The position numbers and the translations under genes are program-made. This document shows, piece after piece, positions 1-64,000 of a stretch of DNA of 64,000 bases. The first letter of the stretch is position 1. Every line of letters begins with the position of its first letter. This stretch comes from Halarcobacter sp. GTDB lineage: Bacteria > Campylobacterota > Campylobacteria > Campylobacterales > Arcobacteraceae. The stretch lies in the NCBI GenBank assembly GCA_030145305.1, contig JAQYVX010000004.1, forward strand, positions 62,001-126,000, written 5' to 3'. The notes under the pieces are model-generated. The model made no database searches, was not told where the DNA came from, and was given only the letters and a program-made list of their open reading frames with translations.

Positions 1-613
1 TAATTTTAACATTTTATTTTTCATAGGGGCTTATTTAGCTGGTTCTATTCCTTTTGGAATGCTTTTAGCAAGTACTTTTGCAGGTGTAAATATAAAAGAA
101 CATGGTAGTAAAAGTATTGGTGCTACAAATGTTTTAAGAGTTGTAAAAGAGACTAACCCTAGCTTAGCAAAAAAACTTAGCATCGCAACTGTTATTTTGG
201 ATGCCTTAAAAGGAACTATTGTTTTACTTATTGCTATTTCTTTAGGTGCTGAACAATCTACACTTTGGGGAATTGCAGTTTTAGCTGTGTTAGGACATTG
301 TTATTCTATTTTCTTAAGTCTTGAAGGTGGAAAAGGAGTTGCAACTGGACTTGGTGTTTTTTTAGTTTTAATTCCAATTCCTACAATCATAGGTGCAGCT
401 GTCTGGGTATTTTGTGGAAAAGTTCTAAAAATTTCATCTTTGTCATCTTTATTAGGCTTAACAGGAGTTGTAATCTCAGCAATCTTTTTAAATAACGGCT
501 TAGAAGTGGGAAGCAATGCTCCAATGTATATAATTGCCTTTGTAATATATTATAAACATATTCCAAATATAATAAGACTAGTACGAGGAGAAGAAGGCAA
601 AATAGTAAACTAA
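1..613 (+). CDS. plsY: Acyl-phosphate:glycerol-3-phosphate acyltransferase PlsY, 5' end outside window
   Basis: PlsY transfers an acyl group from acyl-phosphate to glycerol-3-phosphate, the first membrane step of phospholipid synthesis. The reading frame is open to the left edge (frame of base 2), so the true start is missing and about 203 residues are visible. The conserved PlsY motifs are present: GSIPFG near the visible N-terminus, then KEHGSKSIGATNV, then the Gly-rich EGGKGVATGLG loop. Several hydrophobic helices fit the usual polytopic fold of about 200 residues. folB follows after 15 bases, probably in the same transcript. The family call is secure; only the exact start is unknown. Confidence 0.95.
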   Translation, partial: NFNILFFIGAYLAGSIPFGMLLASTFAGVNIKEHGSKSIGATNVLRVVKETNPSLAKKLSIATVILDALKGTIVLLIAISLGAEQSTLWGIAVLAVLGHCYSIFLSLEGGKGVATGLGVFLVLIPIPTIIGAAVWVFCGKVLKISSLSSLLGLTGVVISAIFLNNGLEVGSNAPMYIIAFVIYYKHIPNIIRLVRGEEGKIVN

Positions 614-628
614 AAGAAAGAAGAACAT

Positions 629-958
629 ATGAAAATATTAATTGAAAACCTTACTTTTGACTGTATTATTGGAATACTTGATTTTGAAAGAGTAGAAGCA
701 CAAAAAGTGATGATTAATTTATCATTTAAGTATAAGTTTAAAAATGATGATTCAATTAAAAAGTCATTCATTGATTATTCTATTGTTGTAGAAGAACTTA
801 AAAATATAATGAAACAAGAAAAATTTGAACTTTTAGAAGATGCTATTATATATATTGAAAAGTATCTAAGAAAAAAATATAAAATTAAAAAACTAAAATT
901 AAAAATATCAAAACCTAATATTTTGACAGATTGCGTAGTTTCTTTACAAAATGTATAG
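629..958 (+). CDS. folB: Dihydroneopterin aldolase, FolB family
   Basis: A 109-residue cytoplasmic protein of the FolB (tunnelling-fold) family, which converts 7,8-dihydroneopterin to 6-hydroxymethyl-dihydropterin in folate synthesis. The N-terminal IGILDFE segment matches the family motif carrying the active-site Glu (here about Glu20), and a C-terminal KISKPN segment supplies the expected Lys-Pro (about Lys95). It is slightly shorter than E. coli FolB, as is common in this phylum. It follows plsY by 15 bases with an AAGAAAGAAG-type ribosome site. The family is clear; related epimerase activity cannot be excluded from sequence. Confidence 0.85.
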   Translation: MKILIENLTFDCIIGILDFERVEAQKVMINLSFKYKFKNDDSIKKSFIDYSIVVEELKNIMKQEKFELLEDAIIYIEKYLRKKYKIKKLKLKISKPNILTDCVVSLQNV

Positions 959-1220
959 TTCTTTTGAAAACAAATATAATATAATAAATCTCTATATTAA
1001 AAGATATTTTGGCTATTATTTTTCTGTTATCTTTTTATTAACTTAAAATTAACCTAAAATCTGTAAAAAAACTCTAATTTAAGAAAACTTTAAATTTCAC
1101 TAATGTATGATAAGCGTAACGGTCTTCCGGAATAGTATTTAGTACTTGCATTTATGTAAGATTAAATCGTTCGCGCATCCGGCAAAACTGAATATAACAC
1201 AAAACCTAGGAGAACAAAAC
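959..1220 (+). promoter_or_regulatory. Promoter and long 5' leader of first porin gene
   Basis: This is the largest gene-free stretch in the window. A TATGAT -10 box at 1106-1111 predicts transcription from about 1118, which leaves a leader of about 100 nt before the porin ATG at 1221. The leader is less AT-rich than its surroundings. It has a short hairpin (CTTGCA 1145-1150, loop TTTA, TGTAAG 1155-1160) and two CCGG boxes near 1127 and 1181. The ribosome site AGGAGA is at 1209-1214. Nothing else recognisable lies between folB and this promoter. Confidence 0.5.
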
Positions 1221-2381
1221 ATGAAAAAATTCGCAAAAATGAGTTTAGTAGCAGCTGTAGCTGTAGCTGGAACTGTAGCATCTGCACAACCTTTAGCAGA
1301 AGCAATCAAAAACGTAGATGTATCTGGTACAGTAGTATATAGATATGATGATAGAAATTATGATGCAAGTAGTGCAGCTACTGCAAAAGGTGATTTATCA
1401 AAAAACAACTATAAAATTGCTATAACTGCAAAATCTAAAGTAAATGATGATGTTACTGCTGTAACTAGATTTATTGTTGGTTCATCAACTGATGCTGGTT
1501 TTGTTGGACTTGATTATGTTTCAGGTGCTGATGGACAAGCTGATGTTACTTTATCAAATGTTTATTTCTCATACACTGGTATTGCAAATACTACTGTTAA
1601 TGTAGGTAAACAAGGGTTAACTACTCCTTGGACTGTAGCTATTGATTCTGATGGAAATGAGCAAACTGGTACTGGTATCCTTGCTTTAACAAACGTTGGT
1701 CCTGTTACAATTGCAGGTGCATACTTCAACCAACATAATCTTAATGCATCAGGTGAAGCAAAAACTCTTCTTAAAGGTTATGAAGATATTGCAACTTTAG
1801 GTGTAATGGGAAATATTGGACCTGTAGCTCTTGATGCATGGTATTTAGATATGGATGATGTATTTGATTCATTTACACTTGGAGTATCTTCTAAAATTGA
1901 TTTAGATGCTGTACAATTAACTCTTGGTGCTAGACATACTGAATTAGATTTAGATGGTAGTAGCAAAGATAATTCATTAACTAAAATTATGTTAGGTGCT
2001 AAAATGGGAATTTTTGGTGCAAAACTTAACTATGGTTGGACTGATTCAGATGGTGGTTTAACAGCACTTGATAATGATGCAAAAACTGGTATGCAAGGTT
2101 GGACTGTTCAATTAAATGGTGTTGCAGATGCTGAGTATTTACAAGTTGGAGTAAATGCACAAGTTCTTGATAGTTTAAATTTAGCAGTTAACTACCACAA
2201 ATTAGATAAAGAAATAGGTAATAGTGATTTTACTGATGAAGAACTTTATCTTCAAGCTACATACAAAATGTCTAAAAACTTTGGTGGATACCTTAGATTT
2301 GGTCAAAATGAATTTGAACATGTTGGTGATAAAGATCAAGATGGTACAATTGGAAGAATTCAAGTACAATACTCTTTCTAA
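1221..2381 (+). CDS. Major outer-membrane porin, Campylobacter MOMP-like (copy 1)
   Basis: A 386-residue outer-membrane beta-barrel porin. I chose the ATG at 1221 because AGGAGA lies 7 bases upstream and it gives a clean signal peptide (MKKFAKMSLVAA, cleavage after VASA). The longer open frame from 1146 would put non-signal sequence in front. The mature protein begins QPLAEAIKNVDVSGT, then alternates amphipathic strands with Asp/Gly-rich loops and ends in a terminal aromatic (VQYSF), the barrel-assembly signal. It is paralogous to the porin at 4366-5487, sharing the signal peptide, mature N-terminus and C-terminus. A strong terminator follows. It probably provides general diffusion of small solutes. 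Confidence 0.9.
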   Translation: MKKFAKMSLVAAVAVAGTVASAQPLAEAIKNVDVSGTVVYRYDDRNYDASSAATAKGDLSKNNYKIAITAKSKVNDDVTAVTRFIVGSSTDAGFVGLDYVSGADGQADVTLSNVYFSYTGIANTTVNVGKQGLTTPWTVAIDSDGNEQTGTGILALTNVGPVTIAGAYFNQHNLNASGEAKTLLKGYEDIATLGVMGNIGPVALDAWYLDMDDVFDSFTLGVSSKIDLDAVQLTLGARHTELDLDGSSKDNSLTKIMLGAKMGIFGAKLNYGWTDSDGGLTALDNDAKTGMQGWTVQLNGVADAEYLQVGVNAQVLDSLNLAVNYHKLDKEIGNSDFTDEELYLQATYKMSKNFGGYLRFGQNEFEHVGDKDQDGTIGRIQVQYSF

Positions 2382-2406
2382 TAAGAGAATTTACTTAAAT
2401 TTCCTA

Positions 2407-2439
2407 AAGGCTAGAGAATTTTCTCTAGCCTTTTTTTTT
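2407..2439 (+). terminator. Rho-independent terminator of first porin
   Basis: A GC-containing stem of about 10 bp (2407-2416 with 2423-2432) encloses a small loop and runs into nine Ts at 2431-2439. It sits 25 bases after the porin stop codon, as expected for a highly expressed single-gene transcript. Confidence 0.9.
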
Positions 2440-2464
2440 ACTAAAATATTATTTAACTTATTTA

Positions 2465-2473
2465 TGCTAAAAT
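2465..2473 (+). promoter_or_regulatory. Extended -10 promoter of cytochrome/prfB pair
   Basis: TG at 2465-2466, one spacer base, then TAAAAT at 2468-2473. It lies 26 bases before the cytochrome ATG and just after the porin terminator. No -35 box is visible, as is usual for the housekeeping sigma factor in this phylum. Confidence 0.6.
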
Positions 2474-2499
2474 ATCCTTAATTAAAAAAAAGGATATAA

Positions 2500-3162
2500 A
2501 TGAAACTTCTACCAAGCTTAATCTTCACTTCTATTTTAACACTAAGCCTTGCTCACGCGCAAACAACAATGTGTTTTAAAGAAAATCATAAATCAATAAG
2601 CACAATTGAGACTACATCACTAAATGGTGGAGAATGTCAAAACCAAAAATCTGTACAAGATATGAAAAAAGAGGGTTGGAGTGTTGCTGATATAGATATT
2701 AGTAAAACAGAAAATGGTTCTAATTATATATATATTTTCAAAAAAGAAGAACTTGTTTTATCTTCAGTAAATGAAAAAGCCCTAGAAGAAAAGATTCTTC
2801 AAAGATTAGAAGAAAGAAAAACTTTAGAGCTTGCAACAAAGAAAAAAGAAGTAAAAATGAGAATGTCAAAAGATGGTAAAAAACTATATATAAACAAATG
2901 CCAAAGCTGTCATGGTGAAAATGCAAATGAAATATATGGAACATCACGAGCTTTAACAGAACTTAACTTTTTTGATTTTAAAACAACTCTTAGAGATTAT
3001 GGCTTAGGTGAATATGATAGAGGACAAGCTTTTGTTATGCTTCCTTATGCAAATCTTATGGATTCAAGAGATGTTAAAAATGTTTATTCTTATATCAATA
3101 GTTTAAAACCAAAAGAAAATCAAAAAGATACTCAAAAAGAAATAATTGAAGAAGCAAAATAA
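2500..3162 (+). CDS. Periplasmic monohaem c-type cytochrome
   Basis: A 220-residue protein with an N-terminal signal peptide (MKLLPSLIFTSILT, cleavage after AHA). It has one haem c attachment site, CQSCH at about residues 134-138, and a candidate axial Met in the C-terminal VMLPY segment. Residues 25-90 form a small Cys-containing domain that I do not recognise. A charged, Lys/Glu-rich linker (about 85-125) joins it to the cytochrome. It presumably carries electrons or senses redox state in the periplasm; the partner is unknown. prfB starts 3 bases after its stop, so the two are co-transcribed, with no obvious functional link. Confidence 0.8.
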   Translation: MKLLPSLIFTSILTLSLAHAQTTMCFKENHKSISTIETTSLNGGECQNQKSVQDMKKEGWSVADIDISKTENGSNYIYIFKKEELVLSSVNEKALEEKILQRLEERKTLELATKKKEVKMRMSKDGKKLYINKCQSCHGENANEIYGTSRALTELNFFDFKTTLRDYGLGEYDRGQAFVMLPYANLMDSRDVKNVYSYINSLKPKENQKDTQKEIIEEAK

Positions 3163-3165
3163 TAT

Positions 3166-4263
3166 ATGGATGCTTACGAATATTCAGAGCTATTAAAACT
3201 TCTTAATACAAAGTTAGAAAATATTAGAAATATCTTAAAGCCTGAAGCTTTATCTTCAAGGCTAAATGAGATTAATGAATTAGAATCTAAACAAGATTTT
3301 TGGAATGATGTTGAGAATGCTACAAAAATAGGTATTGAAAAAAATAGACTTCTTTCAAAATTAAATAAATTTAATAAAGCAAATGAAGCATTAAGTGCTA
3401 CGAATGAACTTTATGAATTAGCTCAAGAAGATAGAGATGATGAGACTCTTGAACTATTGCATGAAGAATCAAAAGACTTAGATGAACTGATTAAATCAAC
3501 TGAAATATCTGTTATGCTTTCAAGTCCTGATGATATTTCAAATGCTATTATTTCTATTCACCCAGGAGCTGGGGGTACAGAGTCACAAGATTGGGCAGCC
3601 ATGCTTTATAGAATGTACATAAGATGGGCTGAGAGACAAAATTTCAAAATAGAACTTCTTGATTATCAAGATGGTGAAGAAGCAGGAATCAAAGATGTAT
3701 CTTTTATTATAAAAGGTGAAAATGCTTACGGATATTTGAAAACTGAAAATGGAATACATAGACTAGTTCGTATTTCACCTTTTGATTCAAATGCAAAAAG
3801 ACATACCTCTTTTGCTTCAGTGATGGTAAGTCCAGAGATTGATGATAATATTGATATTGTGATTGAAGATAAAGATATTAGAATTGATACATATCGAGCA
3901 AGTGGAGCTGGTGGACAACATGTTAATAAAACAGAATCAGCAATTAGAATTACACATATTGCTACAAATATTGTAGTTCAATGTCAAAATGATAGATCAC
4001 AGCATAAAAATAAAGCAAGTGCTATGAAAATGCTAAAATCGAGATTATATGAATATGAACTTGAACTTCAACAAGCTTCTAAAGATGGAGTTGAAAAAAG
4101 TGATATTGGGTGGGGACATCAAATTCGTTCTTATGTCATGCAACCATACCAACAAGTAAAAGATACAAGAAGTAATACTGGATATTCAAATGTAGATGCA
4201 ATTTTAGATGGAGATATTACAAAAATAATAGAAGATGTTTTAATAGCACAATCTTCAAAATAA
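3166..4263 (+). CDS. prfB: Peptide chain release factor 2
   Basis: RF2 recognises UGA and UAA stop codons and triggers peptide release on the ribosome. The protein is 365 residues, normal length. It has the SPF stop-codon recognition tripeptide at 204-206 and the catalytic GGQ at 249-251 inside GAGGQHVNK. The frame runs uninterrupted from the ATG, so the autoregulatory +1 frameshift found in many bacterial prfB genes is absent here. It starts 3 bases after the cytochrome gene, with no separate promoter visible. Confidence 0.97.
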
Positions 4264-4324
4264 CAATTAATTATATAAATTGTTTACTTTATATGCAAAA
4301 TTTTAGAAAAAATTAAAAAAATTA

Positions 4325-4333
4325 TGGCATAAT
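4325..4333 (+). promoter_or_regulatory. Extended -10 promoter of second porin
   Basis: TG at 4325-4326, one base, then CATAAT at 4328-4333, in an A/T-rich region between prfB and the second porin. The predicted start near 4340 gives a leader of about 26 nt, much shorter than that of the first porin. Confidence 0.6.
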
Positions 4334-4365
4334 CTTTTTCAACACAAAACATAAAAGGAAATTAA

Positions 4366-5487
4366 ATGACAAAAATTGTAAAAATGAGTTTAATAGCTGC
4401 AATCGCGGTAGCTGGAACAACTGCATCTGCTCAACCACTAGCAGAAGCAATTAAGAATGTAGACGTATCAGGAACTGCTGCATACAGATATAATGATTAT
4501 GAGCCATCAAACTCTACATCTAATAACTATAAAGTAGCAATAGATTTAAAATCAAAAGTTAATGATGATGTTACTTTTAATACAAGAATCCAAGCAGGTA
4601 AAGAGGGTTCTACAGCAAATGCTAGTTTAAATACTTCAAATGCTGCAGATACTAATCTTGATATTGAAGTATCTGAAGTTAACTTTGTTTATACAGGTGT
4701 AAATAATTTAGCTGTTACTGTTGGTAAACAAGCTATTGCTACTCCATGGACTGTTGCTAGAGATGCAATGGGTGATGAACAAACTGGTACAGGTGCTTTA
4801 GCAGTTTATAATGTTGGTCCTGTTACATTAGTTGGGGCATACTTTAATCAAACTAACTTTAATAACTCTGGAGATATAACTACTCTTACAAACGGTAGCG
4901 ATGATATTTATGTTCTTGGAGCAATGGGTTCATTCTCAGGTGTATCTGTTGACGCATTTTATGCTGATTTAAATGATGTTTTTGATTCTTACACAGTAGG
5001 TGTATCTGGAAACTTTGATCTTGGAAGTGTTTCATTATCTCCATTTGCTAGATACTCTTCTTTAGATTTAGATGCTGCAAGTAATGATAATGCTTTATGG
5101 CAATTAGGTCTAGGTGCAAAAATGGGAATATTCTCTGCATTTGCAGCTTATGGTGAAAGTGATGACGAAGGTGGAGTAGTATATATTGATTCAGGTTCAA
5201 AAACAAATATGGATTACCACTGGAGAATAACTGCTGGAGGTCAAGCTGATGCAGCATATACATATATTCATGCAACTGCAGATGTAACAGAAAAAGTAAA
5301 TGTAGGTCTTTTTTACTCTGATGCAGATTATGATACAGCAGGGGATAATGACGCAAATGAAGTTTATGGACAAGTTAAATATAAAATGTCAAACAACTTC
5401 ACTACTTACGTAAGATATGGTCAATTAGATGTTGATGGATCTAGTAAAGCTAATATGGGTAGAGTTCACGTTCAATACTCTTTCTAA
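4366..5487 (+). CDS. Major outer-membrane porin, MOMP-like (copy 2)
   Basis: A 373-residue porin paralogous to the one at 1221-2381. The signal peptide (MTKIVKMSLIAAIAVAG, cleavage after ASA) is followed by the same mature start (QPLAEAIKNVDVSGT), and the protein ends in VHVQYSF, the typical C-terminal barrel signature. Similarity is highest at both ends and around the GKQ.ATPWTVA.D segment; loop regions differ in length and sequence, as expected for surface loops. The ribosome site is AAAGGA, 7 bases before the ATG. It has its own promoter and terminator, so the two porins can be expressed independently. Confidence 0.9.
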   Translation: MTKIVKMSLIAAIAVAGTTASAQPLAEAIKNVDVSGTAAYRYNDYEPSNSTSNNYKVAIDLKSKVNDDVTFNTRIQAGKEGSTANASLNTSNAADTNLDIEVSEVNFVYTGVNNLAVTVGKQAIATPWTVARDAMGDEQTGTGALAVYNVGPVTLVGAYFNQTNFNNSGDITTLTNGSDDIYVLGAMGSFSGVSVDAFYADLNDVFDSYTVGVSGNFDLGSVSLSPFARYSSLDLDAASNDNALWQLGLGAKMGIFSAFAAYGESDDEGGVVYIDSGSKTNMDYHWRITAGGQADAAYTYIHATADVTEKVNVGLFYSDADYDTAGDNDANEVYGQVKYKMSNNFTTYVRYGQLDVDGSSKANMGRVHVQYSF

Positions 5488-5511
5488 TCATTTAGAAATA
5501 AATAATAATAA

Positions 5512-5544
5512 AAAGCTTAGAGATTTTATCTCTAAGCTTTTTTT
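5512..5544. terminator. Bidirectional terminator between porin 2 and addB
   Basis: A perfect 12-bp stem (5512-5523 with 5529-5540) with a 5-base loop. A T-run follows on the plus strand (5538-5544), and the complementary A-rich tract before it gives a U-rich tail on the minus strand. It serves the convergent porin and addB transcripts. Confidence 0.88.
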
Positions 5545-5582
5545 ATGTAAAAATAATAAGTATTTTATTATTTAAGAATATA

Positions 5583-8039
5583 TCAATTTTTATTACAAAT
5601 TATTTTGTAAATACAATATTGACAGATTTGGTTATTATCACATTTATTAAAATTAATACTTGTAGTTTTAATTTTATCTTCATTAGGAAGTTGTGTTTCA
5701 CTATTAGCAATATTTATGTTTCGAAAAGTAGCAAATATATTTTTTAGTAATTCTAATTTTTCATCTAAAACTACCTCTTCTAAAAGTTTCATATTATGTA
5801 AATCATAATAAAAAGTTTTTATATTTGAAGTTTTATATAAAGCTTCAACTGCCAAATAATAAAATTCTAATTGAAAATCTACTGCTGATTCATATGTTTT
5901 TTTTGTATTTATTTTTATATTATTTGAAGTCTTATAATCTAAGACATAATATATTTCATCATTTTTATTTACTAATTTATCAATTCTATCAATATTTCCA
6001 CGAAGTTTTATTCCTTCAAATTCTATTAAAAATGCTTTTTCTAAATCTATAATTTTATAGCCTGAATTAAATCTTTCATTTTCAATCTCTACAAAATCTT
6101 TTAATTTTCTTTTCCAAATTTCTAAATCTAGATTCAAAAATGAATTTGCACTTCTTTTTGTATCAAATATCTCTAAAAGTTTTTCATATGACCTATTTTC
6201 TTGCTTATAATAAGCTTCTAAACTACTGTGAACAATATTCCCAAGTTCATAACCCTTTGGCTTAAGTGATATATCATGCTCTTTAATTTTTAAGATATGG
6301 TTAAAATAGTATTTTCTTTTACATTCCAAATACTCTTTTAAAGAACTAGCACTCCAAACAATTTTTGATAAATCAATATCAATAATAATATCATTAGAAA
6401 AGTGTTCAAGTTTTTTATTTGCATATAAAATATGCTTATATGAATTATCATAAAGTCTTTCGTCTATTTGCATATTAAAAAGAGTATTTGCAAATCTTGA
6501 AATTTGTTCACTATCATTTTTTACATATGAGATATATACAAAGTTAGAGTTTGAAATTAATCTTTCATAATAGTACTTTTGTAAATTTTCTCTGTCTAAT
6601 TTTGTTGGTAAATTTACTTTTTCTTTTAAGGAAGTAGATAAAAATTTATCTTTGACACTTCTTTTTGGTATTTGATTTTCGTTGAAATCACAAATTATAA
6701 TTGCATCAAAATTTATCATTCTACTTTCAAGAACACCCATTACTGTTATTTTTCCAGAGTTTACATCATCAAGTGAGATTTGAGAAATTTTCTGATGTAA
6801 AATTTTGTATGCATCTTTTAGCAGTATTTTTTCATTTGAAGAGAATATAAGCTTATAAAATCTATAAATTAACTCTTTTAATTTCTCACTTAATTCTACA
6901 TTTTGATTATTTTCTATTTTATTTTCTTCTTTTATTGCTAAAAAATATTCACATATTTGTTCAAATATTTCAGGACTTAAATTTTTATTCCAATTTGTTT
7001 TAAATAAAGAATCAATAAATTCTTTTTCAAGTTCTAAAAATGTAATATTTTCTATATTTTTTATTTCTTGCTCATTCATATATAAATAAATTGCATCAAC
7101 TATTTTATAAAGTTTTGTAGTATAGATATTTAAGCCCATTGCATAGTTAAAATAGCCTTCTTCATCATAAATCGATATGGTACTAGTAAAACTCTCATCT
7201 GGCAAGATTAGAGCTATTTTTGATGGATTAATGCCATTGTTTACCAAAGTAGTAATTGATTTTTTGATAAAAGCTAATTGATTAGTTCTTGAAGAGAAAC
7301 CTTTTATTTCAACATTTTTTTGTTTTTCTTCTGTATTTATGTTTCTTAACTCTTTTTTTTCTAAAATTTCCTTTTTAGAAAAGTTAATTTTATATTGAAA
7401 ATTTAAAGCAAGTTCTAAACCATGATTAATAAATTTCTCTATTGATTTTTTATTATAGGTATTATATACAAAGTTTATTTCTAAATTTGTTATATTAGAA
7501 ATTGCTTTTATAATTTCAAATTCAAAAGATGTAAAGTAACCTTCAAAATATATTTCTATATTTGAATATCTTTTTACAAAATCTTCATTTATTTTATAAA
7601 ATTCCAACATATTGATTCTATCAATAGCTGAATTTTTTTCTAAAATTTTTAGATAATTCTTTTTAATATTTTTTAATATTGTCAAATGTTCTGTATAAAA
7701 CTCATAAGTATCTTCACTAGTTAAATCTTCTATATTTACATTTTCACTAGTTAGTTCTAAAAAAAATCTATAAATATAATCACTTTGTTTTATAAATTGC
7801 AAAAAATTTGAAGAAATACCAAGACTTTTTAGATTTACTTCTTGTACTGCTTCTTTTAAATATAAAAATCTTTCTTCTTCATCTATTAGTTTTTTATTTT
7901 CGAAAAGTAAAGATTTTTTAAAGAATTCATCTATTGTATTAATTGAGGGTAAAAGAGTATTAAACTCTTTTTGGGAGTTTATATACTCTCGTATAGATCT
8001 ATGAGTTGGAAAAACTAAAAGTTTTAGATTAGATGGCAT
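5583..8039 (-). CDS. addB: AddB-like recombination nuclease subunit (PD-(D/E)XK, Fe-S)
   Basis: An 818-residue protein resembling AddB, the partner of AddA in the AddAB helicase-nuclease that resects double-strand breaks. The C-terminal third holds a RecB-type nuclease: GNIDRIDK followed by LDYKT (about residue 700) gives the catalytic Asp and Lys. A split cysteine set (ECKRK near 570; C-X5-C-X2-C-X5-C at the extreme C-terminus) would bind a 4Fe-4S cluster. The N-terminal half is helicase-like but I find no intact Walker A motif, so it is probably not an active motor. Its start overlaps the FixH-like gene by 11 bases, at the end of the cbb3 operon. No addA is adjacent. Confidence 0.8.
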   Translation of the reverse strand: MPSNLKLLVFPTHRSIREYINSQKEFNTLLPSINTIDEFFKKSLLFENKKLIDEEERFLYLKEAVQEVNLKSLGISSNFLQFIKQSDYIYRFFLELTSENVNIEDLTSEDTYEFYTEHLTILKNIKKNYLKILEKNSAIDRINMLEFYKINEDFVKRYSNIEIYFEGYFTSFEFEIIKAISNITNLEINFVYNTYNKKSIEKFINHGLELALNFQYKINFSKKEILEKKELRNINTEEKQKNVEIKGFSSRTNQLAFIKKSITTLVNNGINPSKIALILPDESFTSTISIYDEEGYFNYAMGLNIYTTKLYKIVDAIYLYMNEQEIKNIENITFLELEKEFIDSLFKTNWNKNLSPEIFEQICEYFLAIKEENKIENNQNVELSEKLKELIYRFYKLIFSSNEKILLKDAYKILHQKISQISLDDVNSGKITVMGVLESRMINFDAIIICDFNENQIPKRSVKDKFLSTSLKEKVNLPTKLDRENLQKYYYERLISNSNFVYISYVKNDSEQISRFANTLFNMQIDERLYDNSYKHILYANKKLEHFSNDIIIDIDLSKIVWSASSLKEYLECKRKYYFNHILKIKEHDISLKPKGYELGNIVHSSLEAYYKQENRSYEKLLEIFDTKRSANSFLNLDLEIWKRKLKDFVEIENERFNSGYKIIDLEKAFLIEFEGIKLRGNIDRIDKLVNKNDEIYYVLDYKTSNNIKINTKKTYESAVDFQLEFYYLAVEALYKTSNIKTFYYDLHNMKLLEEVVLDEKLELLKNIFATFRNINIANSETQLPNEDKIKTTSINFNKCDNNQICQYCIYKIICNKN

Positions 8040-8589
8040 TTGATTTTATATAAAAATATCCAATATCATTTCCAATTATAATTTGTCCAGTGATATTCCA
8101 GTTTCCTTTTAATCCTAAATCAACATTTAAAGTATTGATTCCTTCTTTTGTATTAAAATTTTCTTCTGTAAAATCCATAGTATTGCCATGATTTGTTGGC
8201 CTAGATAGCCTTAATTTAATTTTTATATCTTTTATTAATTGTTTACTTTGTTTTTCTTTTACTGATATTACAATATCATTATTTCCAAGTTTAAAAGTAT
8301 TTTTATGTAATGACTTTTCCTCTATAACTCTTTGTCCTAGAAACATATCTTTATAAACAAGTCCAAAATCTTTTTCATTTATTTTTATATTAAAGTTAAA
8401 TTTTTTTTCAAAATTATTGTTAGATTCAACAATTTTATTATAATCTCTATCCACATCATGATACGAAGCCATAAATGTTTCATCTTTTTGAATAGGTACT
8501 TTTATTGCAGAATTTATAGTCCAAACAATCATTCCAAAAGTAAAAGAAAAGATTCCTATAAATAAAAGTGGCCAGTAGTTTCTTTTCAT
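8029..8589 (-). CDS. FixH-like membrane protein
   Basis: A 186-residue protein with one N-terminal membrane helix (about 8-28, containing WPLLFIGIFSFTFG) and a periplasmic domain. The LSRPTNHG segment is typical of FixH, a protein linked to maturation of cbb3 oxidase (the CcoGHIS set). Its place six genes after ccoN in the same transcript supports that role. It is longer than the minimal FixH in the region just after the membrane helix. The precise biochemical role of FixH is not established in general; copper delivery or assembly is usually inferred. Confidence 0.72.
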   Translation of the reverse strand: MKRNYWPLLFIGIFSFTFGMIVWTINSAIKVPIQKDETFMASYHDVDRDYNKIVESNNNFEKKFNFNIKINEKDFGLVYKDMFLGQRVIEEKSLHKNTFKLGNNDIVISVKEKQSKQLIKDIKIKLRLSRPTNHGNTMDFTEENFNTKEGINTLNVDLGLKGNWNITGQIIIGNDIGYFYIKSNAI

Positions 8590-8613
8590 ATTTTTATTAT
8601 CCTATTTTTTCTT

Positions 8614-9240
8614 CTATTTTTTACGTCTTAACATAGCATAAGAATAAAGTAAAATTCCTATTACAACTAAAGTATACATAAAAACTTTCCAAATAGTTCC
8701 TGCAACTTTTCCAGAACTTCCAATACTTGATTCTAGTTCTATATTTTTTGATTGGGCAATTGTATCAGCAATTGCAGCATATCCATTTAGTAAAGAAGCA
8801 CTAGCTTTTGCAAAAGTTGAATTTTTATCTTTTGAAGCAAGCAATGGTACAACATAACCATTTAAAATATCATTTTTATCAATTACTTCTTTTAATTTTG
8901 AAGATACAATTAAATTTACGTGAGTGTCTTCTATAGCCATAGTTAATAAGACATAAGGCTTTACTAAAGTTTTAGTAATTGAAGCTTCATAATCCTTGAT
9001 ATATTTAATTTTATCTTTTGTAGATATATTTTTTTCTAAACCTAAAGAAGTTTTAGCATAAACATATATATTTACACCTAATTTTGATTGAGCCTCATTT
9101 CCGATTTCATTTACTTTAACTATTGTTCTTGGATCTATTAATCCATCATCACTTAAAATAAATTTAGTAGCGTAAATATTTGTAGATAAAAAAAGTAGCA
9201 GTGAAAACACTGCTACTTTGAAAATGTTAAGATTCTTCAT
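8614..9240 (-). CDS. TPM-domain-like periplasmic protein anchored at its C-terminus
   Basis: A 208-residue protein with an N-terminal signal sequence (residues 1-24, ending in NIYA), a soluble domain at about 25-175 that resembles the TPM fold, and one C-terminal membrane helix (about 180-200) followed by RRKK, which suggests a cytoplasmic tail. TPM domains occur in diverse periplasmic proteins, some tied to photosystem or respiratory complex repair. Here the operon position suggests a role in oxidase assembly or quality control, which is inference. Its ATG overlaps the stop codon of the 30-residue ORF upstream (TAATG), implying translational coupling. Confidence 0.6.
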   Translation of the reverse strand: MKNLNIFKVAVFSLLLFLSTNIYATKFILSDDGLIDPRTIVKVNEIGNEAQSKLGVNIYVYAKTSLGLEKNISTKDKIKYIKDYEASITKTLVKPYVLLTMAIEDTHVNLIVSSKLKEVIDKNDILNGYVVPLLASKDKNSTFAKASASLLNGYAAIADTIAQSKNIELESSIGSSGKVAGTIWKVFMYTLVVIGILLYSYAMLRRKK

Positions 9241-9332
9241 TAACCAACAAATACTCTAGTAGAATCGAAGAATGCTAAATATGCAGTCGTAACTGCCATA
9301 GCTGCCAATAATAGCCAAATAATTTTATACAT
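9240..9332 (-). CDS. 30-residue single-helix membrane peptide in cbb3 operon
   Basis: A small ORF below usual length cut-offs. It starts at the ATG at 9332 with AAGGAG 6 bases upstream and ends with a TAA that overlaps the next gene's ATG. The peptide starts MYKIIWLLLAAMAVT and is one hydrophobic helix with a short polar tail (FDSTRVFVG). The strong ribosome site, the 9-base gap from the DUF4006-like gene and the TAATG coupling downstream all argue that it is translated. It may be a small oxidase subunit or assembly factor of the CcoS/CydX kind. I do not recognise a named family. Confidence 0.65.
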   Translation of the reverse strand: MYKIIWLLLAAMAVTTAYLAFFDSTRVFVG

Positions 9333-9341
9333 AATTTCTCC

Positions 9342-9581
9342 TTACTTTCCCACTAGCTCATATTGCTTGTGATTCTCAGAACTATTCATTTTTAAACCAT
9401 TTAAATCTTGGTTGATTTTATAAAAATTAGTTGATTCTCTTTGTTGAACATCAATAGCAAAATAAGTTAGTCCTCCTAGAATACTTAATAAAAGTACTGT
9501 AGCAATCAACATACCTGTAATTCCATGAAGAAGAGAAAATATTCCTCTTTCATTTTCATTCATTTGAGTGTTTCCAGCCAT
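9342..9581 (-). CDS. DUF4006-like small membrane protein after ccoP
   Basis: A 79-residue protein with one membrane helix (about 20-42) preceded by NERGIFSLLHGITGML and followed by a polar tail. It matches what I remember of the DUF4006 family, small Campylobacterota proteins encoded directly after ccoP. Its ATG lies 1 base from the ccoP stop, and the ribosome site AGGAG sits inside the ccoP 3' end. It is probably an accessory subunit or assembly factor of the oxidase; no experimental function is known to me. Confidence 0.7.
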   Translation of the reverse strand: MAGNTQMNENERGIFSLLHGITGMLIATVLLLSILGGLTYFAIDVQQRESTNFYKINQDLNGLKMNSSENHKQYELVGK

Positions 9582-9582
9582 T

Positions 9583-10473
9583 TTACTCTCCTAGACTTCT
9601 AATATATGATGCTAATGCTTTTTCTTGAGTAGGGTTTAATCTACCTTTGAAACTTGGCATTGCTCCAATGCTTGCTTTTTTACCATTTGTTAAAACAGCA
9701 AGAACAAGCGCGTCATCGTATTCAACAATATTTGGTCCAACAAAAGCCATACCTTTTCCATCTGCCCCATGACAGCTAGAACATACAGCGTAAGCCGCAG
9801 GTTGTTCACCTTTAAATCCACCAGCAACATAAGCTGAAACTTCTTCAATATCAGCAGCTTCTGTTAACATCATTGGAGGCATTCCACCTGGATATGAAGT
9901 TTTAAGGTTATTAGCACCATTTTTAATAACATACTCTACAGAATCTTTTGAAATTCTTTGAGTTAAGTTTTGAGCTTTACCATTAATTCCTTCAGCATCA
10001 ACACCATGACAAGGAGCACATTGTACTAAATAAATAGATTGTCCCATTGCACTTAGAGTTTCATCCGTTGGGTTTTCCCATTTTGAAGTAAATTTTGCAT
10101 TATAATCATTTACTTCTTCATTGTACTGACCAATTTGAGAGAATCCATTTGTTGGATAACCAATAGTTAAGTACCAAAATAACCAAACTATAGTTCCAAT
10201 AAATGCAAGTCCCCATCCTGTAGGGATTTCGTTTTTATATTCACCAATTCCATCCCATTTCTCTTCAGCTAATTCACCACTAGCTGTATCATTTTTTATT
10301 TGATTAACATACTTAAGAGCAACAAATACTGTAATTGTAAGAATTGAAACAGCCCCTAGCATTGTTAAACTATTAACATAATCGTCCGTATCAAAAGCGT
10401 CACCTGCAACAAAGTAAGTTCCTGCTAGTAAAGCGACGATAAGAATAATTCCACCTATAACCATAGATTTCAT
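9583..10473 (-). CDS. ccoP: cbb3 oxidase dihaem cytochrome c subunit CcoP
   Basis: CcoP passes electrons from soluble cytochromes to the CcoNO core of the high-affinity cbb3 oxidase. The 296-residue protein has two N-terminal membrane helices (about 4-24 and 36-56), a connecting segment with EEKWDGIGEYKNEIPTGW (a CcoP hallmark), a third hydrophobic stretch (GLAFIGTIVWLFWYLTI), and two periplasmic haem c domains with CAPCH (about 152) and CSSCH (about 230). It lies between ccoQ and the DUF4006-like gene with 1-base gaps. Confidence 0.95.
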   Translation of the reverse strand: MKSMVIGGIILIVALLAGTYFVAGDAFDTDDYVNSLTMLGAVSILTITVFVALKYVNQIKNDTASGELAEEKWDGIGEYKNEIPTGWGLAFIGTIVWLFWYLTIGYPTNGFSQIGQYNEEVNDYNAKFTSKWENPTDETLSAMGQSIYLVQCAPCHGVDAEGINGKAQNLTQRISKDSVEYVIKNGANNLKTSYPGGMPPMMLTEAADIEEVSAYVAGGFKGEQPAAYAVCSSCHGADGKGMAFVGPNIVEYDDALVLAVLTNGKKASIGAMPSFKGRLNPTQEKALASYIRSLGE

Positions 10474-10474
10474 A

Positions 10475-10699
10475 TTATTTCTCCTTCTCTTTATTCTCGT
10501 TTTTATCTTTTCTATCTTCGAGGGGATCAGCTTCTACTTGGTCATCATGTACGAGAGTTGAATATTTTTCAAAATCTCTTTCACCCTTTTTATCTCTTTT
10601 GTATATAGAATAAGCATAAGAGTAAAAAATGACAAATACAGCTAACACTAAAAAAAACTTTGCATAGCCTTGAAACGTAAGTAGTGCTTCTTGATCCAT
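10475..10699 (-). CDS. ccoQ: cbb3 oxidase small subunit CcoQ
   Basis: A 74-residue protein with one membrane helix (about 13-30), the KRDKKGERDFEKY stretch typical of CcoQ on the cytoplasmic side, and a highly charged C-terminal tail. CcoQ stabilises the assembled cbb3 complex. Position between ccoO (9 bases upstream) and ccoP (1 base downstream) supports the call. Confidence 0.88.
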   Translation of the reverse strand: MDQEALLTFQGYAKFFLVLAVFVIFYSYAYSIYKRDKKGERDFEKYSTLVHDDQVEADPLEDRKDKNENKEKEK

Positions 10700-10708
10700 T
10701 TTACCCTC

Positions 10709-11392
10709 TTATTTTAAAGAATTTAAATATGCAATTAATGCAACTATTTCAGGAATTTGACCGTTTGCAACGGCGTCTTTTACAGCTTGATTTTCCATAT
10801 CAGCAGCAATTGCTTGCGCTTCTATTTTAGCTTTTGCCATAGCAGTTTCATAATCACCTAACTCTACATCAACTTTTCCATCACCATCTAAATCAACATC
10901 ATATGGAGTATTAAACACAGCTTTTACTGTATAAGCTTCACCATAAGCAGTATCTAAATCTGCAATATTTTCAAATTGATGTGGATATGCTGGCATAATT
11001 GAACCAGGAACTACAGAAGATGGATTCATCATATGATTTTCGTGCCAATCTGTTGTTCTATAATTACCAACTCTCATTAAATCTGGACCTGTTCTTTTAG
11101 ATCCCCATAAAAATGGTCTATCATATGCATACTCACCTGACAATGAATACATACCATATCTGTCAGTTTCTGACTTAAATGGTCTAATTAATTGAGAGTG
11201 ACAAGCATTACAAGAATCTTTAATGTAAACATGTCTACCTGCTAGTTCTAAAACACTATATGGTTTTGTACCAACTGTAGGTCTTGATTGTTTTGCAAAA
11301 TCTGGTATAACTTCAATGATACCTGCAAATGCAATAAATATAAATACTAATACCGCAAAGAAAAACGGTCTTTGTTCAAACCAATGAAACAT
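10709..11392 (-). CDS. ccoO: cbb3 oxidase monohaem cytochrome c subunit CcoO
   Basis: A 227-residue protein with an N-terminal membrane anchor (about 11-30) and one haem c site, CNACH at about residues 61-65, followed by the CcoO-typical SQLIRPFKSETDRYG. The axial Met lies in PGSIMPAYP. It relays electrons from CcoP to the catalytic subunit. It follows ccoN by 14 bases, with the ribosome site AAGGAGG just upstream of the ATG. Confidence 0.95.
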   Translation of the reverse strand: MFHWFEQRPFFFAVLVFIFIAFAGIIEVIPDFAKQSRPTVGTKPYSVLELAGRHVYIKDSCNACHSQLIRPFKSETDRYGMYSLSGEYAYDRPFLWGSKRTGPDLMRVGNYRTTDWHENHMMNPSSVVPGSIMPAYPHQFENIADLDTAYGEAYTVKAVFNTPYDVDLDGDGKVDVELGDYETAMAKAKIEAQAIAADMENQAVKDAVANGQIPEIVALIAYLNSLK

Positions 11393-11406
11393 AATAAACC
11401 TCCTTC

Positions 11407-12873
11407 TTACGCAGCTACTGGAGTAGCATTTACTGGTTCTTTATCAAGTACTCTACCTGCAGTTGCAGTTTTGTACATGTTGTATGAGAACATAAAGAAT
11501 CCAACTAGGTATAATAACCCACCAACAGCTCTAATCGTATAATATGGTTGTAATACAGTCACTGTATCAATGAAAGAGTAAACTAATGAACCGTATTCAT
11601 CATAAGCTCTCCACATCATACCTTGTGTAATACCTGCAATCCACATAGATGTAAAGTATAAAACAATACCAGTTGTTTGTAACCAGAATTGTGTATCCAT
11701 TAACGATTTAGAGTAAATCTCTCTACCATACATTCTAGGTGCCATATGGAATAGTGCAGCCATAATCATGAATACAACCCATCCTAAAACACCATCATGT
11801 ACGTGACCTGGAATCCAATCAGTAAAGTGAGCAATTGCATTTACAGATTTGATTGACTGAATTGGTCCTTCAATTGTTGATAACATGTAGAACGTTGAAG
11901 CTAATATCATAAACTTAATTAATGTATTAGATTGTAATTGTTGCCACTCACCTTTCATAGTTAAAAGCATATTAATAGCAGATCCCCATGATGGTAAAAT
12001 TAATACAATTGACATTACAGAACCCATTGTTTGCATCCAATCTGGAACAGTTGAATATAGAAGGTGATGTCCACCAGCCCATAAATAAACGAACATTAAT
12101 CCCCAGAAAGCTAAAATAGATAACTTATAAGAATAAACATTTTGTCCAGATTCTTTTGGTAAGAAATAATAAATCATAGCAATAATAGGTGTAGTAAATA
12201 CGAATGCAACAGCATTGTGTCCATACCACCATTGAACTAAGGCGTCATTTGTTCCTGCATACATAGATACTGAATGCATAATTGATCCATATCCTGATAC
12301 TAACGCAGTTGGAACTTCCATGTTATTAAATAAATATAACATTGCAACAGCAATGAAACATGCAATATAATACCAAATTGAAATATATAGAGTTCTTTCT
12401 CTTCTAATCCCTATCATACCAAATATTGCGATACCCCATAGTACCCACCAAACAACTACAAGTAAGTCTAAAGGCCATTCTAATTCAGCATATTCTTTTG
12501 AAGTTGTGAAACCCATAAATAAAGTTACAACTGCTAAAAGAATTGTGATGAAGTATAATAAGAAATGTAGCTTAGCTACTCCCATTAAAAATGGAGACTC
12601 TTTTAAAGATACTTTTAATACTCTTTGCCCTACATAATACCATGTAGCAAAGATACCACTTAGAGTAAAACCAAAAGCCACACCATTTGTATGTAAAGGT
12701 CTTAATCTACCGAATGTACCATATTCCCCCGCTAAGTTATTTAACTCAGGAAATGCCAATTGAAACGCAAGTACAACACCTACTGTCATACCTATGATAC
12801 CAAACAGAATTGTTGCAAATGTAAACGCTTTTGCAATTGAGTAATCATACTCGATTCGTGCACCGTTTTGCAT
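11407..12873 (-). CDS. ccoN: cbb3-type cytochrome c oxidase catalytic subunit CcoN
   Basis: The haem-copper core that reduces O2 and pumps protons, normally used at low oxygen. I place the start at 12873 (MQNGARIEYDYSIAKAF, 488 residues) because AGGAGGAG lies 6 bases upstream; the longer frame to 12927 adds 18 non-conserved residues. About 12 membrane helices are visible. Metal ligands sit where expected: RPLHTNGVAFGF (low-spin haem His), WWYGHNAVAF and GGHHLLYS (CuB His), and PGHVHDGVLGW (haem ligands). It heads a nine-gene minus-strand operon. The preceding gap holds a TCA/TCA direct repeat described separately. Confidence 0.96.
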   Translation of the reverse strand: MQNGARIEYDYSIAKAFTFATILFGIIGMTVGVVLAFQLAFPELNNLAGEYGTFGRLRPLHTNGVAFGFTLSGIFATWYYVGQRVLKVSLKESPFLMGVAKLHFLLYFITILLAVVTLFMGFTTSKEYAELEWPLDLLVVVWWVLWGIAIFGMIGIRRERTLYISIWYYIACFIAVAMLYLFNNMEVPTALVSGYGSIMHSVSMYAGTNDALVQWWYGHNAVAFVFTTPIIAMIYYFLPKESGQNVYSYKLSILAFWGLMFVYLWAGGHHLLYSTVPDWMQTMGSVMSIVLILPSWGSAINMLLTMKGEWQQLQSNTLIKFMILASTFYMLSTIEGPIQSIKSVNAIAHFTDWIPGHVHDGVLGWVVFMIMAALFHMAPRMYGREIYSKSLMDTQFWLQTTGIVLYFTSMWIAGITQGMMWRAYDEYGSLVYSFIDTVTVLQPYYTIRAVGGLLYLVGFFMFSYNMYKTATAGRVLDKEPVNATPVAA

Positions 12874-13036
12874 CAATCTCCTCCTACTAATTTTTTTACA
12901 AGTCACTTTATTGTCACTTATCACCAAAATTTTAGCTGATTGGCAATAAAATTAAGCTTAAAATGTTGATTTTTTTTTTAAGGTTTGTTTAATTTTGTAT
13001 ATTCTTTAATTATTTTACAAAATTAAACACAATCTT
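12874..13036 (-). promoter_or_regulatory. ccoN promoter region with direct-repeat operator candidate
   Basis: This 163-base gap between smpB and ccoN holds the ribosome site (just upstream of 12873) and an AT-rich promoter. A plausible -10 on the minus strand is TAAAAT (12929-12934). At 12903-12920 the plus strand carries TCACTTT-N4-TCACTT, two TCA elements 11 bases apart. This resembles the repeats at the frdC and aspA promoters, but in opposite orientation relative to transcription and probably just downstream of the start point. The exact -10 is uncertain. Confidence 0.4.
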
Positions 13037-13510
13037 CTATTTATAGCTTTTTAAAGCTTGTTCTGTTTCTCTTTTCATTGTTTTTTTCTTCAAGTCTTCT
13101 CTCTTGTCATGAAGTTTTTTACCTTCTGCTGTTGCTATTTGCATTTTTAACTTATTTTTTGAATTAAAATACATTTTTACAGGGACAATAGTAATTCCAT
13201 CTTTCATTACTTTTGTATAAAGTTTATCAATCTCTTTTCTATGCATTAGAAGTTTTCTAGCTCTTCTTTCATCAGGTCTATATGTTGAATGGGCAGTGCT
13301 TAAATGAGTTATATGCATATTTAGTACAAATAATTCATCTTTTATTACTCTTACAAAAGAGTCTTTTAAATTTACTCTTCCATCTCGCACTGCTTTTACT
13401 TCACTACCTTCTAGTACAATTCCTGTTTCAAAAGTATCTAAAATCAGGAAATCATGAAAAACTTTTTTATTTTTAAAAACTAAATTTTTCTTTACTTCTT
13501 TTTTACTCAT
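13037..13510 (-). CDS. smpB: SsrA-binding protein SmpB
   Basis: SmpB binds tmRNA and delivers it to stalled ribosomes for trans-translation. The protein is 157 residues, normal length. It has the [23 protein letters not shown] segment of the tmRNA-binding barrel and the basic C-terminal tail ([16 protein letters not shown]) that enters the decoding centre. Its ATG overlaps the ispE stop by 4 bases (ATGA), so it is translationally coupled at the end of uvrD-truB-ispE-smpB. Confidence 0.96.
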
Positions 13511-14268
13511 TTCTTTACCTTAAAGAATGAACTTCCGCTTCCACTAAAGTACCAATTCTGTTTTTCATATTTATTTAAATCTTTATATACGTCTTTTGCT
13601 GCTTCATATAGGTCATTAGCCCTATTTATATCCAAGATATTCAAGATTTGCTTTGAATTTAAACTTAATAGTTTTTTTTTATCTTCTTTATCTATCTCTT
13701 TATAAAACTTATTCCTAAAAACTTTGAAGATTTCACCTGTATTACATTTAATTTGAGGAGTTATAGTCTCAATATCTAAAACCTCCTCCTCATATTTCTC
13801 TACAATTTCACCTATCCCTGTTACATTTGCACTATTATATTCATATATAAAAAAAGGAACATCGGCTCCAATAGTTATTGCTAATTTAGCTAATTCGTCT
13901 TTTGATAAGTTTAAATTACAAAGTTCATTTACCATAATCATAAATGTAGCACAATTGGAGCTTCCCCCACCAAGGCCTGCAAACTCTGGAATATGCTTTT
14001 CAACTATTACACAGTTTTTTTTAAAATATTCTTCTACTTTTGGTGATTCTTCTTTTAATATCATATATGCTTTATAAATAGTATTTTTTTTAGTCTCACA
14101 GCCAAAATTACCTACTAAAGTAAATTCGTCACATACTTTTTTTTCAATTTTAATTAAGTCATATAAGGAATGAACTCTTACAAAACGAGATACCAATTCA
14201 TGATAATTTTCTCTTCGGCCTGCAATTTTTAAAAAAATATTTACTTTTGCGTAAGATTTTTTAATCAA
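13507..14268 (-). CDS. ispE: 4-diphosphocytidyl-2-C-methyl-D-erythritol kinase IspE
   Basis: IspE phosphorylates CDP-methylerythritol in the MEP isoprenoid pathway. The 253-residue GHMP kinase starts with [11 protein letters not shown] (the Lys and Asn of the substrate site), contains the ATP-binding [12 protein letters not shown] loop at about 93-104, and ends with the GSGSSFF motif. Its start overlaps the truB stop by 4 bases, and its stop overlaps smpB. No csrA lies between truB and ispE, where I recall it in Campylobacter. Confidence 0.94.
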
Positions 14269-15116
14269 TTTGTTTTAACCTTATTTAATAGATATTTTAC
14301 TGCATTTTCTTGAATTTGGATTATACTGAAAAAATCATCAAATTTTATTATATATTCACCATCTTCTTTTATACTTAAATACTCTGTTGAAATTGTTTTT
14401 CCATCATTGAAATAACTTTTATTCCCTGAGTATTCATTCTGCGGTAAATCAATATAGTCTAAAGGATTTAAATCTTTTTCATTTTCAAAATAAAATTTCC
14501 CTTCATTTAATCTATTTAAATGTGAAAGAGTTCCCTTTGCTCCAAATTTACTTAGAAGTATTTGAGCTAAAGACCTTATATATGAACCTTCACTTACACT
14601 TGCTTCGAAAGTAATGAAAGGATGTCTATAAGATATAAATTTTGTTTCATAAATAGTCATAGAAGATTTCTTCATTTCAAAATCTTCTCCTGAGCGTGCC
14701 AAATCATAAGCTCTTTTTCCATCTATTTTTTTTGCTGAAAATTTTGGAGGAGTGTAGTCATGAGTTTTGACTAAAGAAGCTATCTCTTTTTTTAATTTCT
14801 CTTCATCTAATTTAAAAGAGTCTTCTATCTTTATTATATTTTCAGTATCTAAAGATTCAGAAGTAGCTCCTAACCAAACAACTGCTTTATATCTTTTTGG
14901 AGTTTTTTCCATATAGTTAAAAAGCTTTGAATATTGTCCAAAGGCAACTATCAAACATCCGCAAGCAAAAGGGTCTAGTGTTCCACTAAATCCTGCTTTT
15001 TTATTTCTATATTTTCTTTTTATTTGATTTAAATAAGAATTAGAAGTTCTAAAAATAGGTTTATTCACTACAATTAATTTATTTAAAGCTTTTTTATCGT
15101 AAAGTTTTTTTTGCAT
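14265..15116 (-). CDS. truB: tRNA pseudouridine-55 synthase TruB
   Basis: TruB makes pseudouridine 55 in the T-loop of tRNA. The 283-residue protein has the family start LNKLIVVNKP, the catalytic GFSGTLDPFACGCL motif with the active-site Asp (about residue 47), the YDLAR segment and the SEGSYIRSLAQ motif. It lies 18 bases after uvrD and overlaps ispE by 4 bases. The C-terminal part after about residue 210 is divergent, as usual. Confidence 0.94.
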   Translation of the reverse strand: MQKKLYDKKALNKLIVVNKPIFRTSNSYLNQIKRKYRNKKAGFSGTLDPFACGCLIVAFGQYSKLFNYMEKTPKRYKAVVWLGATSESLDTENIIKIEDSFKLDEEKLKKEIASLVKTHDYTPPKFSAKKIDGKRAYDLARSGEDFEMKKSSMTIYETKFISYRHPFITFEASVSEGSYIRSLAQILLSKFGAKGTLSHLNRLNEGKFYFENEKDLNPLDYIDLPQNEYSGNKSYFNDGKTISTEYLSIKEDGEYIIKFDDFFSIIQIQENAVKYLLNKVKTN

Positions 15117-15134
15117 ATTTATTCTATTAAAAAA

Positions 15135-17189
15135 TTATATTTTTTCAACAAAACTTGAAAGAATATCTCTTATTGTTCCGCCAAAATTAATTGTTAATTT
15201 ATAATCTCTTGTCACTTTCATTGCTTTTTGAACTCTTCCCATTCCAAATATTTTATGTTTTACTAAATCACCTTTTTTGAAAGAAGAGTGCTTTTCAATA
15301 GTTAAACTTCCTTTTATAAGTCCTGATTCGCTTAAAAATCTACTTTTTAATAAAGTAGCTCTTTTACCTTTATAAAATCTTGAATGTGCAAAAGAAAGTG
15401 TCAAATTATCCATAGCTCTAGTAATAGCAACATAACCTAATCGTCTTTCTTCTTCAATATCAGAGCCATCACCAATAATTGGGAAGAAACCTTCTTCAAG
15501 ACCAATTATAAATAAATGTTTGTACTCTAAACCCTTTGAAGAGTGAATACTCATCATAGAAACAGCTTGATCAGTTAATTCTCCATTTTCAGATTCTAGG
15601 GCAATCTCATTTAAAAAATCTTCTAATGATAGATGTGGATTTTGAAGAAAATAATCTCTAATATATCCATAAAACTCATCTATATTTCCTTGTCTATCAT
15701 AACCATCAGGTGCATTATCAAAAGAAGCTCTATAATCAAAGGTTTCTTCAAAAGAGTCTAGGAATCTCATTTTTGATTCTTCTAAAGCATCTTTTAAATC
15801 CATCACCGAAGCCATAAAGACTTTTAATGTTCGTGAATTTTTCTTTCCAACAATTTTTGCTAATTCATCTGCTTCAAACTCTTCTAAAATTGAAAAAATA
15901 GATTTTTTCAATTCAAGTGATTTAGCATCTAATTTATCAATTGTTGTTTTCCCTATTCCTCTTTTTGGTTTGTTTACAATCCTTTTTAAAGAGAAATTAT
16001 CTGTTGTATTTGTAAGAATTCTAAAATAAGCAATTAAATCTTTGATTTCTGCTCTTTCGTAGAATTTCATTCCCCCTACTAATCTATAATTTATTCCTGC
16101 TCTATTAAAACCCTCTTCTAAAGAACGAGATAAGGCATTTACTCTAAAAATAACTGCAATATCTCTTGCAGATTCACCACGGGCTATTAATTTTGTAATA
16201 TCATCGATTATTTTTCTAGTCTCTTCATTTTCATCATGAGATTCATAAACTTTAATACTATCACCTTTGGCTCTAGTTCCTATTAAGTTTTTTCCTAATC
16301 TATCACGGTTGTGCTCTATTAATTGGTTTGCGTGTTCTAATATTGTATCTGTTGATCTATAATTTTTTTCTAGTTTTACAACTTTTGTATTTTCAAAATG
16401 TTCTGTAAAATTTAAAATATTTTTTATTGTAGCCCCACGCCAACCATAAATAGATTGATCATCATCACCAACAACACAAAGGTTATTATGCGTGCAACAA
16501 AGTTTTTTTAATAGTTTGTATTGTAATTCATTTGTATCTTGATACTCATCTACCATCAAGTATTGATATTTTTGACTTGTTTCTTTTGCTAATTCTTCAT
16601 TTTTTTCTAAAATTAAATAAGGCAATAATAGTAGATCATCAAAATCCACGAGATTGTTTTTTAATAAATATGCTTCATATTTTTCATATACTTCTGCAAT
16701 TTGTTTATAAAGTTTTAATTGTGCTGCTTGCGCTGCTTCTTTTGGACTTAATAGTGTATTTTTATATTTAGAAATTTCATTTACTAAAAGTGCTGTTGTA
16801 GTCTCTTTATCAATAGACTTTAATATTCTTTTTTTATCATCATTATCAATAATAATAAATGAATTTTTTCTTCCTAATTCAGTCATATGAAACTTTAAAA
16901 AAAGTAAACCAAATTTGTGAAAAGTACATAAAAGTGGAGGAGTATGAATAGAAGATGGGTCAATCATCGAAAAAGCTCTTTCTCTCATTTCAGAAGCTGC
17001 TTTATTTGTAAAAGTTAAAGTTAGTATTGAGCTTGGATCTATACCTATTGATATTAAATATGCAAGTCTTGTAGTAATAGTTTTAGTTTTTCCTGAACCA
17101 GCACCAGCTAAAATTAATAATGAACCATCAATATGCTTTGCAGCATCTTGTTGCGATTCATTCAACGATAATAAGATTTTTTCCGACAT
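15135..17189 (-). CDS. uvrD: UvrD/PcrA-type superfamily 1 DNA helicase
   Basis: A 684-residue 3'-5' DNA helicase for nucleotide-excision and mismatch-related repair. Motifs in order: Walker A AGAGSGKT (28-35), Ia TFTNKAA, Walker B VDEYQDTN, III GDDDQSIYGWRGA, IV KNYRST, V SIHSSKGLEY, VI YVAITRAM. Length and motif set fit UvrD/PcrA rather than Rep or AddA, although these are close relatives. A C-terminal KKGDLVKHKIFGMGRV segment matches the PcrA/UvrD C-terminal domain. It is first in the uvrD-truB-ispE-smpB run. Confidence 0.92.
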   Translation of the reverse strand: MSEKILLSLNESQQDAAKHIDGSLLILAGAGSGKTKTITTRLAYLISIGIDPSSILTLTFTNKAASEMRERAFSMIDPSSIHTPPLLCTFHKFGLLFLKFHMTELGRKNSFIIIDNDDKKRILKSIDKETTTALLVNEISKYKNTLLSPKEAAQAAQLKLYKQIAEVYEKYEAYLLKNNLVDFDDLLLLPYLILEKNEELAKETSQKYQYLMVDEYQDTNELQYKLLKKLCCTHNNLCVVGDDDQSIYGWRGATIKNILNFTEHFENTKVVKLEKNYRSTDTILEHANQLIEHNRDRLGKNLIGTRAKGDSIKVYESHDENEETRKIIDDITKLIARGESARDIAVIFRVNALSRSLEEGFNRAGINYRLVGGMKFYERAEIKDLIAYFRILTNTTDNFSLKRIVNKPKRGIGKTTIDKLDAKSLELKKSIFSILEEFEADELAKIVGKKNSRTLKVFMASVMDLKDALEESKMRFLDSFEETFDYRASFDNAPDGYDRQGNIDEFYGYIRDYFLQNPHLSLEDFLNEIALESENGELTDQAVSMMSIHSSKGLEYKHLFIIGLEEGFFPIIGDGSDIEEERRLGYVAITRAMDNLTLSFAHSRFYKGKRATLLKSRFLSESGLIKGSLTIEKHSSFKKGDLVKHKIFGMGRVQKAMKVTRDYKLTINFGGTIRDILSSFVEKI

Positions 17190-17306
17190 TCTTCTCTCCC
17201 ATAAATATAAATTATAACATAATTTCTATTAATTTATAAGTCTTCTTAATAATTCTATTTATAAATAAATGTTATTATTATCATTAGATTTTATAAAAGG
17301 CGCTTA

Positions 17307-18203
17307 ATGTTAACAGATTTCGCAAAGTTAGAAACGTTCTTAACAGTTGTAAGAGAAAAGTCATTTTCAAAAGCTTCTGCTAAACTAGGTATTTCACAAC
17401 CTGCAGTTACTCAGCAAATGAAGTATATAGAAGAGTATTTAGATGTACAAGTAGTGGATAGAAAGAAAAATGGTATTAGACTTACTAAAGAAGGTCAAAT
17501 GTTATTTACAATTGCACAAAAGATAGAAAGATGTGTAAATAGTGCAGAAAAAGAATTATTAAAAATAATGAATAAAGATGTTACTTTTATTTTTGGTGCT
17601 TCTTTTATTATTGGTAATTATATTCTTCCTAGATTTTTAAATAAATTGAAAGAAAATATACATAATGACGTCTCTATTAATGTATCAGTTTCCCATAAAG
17701 CAATTGAAGATTTATTAGATAAAAAGATTGACATTGCTCTTGTTGAGAATTATATTTCTGATGAGAATATAATTTATAGAGAGTGGATGGAAGATGAAAT
17801 TGTAATTTTCTCAAATCAAGTACTTCCAGCAAAAGCTAAAGCTGATGATTTAACATCATATAAATGGGTATGTAGAAATCCTGATTCTCATACTAGGCAT
17901 ATATTTAAAGAGTCTTTAGATAAAGCGAATTATCCTGATTGTGATACTTTTGATGTTACTTCGGAAGTTACAAGTGCTACAACTATTGTTCAAACAGTTT
18001 TACATTCAGATAAAGATGAAACGCCAACTGTTTCAGTCGTATCAAGAAATGCTATTGAATCTTTATTAAAAGCAGGAGCATTGTACGAATCGAGAATTGG
18101 AAATCAAAAAATGACTAGAAAACTATATATTGCATATAGAAAAGATAGAAAGCACGATGCATTTATTGAAAATGTAGTTGATTATCTTTTAAAAATTAAA
18201 TAG
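17307..18203 (+). CDS. LysR-family transcriptional regulator
   Basis: A 298-residue LysR-type regulator. The N-terminal winged helix-turn-helix (residues 5-62, with FSKASAKLGISQPAVTQQMKYIE) binds DNA; residues 90-298 form the effector-binding domain. The effector is unknown. It is divergent from uvrD and codirectional with the GNAT/hydrolase gene 97 bases downstream. That gap holds a palindrome of LysR-box type, so the downstream gene is its likely target. LysR regulators more often control divergent genes, but uvrD is an unlikely target. Confidence 0.9.
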   Translation: MLTDFAKLETFLTVVREKSFSKASAKLGISQPAVTQQMKYIEEYLDVQVVDRKKNGIRLTKEGQMLFTIAQKIERCVNSAEKELLKIMNKDVTFIFGASFIIGNYILPRFLNKLKENIHNDVSINVSVSHKAIEDLLDKKIDIALVENYISDENIIYREWMEDEIVIFSNQVLPAKAKADDLTSYKWVCRNPDSHTRHIFKESLDKANYPDCDTFDVTSEVTSATTIVQTVLHSDKDETPTVSVVSRNAIESLLKAGALYESRIGNQKMTRKLYIAYRKDRKHDAFIENVVDYLLKIK

Positions 18204-18220
18204 TCATAAAAATAAAATTA

Positions 18221-18275
18221 TTATTAGGGTAATTCCTAATAATTATTCAATAAATCTTACTTATATAGTATAATA
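18221..18275 (+). promoter_or_regulatory. Palindromic operator candidate plus promoter of GNAT/hydrolase gene
   Basis: A perfect 9-bp inverted repeat, ATTATTAGG (18221-18229) and CCTAATAAT (18236-18244), spaced by 6 bases, contains a T-N11-A LysR-type box. It is followed by a TATAAT -10 box at 18270-18275. From the predicted start near 18282 the palindrome spans about -61 to -38, the usual site for LysR regulators. It could also be a weak lysR terminator, but there is no T-run after it. Confidence 0.55.
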
Positions 18276-18300
18276 TAGCCACTTATTTAAAAGGCTATAA

Positions 18301-19830
18301 ATGAACTCAATTGACAAAATAGAATTAACATATCTCAAACTTGAAGACCATAAAAATATTGTTTTATTAATGAATGATGAATACAAGCATTTAGATGATT
18401 CAAGTTGGACTTATGAGGAATTTTCTACACTCTTATCTAAATTTCCAAAAGGTCAAGTTGGTATAAAAATCAATAATGAACTTGCTGGATTTGCACTTAG
18501 TATTGTTGTTGACTACAATAAATTTGATGATTCACATACTTATAAAGAAATCACAGGGAACTACTCTTTTGATACCCATACAGACAATGGTGATACACTT
18601 TATGGTGTTGATGTTTTTATAAATAAAAAATATAGAGGATTAAGACTTGGAAGAAGACTTTATGAATTTAGACAAGAACTTTGTGAAGAATTAAATTTAA
18701 GAGGAATTATTTTTGGAGGAAGACTTCCAAATTATAAAAAATATTCTGAAACCTTAACTCCAAAAGAATATATCTCAAAAGTTAGAGCAAGAGAGATTTA
18801 TGACCCTGTTCTTAATTTCCAACTTTCTAATGATTTTTATGTAAAAAGAGTATTAAAAAATTATCTAGAAGGTGATATAGATAGTTGTGAATATGCTTCT
18901 TTACTAGCTTGGGATAATATCTATTATGCTAAGCCATCAATTGTTCCAATGCCACAAAAAACTGTTATTAGATTAGGTCTTATTCAATGGCAAGTTAGAC
19001 CTTATAAAAATATTGAAGAAGTATTAGAACAAGCAGAATATTTCGTTGATGCTGTTTCAAACTATAGAAGTGATTTTGCCCTTTTCCCTGAATTTTTTAA
19101 TGCTCCATTAATGGCTGCTTTTAATCATTTAGGTGAGGCAGAAGCAATAAGAGAATTAGCAAAATTTACACCAAAGTTTAAAGAAGAATTTTCTCGTTTA
19201 GCAATTGCATATAATATTAATATAATTACAGGAAGTATGCCAGAGCTTGTTGATGGAGATTTATATAATGTTGGTTTTGTATGTAAAAGAGATGGTTCAG
19301 TTGAAAAATATGCAAAAATACATGTAACTCCTGATGAGAAAAAAGTTTGGGGATTAAAAGGTTCAAATGAAATAAAAACATTTGATACAGACTGTGGAAA
19401 AATCGGTGTTCTAATTTGTTATGATAGTGAATTCCCTGAATTAGGAAGAATGTTAGCAAAAGAAGGAATGGATATATTATTTGTTCCATTTTTAACAGAT
19501 ACTCAAAATGGTTACTCAAGAGTAAAAATTTGTGCTCAAGCTAGAGCTGTTGAGAACGAATGTTACGTGGCAATTGCTGGATGTGTAGGAAATCTTCCAA
19601 AGGTTGCTAATATGGATATTCAATATGCTCAATCAGCTGTATTTACTCCTTGTGATTTTGCTTTTCCACCAAATGGAATAAAAGCAGAATCTACTCCAAA
19701 CACTGAAATGATTTTAGTAGCAGATGTAGATGTGGAGTTATTAAAAGAGCTTCATAGTTTAGGAAGTGTAACTAATTTAAAAGATAGAAGAACAGATATT
19801 TATGAAGTTGAATTAAAATATAAAAGTTAG
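18301..19830 (+). CDS. GNAT acetyltransferase fused to carbon-nitrogen hydrolase
   Basis: A 509-residue two-domain cytoplasmic protein. Residues 1-215 are GNAT-like, with the acetyl-CoA loop KKYRGLRLGRRLY at about 117-130. Residues 220-509 form a nitrilase-superfamily amidohydrolase with the complete triad: Glu264 (FPEFF), Lys339 (YAKIHVTPDE) and Cys373 (LICYDSEFPE). The same fusion is a known bacterial family of unsettled substrate. It likely hydrolyses an amide or N-acyl compound, possibly one that the GNAT half makes or recognises. It has its own promoter downstream of the lysR gene. The domain call is secure, the substrate is unknown. Confidence 0.88.
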   Translation: MNSIDKIELTYLKLEDHKNIVLLMNDEYKHLDDSSWTYEEFSTLLSKFPKGQVGIKINNELAGFALSIVVDYNKFDDSHTYKEITGNYSFDTHTDNGDTLYGVDVFINKKYRGLRLGRRLYEFRQELCEELNLRGIIFGGRLPNYKKYSETLTPKEYISKVRAREIYDPVLNFQLSNDFYVKRVLKNYLEGDIDSCEYASLLAWDNIYYAKPSIVPMPQKTVIRLGLIQWQVRPYKNIEEVLEQAEYFVDAVSNYRSDFALFPEFFNAPLMAAFNHLGEAEAIRELAKFTPKFKEEFSRLAIAYNINIITGSMPELVDGDLYNVGFVCKRDGSVEKYAKIHVTPDEKKVWGLKGSNEIKTFDTDCGKIGVLICYDSEFPELGRMLAKEGMDILFVPFLTDTQNGYSRVKICAQARAVENECYVAIAGCVGNLPKVANMDIQYAQSAVFTPCDFAFPPNGIKAESTPNTEMILVADVDVELLKELHSLGSVTNLKDRRTDIYEVELKYKS

Positions 19831-19846
19831 AATATTAAAAATATAA

Positions 19847-19873
19847 AAGTATTAGAGTAAATCTCTAATACTT
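19847..19873. terminator. Hairpin terminator between convergent hydrolase and radical SAM genes
   Basis: A perfect 11-bp stem (19847-19857 with 19863-19873) with loop TAAAT. It overlaps the last codons of the minus-strand radical SAM gene. On the minus strand it is followed by a U-rich tract, so it mainly ends that transcript. Confidence 0.65.
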
Positions 19874-20896
19874 AAGACCTTCTTTTAACAAGGCTTTTCT
19901 TATATTCTGAACTTGTACATGCTTATTTTTACACCATTGTGGAGCTAATAAACTACTATCCTCAATTCCTGCTGTTACTCTTTGAACAGAAACATTTTCA
20001 GGTAAATTTTTTATTGATTTAACAACAGTATCTATATACAATTCTTCTGTTATTGGTATAAAATTACCTTTTTTATAATCTTTCGTTAAAAGTGTATTTT
20101 TTACAACATATAAAGGATGAAATTTAATTGAATCAATATTTAAAGCTAGAGTTTGATTAAAAGATTCTAGCATCATTTCTTGGTCTTCATCAGGCAAACC
20201 ATAAATTAAATGTCCACAAACTTTTAGACCTCTATCTTTTGTTTTTTTAATCCATTTTCGCATAGTATAGGCATCATCACCACGATTTATTTTTTCTAAA
20301 GTTTGATCATAAAAAGATTGAATTCCATATTCAACCCAAATCTCTTTATCTTTATTTAACTCTTCTAAAAAATCTAAAATCTCATCAGTCATACAATCAG
20401 TTCGTGTACCAATTGAGAGTCCAACAACATTATCAAAAGATAAGGCTTTAGTATACAAAGCTTTTAAAGTTTCAAGTGGAGCATAAGTATTTGTAAAAGA
20501 TTGGAAATAAACTATAAACTTTTTTGTTCCAAATTTATTTTCTAATCTTTGTTTTGTTGCCTCAAATTGTAATTGTAGTTGTTTTAACTGCATATCCAAA
20601 AATGGGTTTTCATTAACTCTTGGATTTAATTTAAAAGAAGGTTTCTTCTCTTGAATATTTGGAGAGAATGAATCATTTTCACAAAAAGTACAACCACCCT
20701 TGGCTACTGTTCCATCAATATTTGGACAAGTAAAACCACCTATTGAAATAGGTACTTTATAAATGGTTTCACCATATTTTTGTCTAAAATATCGCCCAAT
20801 AGTAAGAACTTCTTTATTATTATATTTTTTTAAAACTGTTTTATTTTGTAACGAAATAGTCACCGTCAAAGCTCTCCAAGGCATAATTTCTGTCAT
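19865..20896 (-). CDS. YhcC/TIGR01212-type radical SAM protein
   Basis: A 343-residue radical S-adenosylmethionine protein. The iron-sulfur motif has the unusual spacing of this family: Cys-X12-Cys-X2-Cys in CPNIDGTVAKGGCTFC. It is followed by YFQSFTNTYAP and GLSIGTRTDC, typical of the Elp3-related YhcC group. The reaction is unknown, though a tRNA-related one has been suggested for relatives. The listed ATG overlaps purF by 56 bases and has a poorly spaced ribosome site; TTG or GTG codons at 20869 and 20863 are alternative starts with GGAG upstream. It ends the trxB-dapB-purF run. Confidence 0.85.
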   Translation of the reverse strand: MTEIMPWRALTVTISLQNKTVLKKYNNKEVLTIGRYFRQKYGETIYKVPISIGGFTCPNIDGTVAKGGCTFCENDSFSPNIQEKKPSFKLNPRVNENPFLDMQLKQLQLQFEATKQRLENKFGTKKFIVYFQSFTNTYAPLETLKALYTKALSFDNVVGLSIGTRTDCMTDEILDFLEELNKDKEIWVEYGIQSFYDQTLEKINRGDDAYTMRKWIKKTKDRGLKVCGHLIYGLPDEDQEMMLESFNQTLALNIDSIKFHPLYVVKNTLLTKDYKKGNFIPITEELYIDTVVKSIKNLPENVSVQRVTAGIEDSSLLAPQWCKNKHVQVQNIRKALLKEGLKY

Positions 20897-22190
20897 TTCC
20901 TATTGAGTTTTTTAAGTCTTCAATAGAAAGATATTCTAAAGTGTCAGCTTCGATAAATTCGCAAACCTCTTCTTTACTCATATTATTTGAAATAAGTTCT
21001 TCTTTAGTTGGAGTATCAATACCATAATAACAAGGAAATTTAATTTCTGGACTTGCTACTCTAAAGTGAACTTCTTTAGCTCCTGCATCTTTTAGCATTC
21101 TAACTATTCTTTTTGAAGTAGTTCCTCTTACAATTGAATCATCAATTACAAGTAAAGACTTCCCTTGAATTAAAGATCTCATAGGTGAAAGTTTCATTCT
21201 AACTTTCATGCTTCTTTTTTCTTGCGTAGGCTCGATAAATGTTCTTCCAACATAATGATTTCTAATAATCCCATATTTAAAAGGAATACCACTTTGTGCA
21301 GCATAACCTAAAGCTGCTGGTACTCCTGAGTCTGGAACAGGAACTACCATATCATACTTAATAGTCGACTTTTCATCATTTTTAGCTAAAGTTTTTCCCA
21401 TATTTTCTCTTGTTTCATAAACAGTTTTTCCATCTATTAGAGAATCAGGACGTGCAAAATATACATATTCAAAAGCACAAGGTCTAAACTCAGGTTCAAA
21501 TAATTGAATTGATTCTGGTTCATCACTATGTTTTGAGAAAATCAACATTTCTCCTGGTTTCACATCTCTTACAAAAGTAGCATCTACAAGTTCAAAAGCA
21601 CAAGTCTCACTAGCAACTATATATCCACCTGATTTTAATTTTCCTAAAGATAAAGGTCTAATTCCATATCTGTCTCTAATTACAAATTGCTTATTTCTAG
21701 ATTGAATAATAAAACAGTATGCTCCAATAGTTTTATCCAAAGCATGAATAATTCTATCTTTTAATTTATCCTCAGGACTTTTTGCAATAAGATGAATAAG
21801 ATTTTCAGTATCCATATCTGTTTGAAAAATAGAGCCATTGTCGATTAATTCTTTTCTAATCTCTTTTTTATTGATTAAATTACCATTATGTACAATTGAT
21901 ATTTCACCAAGTTTATATCTTGCAAAAACAGGCTGAGCGTCTAAAATAGAATCTCCACCTGCTGTTGAATATCTATTATGGCCAATTGCCATATTACCTT
22001 TTAAGTATGTTAAGGCATCTTCATTAAATACATCAGATACCAAACCTCTATCTTTTTTAGTAAAAATCTTGCCACTACAAGATGAAGAAATTCCCGTTGC
22101 TTCTTGTCCTCTATGTTGCATAGAAAAAAGAGCTAATGAAGCCAGTCTTGCCGCGTTTTCATTTCCGTATATACCAACTATTGCACACAT
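20841..22190 (-). CDS. purF: Amidophosphoribosyltransferase PurF
   Basis: PurF makes 5-phosphoribosylamine from PRPP and glutamine, the committed step of purine synthesis. The 449-residue protein starts MCAIVGIYG, with the glutaminase nucleophile Cys2 exposed after Met removal and no long propeptide. GHNRYSTAG and HNGNL belong to the glutaminase domain, and the PRPP loop is VIDDSIVRGTTS. No C-terminal cysteine set for an Fe-S cluster is evident. It lies 70 bases after dapB on the same strand and overlaps the radical SAM gene. Confidence 0.96.
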   Translation of the reverse strand: MCAIVGIYGNENAARLASLALFSMQHRGQEATGISSSCSGKIFTKKDRGLVSDVFNEDALTYLKGNMAIGHNRYSTAGGDSILDAQPVFARYKLGEISIVHNGNLINKKEIRKELIDNGSIFQTDMDTENLIHLIAKSPEDKLKDRIIHALDKTIGAYCFIIQSRNKQFVIRDRYGIRPLSLGKLKSGGYIVASETCAFELVDATFVRDVKPGEMLIFSKHSDEPESIQLFEPEFRPCAFEYVYFARPDSLIDGKTVYETRENMGKTLAKNDEKSTIKYDMVVPVPDSGVPAALGYAAQSGIPFKYGIIRNHYVGRTFIEPTQEKRSMKVRMKLSPMRSLIQGKSLLVIDDSIVRGTTSKRIVRMLKDAGAKEVHFRVASPEIKFPCYYGIDTPTKEELISNNMSKEEVCEFIEADTLEYLSIEDLKNSIGNDRNYALESFDGDYFVTK

Positions 22191-22260
22191 TTATTTAACC
22201 TTTAAAAAAATAAGAAGTGAAAGTGTAAAATATCTTTTTATTTTTCATGTTTTAGATTTT

Positions 22261-23034
22261 TTATAGACCTAGACAGTCATTAATAGAATAAAGTCCTGGT
22301 TCTTGATTTACTAGCCATTTAGCTGCTTTTATTGCACCTTTTGAGAAAGTATTTCTCGAAGTTGCTGTATGATGAAGTTCTATAAATTCACCATCATTAT
22401 ATAAACCTACTGTATGACGCCCCACAATATCACCACCACGTAAAGACATAACACCAATTTCATCTTTAGTTCTTGCACCAATCACACCATCACGACCTGA
22501 AACTCTAACTGCATCTAATTCTAAATCTCTTGCACGTGCTGCATGCTCTGCTAGAGTAAGAGCTGTTCCTGATGGTGAATCAACTTTATGTCTGTGATGT
22601 TGTTCTACAACTTCACAATCAAAATCTTTTAAAGCTTTTGCAGCTAAAGAAACAAGTTTATTTAATACAGCCACTCCTAAACTCATATTTGTAGCATATA
22701 AAACTGGAACTTTTTTAGAAGCCTCTAAAAGAAGATTTTGTTGATGCTTATTAAATCCAGTTGTTGCAATAACTAAAGGTTTTGTCCCACCATTTTCAAC
22801 AATTTCTTCAAGTAAACTTTGAGTTGCCGCAGGAGCAGAAAAATCAATAATTACATCAGAAGAGTCTAAAAGAACTTTCATATCATTTGTAACTATAGTT
22901 CCTTCAGGAACTACTTTTTTTAAGTCATCAAAAACGTGGCAAGCCGCTAGTTTTGTTTCATTATCAATTTCTAAATCATCAATTAATAGTGAACCTACTC
23001 TACCCGTACTTCCAACAATTCCTACATTAACCAT
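22261..23034 (-). CDS. dapB: 4-hydroxy-tetrahydrodipicolinate reductase DapB
   Basis: DapB reduces hydroxy-tetrahydrodipicolinate in lysine and diaminopimelate synthesis. The 257-residue protein has an N-terminal nucleotide site (GIVGSTGRVGSLL), the catalytic VEQHHRHKVDSPSGTA segment (His pair and Lys) and MSLRGGDIVGRHTV. It starts 4 bases after trxB. Confidence 0.96.
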   Translation of the reverse strand: MVNVGIVGSTGRVGSLLIDDLEIDNETKLAACHVFDDLKKVVPEGTIVTNDMKVLLDSSDVIIDFSAPAATQSLLEEIVENGGTKPLVIATTGFNKHQQNLLLEASKKVPVLYATNMSLGVAVLNKLVSLAAKALKDFDCEVVEQHHRHKVDSPSGTALTLAEHAARARDLELDAVRVSGRDGVIGARTKDEIGVMSLRGGDIVGRHTVGLYNDGEFIELHHTATSRNTFSKGAIKAAKWLVNQEPGLYSINDCLGL

Positions 23035-23038
23035 ACTT

Positions 23039-23968
23039 TTATCCTAAATATTCAATAATATTAACAGCTGCTGTTGAACCATCACCAGAAGCACATACTA
23101 CTTGTTTTGCTGCATCAATTCTAACATCACCTGCTGCATATAATCCTGGAACATTTGTTCTCATTCTTAAATCAACAATTATTTCGCCTTGTTCATTTGT
23201 ATCACATAAAAAAGTTCCATCATCTTGTTTTAAAGGATCATTTAATACATCACGTCCTACAAATACAAATACACCAGGAACTGGTAAATCTCTAATAGTT
23301 CCATCAATTTTTGATTTTACTTTTAGACCAGTAACTCCCATATTGTCACCATAAACTTCTTCAATATCTACATTTGTTACTTCTTCAATATTTTCACAAG
23401 CTTTCATATGTTCAATTGTACTTGGTGCTGCTCTATATGTATCACGTCTATGAACTAGATATACTTTTGAACAAGTTTTTGCAAGATAAACTGCTTCTTC
23501 AAGTGCCGAATCACCACCACCAACTAAAGCTACTTCTTTTCCTTTGTAGAAAAAACCATCACAAGTTGCACAAGTTGAGATTCCTCTTCCAAAGAATTTA
23601 TCTTCACCTTGGAATCCTGCTCGTCTTGGAACTGAACCAGTTGCTAATAAAACAGATTTAGCTTCTTGTTTTTTACCATCAGCAGTTTCAAGAGTAAAAA
23701 TATCACCCTCTTTTGTTACTTTTGAAACTTGATTCATTTCATGTTTAAGACCAAATCTTTGACACTGTTCAAGCCAGTTTTCCATTAGTTCCATACCAGT
23801 CATAACATTACCTTGTCCAGGATAATTTTCAATTTCTGAACTTCCTGTAATTTGACCACCTGGTAATCCCATTTCAAACATTGTAACGTTTTTTAAACCA
23901 CCTCTAGTTGCATATAAACCAGCCGTAAGACCCGCAGGTCCACCACCAATAATTGCTAAATCTAACAT
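23039..23968 (-). CDS. trxB: Thioredoxin-disulfide reductase TrxB
   Basis: An NADPH-dependent FAD enzyme that reduces thioredoxin (trxA is at 40761-41078). The 309-residue protein has the FAD motif GGGPAGL at residues 8-14, the redox-active CATC (about 133-136), the NADPH motif VGGGDSALEEA and the terminal FAD segment AAGDVR. It heads the trxB-dapB-purF run. A minus-strand -10 box (TATAAT, 24011-24016) lies 43 bases upstream of the start. Confidence 0.96.
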   Translation of the reverse strand: MLDLAIIGGGPAGLTAGLYATRGGLKNVTMFEMGLPGGQITGSSEIENYPGQGNVMTGMELMENWLEQCQRFGLKHEMNQVSKVTKEGDIFTLETADGKKQEAKSVLLATGSVPRRAGFQGEDKFFGRGISTCATCDGFFYKGKEVALVGGGDSALEEAVYLAKTCSKVYLVHRRDTYRAAPSTIEHMKACENIEEVTNVDIEEVYGDNMGVTGLKVKSKIDGTIRDLPVPGVFVFVGRDVLNDPLKQDDGTFLCDTNEQGEIIVDLRMRTNVPGLYAAGDVRIDAAKQVVCASGDGSTAAVNIIEYLG

Positions 23969-24219
23969 GTGTAATCCTTTTTGTGTTATACCAAATGAGA
24001 AAATAATATCATTATACTCTCATTTATTATGAAGGCACAATAATACTCAAATATTGTTAAGTATTAGGTTAAATAATCCAAAGACAAACGATAATTTTTA
24101 TCATCTAGTAATTTTTATTGTATTTAACAATATAATCCCTAATAGATAACTTTTATTGTATGTTTATTCAATTTTTTTTAACTAATTTTAAGTTATTATA
24201 TATTTTCAAAAGGACAATA
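23969..24219. promoter_or_regulatory. Divergent promoter region trxB / AGCS symporter
   Basis: This 251-base gap holds a minus-strand -10 (TATAAT, 24011-24016) for trxB and a plus-strand -10 (TATAAT, 24131-24136) for the symporter, with a start near 24143 and a leader of about 77 nt. The middle is AT-rich, with imperfect repeats of TATTGTTAAGTATTA type but no clear operator. I see no gene in it. Confidence 0.6.
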
Positions 24220-25545
24220 ATGGATTTATTAGATAGTTTTATGTCATCTGCCTCTGGTTTTATTTGGGGTGTACCAATGTTAGTATTACTTGTTGGAACT
24301 GGTTTATACTTAAGTATTAAGTTAAAAGGAATGCAATTCTGGGCCCTAGGCCATGCAATTAAGCTAATTTTTAAAAAAGAAAAAAATGGAGAAGGTGATA
24401 TTACACATTTTCAAGCCTTAATGACAGCACTAGCTGCAACTGTAGGTATTGGAAATATAGTAGGAGTTGCAACAGCAATTACTTTTGGAGGTCCAGGAGC
24501 CGTATTTTGGATGTGGGTAACGGGACTTGTGGGAATGGCTACAAAATATTCAGAAGCAATATTAGCTGTAAAGTATAGAGAAAAAGGCAAAAATGGTTAT
24601 AAAGGTGGTCCAATGTACTATCTTGCAAATGGTTTAAATATGCCAAAACTAGCCTTTTTCTTTGCACTTTTTACAGTTTTAGCATCTTTTGGTATTGGAA
24701 ATATGACACAATCAAATGCTGTAGCAAATGCTTTGTTTTCTCAATTTTCAATTCCTACTTGGGTTAGTGGAATTGTTTTATTAACAATAACTTCATTTGT
24801 AATTTTAGGTGGAATTAAATCAATTGGTAAAACCACTTCTTTTTTAATTCCTTTTATGATTGTTGTATATCTATCAACTTCACTTCTTATTATAATTACA
24901 AACTATGACAAAGTTCTTGATGCTTTTGGACTTATTTTTTATCATGCCTTTAATCCCATAGCAGCTGGCGGTGGATTTGCAGGAGCCGCTGTTGCAGCTG
25001 CTATTAGATACGGAATAGCAAGGGGAGTTTTCTCAAATGAATCAGGTCTAGGATCAGCGCCAATTGCAGCAGCTGCTGCAAAAACCAATGATCCCGTAAA
25101 GCAAGCTCTTGTTTCTATGACACAAACTTTTATTGATACTTTACTTGTTTGTACAATGACCGCACTTATAATTCTTATGGCACCTGTTTGGACAACAGGA
25201 GGAAATGCTGCTGAACTTACTTTAAAAAGTTTTGAATTCTTTTTAGGTGATGCAGGAGCACTTATTGTTGTACTTGCTACCATTCTTTTTGGATACTCTA
25301 CAATTTTGGGTTGGTCATATTATGGAGAAAGAGCCTTTGAATATATTTTTGGTGATAAATCAATCAAAATATACAGAATAATTTTCATAAGTTTTATACT
25401 TGTAGGAGCCATGATGGAATTAAAACTTGTATGGAATTTCTCAGATTTAGCAAATGGACTTATGGCTATTCCAAATTTAATAGCATTACTTTTATTATCT
25501 AAGGTAGTTTCAGAAGAAACTAATAGATATTTTAAAGCAAAATAA
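24220..25545 (+). CDS. Alanine/glycine:cation symporter, AGCS family
   Basis: A 441-residue inner-membrane symporter that probably takes up alanine or glycine with Na+ or H+. I chose the ATG at 24220 because AAGGA lies 6 bases upstream and the protein then begins MDLLDSFMSSASGFIWGVP; the longer frame adds a spurious hydrophobic stretch. AGCS signatures include ALAATVGIGNIVGVATAI, GGPGAVFWMWVTGL and GVFSNESGLGSAPIAAAAA. About 10-11 helices are visible. It precedes frdCAB but has its own terminator and promoter. Confidence 0.92.
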   Translation: MDLLDSFMSSASGFIWGVPMLVLLVGTGLYLSIKLKGMQFWALGHAIKLIFKKEKNGEGDITHFQALMTALAATVGIGNIVGVATAITFGGPGAVFWMWVTGLVGMATKYSEAILAVKYREKGKNGYKGGPMYYLANGLNMPKLAFFFALFTVLASFGIGNMTQSNAVANALFSQFSIPTWVSGIVLLTITSFVILGGIKSIGKTTSFLIPFMIVVYLSTSLLIIITNYDKVLDAFGLIFYHAFNPIAAGGGFAGAAVAAAIRYGIARGVFSNESGLGSAPIAAAAAKTNDPVKQALVSMTQTFIDTLLVCTMTALIILMAPVWTTGGNAAELTLKSFEFFLGDAGALIVVLATILFGYSTILGWSYYGERAFEYIFGDKSIKIYRIIFISFILVGAMMELKLVWNFSDLANGLMAIPNLIALLLLSKVVSEETNRYFKAK

Positions 25546-25553
25546 TATTTCAA

Positions 25554-25590
25554 GAGAAGAGAATGTGATTTTCTCTTTTCTATTTTTCTT
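25554..25590 (+). terminator. Terminator of AGCS symporter gene
   Basis: A stem of about 10 bp with one wobble pair (25554-25563 with 25571-25580) and a 7-base loop, followed by a T-rich tract. It starts 9 bases after the stop codon. Confidence 0.6.
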
Positions 25591-25609
25591 CTTTTTCAGT
25601 TTTTTTCTC

Positions 25610-25704
25610 AGTTTTTTTATTAAATATCACTTTTTTTACTTTTTTACCAATTTTTTAATGTAAATTAATAAAAAATATTAGTTTTTTTATTAAATATCAC
25701 TTTT
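25610..25704 (+). repeat. 25-bp exact direct repeat upstream of frdC
   Basis: Two identical 25-base copies at 25610-25634 and 25680-25704, 70 bases apart, each A/T-rich and ending in AAATATCACTTTT. The second copy abuts the frdC promoter, with its CACTTTT in the -35 position. A related element (AAATATTCACTTTT and AAACATCACTTTT) occurs twice before aspA at about 29344 and 29383. It is probably a regulator-binding array rather than a mobile-element scar. Confidence 0.75.
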
Positions 25705-25727
25705 AGGTCATTTAGACGCATTAGAAT
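25697..25727 (+). promoter_or_regulatory. frdC promoter with TCA/TCA direct repeat
   Basis: The -10 box is TAGAAT at 25722-25727. TCA elements at 25697-25699 and 25708-25710 are 11 bases apart, and the first begins 25 bases before the -10 box. aspA and dcuB show the same geometry. The predicted start near 25734 gives a leader of about 21 nt. Confidence 0.6.
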
Positions 25728-25754
25728 TCTCCCAAATTATCAAAAGGAGAAGAA

Positions 25755-26522
25755 ATGGAAAAAATAATTGAAGCCTTTACAGGAGTTACACCAGAAGGTA
25801 AAAAAAGTAGGACTCCAGCAAGACTGGACAAACTTTTAACTGGAACTGGAGTAGTTTTAGCAATATTTATGATGGCTCATATGTTTTTCGTATCTACAAT
25901 TTTACTTGGTGAAAAAACAATGTACACTGTTACAAAAATGTTTGAACTGGATTTTATGTTTGAGGGTGGTTTACCTTTTATTATAAGTATCTTTGTTGCA
26001 ATCATTACAGCAATACTTGTTGTTCACGCAATCTTAGGAATAAGAAAGTTCCCAACTTCGTATAAAGCATATATAAGAATCAAACAACATGCAAAAATGA
26101 TGAAACACTCAGATACATCAATGTGGATGTTCCAATGGATAAGTGGTTTAATGATGATGTTTTTGGCAAGTATACATTTATATATTATGTTTACTCAACC
26201 TCAAAATATTGGTCCATATGCAAGTGCAAATAGAATTGTAAATGAACATATGTGGCTTTTATATATGGTTTTATTAATCTGTGTTGAATTACATGGTTCT
26301 ATTGGACTTTATAGAGCAGCAATGAAATGGGGATGGTTTGATGGTGAAAATCCAAAAGAAACTAGAAAGAAAATGATTAAAGCTAAAAAAATGGTAAGTT
26401 ATTTTTTCTTAACTTTAGGAGCTATAACATTGTTAGCATATATAAAAATCGGTATTGAAAAAGGTGATTCTCTTCCTATGAAGTATTCTCCAACAACTTA
26501 TCAAGAAATTATTAAAAAGTAA
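25755..26522 (+). CDS. frdC: Fumarate reductase cytochrome b subunit FrdC
   Basis: A 255-residue dihaem cytochrome b that anchors fumarate reductase and oxidises menaquinol. It is of the large Wolinella/Campylobacter type, not the short FrdC/FrdD pair of E. coli. Five membrane helices are visible. Histidines in or near the helices ([33 protein letters not shown]) are the haem ligand candidates. The ATG follows AAAAGGAG. It is first in frdCAB, 10 bases before frdA. Confidence 0.94.
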
Positions 26523-26532
26523 GGGACCTATA

Positions 26533-28515
26533 ATGAATATTAAATATTGTGATGCATTAGTAGTTGGTGGTGGATTAGCAGGATTACGTTCTGCTGTTGC
26601 TGCTGCACAAAAAGGATTAAGTACAACTGTATTAAGTTTAGTTCCTGTAAAAAGGTCTCATAGTGCCGCTGCTCAAGGTGGAATGCAAGCTTCTTTAGGA
26701 AATGCAAAAATGAGTGAAGGTGATAATGAAGATGTTCACTTTTCAGATACAGTAAAAGGAAGCGATTGGGGATGTGATCAAGAAGTTGCAAGAATGTTTG
26801 TAACAACTGCACCAAAAGCAATTAGAGAATTAGCAGCATGGGGTGTGCCTTGGACAAGAATTAAAAAAGGTAATCATGATGCAGTTATAAATACAAAACT
26901 AACAACAATCTTTGAAGATGATAATAAGCATGGTCTTATTAACTCAAGAGATTTTGGTGGAACTAAAAAATGGAGAACCTGTTATACATCAGATGCAACA
27001 GGTCATACAATGCTTTTTGCAGTTGCAAATGAAGCTTTAAAATTAAATGTAAATATTGAAGATAGAAAAGAAGCAATTGCCTTGATTCATGAGGAAGGTA
27101 AATGTTATGGAGCTATTGTAAGAGATTTAATTACAGGTGAAATTATAGCTTATGTTGCAAAAGGAACTTTAATTGCAACTGGTGGTTATGGAAGACTTTA
27201 TGAAACTACTACAAATGCAGTTATCTGTGAAGGTATTGGTACCGCTATTGCATTAGAAACTGGTATTGCAAAACTTGGGAATATGGAAGCTGTTCAATTC
27301 CACCCAACTCCTCTTTTCCCATCAGGAATTTTATTAACAGAAGGTTGTCGTGGAGATGGTGGAGTTTTAAGAGATAAAGATGGACATAGATTTATGCCTG
27401 ATTATGAACCTGAGAAAAAAGATTTAGCATCAAGAGATGTTGTATCAAGAAGAATGGTTGAACATATAAGAAAAGGGAAAGGTGTTGATTCTCCATATGG
27501 AAAACATCTTTGGCTAGATATTTCTATTCTTGGTCGTGAGCATATTGAAAAAAACTTAAGAGATGTACAAGAAATTTGTGAATACTTTGCAGGAATTGAT
27601 CCAGCTGATGAAGGTCAAAAAGGTTGGGCTCCTGTTCACCCTATGCAACATTACTCAATGGGTGGAATTAGAGTTAAACCTACCGGAGAGTCTCAAACAT
27701 TAGCAGGTTTATTTTCTGCGGGAGAAGCTGCTTGTTGGGATATGCATGGATTTAATAGACTTGGAGGAAACTCTGTTTCTGAAACAGTTGTTGCAGGAAT
27801 GATTGTTGGTAATTTCTTTGCAGACTATTGTATAGAAAATCAAATTGATATTAAAACTTCTGTAATTGAAAAATTTGTATTTGAACAAGAATCTTATATG
27901 AAAGAGCTTATTGATAGAAAAGGTAGCGAAGACGTATTTAGAATTAAAAATAGAATGAAAAAATTAATGCAAGAATATGTTGGAATCTTTAGAGATGGAG
28001 AAGGCTTAGATAAAGCAGTTAATGAACTTGAAGAGTTATATATTAACTCTAAAAATATTCAAATTAGAGATAAACAATTATATGCAAATCCTGAGTTAGA
28101 AGAAGCATATAGAGTTCCAATGATGCTTAAACTTGCACTTTGTGTTGCAAAAGGAGCTTTAGATAGAACAGAATCTAGAGGAGCACATACAAGAGAAGAT
28201 TATCCAAAAAGAGATGATGCAAATTGGTTAAAAAGAACTCTTACTTCATGGGTAGATGGTGATACTATGCCAAAAATCGAATATGAAGAATTAAATATTA
28301 ACACTATGGAAATTCCTCCAGGATTTAGAGGATATGGAGCAAAAGGGAACTTAATTGAAAACCCACAAAGTGAAATTAGACAACAAGAAGTTGATGTAAT
28401 GACGGAAAAACTTGAAGCAGAAGGTAAAGATAGATACGAAATTCAAGATGCACTTATGCCTTTCCCATTACAAGATGAATATAAAAGAAAAAATGTAAGA
28501 TTAGGAGATAAGTAA
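26533..28515 (+). CDS. frdA: Fumarate reductase flavoprotein subunit FrdA
   Basis: The catalytic subunit that reduces fumarate to succinate. The 660-residue protein has the FAD motif GGGLAGL (12-18), the covalent-FAD His43 in [10 protein letters not shown], the active-site segment HPTPLFPSG...EGCRGDGG and [12 protein letters not shown] near residue 415. Its length matches the Campylobacterota enzymes, which are longer than E. coli FrdA. The stop codon shares a base with the frdB start (TAATG), indicating coupled translation. Confidence 0.97.
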
Positions 28516-29249
28516 TGGCACGAGAACTAACAATTAGAATCCTTAGATATAATCCACAGGATGCTGTTAATGGTAACAATTTAAGACCACGTTTTCAAGA
28601 GTATAAAATAGAAGAAACACCAAGTATGACAATCTATTTAGCTCTTACAAAAATTAGAGAAACTCAAGATGCGGGATTAGCTTTTGACTTTGTTTGTCGT
28701 GCTGGTATTTGTGGCTCTTGTGCTATGATGATTAATGGGCGTCCAAAACTTGCTTGTAGATGTTTAACAAAAGATTTACCAGAAGAGATTGTACTACTTC
28801 CTCTTCCTGCATTTAAACTAATAAAAGATTTATCAGTTAATACAGGTGTATGGATGGATGAAATGTCAAAAAGAGTTGAATCGTGGATTCACACGTCTAC
28901 TCAAACTGATATTGCACAAATTGAAGAGCCTATTGAACCAGAAGTTGCTGATGCAGTATTTGAACTTGATCGTTGTATTGAGTGTGGTATTTGTGTTGCT
29001 GGTTGTGGAACAAAACTTATTAATGAAGATTTTGTTGGAGCTGTTGGATTAAATAGAGTTGCAAGATTTGAATGTGATCCACATGATGACAGAACTGCGG
29101 ATGATTTTTATGAGTTAGTTGGTGATGATAACGGTATTTTTGGATGTATGACACTATTAGCTTGTGAAGATACTTGTCCAAAACATTTACCTTTACAAAA
29201 TAAAATTGCTTACATGAGAAGAAAATTAGCGACAGTAAAAGGTTCTTAA
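28515..29249 (+). CDS. frdB: Fumarate reductase iron-sulfur subunit FrdB
   Basis: The 244-residue subunit carrying three iron-sulfur clusters between FrdC haems and FrdA FAD. An N-terminal ferredoxin domain has CRAGICGSC (from Cys61) and LACRC; the C-terminal domain has CIECGICVAGCG and CMTLLACEDTCPKHLP. It overlaps frdA by one base and ends the frd operon, with a terminator 48 bases downstream. Confidence 0.97.
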   Translation: MARELTIRILRYNPQDAVNGNNLRPRFQEYKIEETPSMTIYLALTKIRETQDAGLAFDFVCRAGICGSCAMMINGRPKLACRCLTKDLPEEIVLLPLPAFKLIKDLSVNTGVWMDEMSKRVESWIHTSTQTDIAQIEEPIEPEVADAVFELDRCIECGICVAGCGTKLINEDFVGAVGLNRVARFECDPHDDRTADDFYELVGDDNGIFGCMTLLACEDTCPKHLPLQNKIAYMRRKLATVKGS

Positions 29250-29296
29250 TAAAGACTAATAACTACAAAAAACCTTATATATTAAATCAAAATCTA

Positions 29297-29333
29297 AAAA
29301 AGTCTTGAGAGTTTTCCTCTTAAGACTTTTTTT
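29297..29333 (+). terminator. Terminator of frdCAB operon
   Basis: A stem of about 12 bp with one G-T pair (left arm ending at 29311, right arm starting at 29317) and a 5-base loop, followed by a run of seven Ts at 29327-29333. Confidence 0.85.
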
Positions 29334-29343
29334 ATTTAAAAAG

Positions 29344-29418
29344 AAATATTCACTTTTTTTAATAAAACTACTTTTTTTACAAAAACATCACTTTTAGTTC
29401 ATTTTAGAGGATTACAAT
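29344..29418 (+). promoter_or_regulatory. aspA promoter with TCA/TCA direct repeat
   Basis: The -10 box is TACAAT at 29413-29418. TCA elements lie at 29388-29390 and 29399-29401, 11 bases apart, and the first begins 25 bases before the -10 box, as at frdC. An 18-base stretch from 29388 matches the frdC site at 16 positions. A further ATTCACTTTTTTT element lies at 29348-29360. The leader is about 59 nt. Confidence 0.6.
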
Positions 29419-29483
29419 TTCAACATAAAAAGAAATATTAATTTTTAAAGTTAAGTTTTCTTTAATTACAAAAAGGATTAACA

Positions 29484-30890
29484 ATGGCTACAAGATTAGA
29501 ACATGATTTAATTGGAGAAAAAGAAATTCCAATTAATGCTTATTATGGTGTACAAAGTTTAAGAGCACAAGAAAACTTTGCAATAACAGGGGTATCACTA
29601 TCTCAATTCCCTACTTTTATTACGTCACTTGCAAAAGTAAAAAAAGCAGCTGCATTAGCAAACTATGAATTAGAATTATTAAATGAAAAGAAAAAAGATG
29701 CAATTTGTGAAGCTTGTGATGAAATCATTGCTGGTAAATTACATGATCAATTTATTGTAGATGTAATTCAAGGTGGAGCTGGGACTTCAACTAATATGAA
29801 TGCAAATGAAGTTATTGCAAATAGAGGATTAGAACTTTTAAAACATAAAAAAGGAGAATATAAATTCTTACATCCAAATAATGATGTAAATTTATCTCAA
29901 TCTACTAATGATGCATATCCAACTGCATTTAGAATTGCATTATTTGAAAAAATTTATGAATTAATAGATTCAATGAAAGTTTTAAGAACAAGCTTTTCTA
30001 ATAAATCTATAGAATTTAATGATGTTATTAAAATGGGTAGAACACAACTTCAAGATGCTGTACCTATGACTTTAGGACAAGAATTTCACACTTACTTAAC
30101 TATGATAAATGAAGATATTCAAAGATTAATTGAATGTCAACAACTAGTTAGAGAAATGAACTTAGGAGCTACTGCAATTGGAACAGGTATTAATTCACAT
30201 CCTGATTATGCTTGTTTAGTTGAAGAAAAACTTCAAGAAGTTACAGGTCGTCCTTTTGTTACAGCAAAAGATTTAGTTGAAGCAACACAAGATACAGGTG
30301 CATATGTACAAATATCTGGTGTATTGAAAAGAGTTGCAACTAAATTATCTAAAATTTGTAATGATTTAAGACTTTTAAGTTCTGGACCTAGAACTGGATT
30401 TAATGAAATAAATCTTCCAGCTATGCAACCTGGTTCTTCTATTATGCCAGGAAAAGTTAATCCAGTAATTCCTGAAGTTGTAAATCAAGTTGCATTCCAA
30501 GTAATTGGAGCAGATGTTACTATTACAATGGCTAGTGAAGGTGGACAATTACAATTAAATGTATTTGAACCTGTAATTGCATATAACTTATTTAATTCAA
30601 TTAATATGATGAAAAATGCAGTTGAAACACTTAGTGTTAAATGTATTGATGGAATCACAGCTAATAAAGAACGTTGTGAACAGTTAGTATTACATAGTAT
30701 TGGTTTAGTAACTGCTTTAAATCCTACTATTGGATATGAAAACTCTACATCTGTAGCAAAAGAAGCTTTAGATAGTGGAAGATCAGTTTATGAAATTGTT
30801 TTAGAAAGAGAATTATTAACAAAAGAAGAATTAGATGAGTTAATTAAGCCGGAGAATATGATTCAGCCAAGAATGGTTTGTAAAAAATAG
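29484..30890 (+). CDS. aspA: Aspartate ammonia-lyase AspA
   Basis: AspA splits aspartate to fumarate and ammonia, supplying the electron acceptor for fumarate reductase. The 468-residue protein has the fumarase/aspartase signature GSSIMPGKVNP at about 317-327, TSTNMNANEVIANR near the active site, and the substrate-binding SQSTNDAYPTA. It follows AAAAGGA and its own promoter. dcuA starts 29 bases downstream, so aspA-dcuA is probably one transcript that imports and deaminates aspartate. Confidence 0.97.
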   Translation: MATRLEHDLIGEKEIPINAYYGVQSLRAQENFAITGVSLSQFPTFITSLAKVKKAAALANYELELLNEKKKDAICEACDEIIAGKLHDQFIVDVIQGGAGTSTNMNANEVIANRGLELLKHKKGEYKFLHPNNDVNLSQSTNDAYPTAFRIALFEKIYELIDSMKVLRTSFSNKSIEFNDVIKMGRTQLQDAVPMTLGQEFHTYLTMINEDIQRLIECQQLVREMNLGATAIGTGINSHPDYACLVEEKLQEVTGRPFVTAKDLVEATQDTGAYVQISGVLKRVATKLSKICNDLRLLSSGPRTGFNEINLPAMQPGSSIMPGKVNPVIPEVVNQVAFQVIGADVTITMASEGGQLQLNVFEPVIAYNLFNSINMMKNAVETLSVKCIDGITANKERCEQLVLHSIGLVTALNPTIGYENSTSVAKEALDSGRSVYEIVLERELLTKEELDELIKPENMIQPRMVCKK

Positions 30891-30919
30891 TAAATTAAAT
30901 ATCAAATGAAGGAGATATT

Positions 30920-32221
30920 ATGTTAATTTTAGAGATCTTAGTTGTTATTATGGCTATATTTATTGGAGCGAGGTTTGGTGGTATTGGAATTGGATATGCG
31001 GGGGGACTAGGTGTTTTAGTTCTATGCTTATTCTTTGGTTTAGAACCAGGAAGTATCCCAATTGACGTTATTCTAATCATCATGTCAGTTATTGCAGCAA
31101 TTGCAGCAATGCAAGTAGCAGGTGGATTAGATTATATGGTTAAAGTAGCAGAAGGTATTTTAAGAAGAAATCCAAAACAAATTACATATTTAGCTCCTGC
31201 CGTTACATATTTTATGACAATCTTAGCAGGTACTGGTCACACAGCTTACGCTACTTTACCAGTAATTGCTGAAGTTGCAAAAGAACAAGGAATTAGACCT
31301 TCAAGACCTTTAGGTATTGCAGTTGTTGGTTCACAAATTGCTATTACAGCATCACCAATCTCAGCAGCACTTGTATTCTTAAGTGGTATTTTAGAACCTC
31401 TTGGAGTTGGGTATATTGAAATCTTAGCTGTTACTATTCCTACAACTTTCGCAGCTGTTATGCTTACAGCATTTGTTTCAAACTTCTTAGGAAAAGACTT
31501 AATTGATGATGAAGTTTACAAAGAAAGATTAGAAAAAGGTTTAGTTAAATTAAGAGGTGAAACAAAAGTTGAAATCAAAAAAGGTGCTAAATTATCTGTA
31601 GCAATCTTTATTACAACTATCTTTGCTGTTGTTACTTACGCAACTCTAATTAGTAAAAAAGTTGCGGTTATTGTAGACCCTTCTTTACCTAGAAATGCAG
31701 CTATTATGGTATTTATGTTAGCTTGTGCTTCAATAATTGTTTGGGCTTGTAAAGTTGATACAGGAAAAATTCTTAATGCATCAACATTTAAATCAGGTAT
31801 GAGTGCTTGTATTTGTGTACTTGGTGTTGCTTGGTTAGGTACAACTTTTGTAGGAGCTCACATTGATGAAATCAAAGGTTTTGCAAGTACATTATTAAGT
31901 CAATATCCATGGATGTTAGCTGTTACATTATTCTTTGCAAGTATGTTATTATACTCTCAAGGTGCAACTACAAAAGCTCTTATGCCAGCGGCATTAGCTT
32001 TAGGTGTTGATCCAGTAACTGCGGTTGCATCATTTGCAGCAGTAAGTGCATTATTTGTATTACCTACATATCCAACACTACTTGCAGCTGTTGAAATGGA
32101 TGATACAGGTTCAACAAGAATTGGTAAATATGTATTCAATCACCCATTCTTAATTCCAGGAGTTATGGCAATTACATTAAGTGTAATCTTTGGATTTATC
32201 TTAGGAAATATAATTTTATAA
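30920..32221 (+). CDS. dcuA: C4-dicarboxylate transporter DcuA
   Basis: A 433-residue inner-membrane antiporter, about 10-12 helices, for aspartate, fumarate and succinate exchange. It resembles E. coli DcuA more than DcuB across its length: FIGARFGGIGIGYAGGLG at the start, AAMQVAGGLDYMVK, GMSACICVLGVAWLGTTFV in the second half, and TGSTRIGKYVFNHPF near the end. It follows aspA closely, after AAGGAG, which fits aspartate uptake feeding AspA. Confidence 0.95.
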   Translation: MLILEILVVIMAIFIGARFGGIGIGYAGGLGVLVLCLFFGLEPGSIPIDVILIIMSVIAAIAAMQVAGGLDYMVKVAEGILRRNPKQITYLAPAVTYFMTILAGTGHTAYATLPVIAEVAKEQGIRPSRPLGIAVVGSQIAITASPISAALVFLSGILEPLGVGYIEILAVTIPTTFAAVMLTAFVSNFLGKDLIDDEVYKERLEKGLVKLRGETKVEIKKGAKLSVAIFITTIFAVVTYATLISKKVAVIVDPSLPRNAAIMVFMLACASIIVWACKVDTGKILNASTFKSGMSACICVLGVAWLGTTFVGAHIDEIKGFASTLLSQYPWMLAVTLFFASMLLYSQGATTKALMPAALALGVDPVTAVASFAAVSALFVLPTYPTLLAAVEMDDTGSTRIGKYVFNHPFLIPGVMAITLSVIFGFILGNIIL

Positions 32222-32253
32222 TTGATTCAAAGAAATTTTAATCAACCATCAAA

Positions 32254-32276
32254 AGGAAGAGTATTTTACTCTTCCT
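32254..32276 (+). promoter_or_regulatory. Perfect hairpin in dcuA-ansB gap without a T-run
   Basis: A 10-bp perfect stem (32254-32263 with 32267-32276) with a 3-base loop, followed by AAAT rather than Ts. It may be a leaky terminator or an mRNA-processing hairpin that sets relative expression of aspA-dcuA and ansB. No clear promoter for ansB is visible after it. Confidence 0.5.
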
Positions 32277-32314
32277 AAATTTCAATCAAAAAAATCACAT
32301 TAAAATCATATTAA

Positions 32315-33376
<1,062 letters not shown>

Positions 33377-33449
33377 TATAAAAGGGGGAAATTAAATTCC
33401 CTCTTCTATATATTTAGATAAACTCTCTTATTCAAAATAAGGAAATATC

Positions 33450-35657
33450 ATGAAACTAAAAGTTTTTTTATTTTTAATAAGTCTTCTTCTATTATCAAAT
33501 ACCAACATTTTCGCAAATAGTAATAAAAATGTCCTTATTATCAATTCATATCATAGAGGTTTTCAATGGAGCGATGACGTTTTAAATGGTATTGAATCAA
33601 TTTTATATGATACTAAAGTGAATTCTACAGTTTGGTATATGGACTCAAAGAGAATATCATCTGACATTTATAATAAAGAGTTAAAAGATATATATAAACT
33701 ACAACTTTCAAAAAGTGATTATGATTTAGTAGTTGCTATTGATAAATTTGCTTATGAATTTATATTACAAAACTATAGTGAGTTATTTACTGATGAAACT
33801 ATATTCTTTGTTGGTATTGAACAATTCTCTCAAAGCGAAGTAAAAAAATATAATTTAGAAAAAAAAGTATCAGGATTAGTTGAAAAAAGAGCTGTTAGTG
33901 ATATGGTAAAAATGATATATAAATTAATACCAAAGTTAAAAAAACTATATATTATTAATGACAAAAGTGAGAATGGAAATGATACTGATCCTTTTATTAA
34001 AAGTGCGATAAATGATTTAAACAATGAATTTGAGATTGAATACATAAGAAATTCAACTTTAGATGATTTAAAAGAAAAATTTTCAACCCATGTCTACAAT
34101 GAAGCTGTTTTTTTTATTCGATTTTATAATGATAAAGATGGCAATTTATATAGAAACAATCAAATTGCAGAGATGATAAATGCAAGTAAACTACCTGTTT
34201 TTACTACTGATACTTTGTTTATTGGAAAAGGTTCTACAGGGGGGAAACTAGTTCCTATAAAAGATTTAGGAGAAAAAGCAGGAAGAGATATTGTAGGAAT
34301 GTTAGAAGAATCCCTTTCAACTCCATTTGTTCAAACAGCAGAAGACTTTGAATATATTTTTGATTTTCAGAAAATAAAAGAGTTTAGATTACCAATAAAT
34401 ACTTTGGGGGTTGATTATGAATATATAAATTATCCAGAAGGTTTTTTAGATAAGAATCGACAATTTGTAGACTTTGTTTTTTTAATGTCTCCTTTTTTAT
34501 TATTCTTAATTCTAGGACTTGTTCATAATTTATACCTTAGAATTAAAAATACTAAATTGCTTAAACAAAGAATGGAATTTGATAAGGTTTTATTAAATTC
34601 CATAAAAAATCCAATTGTATGGCAAGATGAAAAAGGTGAAGTTGTTGATTCAAATTCAAAATTTTGTGATTTTATGGAATTATCTTGTCCTAGGGTAAAA
34701 GGCAAAAAATTAAAAGATTATTTAAGTTTAAACCCTTCTACTACTATTTGTAAAACTTTAGAACCTTTTATTAATAATACTCTTGAGGAAAATAAACTAG
34801 TTATAAAAGGAAAAGACAATAAAGAACACACTTACTTAATAGATCAAACAAACTACACTGAAGATATTTTTAAAACAAAAGGTACAGTTACTATATTTAC
34901 TGATATTACAAAAGAAACCCAAGCTTTAAAAGAAAAAAGAAAACACCAAGAATTTATTATTCAACAATCAAAACTTGCAGAAATTGGTGAAGTATTCTCT
35001 TCAATTGCTCATCAATGGAAAACTCCACTTGTAGAAATTGCAACTATTGCACAAGAAAGACTTTATTATGATGAAGGTGAAGTTGATGAAGAGAATAATG
35101 ATTATGTAAATGATATAATGGTCCAAGTTAAATATATGACTGAAACAATCAATAGTTTTCAAAAATTCATTATGCCTTCAACACAAAAAATTGTTTTTGA
35201 TATAGAAGAGTCTGTAAAAGAAATGTTAGAAATTATTCGTCATAATATGAAGTATAATTATATAAATGTAAATGTGAAGGTAGAAGAAAATACGAACTTA
35301 ATGATTTTAGGTTATAAAAATGAGCTAATGCAAACTCTTTTAAATATTGTTAATAATGCAAAAGAGTCTATTATTAATCAAAAAAGTAAAGATAAAATTT
35401 CACAAGGTATTATAAATATTAATATAAAAAATATAAATAATAAAGTTCAAATAGATATAGAAGATAATGGTTCAGGAATTCCAGAAAAATACATTAATCA
35501 AATATTTGAAGCATATTTTACTACTAAAAATGATGGACATGGGATAGGTTTATATATGGCTAGATTAATTATTGAAGATAAAATTGGAGGAAAGATAAGT
35601 GCCTCAAATACAAATAATGGTGCAAAATTTACTATATTATTGGAGTTGACAAAATGA
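33450..35657 (+). CDS. Sensor histidine kinase with ABC-type periplasmic sensor domain (pair 1)
   Basis: A 735-residue membrane kinase. It has a signal peptide or first helix (1-23), a periplasmic domain at about 28-310 resembling ABC substrate-binding proteins of the PF04392 type (starts NVLIINSYHRGF), a second membrane helix at about 345-368, a PAS-like region at about 380-490, the phospho-acceptor His521 in SSIAHQWKTPL, and an ATPase domain (NIVNNAKES, DNGSGIP, HGIGLYMAR). There is no HAMP domain. The sensor fold suggests detection of a small solute, possibly aspartate, asparagine or a dicarboxylate given its neighbours. It overlaps its regulator by 4 bases. Confidence 0.88.
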   Translation: MKLKVFLFLISLLLLSNTNIFANSNKNVLIINSYHRGFQWSDDVLNGIESILYDTKVNSTVWYMDSKRISSDIYNKELKDIYKLQLSKSDYDLVVAIDKFAYEFILQNYSELFTDETIFFVGIEQFSQSEVKKYNLEKKVSGLVEKRAVSDMVKMIYKLIPKLKKLYIINDKSENGNDTDPFIKSAINDLNNEFEIEYIRNSTLDDLKEKFSTHVYNEAVFFIRFYNDKDGNLYRNNQIAEMINASKLPVFTTDTLFIGKGSTGGKLVPIKDLGEKAGRDIVGMLEESLSTPFVQTAEDFEYIFDFQKIKEFRLPINTLGVDYEYINYPEGFLDKNRQFVDFVFLMSPFLLFLILGLVHNLYLRIKNTKLLKQRMEFDKVLLNSIKNPIVWQDEKGEVVDSNSKFCDFMELSCPRVKGKKLKDYLSLNPSTTICKTLEPFINNTLEENKLVIKGKDNKEHTYLIDQTNYTEDIFKTKGTVTIFTDITKETQALKEKRKHQEFIIQQSKLAEIGEVFSSIAHQWKTPLVEIATIAQERLYYDEGEVDEENNDYVNDIMVQVKYMTETINSFQKFIMPSTQKIVFDIEESVKEMLEIIRHNMKYNYINVNVKVEENTNLMILGYKNELMQTLLNIVNNAKESIINQKSKDKISQGIININIKNINNKVQIDIEDNGSGIPEKYINQIFEAYFTTKNDGHGIGLYMARLIIEDKIGGKISASNTNNGAKFTILLELTK

Positions 35658-36316
35658 AAGTATTAGTTCTTGAAGACAATGAAAGATTATGTAATCTAAT
35701 AAAACAAGCCCTTTCAAAAAGTGGTTATATAGTTGATACTACAAATGATGGAGCAGAAGCTTTGCATATGATTGCAAATGGATATTCTTGTTTTATTTTA
35801 GATATAAATGTTCCTTCTATGGATGGAATATCAATTTTGGAAGCTGTAAGAATGTACCATAAAGATGTACCTGCAATAATTATTAGCTCAAATCATGACT
35901 TAGAAAAAATACAAAAATCTTATGAAATAGGTTGTGATGATTATTTAAAGAAACCATTTTTTATGTATGAACTTATAAAAAAAGTACAAAAACTTTGTCA
36001 AATTAAATCTCCTTTATTAAACTTAGGTAATGGCTTTATTTTTGATTACAATAAACATTTTCTAATGAAAGATGGAGAAGAAATAAAATTAGCAAAAAAA
36101 GAGATACTTTTCTTAGAGCTTTTAGCAAAAGATATTCATAGAGTTTTTAGTTTTAATGAAATTGAAGACTTTGTTTGGGAGGGAGAAGAAACAACACTTA
36201 TAAATGTTAGAGCCCTTGTTAAAAGATTAAGAAAAAAAATACCAGAAAAATCAATTAAAATCGTAAAAGGAATTGGTTATTCAATTGATGCTGACGAGAT
36301 TCCTGAACAGAAATAA
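35654..36316 (+). CDS. OmpR-type response regulator (pair 1)
   Basis: A 220-residue regulator. The receiver domain (1-115) has the acidic pair Glu7-Asp8, phospho-acceptor Asp50 (FILDINVPSMDG), Ser78 and Lys in YLKKPF. The C-terminal winged helix (about 130-215) has LAKKEILFLELLA, VWEGEE and VRALVKRLRKKI. It is coupled to kinase 1 through ATGA. The regulator of pair 2 is a close paralogue with blocks of identity, for example AIIISSNHDLEKIQKSYEIG. Likely targets are the dicarboxylate genes nearby. Confidence 0.9.
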   Translation: MKVLVLEDNERLCNLIKQALSKSGYIVDTTNDGAEALHMIANGYSCFILDINVPSMDGISILEAVRMYHKDVPAIIISSNHDLEKIQKSYEIGCDDYLKKPFFMYELIKKVQKLCQIKSPLLNLGNGFIFDYNKHFLMKDGEEIKLAKKEILFLELLAKDIHRVFSFNEIEDFVWEGEETTLINVRALVKRLRKKIPEKSIKIVKGIGYSIDADEIPEQK

Positions 36317-36354
36317 AGAAATTATATCTCTTTATTTCTCCTAAGAAAGAGATA
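36309..36354. terminator. Overlapping hairpins between two convergent response regulators
   Basis: An 11-bp stem (36309-36319 with 36329-36339) overlaps an alternative 9-bp stem (36325-36333 with 36346-36354). T-rich sequence follows on the plus strand and the complement gives U-rich sequence on the minus strand. The two mutually exclusive hairpins would each end one of the convergent transcripts. Confidence 0.6.
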
Positions 36355-36997
36355 CTTTTTTATTTAAAGAATAGCCTAGTCCTTTAACGATAATAATACT
36401 ATTGTCAGGCAACTTCTTTCTTAATCTTTTTATCATAGATCTAATATTCACTAAAGAAGTCTCTTCACCTTCCCAGACATACTCTTCAAGCTTCTCATAA
36501 GTGGCAACATGATGTAAATTTTTTGAAAAAAGTTCTAAGAAAAGTATCTCTTTTTTTGTAAGTTCATACTCCTCATTGTTTTGAAATAATCTATGATTTA
36601 TAAAATCGTATCTACAAGTATCACTAAAACTTAAAAACATTTTAGGCAAAACACAAAGTTTTTTTATTTTTTGAATAAGTTCTAATATATAAAAAGGCTT
36701 TTTTATATAATCATCACAACCTATTTCATAAGATTTTTGTATTTTTTCTAGGTCATGATTTGAGCTAATTATGATTGCTGGAATATTAGAGTGATTTAAT
36801 CTTATGTATTCAAGAATAGATATTCCATCTAAATTTGGAACATTAATATCTAAAATAAAACATGAGTAGCCATTTCCTAAAGCTTCAAAAGCATCATCAC
36901 CATCATAAAAACAATCCACAAAATATGATTCTCGTTCTAAAGCAGATTTAATTACTCCTGCTAATCTTTCATTATCTTCAAGTACTAGTATTTTCAC
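36341..36997 (-). CDS. OmpR-type response regulator (pair 2)
   Basis: A 218-residue paralogue of the regulator at 35654-36316. The receiver has Glu7-Asp8, Asp50 in FILDINVPNLDG and Lys in YIKKPF; the winged helix has LTKKEILFLELFS, VWEGEE and IRSMIKRLRKKL. Recognition-helix residues differ modestly (NVRALVKRLRKKI versus NIRSMIKRLRKKL), so DNA targets may overlap. Its start lies 20 bases inside the 3' end of kinase 2. Confidence 0.9.
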   Translation of the reverse strand: MKILVLEDNERLAGVIKSALERESYFVDCFYDGDDAFEALGNGYSCFILDINVPNLDGISILEYIRLNHSNIPAIIISSNHDLEKIQKSYEIGCDDYIKKPFYILELIQKIKKLCVLPKMFLSFSDTCRYDFINHRLFQNNEEYELTKKEILFLELFSKNLHHVATYEKLEEYVWEGEETSLVNIRSMIKRLRKKLPDNSIIIVKGLGYSLNKKVSLS

Positions 36998-39161
36998 AGA
37001 TATGTCCTAATTTTATTTTGAAGCATGCTCCCGCATTCTTATTTTTTACAGATATTTTTCCACCCATTTTATCTTCAACAATCATTCTTGTCATATACAG
37101 TCCTATTCCATGCCCTTCTTTTTTAGTTGAATAGTATGGTTTAAAAATTTTATCTATATCTTTACCCTCTATTCCTCCAGCATTATCTTGAATAATAATA
37201 ATCAAATTTTCCTTATAATTAGAAAGTTTTATATCAATTTTTCTATTTTTATAATCATTATTTAAGAGTGCATCTTTTGCATTATTTATAATATTTAAGA
37301 ATGATTGCATAAATTCATTTTTATATCCATAAATTTCTAAACAAGTATTATCTTCAACTTCTATATTTATTTTTACATTATTATACTTCATATTATGATT
37401 TACAATTTCTAACATTGAATCAATTGCTTCTTTTATATTAAATTGAAATTTTTTATTTGAAGGCATTATAAAATTTTGAAAATCATTTATAGTATTTGTC
37501 ATATAATCAACTTGTTTCATAATATCACTTACAAAACTCTCATCTTCTTTTATTGCGTCACATTTTCTTGTATAAAAAAGCTCTTGTGCAATTGCTGTTA
37601 TTTCAACAAGTGGAGACTTCCATTGATGAGCAATAGAAGAGAAGACTTCCCCTATTTCTGCAAGTTTTGATTGTTGGACTATAAACTGTCTATTTTTTTG
37701 CTTTTCTCTTGCTATTTCTTGTTCTTTTGTTATATCAGTAAAAATTGTAACCAATCCTTCACTTTTACTTTTTTCATCTCTAAATCTTTCTTGCTTAACT
37801 AAATATACTATTTTCTTCGAATTTTCATCAAAATACTCAAATTCATAATTTTCAATTTGATTTTCTTTATATAAATCAAGGACTTCTATAATTTTTGTAA
37901 CATTTTTATTTTCGTTCAAATCATTAAGCTTTTTACCATATAAATTTTTGCATTCTAATTTTAGTAATTTACAAAAAGTTCTATTTGAGTCAACAATTAT
38001 TCCTTTGTCATTTTGCCAAAATATTGGACTCTCAATTGCATTTAATAAAACCTCATCAAAGTCAATTCTTTGTCTTAATTCTTTTTCAACTTGTTTTCTC
38101 ATATAAATATTATGAATAAGTCCTAATATTAAAAATACAAGTAAAGGAGATAAGGTAAAAACAAACTCTATAAGTCTTCTATATTTATCATAAAAGGTTA
38201 GTCTTTTATTAACTAATTCAAAAGGTTGCGAAATTGTATTAAAAAGTAAAGCAAATTCACTTAATTTTTGAGCATCAAAAATATAGTGTAAATCTTCAGA
38301 AACAACAACTCTAAACTCTTTTTTATCTAAAATATTAAGTGCCATTTGCCCTGCTGTTTCTCCAAAACGGTTTAAATCAACGAGTTTCCCACCTACTGCT
38401 CCTTTATTAATAAATATTGAATCTGTAATAAATATTGGTATTTTCGAATCTTTAATAAACTTTGCAATTAATTGATTTTTATTTAATTCTCCATTTTTAT
38501 TTTTATAAAATCTTATAAAAAGTGCAGCACTGTTCTTTTCATGTTTAGAAAATCTTTTTTGCAAATTGTCTAAATTGTCTTCTTTTAAATAAACAAGCTC
38601 ATATTTATTGTTAAAGTCTTTTATTAATTTTCTAATAAGAGGTTCAGTATGTAAAGCATTAAGACTTTTATCATTTATTATATATAGTTTCTTAATTGAA
38701 GGCATTAGATTTTCTATTACTTTAATATTACTTTTCAAATCTCTTCTTTCAAGTAAAGCAGAAACTCTATTATCAACGCCATATTGTATTGCTTTTGCTT
38801 TTGAGAAGTTTTCTATTCCAACTGCTAATATTGGTTCATTCTTAAAAAATTTATTTGAAACTTCTAAAACAAAATCATATGCAAATCTATCAATTGCTAT
38901 TATTAAATCATATTTTCTATTTTTAAGTTGTACACTATAGAGATTTGCAAGATTATCATAGTATTCTTTACTAGTAACTCTTTTTGAGTCCATATACAGG
39001 ATATTTATATCTATATCTGGATACGTATATAATTTACGTTCTATTCCAGCTACTATACTATCACTAAATTCATATCCTTTGTGATATGAATTAATCACTA
39101 AAATATTTGCAGCAAAAATAAATTCTATATTTAGAATTAAAATTAAGATTATTCTTTTCAT
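36978..39161 (-). CDS. Sensor histidine kinase with ABC-type periplasmic sensor domain (pair 2)
   Basis: A 727-residue paralogue of kinase 1 with the same layout: signal helix (1-18), ABC-type sensor domain (about 19-305, starts NILVINSYHKGY), a helix at about 337-360, a PAS-like region, phospho-acceptor His512 in SSIAHQWKSPL, and an ATPase domain with NIINNAKDA, DNAGGI and HGIGLYMTR. The sensor domains diverge more than the kinase cores, so ligands may differ. It is divergent from dcuB. No ribosome site is seen before the ATG, and the promoter geometry suggests a leaderless transcript. Confidence 0.88.
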   Translation of the reverse strand: MKRIILILILNIEFIFAANILVINSYHKGYEFSDSIVAGIERKLYTYPDIDINILYMDSKRVTSKEYYDNLANLYSVQLKNRKYDLIIAIDRFAYDFVLEVSNKFFKNEPILAVGIENFSKAKAIQYGVDNRVSALLERRDLKSNIKVIENLMPSIKKLYIINDKSLNALHTEPLIRKLIKDFNNKYELVYLKEDNLDNLQKRFSKHEKNSAALFIRFYKNKNGELNKNQLIAKFIKDSKIPIFITDSIFINKGAVGGKLVDLNRFGETAGQMALNILDKKEFRVVVSEDLHYIFDAQKLSEFALLFNTISQPFELVNKRLTFYDKYRRLIEFVFTLSPLLVFLILGLIHNIYMRKQVEKELRQRIDFDEVLLNAIESPIFWQNDKGIIVDSNRTFCKLLKLECKNLYGKKLNDLNENKNVTKIIEVLDLYKENQIENYEFEYFDENSKKIVYLVKQERFRDEKSKSEGLVTIFTDITKEQEIAREKQKNRQFIVQQSKLAEIGEVFSSIAHQWKSPLVEITAIAQELFYTRKCDAIKEDESFVSDIMKQVDYMTNTINDFQNFIMPSNKKFQFNIKEAIDSMLEIVNHNMKYNNVKINIEVEDNTCLEIYGYKNEFMQSFLNIINNAKDALLNNDYKNRKIDIKLSNYKENLIIIIQDNAGGIEGKDIDKIFKPYYSTKKEGHGIGLYMTRMIVEDKMGGKISVKNKNAGACFKIKLGHICENTST

Positions 39162-39168
39162 AAAAAAG

Positions 39169-39177
39169 TATATAACA
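39169..39177 (-). promoter_or_regulatory. Extended -10 of kinase 2, predicted leaderless start
   Basis: On the minus strand TG (39177-39176), one base, then TATATA (39174-39169), then 7 bases to the kinase ATG at 39161. The start point would fall on or beside the A of the ATG. No Shine-Dalgarno sequence fits in the space. Confidence 0.45.
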
Positions 39178-39252
39178 AATCTACATAAAAACGCATTTCT
39201 AAAAAATAAAAGTTAGATATAAAATAAATATTAATATTTATTTTTTATATTG

Positions 39253-39283
39253 TCATACTAAAGACATTTTACGAGATTATAAT
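39253..39283 (+). promoter_or_regulatory. dcuB promoter with TCA/ACA direct repeat
   Basis: The -10 box is TATAAT at 39278-39283. TCA (39253-39255) and ACA (39264-39266) are 11 bases apart, and the first begins 25 bases before the -10 box, exactly as at frdC and aspA. CATTTT after the second element is shared with aspA. The leader is about 47 nt and includes a small stem (39301-39306 with 39314-39319). Confidence 0.55.
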
Positions 39284-39336
39284 TTTTTCAATGAATGACT
39301 TAGCTTAGTATAAAAGCTATCATAAAAGGAGATGTT

Positions 39337-40680
39337 ATGGAATTTAGTATTCAATTGTTTATTGTTTTAGCAGTGCTTTTCTTCGGTGCAAGAAAAGGAG
39401 GTTTAGCCCTCGGACTGTTTGGTGGAATCGGTGTTGTTATTTTAGTATTTGGATTTGGATTAGCTCCTGGTAATCCTCCTATTAAAGTTATGTTAGTAAT
39501 GTTAGCTGTAATTTCAGCTGGTGCAACATTACAAGCTTCTGGTGGATTAGATGTTATGCTTCAATTAGCTGAAAAACTTTTAAGAAAACATCCAAAATAT
39601 ATCACTTTGTTAGCTCCATTAACTACTACTACATTAACTTTTCTTTGTGGTACAGGACATGTTGTTTATACTATGCTTCCAATTATCTATGATATTTCTA
39701 TTAAAAGAGGTATTAGACCAGAACGACCAATGGCTGCAAGTACAATTGCTGCACAAATGGGGATAATTACTTCTCCTGTATCAGTTGCAGTTGTTTCTTT
39801 AGTTGCAATGCTTTCAGGGCATACAATGATTAATGGAAAAGAATTAGACTTAATTCAATTATTATCAATTACTATTCCAGGAACTTTATGCGGTGTATTA
39901 TTAATTGGTCTTTGGAGTATGTTTAGAGGGAAAAATCTTGAAGATGATCAAGAATTCCAAGATAAAATTAAAGATCCAGAAATGAAAAAATACATTTATG
40001 GTGAAAACAAAACATTATTAGATCAAAAATTACCACAATATCAATGGAATTCAATGTGGATTTTCCTTGGAGCAATCGCGGTTGTTGCAACATTAGGTGC
40101 CTTCCCAGAATTAAGACCAGTTATTAATGGTAAAGCTTTATCAATGGTTTATGTAATTCAAATGTTTATGTTAGCAGCAGGTGCTATTATCTTTGTTGTA
40201 GCAAAAGTAAAACCAGCAACTATTGCAAGTAATGAAGTGTTTAAATCTGGTATGGTTGCATTAATTGCAGTATACGGTGTAGCATGGATGACTAAAACAA
40301 TGTTTGGTGCTCACATAGGAGATATAAAAGAAATGCTAGGTGGAATTGTAATTCAATATCCTTGGGCTTATGCTTTAGCTTTAGTATTTGTTTCAAAACT
40401 AGTAAACTCTCAAGGTGCAGCATTAGCAGCTATGGTACCACTTGCACTTTCTGTTGGCGTTGATCCAGGAGTAATTGCAGCATTCGCAGCGGCTTGTTAC
40501 GGATATTATATCTTACCAACATACCCAAGTGATTTAGCGGCAATCAGTTTTGACCGTTCAGGAACAACAAGAATTGGTAAATATGTTATCAATCACAGTT
40601 TTATTATTCCAGGAATTATTGGAGTAACAACTTCATCAACAGTTGGATTTATTCTTGCTAAATTCTATGGAATTATTTAA
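39337..40680 (+). CDS. dcuB: Anaerobic C4-dicarboxylate transporter DcuB
   Basis: A 447-residue inner-membrane fumarate/succinate antiporter, about 10-12 helices. It follows E. coli DcuB more closely than Dcu[68 protein letters not shown], and [17 protein letters not shown] near the end. In fumarate respiration it exports succinate in exchange for fumarate. It is divergent from kinase 2 and has its own promoter and terminator. Confidence 0.95.
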
Positions 40681-40702
40681 GAAAAAGTATCCTATCAAAT
40701 AA

Positions 40703-40739
40703 AAAAAGGGGACAAGGAAATTATCCTTGTCCCCTTTTT
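40703..40739. terminator. Strong bidirectional terminator dcuB / trxA
   Basis: A perfect 16-bp stem (40703-40718 with 40724-40739) with a 5-base loop, containing a GGGGACAAGG core flanked by A and T runs. It works for both convergent genes. Confidence 0.93.
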
Positions 40740-40760
40740 AATTTATAAAAGAATATAAAA

Positions 40761-41078
40761 TTATAATAATGAGTTAATTTTATCTGCAAACGCTTGTTTT
40801 GAAGAAGCCCCTACCATTTGATCAACAACTTCACCATCTTTCATAAAAATAATTGTTGGAATAGATCTAATTCCATATTTAACAGCTAAATCTTGTTGCT
40901 CATCTGTATTTACTTTACAAATATTTGCTTTACCTTCAAATTCAAGGGCTAACTCTTCAATAACTGGAGCAATCATTCTACAAGGTCCACACCAAGGAGC
41001 CCAAAAGTCTACTAAAGATACACCAGAACTTGTAACTGCTTCGTAATTTTCTGGAGTTAATTCAGTATATTTACTCAT
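40761..41078 (-). CDS. trxA: Thioredoxin TrxA
   Basis: A 105-residue thioredoxin with the active site WAPWCGPCRM (Cys30 and Cys33), the cis-Pro segment RSIPTIIF and no signal peptide. It is the cytoplasmic disulfide reductant served by TrxB (23039-23968). Single gene, convergent with dcuB and divergent from alaS. Confidence 0.97.
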   Translation of the reverse strand: MSKYTELTPENYEAVTSSGVSLVDFWAPWCGPCRMIAPVIEELALEFEGKANICKVNTDEQQDLAVKYGIRSIPTIIFMKDGEVVDQMVGASSKQAFADKINSLL

Positions 41079-41180
41079 ATTTATTCCTTTTTTTTAATGT
41101 AATATTCCAAAAATTATACTAATTTAAACTTTAATTAAACTTGTATAAAAAGCCCACTAATCTTGGCTAAATAAACATTT

Positions 41181-41189
41181 TGTTAGAAT
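41181..41189 (+). promoter_or_regulatory. Extended -10 promoter of alaS
   Basis: TG at 41181-41182, one base, then TAGAAT at 41184-41189. The predicted start near 41196 gives a leader of about 24 nt before the alaS ATG at 41220. Confidence 0.6.
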
Positions 41190-41219
41190 AATGTTTTAAA
41201 TTTAATATGGATAAATTTT

Positions 41220-43787
41220 ATGAATGTTAGAAAAGAGTATTTAGAGTATTTTAAAAGTAAGGGGCACGAAGTTATATCTTCAATGCCACTAGTTCCTGAT
41301 GACCCAACACTTATGTTTACAAATGCGGGGATGGTTCAGTTTAAGGATATTTTCACAGGTGCGGTTCCAAAACCTGCAAACCCAAGAGCCACTTCATGTC
41401 AATTATGTGTTAGAGCTGGTGGAAAACATAATGACCTTGAAAACGTTGGTTACACAGCACGACACCATACCTTGTTTGAGATGTTAGGTAATTTTTCTTT
41501 TGCTGATTATTTTAAAGAAGAAGCTATAGCTTATGCTTGGGAATTTATTACTGTAAATCTTGAACTTCCTATTGACAAGTTATGGGTAACAATTCATGAT
41601 AGTGATGATGAAGCTTTTGAACTTTGGCAAAAACATATTGATGCTTCAAGAATTAAAAGATTTGGAGATAAAGATAATTTCTGGTCAATGGGAGATACAG
41701 GTCCTTGTGGGCCATGTTCTGAAATTTTTTATGATCAAGGAAGTGAGAATTTTTCTTCTTCTGAGGATTATTTAGGTGGAGAAGGTGACAGATTTTTAGA
41801 AATTTGGAATCTTGTATTTATGCAATATGAACAAACTAAAGATTCTAGTGGAAAAATCACAAGAACGTCTTTACCAAAACCATCTATTGATACAGGAATG
41901 GGACTTGAAAGAGTTATTGCTATTAAAGAAGGTGTTTTAAATAATTTTGATTCATCTAATTTTCAACCAATTATTAAAAAACTTGAAAAGTTAGCAAATA
42001 AAAAAGCTACTCCTGATACTATTGCTTCATTTAGAGTAATAGCAGATCATTTAAGAGCCAATTCATTTATGTTATCACAAGGAATTCTTTTTGGAAATGA
42101 AGGAAGACCTTATGTAAATAGAAGAATTATGAGAAGAGCTGTGAGACATGGTTATTTACTTGGGTTTAGAAAACCTTTTTTAAGTGAATTATATGATACT
42201 TTATGTGAAATCTTAGGTGAACACTATACTGATTTAGTAGAACAAAAAGATTATATTAAAGAGCAACTAACTCTTGAAGAAGAGAGATTTATTAAAACTA
42301 TTGATACAGGTATGTCTATATTTAATGAAGAGCTTGCTAATACAAAAGATATATTCTCAGGTGAAATTGCCTTTAAACTATATGATACTTATGGTTTTCC
42401 TTTAGACTTAACAGAAGATATGTTAAGAGAAAAAAACCTAAAAGTTGATAATGAAAAGTTTAATTTATTAATGAATGAGCAAAAAGCAAAAGCAAAAGCT
42501 GCTTGGAAAGGTAGTGGAGATGTAGCTACAGAAGGTGATTTTAAAACTCTTCTTGAAAAGTATGGAATAAATGAATTTGTTGGTTATGACAATATCTCTT
42601 ATAGTAGTAAAATTCTAACTATTTTAGATGAAAAGTTTAATGAGATTCCAACTCTTGAAGCTGGAAATACTGGCTGGGTAATGTTAGATAAAACACCATT
42701 TTATGCTACTTCTGGTGGACAAATGGGAGATATTGGAGCATTAGAGGATAATGAGCATATTGCAATCATTGAAGATACTCAAAAATTTCATGGAATAAAT
42801 CTTTCAAAAGTAAAAGTTGAAAAATCAAATATTTCAAAGGATGAAGAAGTTGAAGCAATAGTTGTAAATAGATATGAAATTGCAAAACATCATTCAGCAA
42901 CACATCTATTACAAAGTGCACTTAAAATGGTACTTGGGGAAACAGTATCACAAGCAGGTTCTTTAAATGATGCTTCAAGACTTAGATTTGATTTTACTTA
43001 TCCAAAAGCTATGTCAAAAGAACAAATCGAAGAAGTAGAAGATTTAGTAAATTCAATGGTAGCCCGTGGAATTGCAAGAAAAACTGAAGAATTACCAATT
43101 GAAGAAGCAAAAGGCAAAGGTGCTATTGCTATGTTTGGTGAAAAATATGGTGATTTTGTTAGAGTTGTTGAATTTGGTGATGTTTCTGTTGAATTCTGTG
43201 GTGGAACTCATGTTAAAAACTCTAATGATATTGGTTCATTTTATATTACTAAAGAATCAGGTGTTAGTGCAGGAGTAAGAAGAATAGAAGCAGTTTGTGG
43301 ACTTTCTGCTATTAAATACACAAACGAAGTGATTTCAAATCTAAAAGAAGTACAAGCAGAAGTTAAAAACAATGATGCAATTTTAGGTATTAAAAAATTA
43401 AAAGAGCAAATCAAAGAACTTAAAAAAGAGTTAGAAGAGGCTCAAAATTCTTCAACTTCTCCTATATATGAAGAGATGATTGAGGATACAAAAATTGTAG
43501 TTGATATTGTAAAAAATGGTGATATTAAAAAAATTGTAGATGATTATAAAAATGCAAATGAAAAACTTGCTATTTTACTTTTCCAAGCTAAAGGTGAAAA
43601 AGTAATGTTAGTTGCAGGTTCAAAAAACACTAATATCAAAGCTGGTGATTGGATTAAAAATATTGCACCAATTGTTGGTGGTGGAGGTGGAGGAAGACCT
43701 GACTTCGCTCAAGCTGGTGGAAAAGATGTATCAAAAATTGAAGATGCAAAAATAGCTGCTTTAGAGTATGCAAAAGGAAATTTATAA
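41220..43787 (+). CDS. alaS: Alanyl-tRNA synthetase
   Basis: An 855-residue class II synthetase that charges tRNA-Ala. The catalytic domain has [35 protein letters not shown] and the motif 3 region DTGMGLERV; the editing domain has [12 protein letters not shown] and CGGTH with the zinc ligands; a coiled stretch and the C-Ala domain ([15 protein letters not shown]) complete it. Length is normal. No clear ribosome site precedes the ATG. The CopD-like gene follows after 3 bases. Confidence 0.97.
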
Positions 43788-43790
43788 GAA

Positions 43791-44270
43791 ATGGAAACAC
43801 TATTTAATGATTTCTCTACTCTTATAGTTTTTTTACATGTACTTTCAGCTGTACTTTGGGTAGGTGGAATGATTGCGATTAGATTTGCAGTTCACTACTC
43901 ATTGCAAGAAATTGAAGACCCAAAAATAAAATTAGGAAGAACATTACAGAGTCTTAGAAGATTTTTCAATATGGTTATTCCTGCTATTATACTTTTACTT
44001 TTAACTGCAATTATTATGATAATAGCACTAGGATTTAAAGGAACACCTTTATATAGTTTTGTTATAGCTAAAGAAGTAATTTGGACTATAATGACTGTTC
44101 TTTTTACTATAATTTTTATAAAAAGAAAACAAGCACAAAAAGCATTTGATACTGGTGCTTTTGCTCTTGCAAAAGAAAAATTAACTCCTATTGCTCAATA
44201 TTTGATTCCTATAAATATAGTATTAGGATTAATAGCAATTTATTTAGGTATCACATTAAGAGGATTTTAA
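43791..44270 (+). CDS. CopD-like four-helix membrane protein
   Basis: A 159-residue integral membrane protein with four predicted helices. The first (FLHVLSAVLWVGGMIAIRF) has the His and Trp-Val-Gly-Gly pattern of CopD-type proteins; the others are at about 55-78, 85-108 and 136-155. Such proteins are loosely linked to copper or haem handling, but the family is broad and no substrate can be named. It starts 3 bases after alaS, so it is co-transcribed, without an evident functional link. Confidence 0.6.
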   Translation: METLFNDFSTLIVFLHVLSAVLWVGGMIAIRFAVHYSLQEIEDPKIKLGRTLQSLRRFFNMVIPAIILLLLTAIIMIIALGFKGTPLYSFVIAKEVIWTIMTVLFTIIFIKRKQAQKAFDTGAFALAKEKLTPIAQYLIPINIVLGLIAIYLGITLRGF

Positions 44271-44337
44271 TTAAATTTTCTTTAAGTTTCAATAGCTAAA
44301 ATATCCCTACATAAGCTAATTATTAGGGATATTTTAC

Positions 44338-44868
44338 TTGAAAAAATACATAATCTATTTATCCTTTTTTATATTCCTACTTACCTTTAACGCTTGCTCA
44401 TCAAAAAACATGCCATATAATTCTTATTACAATGGGGATAGATCTTTCCCAAATAAAGAAGAATTTGATTATGAAATAACTAAAAAAATAAGTTATTCTA
44501 AGTTATATGATAAGTTAAACCTGCAATACAAAAATTGGAAAGGTGTAAAATACAAATATGGAGGTAATTCTAAAAAGGGAATTGACTGCTCCGCTTTTGT
44601 ACAAAAAACCTTTAGAGAAAAATTAAATATAAGAATTCCTAGAACTACTGCTTTACAATCAAAAGTTGGTAAAGAAATTAATATGAGTGAACTTGAAATG
44701 GGTGATTTAATATTTTTCAAAACAGGATACAATTCTAGACATGTGGGAATTTATCTTGAAGGTGGAAAATTTATGCATGCCTCTACTAAAAGAGGCGTAA
44801 CAATATCAAGGTTAGATAATTATTATTATAGAAACCACTTTTGGAAAATAAAAAGAGTTCTACATTAA
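44338..44868 (+). CDS. NlpC/P60-family cell-wall hydrolase lipoprotein
   Basis: A 176-residue lipoprotein. It starts at a TTG (44338) after an AGGGAT site and a TAAAAT -10 at 44297-44302. The lipobox FNAC gives lipidated Cys20. The NlpC/P60 domain (about 60-176) has the triad Cys84 (GIDCSAF), His135 (SRHVGIY) and a third polar residue near His147 (FMHAS). It probably cleaves peptidoglycan stem peptides or cross-links at the outer membrane inner face. The downstream gene is convergent. Confidence 0.88.
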   Translation: MKKYIIYLSFFIFLLTFNACSSKNMPYNSYYNGDRSFPNKEEFDYEITKKISYSKLYDKLNLQYKNWKGVKYKYGGNSKKGIDCSAFVQKTFREKLNIRIPRTTALQSKVGKEINMSELEMGDLIFFKTGYNSRHVGIYLEGGKFMHASTKRGVTISRLDNYYYRNHFWKIKRVLH

Positions 44869-44872
44869 AAAC

Positions 44873-46192
44873 TTAAAGTCCTAAATAATTTGATAAAATA
44901 AATAAAATTACTACACAAAGTAAATACATCTTTATTGTATATGGAATATTTATTTTGAAAATATCTATTGCTTTTAAGTCATACCTAGCTTGCATAGTTA
45001 AATTTAAACCACTAAAAGGTGAAGTTGAAACAGCAGTTGACCAAGACATTAAAAAAGTGACTGCAAGTAAAGTGTGATTTAATTCATTCATCCAATTTCC
45101 TATAATTGCAATTGAAATAATTGGATGAATTCCAACAAATGACAAGAATATAAAAATAAGTAAAAGAATTGATGCACTTAAACCATCAAATTTTTCAAAA
45201 GGTAAATGAACATCTAAGCCCACTAAAATAGAACTAATACTAACTCCAAACATACCAGCAACTAAAAAAAGTGCAAGTTCATTTTTCATTTTTGGAAGCT
45301 CTTCAAAAGTATGACTTTTTAATTTTTTAAAAGCTTTAGAAAAAGTTTTTTTTACCCCTATCTTCCCTTCTATTTTAAAAGGAAGAATAAAAATTGTTAA
45401 AATAAAAGAATATAAAGAGATTAATAAAATCACTTTCATACTAGGAAAATAATAGTTTGTAAAAAGAACCATTAAAGCTAAAACAAAAGGTAAATAGAGC
45501 GTTTCAAACTGTATTGGATAGCCTTTAAACTCTTTTAAATCATACTTCTTTATAACTTCAAGATAAGTAATCAAAAATGCACAAAAAGCTAGGAAAAGTC
45601 CAGAAAATAAAATAGTAGAAGTTGAAAGCTTTGGGGCATAGGTTAAAGCAGCTGCGAATGCTACAAAAAATGGAGACCAATAGGCATCGCTTGAAAAAGC
45701 CCTTGTTAAAACTATGATTTGTAAGTTTGTTAAAGGTGCTTTTTTATAAAGTTTATCTGCTACAAGAATCAAAGAAGAGAGGTTAATAACTGAACCAAAA
45801 AGATGAATACCTAGATAAGTTTTTAATAAAGATTGTTTTCCACTTGGAAGATTTTTTACTTTCCCTTGTTTTGGACTTGCCACTAATCTTAAAAAGCCAA
45901 CCCCTATTAAAAGGGTAAGAAGATATTGATTTACTAAAATAGCTCTTGCAAAATCTATTTTAAACTCATTTATAAAGCTATATGAAAAAGCCAAAACAGA
46001 CAGAAGTAATAAAGAAATCAAAAGCTTAAGATTTGAAGATTTTTTAAATAAAAGAATAAAAGCAAACCAAGCAAATAAACCAGCAAAAATAAAAATTTCT
46101 TCCAAATAAAAATAGCTAAAAATAGTAATAAGAAAGGATATAAGTATAAATATACCAGATAGTTTTTGAATTTTCATCTTACAATTATACAT
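44873..46192 (-). CDS. Polytopic membrane transporter-like protein, function unknown
   Basis: A 439-residue protein with about 11-12 hydrophobic helices. The C-terminal half has SFVGIHPIISIAIIG and SWSTAVSTSPFSGLN, which recall the paired hairpin loops of ion-transporter (DASS/CitM/ArsB-like) families. I cannot assign a substrate. The start is uncertain: ATG at 46192 or at 46177, neither with a well spaced ribosome site. It is divergent from the spermidine-synthase-like pair and convergent with the NlpC gene. Confidence 0.55.
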   Translation of the reverse strand: MYNCKMKIQKLSGIFILISFLITIFSYFYLEEIFIFAGLFAWFAFILLFKKSSNLKLLISLLLLSVLAFSYSFINEFKIDFARAILVNQYLLTLLIGVGFLRLVASPKQGKVKNLPSGKQSLLKTYLGIHLFGSVINLSSLILVADKLYKKAPLTNLQIIVLTRAFSSDAYWSPFFVAFAAALTYAPKLSTSTILFSGLFLAFCAFLITYLEVIKKYDLKEFKGYPIQFETLYLPFVLALMVLFTNYYFPSMKVILLISLYSFILTIFILPFKIEGKIGVKKTFSKAFKKLKSHTFEELPKMKNELALFLVAGMFGVSISSILVGLDVHLPFEKFDGLSASILLLIFIFLSFVGIHPIISIAIIGNWMNELNHTLLAVTFLMSWSTAVSTSPFSGLNLTMQARYDLKAIDIFKINIPYTIKMYLLCVVILFILSNYLGL

Positions 46193-46218
46193 AATTTACT
46201 TATTTTTTTCCTATATTT

Positions 46219-46227
46219 TGCTAGAAT
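46219..46227 (+). promoter_or_regulatory. Extended -10 promoter of spermidine-synthase-like pair
   Basis: TG at 46219-46220, one base, then TAGAAT at 46222-46227. The leader is about 61 nt. No -35 element is visible. Confidence 0.55.
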
Positions 46228-46294
46228 ACTAAAAATTTAAAATAATTATTTATTCAATAAATCAAATAACGCTTCTTCAGGAAATTTTAGAACA

Positions 46295-46894
46295 ATGCTT
46301 AAAATAAACTCATTAATATATACTCTATTCCTATTATCTGGAGTATCCGCACTTGCTTATCAAATAATATGGCAAAGAGTTCTTTTCTCTACTTTTGGCG
46401 TAAATATTGATTCTATTACTATTATAGTCTCTACTTTTATGTTAGGCTTAGGTTTAGGCGCGTTAATAGGGGGGAAACTTGCGGATAAATATAATACAAA
46501 ACAACTTTTAATGTTTATAATTATAGAAATATTAATTGGTATATTTGGCTTTTTTAGTTACGAGTTGATTTTATATATTGGTGATTTTTTTATACTCTCT
46601 TCCTCTTTTGTTATATTTATTGCAAACTTTTCTATCCTTCTACTTCCTACAATTTTGATGGGTTCGACCTTACCAATATTAATCACATATATATACAAAA
46701 GTTCAGGAAATATTGGATTTACAACAGGTATGCTATATTCATTTAATACGCTAGGTGCTGCATTAGGTGCTTTTTTTGTAGGCTTTATTTCATTAATGTT
46801 TTTTGATATACCTAGTACAATTAAAATTGCATCAGCAAATAATTTTCTTGTAGCCTTTATTACTTTTATAATTTATAAAAAAGCTATAAAATGA
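46295..46894 (+). CDS. Spermidine-synthase-like membrane protein, first half
   Basis: A 199-residue protein with six predicted helices, matching the first membrane half of the large bacterial proteins that carry a membrane domain before a spermidine-synthase-like domain. Typical segments are SGVSALAYQIIWQRVL, FMLGLGLGALIGGKLADKY and FNTLGAALGAFFVGF. It overlaps the next gene by 4 bases (ATGA), so the two are translated together and probably form one complex. No soluble catalytic domain is present here. The true function of this family is not known to me. Confidence 0.75.
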   Translation: MLKINSLIYTLFLLSGVSALAYQIIWQRVLFSTFGVNIDSITIIVSTFMLGLGLGALIGGKLADKYNTKQLLMFIIIEILIGIFGFFSYELILYIGDFFILSSSFVIFIANFSILLLPTILMGSTLPILITYIYKSSGNIGFTTGMLYSFNTLGAALGAFFVGFISLMFFDIPSTIKIASANNFLVAFITFIIYKKAIK

Positions 46895-48411
46895 ATAATA
46901 ATAAACTGTACGCTTTTATTTTATCTCTTCTAGTTGGATTTATTAGTCTAAGCTCTGAAATATTATGGGTAAGGCTAGTATCATATACCTTTAAAACTTT
47001 GCCACAGGCTTTCTCGGTAGTTTTAATTTTGTTTCTACTTGGTATTGCCCTTGGATCTTTTTATGGAAAAGATTACTGTAAGAATGAACAAAATGATTTA
47101 TATAAAATTAGTTTTTATATTCTACTCATTTCATCAGTTTCTGATATTATATTTTTATATATCGCACTAACTATTGACAACTCAAATCTTATACCTGTCT
47201 TTTTCCTTGCTATATTTTTTAGTGCTTTCTTAAAAAGTATGATTTTCCCAATTGCCCATCATTTAGGAACAAAATCAATTAAAATAGGAAGATCAGTATC
47301 ATTTATATATTTTGGGAATATACTGGGAGCTACGCTTGGACCAATTTTTACTGGTTTTATTTTTCTGGAATACCTTACAACTATAAATACCTTTATTTTA
47401 TTATCATTAATAACTATTGCAATTGCAATTTTTTCATATTCACTAATTAAAATAAAAAATAAAAAAGAGATAATAGCTATTGTTTTCGTCTCTTTATCTA
47501 TCTTTTTTTTCATTAATATTTTAGAAAATAAAAATTTATCACTTTTAATTTCACAAAAAGCGTCAGTCTTTAATATTGAAAATAGGCATGGAATAATTGA
47601 CGTATTTGAAAATGAAAACAAAGATAAAATTGTATATGGCTCAGGAATGTATGATGGAGCAATCAATACAAATTTACACCACGATATAAATATTATAAAA
47701 AGAGCCTATAAAATTGCTACTTTTAAAAATCCCTTGGAAAATATTTTAATTATTGGATTAAGTACTGCTTCTTGGGTAAAAGTTATAAGTACTATTCCTA
47801 GTATAAAAAATATAACAGTTGTAGAGATTAATCCAGGATATATTGAATTAATTAAAAAATATGAATTAAAGACTCTATTAGATAACCCTAAAATAAACTT
47901 TATTTATGATGACGGACGACGATGGCTAAAAAGGAATCCTAATAAAAAGTTTGATGCGATAATAATGAATACTACTTGGCATTTTAGAAATAATATATCA
48001 AACTTACTTTCTAAACAATTTTTAGAACTTGCAAAACAAAGTTTAGTAAAAGATGGATTTATTTATTATAACTCTACCTCTTCAATGGAAGTTTTTAAAA
48101 CTGCTACTTTAGTTTTTGATAATGTGCATAGATATCTTAATTTTATCATTGCAAGCAATATAAAAGTTGCTTTACCAAAAAGTGAATCAATAAATAAACT
48201 TTTAAAATTAAAAGATGAAAAGAATCAAAATATTTTTGATGCAAATAATAAAAAAGATATGGATGCTATTAATAAATTATTAGATATTCCATTAGAAACT
48301 TTTGATGAAGCTTCAAAAAAAGAACAAATAGAAACTTTAATTATAGAAGATAAAAATCCCGTTAATGAATATAAAAGAGGTTATTTCTATTATTTATCAA
48401 GAACTAATTAA
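46891..48411 (+). CDS. Spermidine-synthase-like membrane protein, second half with SAM-fold domain
   Basis: A 506-residue protein with about 6-7 helices (residues 1-215, including SLSSEILWVRLVSY and FLLGIALGSFYGKDY) followed by a Rossmann methyltransferase/aminopropyltransferase fold (about 225-430). The nucleotide loop is ILIIGLSTASW instead of the GGGDGG of real spermidine synthases, the acidic residue in VVEINPGYIE is kept, and the catalytic Asp region reads DAIIMNTTWHF. True polyamine synthesis is therefore unlikely. A charged C-terminal tail (430-506) is unique. It is translationally coupled to the first half. Confidence 0.72.
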   Translation: MNNNKLYAFILSLLVGFISLSSEILWVRLVSYTFKTLPQAFSVVLILFLLGIALGSFYGKDYCKNEQNDLYKISFYILLISSVSDIIFLYIALTIDNSNLIPVFFLAIFFSAFLKSMIFPIAHHLGTKSIKIGRSVSFIYFGNILGATLGPIFTGFIFLEYLTTINTFILLSLITIAIAIFSYSLIKIKNKKEIIAIVFVSLSIFFFINILENKNLSLLISQKASVFNIENRHGIIDVFENENKDKIVYGSGMYDGAINTNLHHDINIIKRAYKIATFKNPLENILIIGLSTASWVKVISTIPSIKNITVVEINPGYIELIKKYELKTLLDNPKINFIYDDGRRWLKRNPNKKFDAIIMNTTWHFRNNISNLLSKQFLELAKQSLVKDGFIYYNSTSSMEVFKTATLVFDNVHRYLNFIIASNIKVALPKSESINKLLKLKDEKNQNIFDANNKKDMDAINKLLDIPLETFDEASKKEQIETLIIEDKNPVNEYKRGYFYYLSRTN

Positions 48412-48445
48412 AAATAATAGAATATAAAAATTGGAGTTAATTATA

Positions 48446-50026
48446 TTGGAAAAATTATATTTAAAATATGAAGATGAACTATTACGTAATAAAAAATATT
48501 TGATACTTAGTTCTTTTATTAGTATCTATATCTTTTTACCAGAATTTATTATCGCTGATATGTATTTAATTGTTATCTTCATGTCATTTTTACCTTTTTT
48601 CTTTCTCTCAAAGATAAGTAAATTTTTATTTATTTTTGTCTCTTTTTTTACTCTTTTATATAATAGTATAGTATTGCATATTATACTTCATTGGGGTAAT
48701 GCTGTTATTGGTTCAAGAATACAAACAGGAATTTTATCTCCAAAACATGAGTCACTAGAATATATAAACACCTATATAGAGTTTAAAGACATCATAACCT
48801 TGAGCTATTTTTTAATTGGAATTTTTTTATTTTATAGACTATTATTACTAGCTCAAAATTCATATAAGATTATTAAAATTACAGCACTATTCTTATTATT
48901 ACTTCTTATCTGGCTACTAAGCAGCTTAGGGATAATGAAAATACTATTACCTTATAAATATGTTGATGATATTCAAATAGCAAATCAATGGAAAGATATT
49001 GTAAATATGAGAAAAGAATATTTAGAAAAAAAACCTCTTATAACTAAAAAGGGAAATCTTCTCTATGATAAAATTATTATTATAATTGGAGAGAGTGCAA
49101 ACAAACATCATATGGGAATATATAACTATAAAATAGATACCACGCCATTTTTATCAAAATTATTAAAAAAGAGTAATTCTTATAAATTTGATAATATAAT
49201 TGCCTCTAGTAATCAAACTAGATATGCAGTTCCCTTAGCTTTAACGGATGCAAAAGTTGAAAACTTTTATAACTTTGCAAGCTCCGAATCACTTATAAAT
49301 TATTTTAAAAGTTATGGATACAAAACATACTGGTTATCAAATCAATTTACTTTAGGGAAGCATGACTCCTATATCTCTTCAATTGCAAAAGAGTCTGATT
49401 ATAGTGCTTTTGCAAATTTTGTTTATGAAGATGGGGGAAAAGCTACAACTAAATATGATATAGAATTATTAAATCAATTAAATCAAGATAAAATCAAAGA
49501 CTCTTCTAAAGAATTATATATATTTCACTTATTAGGTTCACATTTTCAATACGAAAAAAGGTACCCAAAATCTCATAGCTTATTTCAAAATCCTAAAAAT
49601 ATTATAGAAGAATATGATAATACAATATACTATACAGATTATGTTATTAGTGAAATTTATAAAAAATTTAATAATACTAACTTCTTATTTATCTATCTAT
49701 CAGATCATGGAGAGGTAGTCAACTTAAAAGGAAGTGGTCATGGGTTTTTCCCAACATATAAAGATGAATATGATACACCATTAGTAGTTTATAGCAGTTT
49801 AGATAATAAAAGAATAGATAAGCTAAAAGAAAGAAATATATCACATACTTTTAATATGGAATCATTTAATAATATAGTTAAATTTATAATAGGGAAAAGC
49901 AATGATTTTAAAGATATTTCTAATAACTCACATATTTTAGTAATTGATCCAAAAAATATTAAAGACTACAACTCTCTTAATACTTTTGAGTACCAATTAA
50001 GTAATAAACAAAATAAGTTAAAATAA
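48446..50026 (+). CDS. Phosphoethanolamine transferase, EptA/EptC-like
   Basis: A 526-residue inner-membrane enzyme of the alkaline phosphatase/sulfatase superfamily that moves phosphoethanolamine from phosphatidylethanolamine to an envelope acceptor (lipid A, flagellar or glycan in Campylobacter EptC). I chose the TTG at 48446 because GGAG lies 9 bases upstream. Five N-terminal helices (to about 170) precede the periplasmic catalytic domain: IIIIGESANKHHMGIYNY, the nucleophile region SSNQTRYAVP, and the metal site SDHGE...GHGFFP. The acceptor is unknown. Confidence 0.87.
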   Translation: MEKLYLKYEDELLRNKKYLILSSFISIYIFLPEFIIADMYLIVIFMSFLPFFFLSKISKFLFIFVSFFTLLYNSIVLHIILHWGNAVIGSRIQTGILSPKHESLEYINTYIEFKDIITLSYFLIGIFLFYRLLLLAQNSYKIIKITALFLLLLLIWLLSSLGIMKILLPYKYVDDIQIANQWKDIVNMRKEYLEKKPLITKKGNLLYDKIIIIIGESANKHHMGIYNYKIDTTPFLSKLLKKSNSYKFDNIIASSNQTRYAVPLALTDAKVENFYNFASSESLINYFKSYGYKTYWLSNQFTLGKHDSYISSIAKESDYSAFANFVYEDGGKATTKYDIELLNQLNQDKIKDSSKELYIFHLLGSHFQYEKRYPKSHSLFQNPKNIIEEYDNTIYYTDYVISEIYKKFNNTNFLFIYLSDHGEVVNLKGSGHGFFPTYKDEYDTPLVVYSSLDNKRIDKLKERNISHTFNMESFNNIVKFIIGKSNDFKDISNNSHILVIDPKNIKDYNSLNTFEYQLSNKQNKLK

Positions 50027-50049
50027 AAGTAGTATATTTTTATCTGTTT

Positions 50050-50058
50050 TGATACAAT
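50050..50058 (+). promoter_or_regulatory. Extended -10 promoter of maf
   Basis: TG at 50050-50051, one base, then TACAAT at 50053-50058, 25 bases before the TTG start of maf. Confidence 0.55.
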
Positions 50059-50082
50059 TATAAAAAAATTAAAGGCATACTT

Positions 50083-50628
50083 TTGATAAGACTTGGTTCA
50101 AACTCACCAACAAGAGCAAAAATACTAAAGGAAGGAAAAATAGAATTTATCCAAAATGGCGGAGATTTTGATGAAGATTCTATTAAAACAAAAAATCCGA
50201 AATCTTTTGTTTATCAAGCAACTCTTGGAAAATATAAGGAACTAAGCAAAAAATATGGTTATAAAGACATTCCTTTGTTAGTTGCAGATTCAGTTGTAAC
50301 TTCAAATGGTGAACTTTTAAGAAAAGCAAAAAATTCAGAAGATGCAAGAAGAATGTTAAATCTTCAAAGTGGAAATAAAACTTCTGTAATCACTTGTATG
50401 ATTTATAAATCAAAAGAAAAAGAGTTAATGGATATTTCAATCACTACTTATGAGTTTGAGAAATTTGATGAAAAAGAGATTGAAGAGTATATCAAATCAG
50501 GCGAGTGCTTTGGAAAAGCAGGCGCAATAATGGTAGAAGGCTTTTGCAAACCTTATATCAAAAGTGTTGAAGGATATGAAAGTACAGCTATGGGGCTTTG
50601 TGTTGAGAAGTTGAAAATTTATCTTTGA
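50083..50628 (+). CDS. maf: Maf-family nucleotide pyrophosphatase
   Basis: A 181-residue Maf protein, a house-cleaning dTTP/UTP or modified-nucleotide pyrophosphatase. It starts at a TTG (after AAAGG) with IRLGSNSPTRAKIL, the family nucleotide-binding start (S-N-S-P-T-R). It also has VADSVV (catalytic Asp) and GKAGAIMVEGF. Its 3' end overlaps the convergent gtrA-like gene by 10 bases. Confidence 0.9.
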   Translation: MIRLGSNSPTRAKILKEGKIEFIQNGGDFDEDSIKTKNPKSFVYQATLGKYKELSKKYGYKDIPLLVADSVVTSNGELLRKAKNSEDARRMLNLQSGNKTSVITCMIYKSKEKELMDISITTYEFEKFDEKEIEEYIKSGECFGKAGAIMVEGFCKPYIKSVEGYESTAMGLCVEKLKIYL

Positions 50629-50990
50629 AAAATAAAAAATCTTCTTATTGAATAATTATAAAAGAAAAGCAAGCCTGTAACTATGATTTTTGAATAAAAA
50701 ACATCTACAAAAAGTCTTTCATGAAATAAATATAATAATAACAAATTCAAAGCTAAACTTGAAGCACTAACAAGGTAAACCAAAATAATTTCTTGTTTTT
50801 TATTAAACTTTTTGCCACTTTGAAAAACAAATTTTATGCTTAGATAATAATTTACAAATGTTGCAAGTATAAATGTAAAAAAAGCAACTAATAAATAATT
50901 ATAATCTAATACTTTTGCAAAAATAAAAAATAGGCCTATATCTACAAAAGCAGCACTGCCTCCTACAAAAAAATATCTAAACATTCTCAA
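50619..50990 (-). CDS. GtrA-family membrane protein
   Basis: A 123-residue protein with four predicted helices and the family pattern FRYFFVGGSAAFVDIG at the start, ATFVNYYLSIKFVF, and YNYSIRRFFIF at the end. GtrA proteins help flip or position lipid-linked sugars (bactoprenol-glucose in the founding case). It lies among envelope genes and just upstream, divergently, of the LTA-synthase-like gene, which fits a role in lipid-linked sugar transfer. Confidence 0.85.
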   Translation of the reverse strand: MRMFRYFFVGGSAAFVDIGLFFIFAKVLDYNYLLVAFFTFILATFVNYYLSIKFVFQSGKKFNKKQEIILVYLVSASSLALNLLLLYLFHERLFVDVFYSKIIVTGLLFFYNYSIRRFFIFQR

Positions 50991-51053
50991 TTTTATACCT
51001 TTATTCCAAATAGAGATGATTCTAGTTAATTCTAGCTTATTAAATAATTATTT

Positions 51054-51062
51054 TGATATAAT
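51054..51062 (+). promoter_or_regulatory. Extended -10 promoter of LTA-synthase-like operon
   Basis: A perfect TG-n-TATAAT (51054-51062). Transcription from about 51069 gives a leader of about 18 nt with AAGGAGA before the TTG start at 51087. It probably drives three genes up to 55714. Confidence 0.7.
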
Positions 51063-51086
51063 CCACACTTTATATTAAGGAGACAA

Positions 51087-52823
51087 TTGAAAAATTCTAT
51101 AAAATCTACTTTATTTATATTTCTTTCCATCGAAATCTTAGTTATCATATTATTATTTAAAGCTATGCAAATAAATTATTTATTTATGGGAAATATAAAA
51201 ATACTATCAAATAGTTTTTTTCAAGTAATGGCACATGATTCAATTATTTTATTTTTTATTTTACTAAGCTCCTATCTTTCATATTTAAAAATTACTCCTT
51301 ATTTAATTTCAATTCTTTTTAGAATAATTACATTAAGTATATTTGCCCTTTATATTATAGATATTTTTATTTTAGAAAGCTTTGCTACCCACATAATCAT
51401 TTATGATGTTTTTAAATACATTAATTATTTACCTTCATACTTAAATCAACACTATATTCTTAATATTTTTACGATTTTAAGTGCCTTAATTTTATTTTTT
51501 ATAATTTACTTATTTATATTTAAAAAATTTATTATCACTAGTTTTTTTCATCATTCAATTTTTTTATTTTTTTTAAGTATAAGCTTAATTACTTATACTT
51601 TTGCTAATAATGGAAGATATGTACACTCTTGGATTTTTAAGAATTTTATCGAGTACAATTACCAGATATTAAGCCAATCAAGAAATTATTCTGAAGAATT
51701 TAAAAAAAATATTGTGATAGATGACAAAATAGAATGTGAAACTTCAATTCAAAATAATAAGAATATTATAATATTAATGGTTGAATCATTAAGTTCTTAC
51801 CAAAGTAATTTCTTTTCAGGATTGAATAACTGGACTCCTTTTTTAGATACATTAGCAAAAGAAAATATAAGTTTTACAAATTTTCATGCTAATGGATTTA
51901 TGACAGAAGATGCAGAAATCTCGTTGCTTACTGGCCATTTACCAATCTATGCACCAGAAATATTTTCTGATGGAGGAGGTGTTTCTTTTAATGGTTTTTA
52001 TAATATAAAAGAATCACTCCCTAATATTCTTAATAGTAGAGGATATAACATTGAGTTTATTACCTCAGCTGATTTAAACTTTTCTAACACAAGAACTTGG
52101 ACAAAAAGTATTGGTTTTAAATATATGGAAGGATCGCTACATTCTTTTTATAAAAATAAGAAAAGATTTCATTTTGATGCAGTAGAAGATAAATATCTTT
52201 ACCATAGAGTTCTTAATAGAATAGATAAACAATCTTCTAAATATTTTATGTTTATAAAAACAGTTAGCTCTCACATTCCATTTATTAATCCAGAGAATGG
52301 AAAGAACTCTGAAAAAGAGACAATAAAATATGTAGATAAACAAATCCAATTTTTTTATGAGAAATTAAAGAATAAAAATTTCTTCAAAAATGGTCTATTA
52401 ATCATTGTTGGAGACCACTACCCTCTAAAACCATTAAAAAAAGAAGAAATAAAGCTATTTGGCACATACAAAGCACATACCTCTGTACCAATGGTTTTAA
52501 TAGAAAACAAAAAGAAATTAAATATTAACTCACAATTTCAACAAACTGATGTATTTAATAGTATAAAAAACTATGTTAGTGGGCAGTCTTGTAGTTCAGA
52601 TTTGGTGGGAGACTTCTTAGTTTCAAAACCATTAAGCCCAAAGTATATATATCATAGAAGAGGTGATAACAGAGGTATCATTAGTATTTTTGAAAATAAT
52701 AAAGTTTATAATATAAAACTCAATGGGGATAAAACAGCTATTATAAATCAGGATAAAGAGATACCTAATATTATTAACAAAATAAATTATGAAAGAATTC
52801 AAAGACAAAAAAATAGTCAATAA
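51087..52823 (+). CDS. LTA-synthase-like membrane sulfatase-fold transferase
   Basis: A 578-residue inner-membrane protein: five N-terminal helices (to about 185) and a periplasmic alkaline-phosphatase-fold domain. The motifs [14 protein letters not shown] (metal-binding Glu), [15 protein letters not shown] (nucleophile Thr) and VGDHYPL (metal ligands) match the LtaS/OpgB group, which transfers phosphoglycerol or similar groups. A Gram-negative cell has no lipoteichoic acid, so the product is more likely a phosphoglycerol-modified glycan or lipid. The start is TTG with AAGGAGA upstream. It begins a three-gene run with the flavoprotein. Confidence 0.8.
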
Positions 52824-52830
52824 GGTAAAA

Positions 52831-54252
52831 ATGAAAAAGAATATATTAATAATTGGTGCCGGACCTGCCGGACTTACTGCAGCATACGAACTTTTAAAAA
52901 CAAAACAATATGATATCACGATACTTGAAGAAAGTAATATGGTTGGTGGAATATCAAGAACTATAAACCATAATGGGAATAGAATAGATATTGGAGGACA
53001 TAGATTTTTTAGTAAAATTGAAAAAGTGAATAAATTCTGGGAAGAAGTTTTAGAAGAAAAATTTCTAATTAGAGATAGAAAATCAAGAATTCTTTATGAA
53101 AGAAATTTTTATGATTATCCAATATCTTTAAATAAAACAACTATAAAAAACTTAGGATTAATTAGATTTATCAAAATTGGCTTCTCTTATTTAAAATCGC
53201 TAGTATTTAAAAGAGAAGAAAATACCTTAGAGGATTTTTTTATCAATCGTTTTGGGTATGAACTTTATGCAACTTTTTTTAAAGATTATACCAAAAAAGT
53301 TTGGGGAGTTCCTTGCTCTAAGATTGATGCACTTTTTGGTCATCAAAGAATAAAAGGTTTGTCTATAAGTTCTGTTTTAATTCATATGTTAAAAAAAACA
53401 TTTGGAAGCTTAAATTCAAAAAATACTGAAACTTCACTTATTGAACAATTTCAATATCCAAAATTAGGGCCAGGTCAATTGTGGGAGGATGTGGCAAAAA
53501 AAGTTATTGAAAATGGTGGTAAAATTATTTTTAATGAAGCTGTTGATAAAATAGAAAATATTAATCAAAAAATCAAAAATATTTCTACTTTAAATAATAA
53601 AATATTCCAAGCTGATTATGTTTTATCTTCTATGCCAATAAAAGATTTAATAAATTCTTTTAATAATGTGCCAAATAATATATCTAAAATTTCACAAAAA
53701 CTAGAATATAGAGACTTTATAACAGTAGGTTTATTACTTAAAAATTTAGAATTAGAAAATTTAAAAGATAATTGGATTTATATTCAAGAATCAGATGTAA
53801 AAATTGGAAGATTACAAATATTTAATAATTGGTCTCCATATTTAGTAAAAGATGAAAACACTACATGGATTGGATTAGAATATTTTTGTAATGAAGATGA
53901 TGAATTATGGGCTATGAAAAAAGAAGAGTTTATAGAATTTGCCATTTTAGAAATGACTAAATTAAATTTAATTAAAAAAGAAAATATTTTAGATTCAATA
54001 CAAATAAAAGTCAAAAAAGCTTACCCTTCATATTTTGGTTCATACGATAAATTTGGAGAGGTTAAAGATTATATAAATAGTATTGACAATTTATATTGTA
54101 TAGGAAGAAATGGGCAACATAGATATAATAATATGGATCACTCAATGATGACAAGCTTTGAGGCTGTTAATTGTATTTTAAATAATACTTCAAAAGAAAA
54201 ACTATGGAATGTAAATACAGAAAAAGAGTATCATGAATCAAATAAAAAATAA
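52831..54252 (+). CDS. UDP-galactopyranose-mutase-like FAD oxidoreductase
   Basis: A 473-residue flavoprotein. I chose the ATG at 52831, 7 bases after the preceding stop with TAAGGT upstream; the longer frame adds 14 residues. The FAD motif [17 protein letters not shown] opens the protein, followed by [16 protein letters not shown] and the C-terminal [19 protein letters not shown] typical of this amine-oxidase/UDP-galactopyranose-mutase-like family. Such proteins often sit beside GtrA and glycosyltransferase genes and may isomerise or oxidise a lipid-linked sugar. The substrate is unknown. It overlaps the next gene by 20 bases. Confidence 0.78.
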
Positions 54253-55714
54253 CAAACTTTTAGAACTTGGCTTTTTATACTTATTATTTTTAGCTTTTGG
54301 AATTTTCTTTATATCTTCTTTTGGTTTTACTATGCCAGATGATGGATGGAGACATCTTGCCATGGCTAGTTATCCAGAACAAGTACAATCTTGGGGAAGA
54401 ATCTATCCTCATACTTTATATGAAGATTTTGATCCTTGGTTTATGTGGCATAACCTTTTAAGATTTGTAAATAACTTTGTATCTATAGAAAAGGTGCCTA
54501 TAGTTGTAAATAGTATTGTCTATTCTTTTTTATCTTTATGGTATTTCCTAGCTTTAAAAAAGTTTACAAAAATTGATAAACTATTTATAATAATTCTAGC
54601 AATTGGCTTACCTTTACTAAATTACAGGTACTTCTTTTTAAGAGCTGATATTCTAAGTGGCTTATTTGTTTTATATTTTTTAATTTCTAAAAATAAAATA
54701 CTTATTACAGCTTTAGCTTTTATTTATGCTCCTTTTTATTACGTCTTTTGGTTTTATTTTGCTTATTTAGGATATTTAAACTTGCTATTAAAAGAGTATT
54801 CGAAATTTATCATTTTATCTCTTGCTATGGTTTTTGGTTTTGTATTTTATTTATCTTATGATTTTCATGGCTTCTTACAAATGACACAAAATGTATTAAA
54901 TAATGACATCTTACTTCAAGGTCATTCAGTAGGTGAAAGTAAGCCTTTTATTATCTCTTTGGATATAAAGAATTATTTAGGAAGTTCTCTTACTTTGATT
55001 TTTTTGATGCTATTTTCACTGCTTTTATATTTTGTATTTAAACCAACAACTCTTCTGACAAAATATATTTTCTTGTTGATTCCACTTTTTTTAATACAAT
55101 ATAGATTCTTGTATACATTACAACCCTTATTTTATATCTTTTTTTTACATACTGTATATAATTCATATACAATTATTAGAAAAAATAATCTTACTTATTT
55201 TGTCAATTTAATAAAGACTTTTTTTAAAGAACGAACTTATTTCCCTAGTTTAGATACTCGAGGTAAAAAGATAATTGTTTTTATTTTATTGGTATTGTTC
55301 TTTTTCTATCAATACACTGATAATTTAAAAGGATACTCTGCTATTCAAGAAGATTTAACACAAATGAATTTTTTAAAAGAAAATGAATTTAAAAATAAAA
55401 AGATTTTATTTTCATCAATGAGTACTTCTGTATATATAGCTACATTTTTAAACCCTAGTGCAAGCTATGTTCCAGGATGTTCATTAGGATGGGTTACATA
55501 TAAAAATAAAAAAACATATTTTGATTTATTATTTGATAATAAACTAAATATGAATGATTTTTATATTTTTTTAAATGAAAATAAACCTGATTACCTTATA
55601 ATAGATACCTTAGCAAACTCAAATTTTAACTTTTCCCATGAAGAAATAAAAAATAATGGATTTATTTTTTATAAAATAATCAATAGTAAGTTGATTTTTA
55701 GAAAAATTAAATAA
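54233..55714 (+). CDS. Polytopic membrane protein, possible GT-C glycosyltransferase
   Basis: A 493-residue protein with about 11 hydrophobic helices. The first periplasmic loop carries [13 protein letters not shown], an acidic motif placed like the catalytic Asp of GT-C glycosyltransferases, and the C-terminus is a soluble segment (about 375-493). I do not recognise a named family. The 20-base overlap with the flavoprotein gene and co-transcription with the LTA-synthase-like gene suggest that it acts on the same lipid-linked sugar. The GT-C assignment is inference from topology and motif only. Confidence 0.5.
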
Positions 55715-55720
55715 TTTTTC

Positions 55721-55729
55721 TGCTATTAT
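55721..55729 (+). promoter_or_regulatory. Extended -10 promoter of Tad pilus operon
   Basis: TG at 55721-55722, one base, then TATTAT at 55724-55729, 28 bases before the flp ATG. The ribosome site is AGGAGA. No terminator or further promoter is obvious up to the window end. Confidence 0.6.
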
Positions 55730-55757
55730 TAAGTATATTCATATCAGGAGATAGATA

Positions 55758-55958
55758 ATGTTAGAGTTTTTAAAAAGAAGATTAAAATCAGAAAAAGGTG
55801 CAATGGATAAAATTCTTGTAACTTTATTATTAGTAGTTGTGGGTGTTGCGGCAGTTGTTGGTTTAAACACTTGGATGGGTGACCAAAAAAATGCAATGAC
55901 TAATTCAGCTAATACTGTAATAACAAATATACTTACTAATGCAGAGAATGCTAAATAA
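55758..55958 (+). CDS. flp: Flp-like pilin of Tad pilus
   Basis: A 66-residue prepilin. A basic leader of about 14 residues (MLEFLKRRLKSEKG) ends in Gly, the expected prepilin-peptidase cleavage point. The mature part opens AMDKILVTLLLVVVGVAAVV, one long hydrophobic helix followed by a short polar tail. Size and layout fit Flp/TadA-system pilins. The usual Glu at mature position 5 is missing; an Asp sits at position 3. It precedes a second pilin-like ORF by 32 bases and the prepilin peptidase gene. Confidence 0.82.
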   Translation: MLEFLKRRLKSEKGAMDKILVTLLLVVVGVAAVVGLNTWMGDQKNAMTNSANTVITNILTNAENAK

Positions 55959-55990
55959 TCTTTTAGATTAAATTACTAGGAGAAGTAAAA

Positions 55991-56137
55991 ATGGAAAAAA
56001 TTCTTGTAACTCTTCTCTTAGTTGTTGTTAGTGTTGCTGCTTTAATTGGAGTATTTATTTGGGTAGATACACATAAAAAGAGTACAATGAATACTTCTGT
56101 AATCATTATCTCAAATGTAATTTCTGAAAGCGAATAA
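55991..56137 (+). CDS. Leaderless Flp-like small protein
   Basis: A 48-residue ORF, ATG at 55991 after AGGAGAAG (7-base spacing), ending TAA at 56137. The start MEKILVTLLLVVVSVAALIG aligns almost residue for residue with the mature part of the upstream Flp (DKILVTLLLVVVGVAAVVG), but there is no leader or cleavage site. An in-frame stop two codons upstream excludes an extended start. It lies between flp and the peptidase gene in the same transcript. It may be a minor pilus subunit, an assembly regulator or a membrane-held form. Translation is likely; function is unknown. Confidence 0.7.
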   Translation: MEKILVTLLLVVVSVAALIGVFIWVDTHKKSTMNTSVIIISNVISESE

Positions 56138-56150
56138 ATAATTATCTAAT

Positions 56151-56585
56151 ATGATTTTTCATATATCTTTTTATATTTTTTCTCTACTCGTATCTTATAC
56201 TGATTGCACTAGATACAAAATTCCTAATATTACACTTTTTACACTTTTAATTTTTTTACTTATTTTTGGCTATTTTGAAGATCAATTATCCTTATACTCT
56301 TTTTTGATTTCATTTACAATTTTAGCTTTTTTTGTTATTATGTTATTAATTATGCCTAAAATAATATTAGGTGGTGGGGATATAAAATATATGATGGTAA
56401 TAGCAATTTATATAGAACCATTGTTATTCCCACTTTTTTTATTATCAACAGGTATTATACAAATGTTATTTTTAATATATTATCAAAAAATAAAAAAAAG
56501 AAGAGTAGCACCTATGGCTCCGGCTATGTTTTTAGCAGTAATTATTACTAAACTATTGTTTTTATTAAAAATTTATTCATTTTAA
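56151..56585 (+). CDS. tadV: Prepilin peptidase of A24 family (TadV/CpaA)
   Basis: A 144-residue membrane aspartyl protease that removes the Flp leader. The two catalytic Asp motifs are present: YTDCTRYKIPN after the first helix, and GGGDIKYMM. Length and about five helices match the short TadV/CpaA type, without the methylase domain of PilD. It starts 13 bases after the leaderless pilin-like ORF. Confidence 0.9.
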   Translation: MIFHISFYIFSLLVSYTDCTRYKIPNITLFTLLIFLLIFGYFEDQLSLYSFLISFTILAFFVIMLLIMPKIILGGGDIKYMMVIAIYIEPLLFPLFLLSTGIIQMLFLIYYQKIKKRRVAPMAPAMFLAVIITKLLFLLKIYSF

Positions 56586-56596
56586 AAGGTGTAATA

Positions 56597-59137
56597 GTGA
56601 AAAAAGCGTTTTTAGATCAACTATTCTTAGGCTTTATACTTCTAATGGGTGTGGTAACTTTTGTTGCAACAGTTTCAGATGAAATGGCAAATAGAAATAA
56701 AATTTTTGATTTAAAACAATTGACATTAAAAACTGCTCAAGCAATGGCTAGATCATATGAAAATAATATGGATATGTGTTATGGAAAAACTATTGCAGAA
56801 AATATTTTAAAAGAATCCTCTTTAGGAAAAGAAATACTTAAACTAAAAGAAAACTCACAAATCACTTTTTCTTATGACTATTATGACCTTACTCCCACAA
56901 AAAAAGATGGCTCTGTAGGTGATGGACAACCTGATACTGTAATAGTAACAATAACTGGATATAAACAAGATACTTTTTGGTACCGTTTTTTTGATAAAGA
57001 TTCATTTACCATAGGAAAAATAACTGCACAAGAAAAAGTTGATACACCCAAAGATGTTACTATCCGCTATGGAGAAAGACCAACGGCTGGATACCAAAAT
57101 ATTATGGGTACATATCAACTTGATAATAATAATTGTGTAACAAATATGAGAACATATATGGCTAATTCTAAAGATTGGACAAAGTGGGAACAATTAACAG
57201 ATCCTAAAGATGTACATAGTCCAAGGATTCCTATTGCAGATGGAATAGAAAGCCCTCCTACTTATATTTTTTCAGTAGCTGATGGAAATAGACAATTTAA
57301 GAATCCAGATGACAATGCACCCATTAAATTAGAATCACCTCACTGTTTTAATGATGGAAGTTATCCAAAAATCACAATTAATAATATCACAAAACAAGCA
57401 AAAGTAGGTGATGCTAGCTCAGCAAATGTATTCTTTGAGCATGATGAATTAAATGCAGATAAACACAATCATTTCCATATTATTCCACAAACTATTCTTA
57501 GCGATTATAAGAATTATAAGAATAAAATATATAATGCAAATGGAAATGAAAAAGATAAATATGAAGCTTTCTTAACTTACTGTAAAGGTGTAAATACAGA
57601 CTTAAATCCTAACAACGATATTGGATTTGGATATGAGTCTTCTTGTACAGAAGATCCCCATAATGAGTACCATTATGCACTAGAAGACTTAGATGCAAGA
57701 GAAAGTGACTTTGACTTTACTGATATGATATTAGATACTACAAGATTAGTAAAAGAAAACTCAGCAGACGATTATAGTGTTGGCAAGGATCATAAAATTA
57801 TTTTTGATTCAGGATATTGTGAAAACCGAACAAATATTCCTCCTACAGTGGTACTAAGCGGGTGTCCAATTACGATACAAGAAGACACTAGTACTAATGC
57901 CATATCTTGGATTGCAAATGATACAGATGGAACTATTGTATCAAAAGAAGTTAGTACAAACCTTGGCTCTGCAATAATAAATATAAATGGAACTATTACA
58001 TATACCCCAGATAGAAATGAATATGGAAAAGATATGATAACAATGGTTGTAAAAGATAATGATGGTGCCCTAGGAAGTGGAGAATGTGAAGTAACTATTA
58101 TTGAAGTTAATGATGCACCAACTATAACAGGCACTTCTTTAACATTTATTGCAATAAATCAATTATACAACTTTGAGCCAATAGCTGAAGATGTAGATGG
58201 AGATGTTTTAACTTTTTCAATAAAGAATAAACCAAAGTGGGCCTTATTTGATTCAAACACAGGTCAATTAACTGGAACTCCCACTTCTTCAGATTCTGGT
58301 CTTTATGAAAATATTCTTATATCAGTATCAGATGGAAGAGGAGGAGTAGCTTCTCTTCCTGCTTTTACTATTGAAGTTGAAGATGGAAATGAAGGTCCTA
58401 AAAAAGGAGATGATATCCCAGATGGTACTATTCAAGAAGGAAAACAATTTTTATATAATGCTGCCCCACATTTTAGTGATGGAGATGGAGATACTTTAAT
58501 ATATTCTATTACTGCAAAATTAAACGGTTCATATATAAACTGGTTTACAATATCAGCAAACGGTTTTATTAATTCCATAAAAATACCTAAGGGATATGTT
58601 GGAAAAGTTATTGAAGTTACTGTAAAAGTAAGTGATGGAAAAGAGAGTATAAGAGATACTTTTTATTTAACAATAACTAACGCAACAGATTTCCAAATTG
58701 TATTTCACACTTTTGACAAAGATATTCAAGGATGGAAAGAATTAAATAGCACAGTAAGTTGGAAGAGATATAAGAAAGATGGCAAATTAAAAATTAAAGC
58801 AAAGAAAACAAAAACAAGTGCCCAAGCTTATCAAGAGTTTAATTTTGGACCTTCTTTTGCTAATAAAAAACTAAAAATAGAATTCGATTTATATTATTCT
58901 GGAGGCTGGGATTCAAACGGGAACTCACAAGATTTTTTTGCAGTTGCACAAGGTACAAAAATTATAGAAGGTTGGAATTCCTATAAAAATAAAAATAATA
59001 CTGATGGTCCTATTCACTTTGATATAAAGACTGCTTCTACAGATGGCAATGGGAAAATTTTATTACAATTTGTGATATTTGTTACAGATACAAAAGAAAC
59101 CATTTATATTGATAATGTAAAAATATCATTACAGTAA
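56597..59137 (+). CDS. Large TadG-like surface protein with Ig/cadherin-type repeats
   Basis: An 846-residue protein starting at a GTG. It has one N-terminal membrane helix (about 8-25, LFLGFILLMGVVTFVATV), then a TadE/TadG-like stalk. Residues 170-400 are Cys-containing and unrecognised. Beta-sandwich repeats span about 410-690, with VNDAPTITG and DVDGDVLTFSI of cadherin/He_PIG type and acidic DxDGD calcium motifs. A final jelly-roll-like domain (695-846, FDKDIQGWKEL) resembles carbohydrate-binding modules. It is probably a minor pilin or adhesin displayed by the Tad system; binding target unknown. Confidence 0.65.
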   Translation: MKKAFLDQLFLGFILLMGVVTFVATVSDEMANRNKIFDLKQLTLKTAQAMARSYENNMDMCYGKTIAENILKESSLGKEILKLKENSQITFSYDYYDLTPTKKDGSVGDGQPDTVIVTITGYKQDTFWYRFFDKDSFTIGKITAQEKVDTPKDVTIRYGERPTAGYQNIMGTYQLDNNNCVTNMRTYMANSKDWTKWEQLTDPKDVHSPRIPIADGIESPPTYIFSVADGNRQFKNPDDNAPIKLESPHCFNDGSYPKITINNITKQAKVGDASSANVFFEHDELNADKHNHFHIIPQTILSDYKNYKNKIYNANGNEKDKYEAFLTYCKGVNTDLNPNNDIGFGYESSCTEDPHNEYHYALEDLDARESDFDFTDMILDTTRLVKENSADDYSVGKDHKIIFDSGYCENRTNIPPTVVLSGCPITIQEDTSTNAISWIANDTDGTIVSKEVSTNLGSAIININGTITYTPDRNEYGKDMITMVVKDNDGALGSGECEVTIIEVNDAPTITGTSLTFIAINQLYNFEPIAEDVDGDVLTFSIKNKPKWALFDSNTGQLTGTPTSSDSGLYENILISVSDGRGGVASLPAFTIEVEDGNEGPKKGDDIPDGTIQEGKQFLYNAAPHFSDGDGDTLIYSITAKLNGSYINWFTISANGFINSIKIPKGYVGKVIEVTVKVSDGKESIRDTFYLTITNATDFQIVFHTFDKDIQGWKELNSTVSWKRYKKDGKLKIKAKKTKTSAQAYQEFNFGPSFANKKLKIEFDLYYSGGWDSNGNSQDFFAVAQGTKIIEGWNSYKNKNNTDGPIHFDIKTASTDGNGKILLQFVIFVTDTKETIYIDNVKISLQ

Positions 59138-59154
59138 AAAATTAAGGCTAAACA

Positions 59155-60750
59155 ATGGATTATAAAAGTTATCAAGAATATTCCGATGTCCAAGGGGCAT
59201 TAGATATTAGAAAAGAAAATGTAATTGAGATTTTACAATTATTTGTACTAATATCAAATGTTCAAAAACTAACCTTCATGAAATATGATTTTAAATACAA
59301 TAACTTTACTTATGGTTTTACAATTGATGGCTATAATATTATTCAAGATGATATAAATTTTATTAATAATAAATATTCAATTATTCTAAAAGATGGTGAT
59401 GTAATTTTTGGTAAAATTACTTTTAATAGAAGGATTTGGTATCGGGCTGTCTTAAAAGAGCTATTAAAAAAATCGAAAATTGCCTTAAGAAAAATCTTTG
59501 AAATAGAAAAAGATCTTTTATCACAAAATACTCCACTTAATATATTTATTATTACGGATAAAAATACAATCAAATTTGCTAATAAACTGCAAACAAATCT
59601 AGATATTTTATTAAATGCAGATATTTCTGTAATACATGATATTAGAAAAGTATTAGATAAACTTAATCAAAAAAACTCTAAAAATATAATCATCTATACA
59701 GTTCAAAAAAGTGACTTAATCCGTGATGATGAAGAGTTATTATCAACTTTTAATGAGTTTGTAATAGTAATTGGACCAAATGACCACAACCTTTCACTTA
59801 CCTGTGGAAAATTAAATATTGAAAATTATGTATCAATAGATGAATTTTCTCCTGAAAATATAAAAAATATTATTTTAGAAACAAAACATAAATTAATTAA
59901 TAAAAACAAATTTGATAATAAAATAATATCAATCACAGGAGTTTCAGGTGGGATTGGAGTTACTACTATTTCTTTGAATACAGCAGATTTAATTGCAAAA
60001 AATAATCCTAATAAAAATGTTCTTTATGTTGACTTATCCACAACTAAAGCTATTAGTAATCTTTTTTTATCACAAAATCCTATTCCAAATTATACAATAA
60101 TTGATTTAGTAAACTTTGGAGATTTTAATATTGAAAAGAATCTCGAAATAGGCTTAGTAAAAGTTAGAGAAAATTTTTATTCTATAAATGGTATTCAAAA
60201 ACATATTGATAAAGATTTAATTGAAAAAGATAATTTTATTGAAAAATTATTAGATTACTTATTAAAAGCAAGTGAAAGCTTCAATTATATTATTATAGAC
60301 ACAGGGAAAGCAGACGCTTCAAGTATGAAAAGTACTATTTATGATTTAGTAAATGAAATCTGGGTATTAACAGAAATGACTCTTCCTCATGTCTCAAAGC
60401 TAAAGACTTTTTACTCTTTAATGAAAAGAGCTGGATTAAAAGATAAGGTTACTTTTATAGTAAATAGAGTGAACTCTTTAAATGAAATTTCATCTTCTGA
60501 TTTAGATTCAATTATGAATACAAGTTCAAAAGAAGACAAACTAAAATATTTAAAAATTCCAAATGATTATCATACTCTTGGCAAATGTTGGAATTACTGC
60601 GAACTTGCATCAGATGTTTCAAAAGATTCAATATTTGTAAAAACGATTCGAGAAATATTATTAGAAAAAGAGTTTATAGAAAGAGAAAAATCAAAATCAA
60701 AAGTTAAGAAAAAAAGTATGTTTTCTTTTTTAAATAAGGAAGAAAATTGA
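59155..60750 (+). CDS. tadZ: TadZ/CpaE-like ParA-fold pilus localisation protein
   Basis: A 531-residue cytoplasmic protein. The N-terminal 250 residues include a receiver-like region (about 130-245). The C-terminal ParA/MinD-like domain begins near 257 with ISITGVSGGIGVTTISLN, where both signature lysines of the deviant Walker A (KGGxGKT) are replaced (Ser and Val). VLYVDLS and IIIDTGKAD fit the rest of the fold. TadZ places the Tad machine at the cell pole. Loss of the Lys suggests weak or no ATP hydrolysis. It overlaps tadA by 4 bases. Confidence 0.8.
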   Translation: MDYKSYQEYSDVQGALDIRKENVIEILQLFVLISNVQKLTFMKYDFKYNNFTYGFTIDGYNIIQDDINFINNKYSIILKDGDVIFGKITFNRRIWYRAVLKELLKKSKIALRKIFEIEKDLLSQNTPLNIFIITDKNTIKFANKLQTNLDILLNADISVIHDIRKVLDKLNQKNSKNIIIYTVQKSDLIRDDEELLSTFNEFVIVIGPNDHNLSLTCGKLNIENYVSIDEFSPENIKNIILETKHKLINKNKFDNKIISITGVSGGIGVTTISLNTADLIAKNNPNKNVLYVDLSTTKAISNLFLSQNPIPNYTIIDLVNFGDFNIEKNLEIGLVKVRENFYSINGIQKHIDKDLIEKDNFIEKLLDYLLKASESFNYIIIDTGKADASSMKSTIYDLVNEIWVLTEMTLPHVSKLKTFYSLMKRAGLKDKVTFIVNRVNSLNEISSSDLDSIMNTSSKEDKLKYLKIPNDYHTLGKCWNYCELASDVSKDSIFVKTIREILLEKEFIEREKSKSKVKKKSMFSFLNKEEN

Positions 60751-62354
60751 AAAGTTTAAGAACTCTAATTTCTGAAGAAGAACAAAAAAAAGAGATAAAA
60801 AAACAATCTTTTGATTATAATGAAGAAGAAGAAAATAAAAATATTCTTATAGAAAAGATAACAAAAGAAAAAATTGAAAAAGTAAAAAGAAAATCTAAAG
60901 AAACAGGATTAGAATTTCCTAAAATATATTTAGATCAAAAATTACTTGAAATAGCTTATGATATAAATGATTCTTTTATGCTAAATCTTAAATCTGACAA
61001 AAAAATAACTAGAGAATCACTAGAAGAAGTTTTACCTGAATTCATTCTCTCTTTTAAGCAAGCTGCCCTCTTATCAAAAGATATTTTAGAGGATATAAAA
61101 GAATTCATTATTAATAATGTAATAGGATATGGCCCTATTACTGCATTATTTGATATTGCAAAAGATGGGTTAAATGATGTTATTGTAAATACAAAAGATT
61201 ATGTGGATATTATTTATAATGGAAAAACAGTACAAACTCCTTTTACTTTTAGAAGCGAAGATGAATTACGAAAAGTAATTGATAAAATGCTTGCTGAAAA
61301 TAATAGAAAAATTGATGAAGCTCATCCAATTATATCAAGTAAATTAAAAGATGGTTCTAGAGTTGAAGTGCAAATACCTCCTATTGCTGCAAATGAAGGT
61401 AGTTGTATTACAATAAGAAAATTTAATGATTTACCTCTTTTACTTGAATTTTTGATTGATTCAGGACAAATGGATTATAAAATGGCCTATTTCTTATTAA
61501 AAGTGGCCAAAGGAAAATGTAATCTTATTGTCTCAGGTGGTACATCAAGTGGTAAAACAACATTTTTAAATGCAATGACCAGATTTATTGATGATAATGA
61601 ACAACTTATGGTTATTGAAGATACAAAAGAAATGCAACCTCAAATGCCTTGTCATTCAATTAGATCTTATGAAGCTAGAATGGCAAATGAAGAAGGAAAA
61701 GGAGCTATTCCTTTAGAATATTTACTAAGATCAGCACTACGATCTAGCCCAAGAAGAATAATTGTTGGGGAGTGTAGAGGACAAGAGATTGTAGTAATGC
61801 TAAATGCCATGAATACAGGACATCCTGGTTCTATGACAACAGTGCATGCTGATAATACAAAAGAGGCTTTAGTAAGAATTGAGAATATGTATCTAGAAGC
61901 ACGTCCTAGTGCAAATATCAACTTTATTAGAGCACAAATTGTTTCTGCTGTTGATATTATCATTCAACTTGTGCGTTTTCCTGATGGTAGTAGAAAATTA
62001 ATCACTATTTCAGAAGTTGAAAGAAGAATTGAAGATAACTCAGTAATCTCTTTAAATAATATTTTTGAATTTAAAAGAGATACTAGTGATATGACAAAAA
62101 CAAAAGGAAAGTTTGAAGTAATTTCAACTCCGAGTAGAACTATCACTCAAATGAATATGTTTGGAGTAGATATAGATACTACTATCTTTAATAAAGAATT
62201 TGAAATGCCAAAATCAATGTTAATTGATGAATTGGAAAAAGATTTACCTAATAAAATGTGTGGCTGGCAAGATGAATTTATTGATATATTTTTACATCAA
62301 GACCCACAAATATTTCATAAATGGCCACATTTTCAAAAAATAGAAAGAGATTAA
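60747..62354 (+). CDS. tadA: Tad pilus assembly ATPase TadA/CpaF
   Basis: A 535-residue secretion ATPase that powers pilus extension and, in Tad systems, retraction. It starts at a TTG overlapping the tadZ stop. It has an N-terminal domain with NNVIGYGPITALF, Walker A GGTSSGKTTF (about 264-273), the Asp box VIEDTKEM, Walker B RIIVGECRGQE (about 337) and the His box TGHPGSMTTVHADN. The C-terminal about 60 residues (from FEVISTPSRT) extend beyond a minimal CpaF. tadB follows after 5 bases. Confidence 0.95.
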   Translation: MKSLRTLISEEEQKKEIKKQSFDYNEEEENKNILIEKITKEKIEKVKRKSKETGLEFPKIYLDQKLLEIAYDINDSFMLNLKSDKKITRESLEEVLPEFILSFKQAALLSKDILEDIKEFIINNVIGYGPITALFDIAKDGLNDVIVNTKDYVDIIYNGKTVQTPFTFRSEDELRKVIDKMLAENNRKIDEAHPIISSKLKDGSRVEVQIPPIAANEGSCITIRKFNDLPLLLEFLIDSGQMDYKMAYFLLKVAKGKCNLIVSGGTSSGKTTFLNAMTRFIDDNEQLMVIEDTKEMQPQMPCHSIRSYEARMANEEGKGAIPLEYLLRSALRSSPRRIIVGECRGQEIVVMLNAMNTGHPGSMTTVHADNTKEALVRIENMYLEARPSANINFIRAQIVSAVDIIIQLVRFPDGSRKLITISEVERRIEDNSVISLNNIFEFKRDTSDMTKTKGKFEVISTPSRTITQMNMFGVDIDTTIFNKEFEMPKSMLIDELEKDLPNKMCGWQDEFIDIFLHQDPQIFHKWPHFQKIERD

Positions 62355-62359
62355 TAAGA

Positions 62360-63292
62360 ATGAATAATTATTTCATAGTTTTAGTTATTATAATACCTAT
62401 TTTATTCATACTCTTAGCTGTAATGTTATATAACTTTTCTCTAAATTATAATCGCCAACATAGAATTATTAATGAATTATCAAAAGATAAAAATGAAATT
62501 TTAGATGAAAATAAAAAAAGAAGTAGTTTTTCAAAAAAAGAAAGAAATTGGTTAGGTAAAAAATTGTCTTATGCAGGATACCAAACAGCATATTCAGAAA
62601 TAGCTTTTATATTAATTTCAATAGCTTTTGGTTTTATAAGTGCCTCATTTATTAACTTTGCGATTCCTAATCCTATGGTATTTATCATAAGTTGGATGAT
62701 ATTTTCATTCTTCCCCTTACTTGTATTAAAAAAACTTATTGATAATAGACAAGAAGAGTTTAATTTTGCTCTAAAAGTTATCATTGATAAAGTTACAAGT
62801 ATGATGAAAAGTGGTGTAGGTTTTGAACAAGCCTTACAAAAATCTGTTATTACCTCAAAGTCAAAATTTACTAAAGATACTTTTAATATTTATTTGATTG
62901 AAAAAGATATTATAGGTGAAGATAAAGCCTTTCAAAAAATGTTCAAATTAGTTGAATCAAAAGAGCTTAGAATTTTTTACTTAACAATCTCAATAGGTAG
63001 ACAATCAGGTGGAAAATTTTCAAATACTCTAGATAAACTTAGAAAAACACTTCATGACCAAGGTGAAATTAAACAAGAAATAACAGCTTCTACAAAAGAA
63101 GTACAAGTAGGAAGTTATATGATTATAGCCTTAGTGCTATTCATTTATAAAATGATGGATAGCTCACTTAATGGAGTACTTGATGAACATTTTTTTGGAA
63201 CCAGTGAAGGTCAAATTCAAATGTTTTTTATAGCTGCATGGGTATCTTTTGGACTTTTTATAAATAATTTATTAACAAAAGTAAAAGCATAA
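62360..63292 (+). CDS. tadB: Tad inner-membrane platform protein TadB
   Basis: A 310-residue T2SSF-family protein of the pilus platform. I chose the ATG at 62360, 5 bases after the tadA stop; the longer frame from 62321 lies inside tadA. There is a first helix at about 4-24, a cytoplasmic loop, helices near 75-110, the T2SSF domain with DKVTSMMKSGVGFEQALQK, and C-terminal helices. It works as a pair with TadC. Confidence 0.88.
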   Translation: MNNYFIVLVIIIPILFILLAVMLYNFSLNYNRQHRIINELSKDKNEILDENKKRSSFSKKERNWLGKKLSYAGYQTAYSEIAFILISIAFGFISASFINFAIPNPMVFIISWMIFSFFPLLVLKKLIDNRQEEFNFALKVIIDKVTSMMKSGVGFEQALQKSVITSKSKFTKDTFNIYLIEKDIIGEDKAFQKMFKLVESKELRIFYLTISIGRQSGGKFSNTLDKLRKTLHDQGEIKQEITASTKEVQVGSYMIIALVLFIYKMMDSSLNGVLDEHFFGTSEGQIQMFFIAAWVSFGLFINNLLTKVKA

Positions 63293-63294
63293 CA

Positions 63295-64000
63295 ATGAAC
63301 TTATTATATTTCTCTCCAATTTTTATTGTAATTATTGTAATCATTGTATGGTATTTTTATGATTCTAAAAATCAAAAAAAACAAATTGTTATGCTTTCAA
63401 AATTGGATCCCCTTGCAATTATAGACCAACAAAAAGAAATGAAAAAGAATGATGAAGATAATTCAAACGATCTTTATTTTAAATTAATTCAAGCAGGACT
63501 TACTAAAAAAGAATACAATGAAGGTAAATTAGTTGTTGCCTTAATTGGAATAATAGTTGCTGTTGCCTTCCCAGCTTTATTTAGCCCTAATATAGGAATT
63601 ATTGGAATAGTAGTTGGTATTTTATTGATAATCTTTGGTGGCAAATTATACATATATATTTCAAAAACAGAACGTGTTGAAAAAATAAATGCTGATTTAG
63701 GTACTTTTTTAGATTTAATTAATGTAATACTAGAAGCAGGAGGAGGCTTGAAAAATGCCTTTTTTACCGTTTCAACCAGAGCAAATGGAATTTTAAATGA
63801 AGAATTACTAAAAGAAATTGCTATTTTAGAATATGAAATGACAAATTACTCTACTAAAAAAGCATACGAAAATTTGAAGAAAAGAGTTGACTCTGATGAT
63901 GTTGGAAAAATTGTAGATTTTTTAATACTTAGTGAAGAAGCAGGTATTGGAGTTAAAAATATTTTTTCAACACAATCTGATGAAATGAGACAAGAAAAGT
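63295..64000 (+). CDS. tadC: Tad inner-membrane platform protein TadC, 3' end outside window
   Basis: The frame opens at the ATG at 63295, directly after tadB, and runs to the window edge without a stop (about 235 codons). It has a first helix (FSPIFIVIIVIIVWYF), a loop with YFKLIQAGLTKKEY, two helices near 80-120, and the T2SSF core FLDLINVILEAGGGLKNAF. This matches TadC. Later Tad genes (secretin RcpA/CpaC, RcpC/CpaB, TadD) are not in this window. Confidence 0.87.
   Translation, partial: MNLLYFSPIFIVIIVIIVWYFYDSKNQKKQIVMLSKLDPLAIIDQQKEMKKNDEDNSNDLYFKLIQAGLTKKEYNEGKLVVALIGIIVAVAFPALFSPNIGIIGIVVGILLIIFGGKLYIYISKTERVEKINADLGTFLDLINVILEAGGGLKNAFFTVSTRANGILNEELLKEIAILEYEMTNYSTKKAYENLKKRVDSDDVGKIVDFLILSEEAGIGVKNIFSTQSDEMRQEK

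Follow-up and report, generated by a model that had tools for sequence, protein, structure and literature searches.

How did two paralogous two-component systems come to lie tail to tail within a C4-dicarboxylate/aspartate locus of Halarcobacter, and do they act as one switch or as two? We addressed this question in a 64-kb stretch of DNA, hereafter the window, and in related genomes.

Two paralogous two-component systems within a C4-dicarboxylate/aspartate locus

The open reading frames place a kinase-regulator pair on the plus strand (HK_A-RR_A) facing a regulator-kinase pair on the minus strand (RR_B-HK_B), with the two regulator genes ending 24 bp apart (Table 1). This arrangement agrees with the preliminary description, as do the paralogy of the systems and the flanks of the block, that is, dcuA-ansB on one side and dcuB on the other. 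The carrier names also hold, since the window dcuA and dcuB products are 61% and 66% identical to E. coli DcuA and DcuB, respectively, whereas cross-comparisons yield only 38% and 37%. Two points had gone unmentioned: frdCAB and aspA lie upstream of dcuA, and the window contains three operator-like sites. The N terminus of ansB looks signal-peptide-like by eye. A terminator common to both regulator genes is not distinctive (folding z −1.5, equalled by 18 of 200 shuffles).

Table 1. Genes and candidate regulatory sites of the locus (window coordinates).
Feature	Position	Strand	Basis and remarks
Hybrid operator TCACTTTTAGGTCATTT before frdC	25697-25713	+	Candidate; A-type first half, B-like second half
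frdC promoter -10 TAGAAT	25722-25727	+	Follows hybrid operator
frdCAB, fumarate reductase	25755-29249	+	NCBIfam matches for frdC and frdA; position and eye for frdB
A operator TCACTTTTAGTTCATTT before aspA	29388-29404	+	Candidate; 11-bp direct repeat
aspA promoter -10 TACAAT	29413-29418	+	Follows A operator
aspA, aspartate ammonia-lyase	29484-30890	+	TIGR00839 over cut-off
dcuA	30920-32221	+	ORF, profile match, E. coli comparison
ansB, type II asparaginase	32327-33376	+	TIGR00520 over cut-off
HK_A	33450-35657	+	ORF; PBP-like periplasmic sensor spanning about aa 20-345, then membrane segment, PAS-like region and kinase (His521)
RR_A	35654-36316	+	ORF; OmpR/PhoB-type regulator
RR_B	36341-36997	-	ORF; OmpR/PhoB-type regulator
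HK_B	36978-39161	-	ORF; PBP-like sensor, membrane segment, PAS, kinase
B operator TGTCATACTAAAGACAT before dcuB	39251-39267	+	Candidate; 11-bp direct repeat
dcuB promoter -10 TATAAT	39278-39283	+	Follows B operator
dcuB	39337-40680	+	Divergent from HK_B; ORF, E. coli comparison

The kinases share 340 of 713 positions (48%) and the regulators 125 of 212 (59%), the latter in long identical blocks, as noted before, with common runs such as AIIISSNHDLEKIQKSYEIGCDDY. ABC_sub_bind (PF04392) and HATPase_c score above the Pfam cut-off in both kinases; together with the type I binding-protein fold, the former identifies them as ABC_sub_bind (TrpX-like)-sensor kinases. The layout previously assigned to both stands as regards the ABC-type sensor and the lack of a Pfam HAMP match, but only in part for the remainder: PAS exceeds the cut-off in HK_B alone, yet the corresponding region of HK_A, with no Pfam PAS match, aligns with it, and HisKA scores under the cut-off in HK_A and is missing from the Pfam matches of HK_B. 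Both regulators combine Response_reg and Trans_reg_C, which, with HATPase_c and a phospho-acceptor His recognized by sequence in the kinases, makes these systems OmpR/PhoB type.

They resemble E. coli DcuS-DcuR in having a kinase and a regulator near dcuB, a PAS region between membrane and kinase, and a C4-dicarboxylate logic. However, DcuS carries an sCache_3_2 sensor and SPOB-type helices, and DcuR is devoid of Trans_reg_C, whereas HK_A and HK_B have no Cache match in Pfam, unlike DcuS/CitA-type kinases with their single Cache sensor, and RR_A and RR_B do carry Trans_reg_C. Only the ATPase part of DcuS aligns well with either kinase. The distinction drawn earlier between these sensors and that of DcuS is upheld.

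Systems A and B belong to two distinct old lineages

The preliminary description proposed an inverted duplication followed by divergence of the sensor domains. A local event of this kind in this lineage would account for both the paralogy and the tail-to-tail layout, but the two systems form separate clades in the kinase tree, the regulator tree agrees, and other genomes carry A without B or B without A. Indeed, forcing the 15 A and B rows from end-to-end loci into one clade lowered the log-likelihood by 1,006 (p-AU 1.9e-37). Local duplication is therefore highly improbable and is refuted as a recent event, although one predating the family is conceivable. A and B are instead separate old lineages that later became neighbours by juxtaposition; their end-to-end arrangement occurs in eight genomes of the family, in one of which (G033) the A/B junction looks recombinant.

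The first kinase tree drew on at least 74 matches, from which five fragments were dropped and weak fragments may be missing; those dropped were placed by BLAST (HK_B in G065 and G093, HK_F in G088). The regulator tree was built without one unrelated neighbour and without three kinases that have no regulator next to them. The A/B test tree comprised 48 A, B and D rows minus six near relatives of kept rows; it included no A2, E, F or distant rows.

Among the matches listed, aspA precedes clade A in all 16 genomes, with dcuA present in 15 and ansB in 13; system A belongs to an aspA-dcuA-ansB-HK-RR operon, an order also found in Sulfurospirillum. HK_B, in turn, adjoins a DASS symporter in 22 and DcuB in seven of 29 HK_B genomes, again among the matches listed. 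The seven DcuB-linked kinases are polyphyletic, with three carrier changes on the HK_B tree and rejection of a single clade (p-AU 4.7e-64), which evidences that the carrier was replaced about three times beside a kept HK_B. No sensor change of note tracks this exchange: among the sensor positions, a single one near the N terminus (gap/Ala/Asn) splits DcuB-linked from DASS-linked HK_B. Recent transfer of dcuB alone was also considered and rejected; in the same six genomes dcuB is 88-94% and dcuA 86-94% identical to the window copies, so there is no sign of a separate dcuB transfer.

Distinct operator-like repeats with identical promoter geometry

With patterns shaped on alignments already inspected, the A repeat was found before aspA in 16/16 cases and the B repeat before dcuB in 7/7, while one B pattern matched 18 of 23 DASS upstream regions (four of 27 DASS genes, not beside HK_B or HK_F, being omitted). 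The five regions missed comprise three with a TGACA first half, one HK_F locus and one contig end. All 41 matched operators (16 aspA, 7 dcuB and 18 DASS) are followed by a TAnnnT -10 box at one and the same offset, which also holds for the three TGACA variants.

We then scanned 104 genomes. The A pattern occurred 62 times in 45 genomes, against 30 matches of the reversed control; 37 of these lie inside ORFs and 25 are intergenic, the latter reading into aspA (17), chemoreceptor genes (4) and an SDF carrier (1). The B pattern yielded 36 matches in 29 genomes versus four in the control, located at DASS (12), dcuB (6), cytochrome b (6), chemoreceptor (1) and frdC (1) genes, along with 10 others, some within ORFs, that fit no scheme. 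Within the window, the A/hybrid pattern has two exact matches (aspA and frdC) where 0.03 are expected at ≤1 mismatch, whereas the B match is unremarkable on this scale (15 of 100 shuffles contain one at ≤1 mismatch). In the remainder of the same genome, the sole other exact A copy and the sole other exact B copy each precede a chemoreceptor gene. These two chemoreceptors are paralogous (55% identical), and the Asp of the dCache amino-acid motif, in our own mapping of the residues, is kept in the one under the A operator and changed in the one under the B operator. An own-genome A search at two mismatches returned 38 matches versus 37 in the reversed control, and only exact and one-mismatch sites were thus examined; of the three one-mismatch sites, that at frdC alone looks promoter-like by eye. 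In G057, which carries both systems, the frdC site is nonetheless of B type.

These candidate repeats could be sites of another, oxygen-, nitrate- or phosphate-responsive OmpR-type protein, with systems A and B controlling something else. The B repeat does resemble a Pho box. Moreover, the dcuA, dcuB and aspA promoters of C. jejuni are described as bound by RacR, a regulator linked to low oxygen and to nitrate (PMC5293742). Yet the A operator precedes aspA in 17/17 genomes with a clade-A regulator, and only two of 104 genomes show an intergenic A match while lacking one (G086 and G087, before another carrier), which renders this alternative unlikely. We favour binding of RR_A and RR_B to their respective repeats, a likely component of the two-circuit reading detailed below.

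A TGTCAT-N4-ATGACA symmetry is visible by eye at the dcuB operator of several relatives and was considered as a divergent switch for HK_B; its count, in 17-base windows with an odd centre, was uninformative.

Contact residues, sensors and the degree of insulation

Were HK_A and HK_B to respond to one common ligand and cross-phosphorylate both regulators, A and B would form a redundant fumarate switch with pooled output. The segment from His −16 to His +9 is indeed nearly invariant over both kinase clades, most recognition-helix residues are common to both regulator clades, 19 sensor loop positions are invariant across all 43 sequences, and the frdC site looks hybrid. On the other hand, the clades share no residue at +16, +37 and +40 downstream of the kinase His or at DNA-binding positions 157, 165, 167, 188 and 202, and they differ in the commonest residue at receiver positions 13, 15, 104 and 105. 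Another 12 sensor positions, including 19, 129 and 208, are fixed differently, the last two being candidate specificity positions, and the A and B operators are distinct. We accordingly regard a pooled switch as improbable. Rather, clade-specific residues in the likely contact regions and separate operators make the systems look largely insulated, and the candidate hybrid operator before frdC may be where they meet.

The top-ranked solved relatives of the sensor models include TrpX with L-Trp. TrpX/CD0873-type ABC_sub_bind proteins share fold and family with the HK_A and HK_B sensor domains, but are substrate-binding proteins rather than kinases, with 14-18% identity to the models. Judging from these relatives and the gene neighbours, HK_A and HK_B probably sense related ligands, the A sensor being probably tuned to aspartate and the B sensor to C4-dicarboxylates such as fumarate. 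DcuA is described as an aspartate/succinate and DcuB as a malate/succinate exchanger (PMC10634366).

A two-circuit model

We put at roughly 70% the probability that the locus encodes a pair of two-component circuits handling C4 acids in parallel, run by old paralogues turned neighbours and meeting before frdCAB. In circuit A, the periplasmic domain of HK_A, with its type I periplasmic-binding-protein fold, would sense aspartate (or aspartate/fumarate), and the kinase would phosphorylate RR_A. The regulator would then bind the 11-bp direct repeat, standing in for a -35 box, and activate aspA-dcuA-ansB-HK_A-RR_A and one chemoreceptor gene, while periplasmic asparaginase would feed aspartate to both the HK_A sensor and DcuA. 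In circuit B, HK_B would respond to C4-dicarboxylates without an amino group (fumarate, malate, succinate). RR_B, acting through a different repeat with identical promoter geometry, would activate dcuB (DASS in most HK_B relatives) and the paralogous chemoreceptor gene. Both circuits would converge at the hybrid operator upstream of frdCAB.

More tentatively, these could be two matched modules for sensing, transport and chasing, of which one handles aspartate and the other C4-dicarboxylates. Kinase, carrier and chemoreceptor would be paralogous between them, each module would have its own operator, both would act on fumarate reductase through the hybrid operator, and in the B module unrelated carriers (DASS or DcuB) would have been swapped repeatedly beneath a constant sensor and operator. 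The locus family offers a natural experiment in which kinase, regulator and operator were kept while the adjacent carrier gene was replaced about three times. With two old paralogous systems, separate operators and possible convergence on one shared target, insulation and convergence thereby become measurable with few sites and proteins.

Comparison with known systems

A literature search returned no paper on these two systems among the matches listed. One functional parallel by description is RacRS of C. jejuni, a two-component system that likewise acts at the promoters of aspA-dcuA and dcuB; however, it is reported as one system for both carriers that is linked to low oxygen and nitrate (PMC5293742).

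In S. multivorans, the aspA-dcuA-ansB transcription unit (SMUL_2817-2819) has the gene order of the A locus. Expression of aspA, dcuA and ansB is given as 9.1, 8.8 and 8.9 log2 units lower, and that of two chemoreceptors as 4.5 and 4.3 log2 units lower, in PCE than in fumarate medium, a contrast that also switches the electron acceptor (PMC7755780); the sections of that source consulted here name no regulator for the unit. The Sulfurospirillum-titled loci examined contain no clade-B kinase, and upstream of aspA the short-kinase loci show no more than a diverged repeat. In the related S. diekertiae JPD-1, the gene order aspA-dcuA-ansB continues with a kinase whose best match is HK_A; at 616 aa, this kinase is shorter by about the PAS-like region. 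The JPD-1 regulator best matches RR_B (64%), whereas other Sulfurospirillum regulators best match RR_A.

Two separately descended systems placed end to end

The four regulatory genes of the preliminary description, a kinase-regulator pair on the plus strand (system A, behind aspA-dcuA-ansB) meeting a regulator-kinase pair on the minus strand (system B), were borne out by the ORFs of the window, itself part of a 3.03-Mb, 77-contig genome. The shared kinase layout held for ABC_sub_bind and HATPase_c, present in both proteins, and for HAMP, which Pfam found in neither, but a Pfam PAS domain was recognized in HK_B only. HK_A and HK_B are 48% identical over 713 residues (sensor 44%, middle 44%, kinase 56%), and RR_A and RR_B, each a receiver joined to Trans_reg_C (Pfam), are 59% identical over 212 residues.

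Coordinates of the regulatory genes, dcuB and related loci
Feature	Location	Positions	Strand
HK_A, kinase of system A	window	33450-35657	+
RR_A, regulator of system A	window	35654-36316	+
RR_B, regulator of system B	window	36341-36997	-
HK_B, kinase of system B	window	36978-39161	-
dcuB, divergent from HK_B	window	39337-40680	+
Third kinase	G000, C65, locus L088	88963-91110	
Shorter kinase without PAS-like region	G091, locus L097	6635-8467	
DASS and orphan regulator	G058, locus L311	3061-5184	

Kinase matches at E <= 1e-50 occur in at least 72 of the 104 family genomes. It had been proposed that the pairs arose by inverted duplication with later divergence, to be checked by phylogeny of both kinases and regulators. 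The kinase tree, built from 69 full-length sequences (five fragments among the 74 matches listed were left out), places group A (16 rows, with three A2 kinases nested among these) and group B (27 rows) in separate clades, each including other genera. The regulator tree agrees, placing 17 regulators of A-type kinases in a clade at 100/100, apart from the B regulators. A local duplication would be expected to group the A and B rows of end-to-end pairs; forcing 15 such rows together in a 42-row tree of groups A, B and D lowered the log-likelihood by 1,006 (p-AU 1.9e-37). Both trees and the forced grouping speak against a local duplication. Within its own genome, HK_A is about as close to a further kinase encoded on a different contig (the third kinase, 50% identity) as it is to HK_B (47%).

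The best reading is that two old, largely insulated circuits, one for aspartate and one for C4-dicarboxylates, now lie side by side, the carrier of the second having been repeatedly exchanged; the tail-to-tail observation is itself real and informative. DcuA-type carriers exchange aspartate/succinate and DcuB-type carriers malate/succinate (PMC10634366). In Campylobacter jejuni, by contrast with the two systems of the window, the single system RacRS acts on both the aspA-dcuA and the dcuB promoters (PMC5293742).

The third kinase stands first in a gene cluster that also encodes an OTCase-type enzyme, an amidohydrolase, two carriers of DcuC type and two M20 peptidases (assigned by family tests on members of the same clusters). 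The cluster perhaps serves carbamoyl-aspartate or allantoin-like compounds. A more distant kinase group (L044, L091, L092, L095), about 36-37% identical to HK_A, also adjoins a gene for a DASS-family symporter.

Sensor domains and partner interfaces

AlphaFold modelled the HK_A and HK_B sensor domains with high confidence (mean pLDDT of 92.3 and 90.5, respectively). Among solved structures, TrpX with L-Trp (3lft), a Vibrio protein (3lkv) and CD0873 (6hni, 6hnj) rank best, at 14-18% identity. His16, Lys48, Arg128, Arg205, Asp46, Glu105 and Asp152 are invariant in 16 A and 27 B sensors, and 12 positions are fixed differently in the two groups, for example 19 (F/Y), 129 (A in 15/16, D in 27) and 208 (N/K). 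Judged by secondary structure only, the invariant and divergent loops would line the cleft. A number of the invariant residues are basic, which would suit a diacid ligand.

Counted from the phosphorylated His, the kinase clades hardly differ between -16 and +9 but do so at +10, +11, +16, +17, +37 and +40; the receivers differ at 13, 15, 104 and 105, and the DNA-binding parts at 157, 165, 167, 188 and 202. In general, positions of this kind set partner choice. The comparison points to, rather than proves, mostly separate A and B signalling.

Gene neighbourhoods and carrier exchange

Upstream of HK_A, aspA is found in 16/16 genomes, dcuA in 15 (missing in G076) and ansB in 13 (missing in G059, G066 and G076). 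Operons with this gene order and a kinase of A type recur in Sulfurospirillum and other records titled Campylobacteraceae, the kinase being mostly shorter (about 610-640 aa). Shorter kinases of this size (L097 of G091, L115 and many Sulfurospirillum loci) lack the PAS-like region, so that an A-like sensor is joined directly to the kinase part; aspA lies next to them, as does a carrier of the SDF or DcuA family. In S. multivorans, aspA, dcuA and ansB (SMUL_2817, 2818 and 2819) form one transcription unit and showed the three strongest decreases in PCE versus fumarate medium (log2 -9.1, -8.8 and -8.9), two chemoreceptors being down by 4.5 and 4.3; the portion of that article available names no regulator for the unit (PMC7755780).

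Among the matches listed, end-to-end A/B pairs occur in eight genomes (the window's, G033, G054, G057, G059, G060, G065 and G066), and both systems are present but apart in G055, G078, G079, G081 and G082. G033 is a mosaic, with aspA and dcuA 93-94% like those of G030, HK_A 81% and RR_A 91% like those of G060, and HK_B 90% like that of its genus-mate G032. Because the similarity switches near the HK_B/RR_B boundary, the A/B junction seems able to move by recombination.

HK_B is present in 29 genomes among the matches listed (27 intact rows, G065 split over contigs and G093 in two ORFs). A DASS-family sodium-coupled anion symporter gene lies directly upstream on the same strand in 22 of them, and dcuB is divergent from HK_B in seven (G000, which is the window's genome, G054, G060, G078, G079, G081 and G082). 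Across the 104 genomes, a dcuB at least 88% identical to that of the window was found only in those seven, nine other genomes with a match holding only 41-43% dcuA-like relatives. The DASS orthologue (at least 76%) is absent from all seven: relatives of 37-40% occur in G079, G081 and G082, none in G000, G054 and G060, and G078 falls outside the 72 genomes with a match. The dcuB state requires three changes on the HK_B tree, and a single clade of dcuB-linked HK_B was rejected (difference 154, p-AU 4.7e-64). Since basal HK_B rows and the outgroup row (G089) have DASS, this is probably the ancestral state. In the genus group g15, dcuB may have arrived together with HK_B-RR_B; the cassette adjoins another resident paralogue, HK_E, in three of four such genomes.

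HK_E adjoins alaS in six g15 genomes (L048, L052, L056, L058, L061, L078), the place of HK_B in other genera. HK_B is split into ORFs of 268 and 449 aa in L087 (G093) and L159 (Poseidonibacter ostreae).

Predicted operators

Upstream alignments revealed two different 11-bp direct repeats: TMACTTTTAGTTCAYTT before aspA (16/16), and a TGYCAYAYTAADGNCAY-like repeat that precedes DASS and, in the gap between dcuB and HK_B, lies on the strand of dcuB. These alignments also shaped the single fixed pattern with which each repeat was counted (that for B looser than in the genome search); predicted operators occur in 16/16 aspA, 7/7 dcuB and 18/23 DASS upstream regions. In 41/41 the operator start is separated by 27 bases from a TAnnnT hexamer, a spacing first spotted by eye and counted afterwards; other offsets tested (14-45) gave at most 4/18 for DASS and at most three for aspA and dcuB. 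Three further DASS regions combine a TGACA first half with TATCAT at the same offset. In class II activation the regulator takes the place of the -35 box, a layout to which we take this spacing to correspond. Within the window, the A/hybrid pattern matches exactly at two sites, against 0.03 expected when one mismatch is allowed (two in 0/100 shuffles). The single B match (0.16 expected; one in 15/100 shuffles) is unremarkable, and the case for the B operator therefore lies in conservation, not in the window.

Genome-wide, the A pattern ACTTTTAGTTCAYTT gave 62 matches in 45/104 genomes (reversed control, 30), 25 intergenic and 37 inside ORFs by our own calls. Seventeen intergenic matches precede aspA, in 17/17 genomes with an A-clade regulator (the 16 plus G077); four precede chemoreceptor genes (G000, G055, G057, G059), two another carrier (G086 and G087, both without clade A) and one an SDF carrier (G059), and one has no gene found (G057). 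The 36 B matches, in 29 of the 104 genomes (control, 4), comprise 12 before DASS (one of them in G058), six dcuB, six a gene that is of cytochrome b561 type in the one copy tested, one a chemoreceptor, one frdC and 10 others.

Outside the window, its genome has just one further exact site of each kind, and both face chemoreceptor genes: the A site lies 96 bp from one encoding 707 aa, and the B site 44 bp from a second. Both receptors carry dCache_1 and are 55% identical. The R126 and D173 positions are key ligand contacts of the dCache amino-acid motif (PMC10104139). By our own alignment and residue mapping, four A-operator receptors keep the Asp equated with D173, with Trp-Tyr after the Arg, whereas the B-operator receptor (n=1) has Asn there and Trp-Phe after the Arg. 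With these residues, an amino-acid ligand would fit the A receptors and a non-amino ligand the single B receptor.

The frdC site of the window, TCACTTTTAGGTCATTT, joins an A-like first half to a B-like second half, with TAGAAT at the same offset. This hybrid is common to G059 and G065, with variants in G078 and G080; frdC carries B-like sites in G032, G067 and G068 (no HK_A found among the matches listed) and an exact B site in G057, where both systems are present. The hybrid operator may be a meeting place of circuits A and B.

The b561-type gene behind a B-type operator (L233-L238, L244, L246-L248; identity from one copy tested, PF01292) suggests that in those six genomes the B regulon extends to a partner of fumarate respiration that oxidises formate or hydrogen. 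In G058, a DASS gene with a B operator is followed by an orphan regulator that shares 56% identity with RR_B but has no adjoining HK_B; its acidic pocket pair appears by eye changed from E-D to Q-S, making it a possible phosphorylation-independent remnant.
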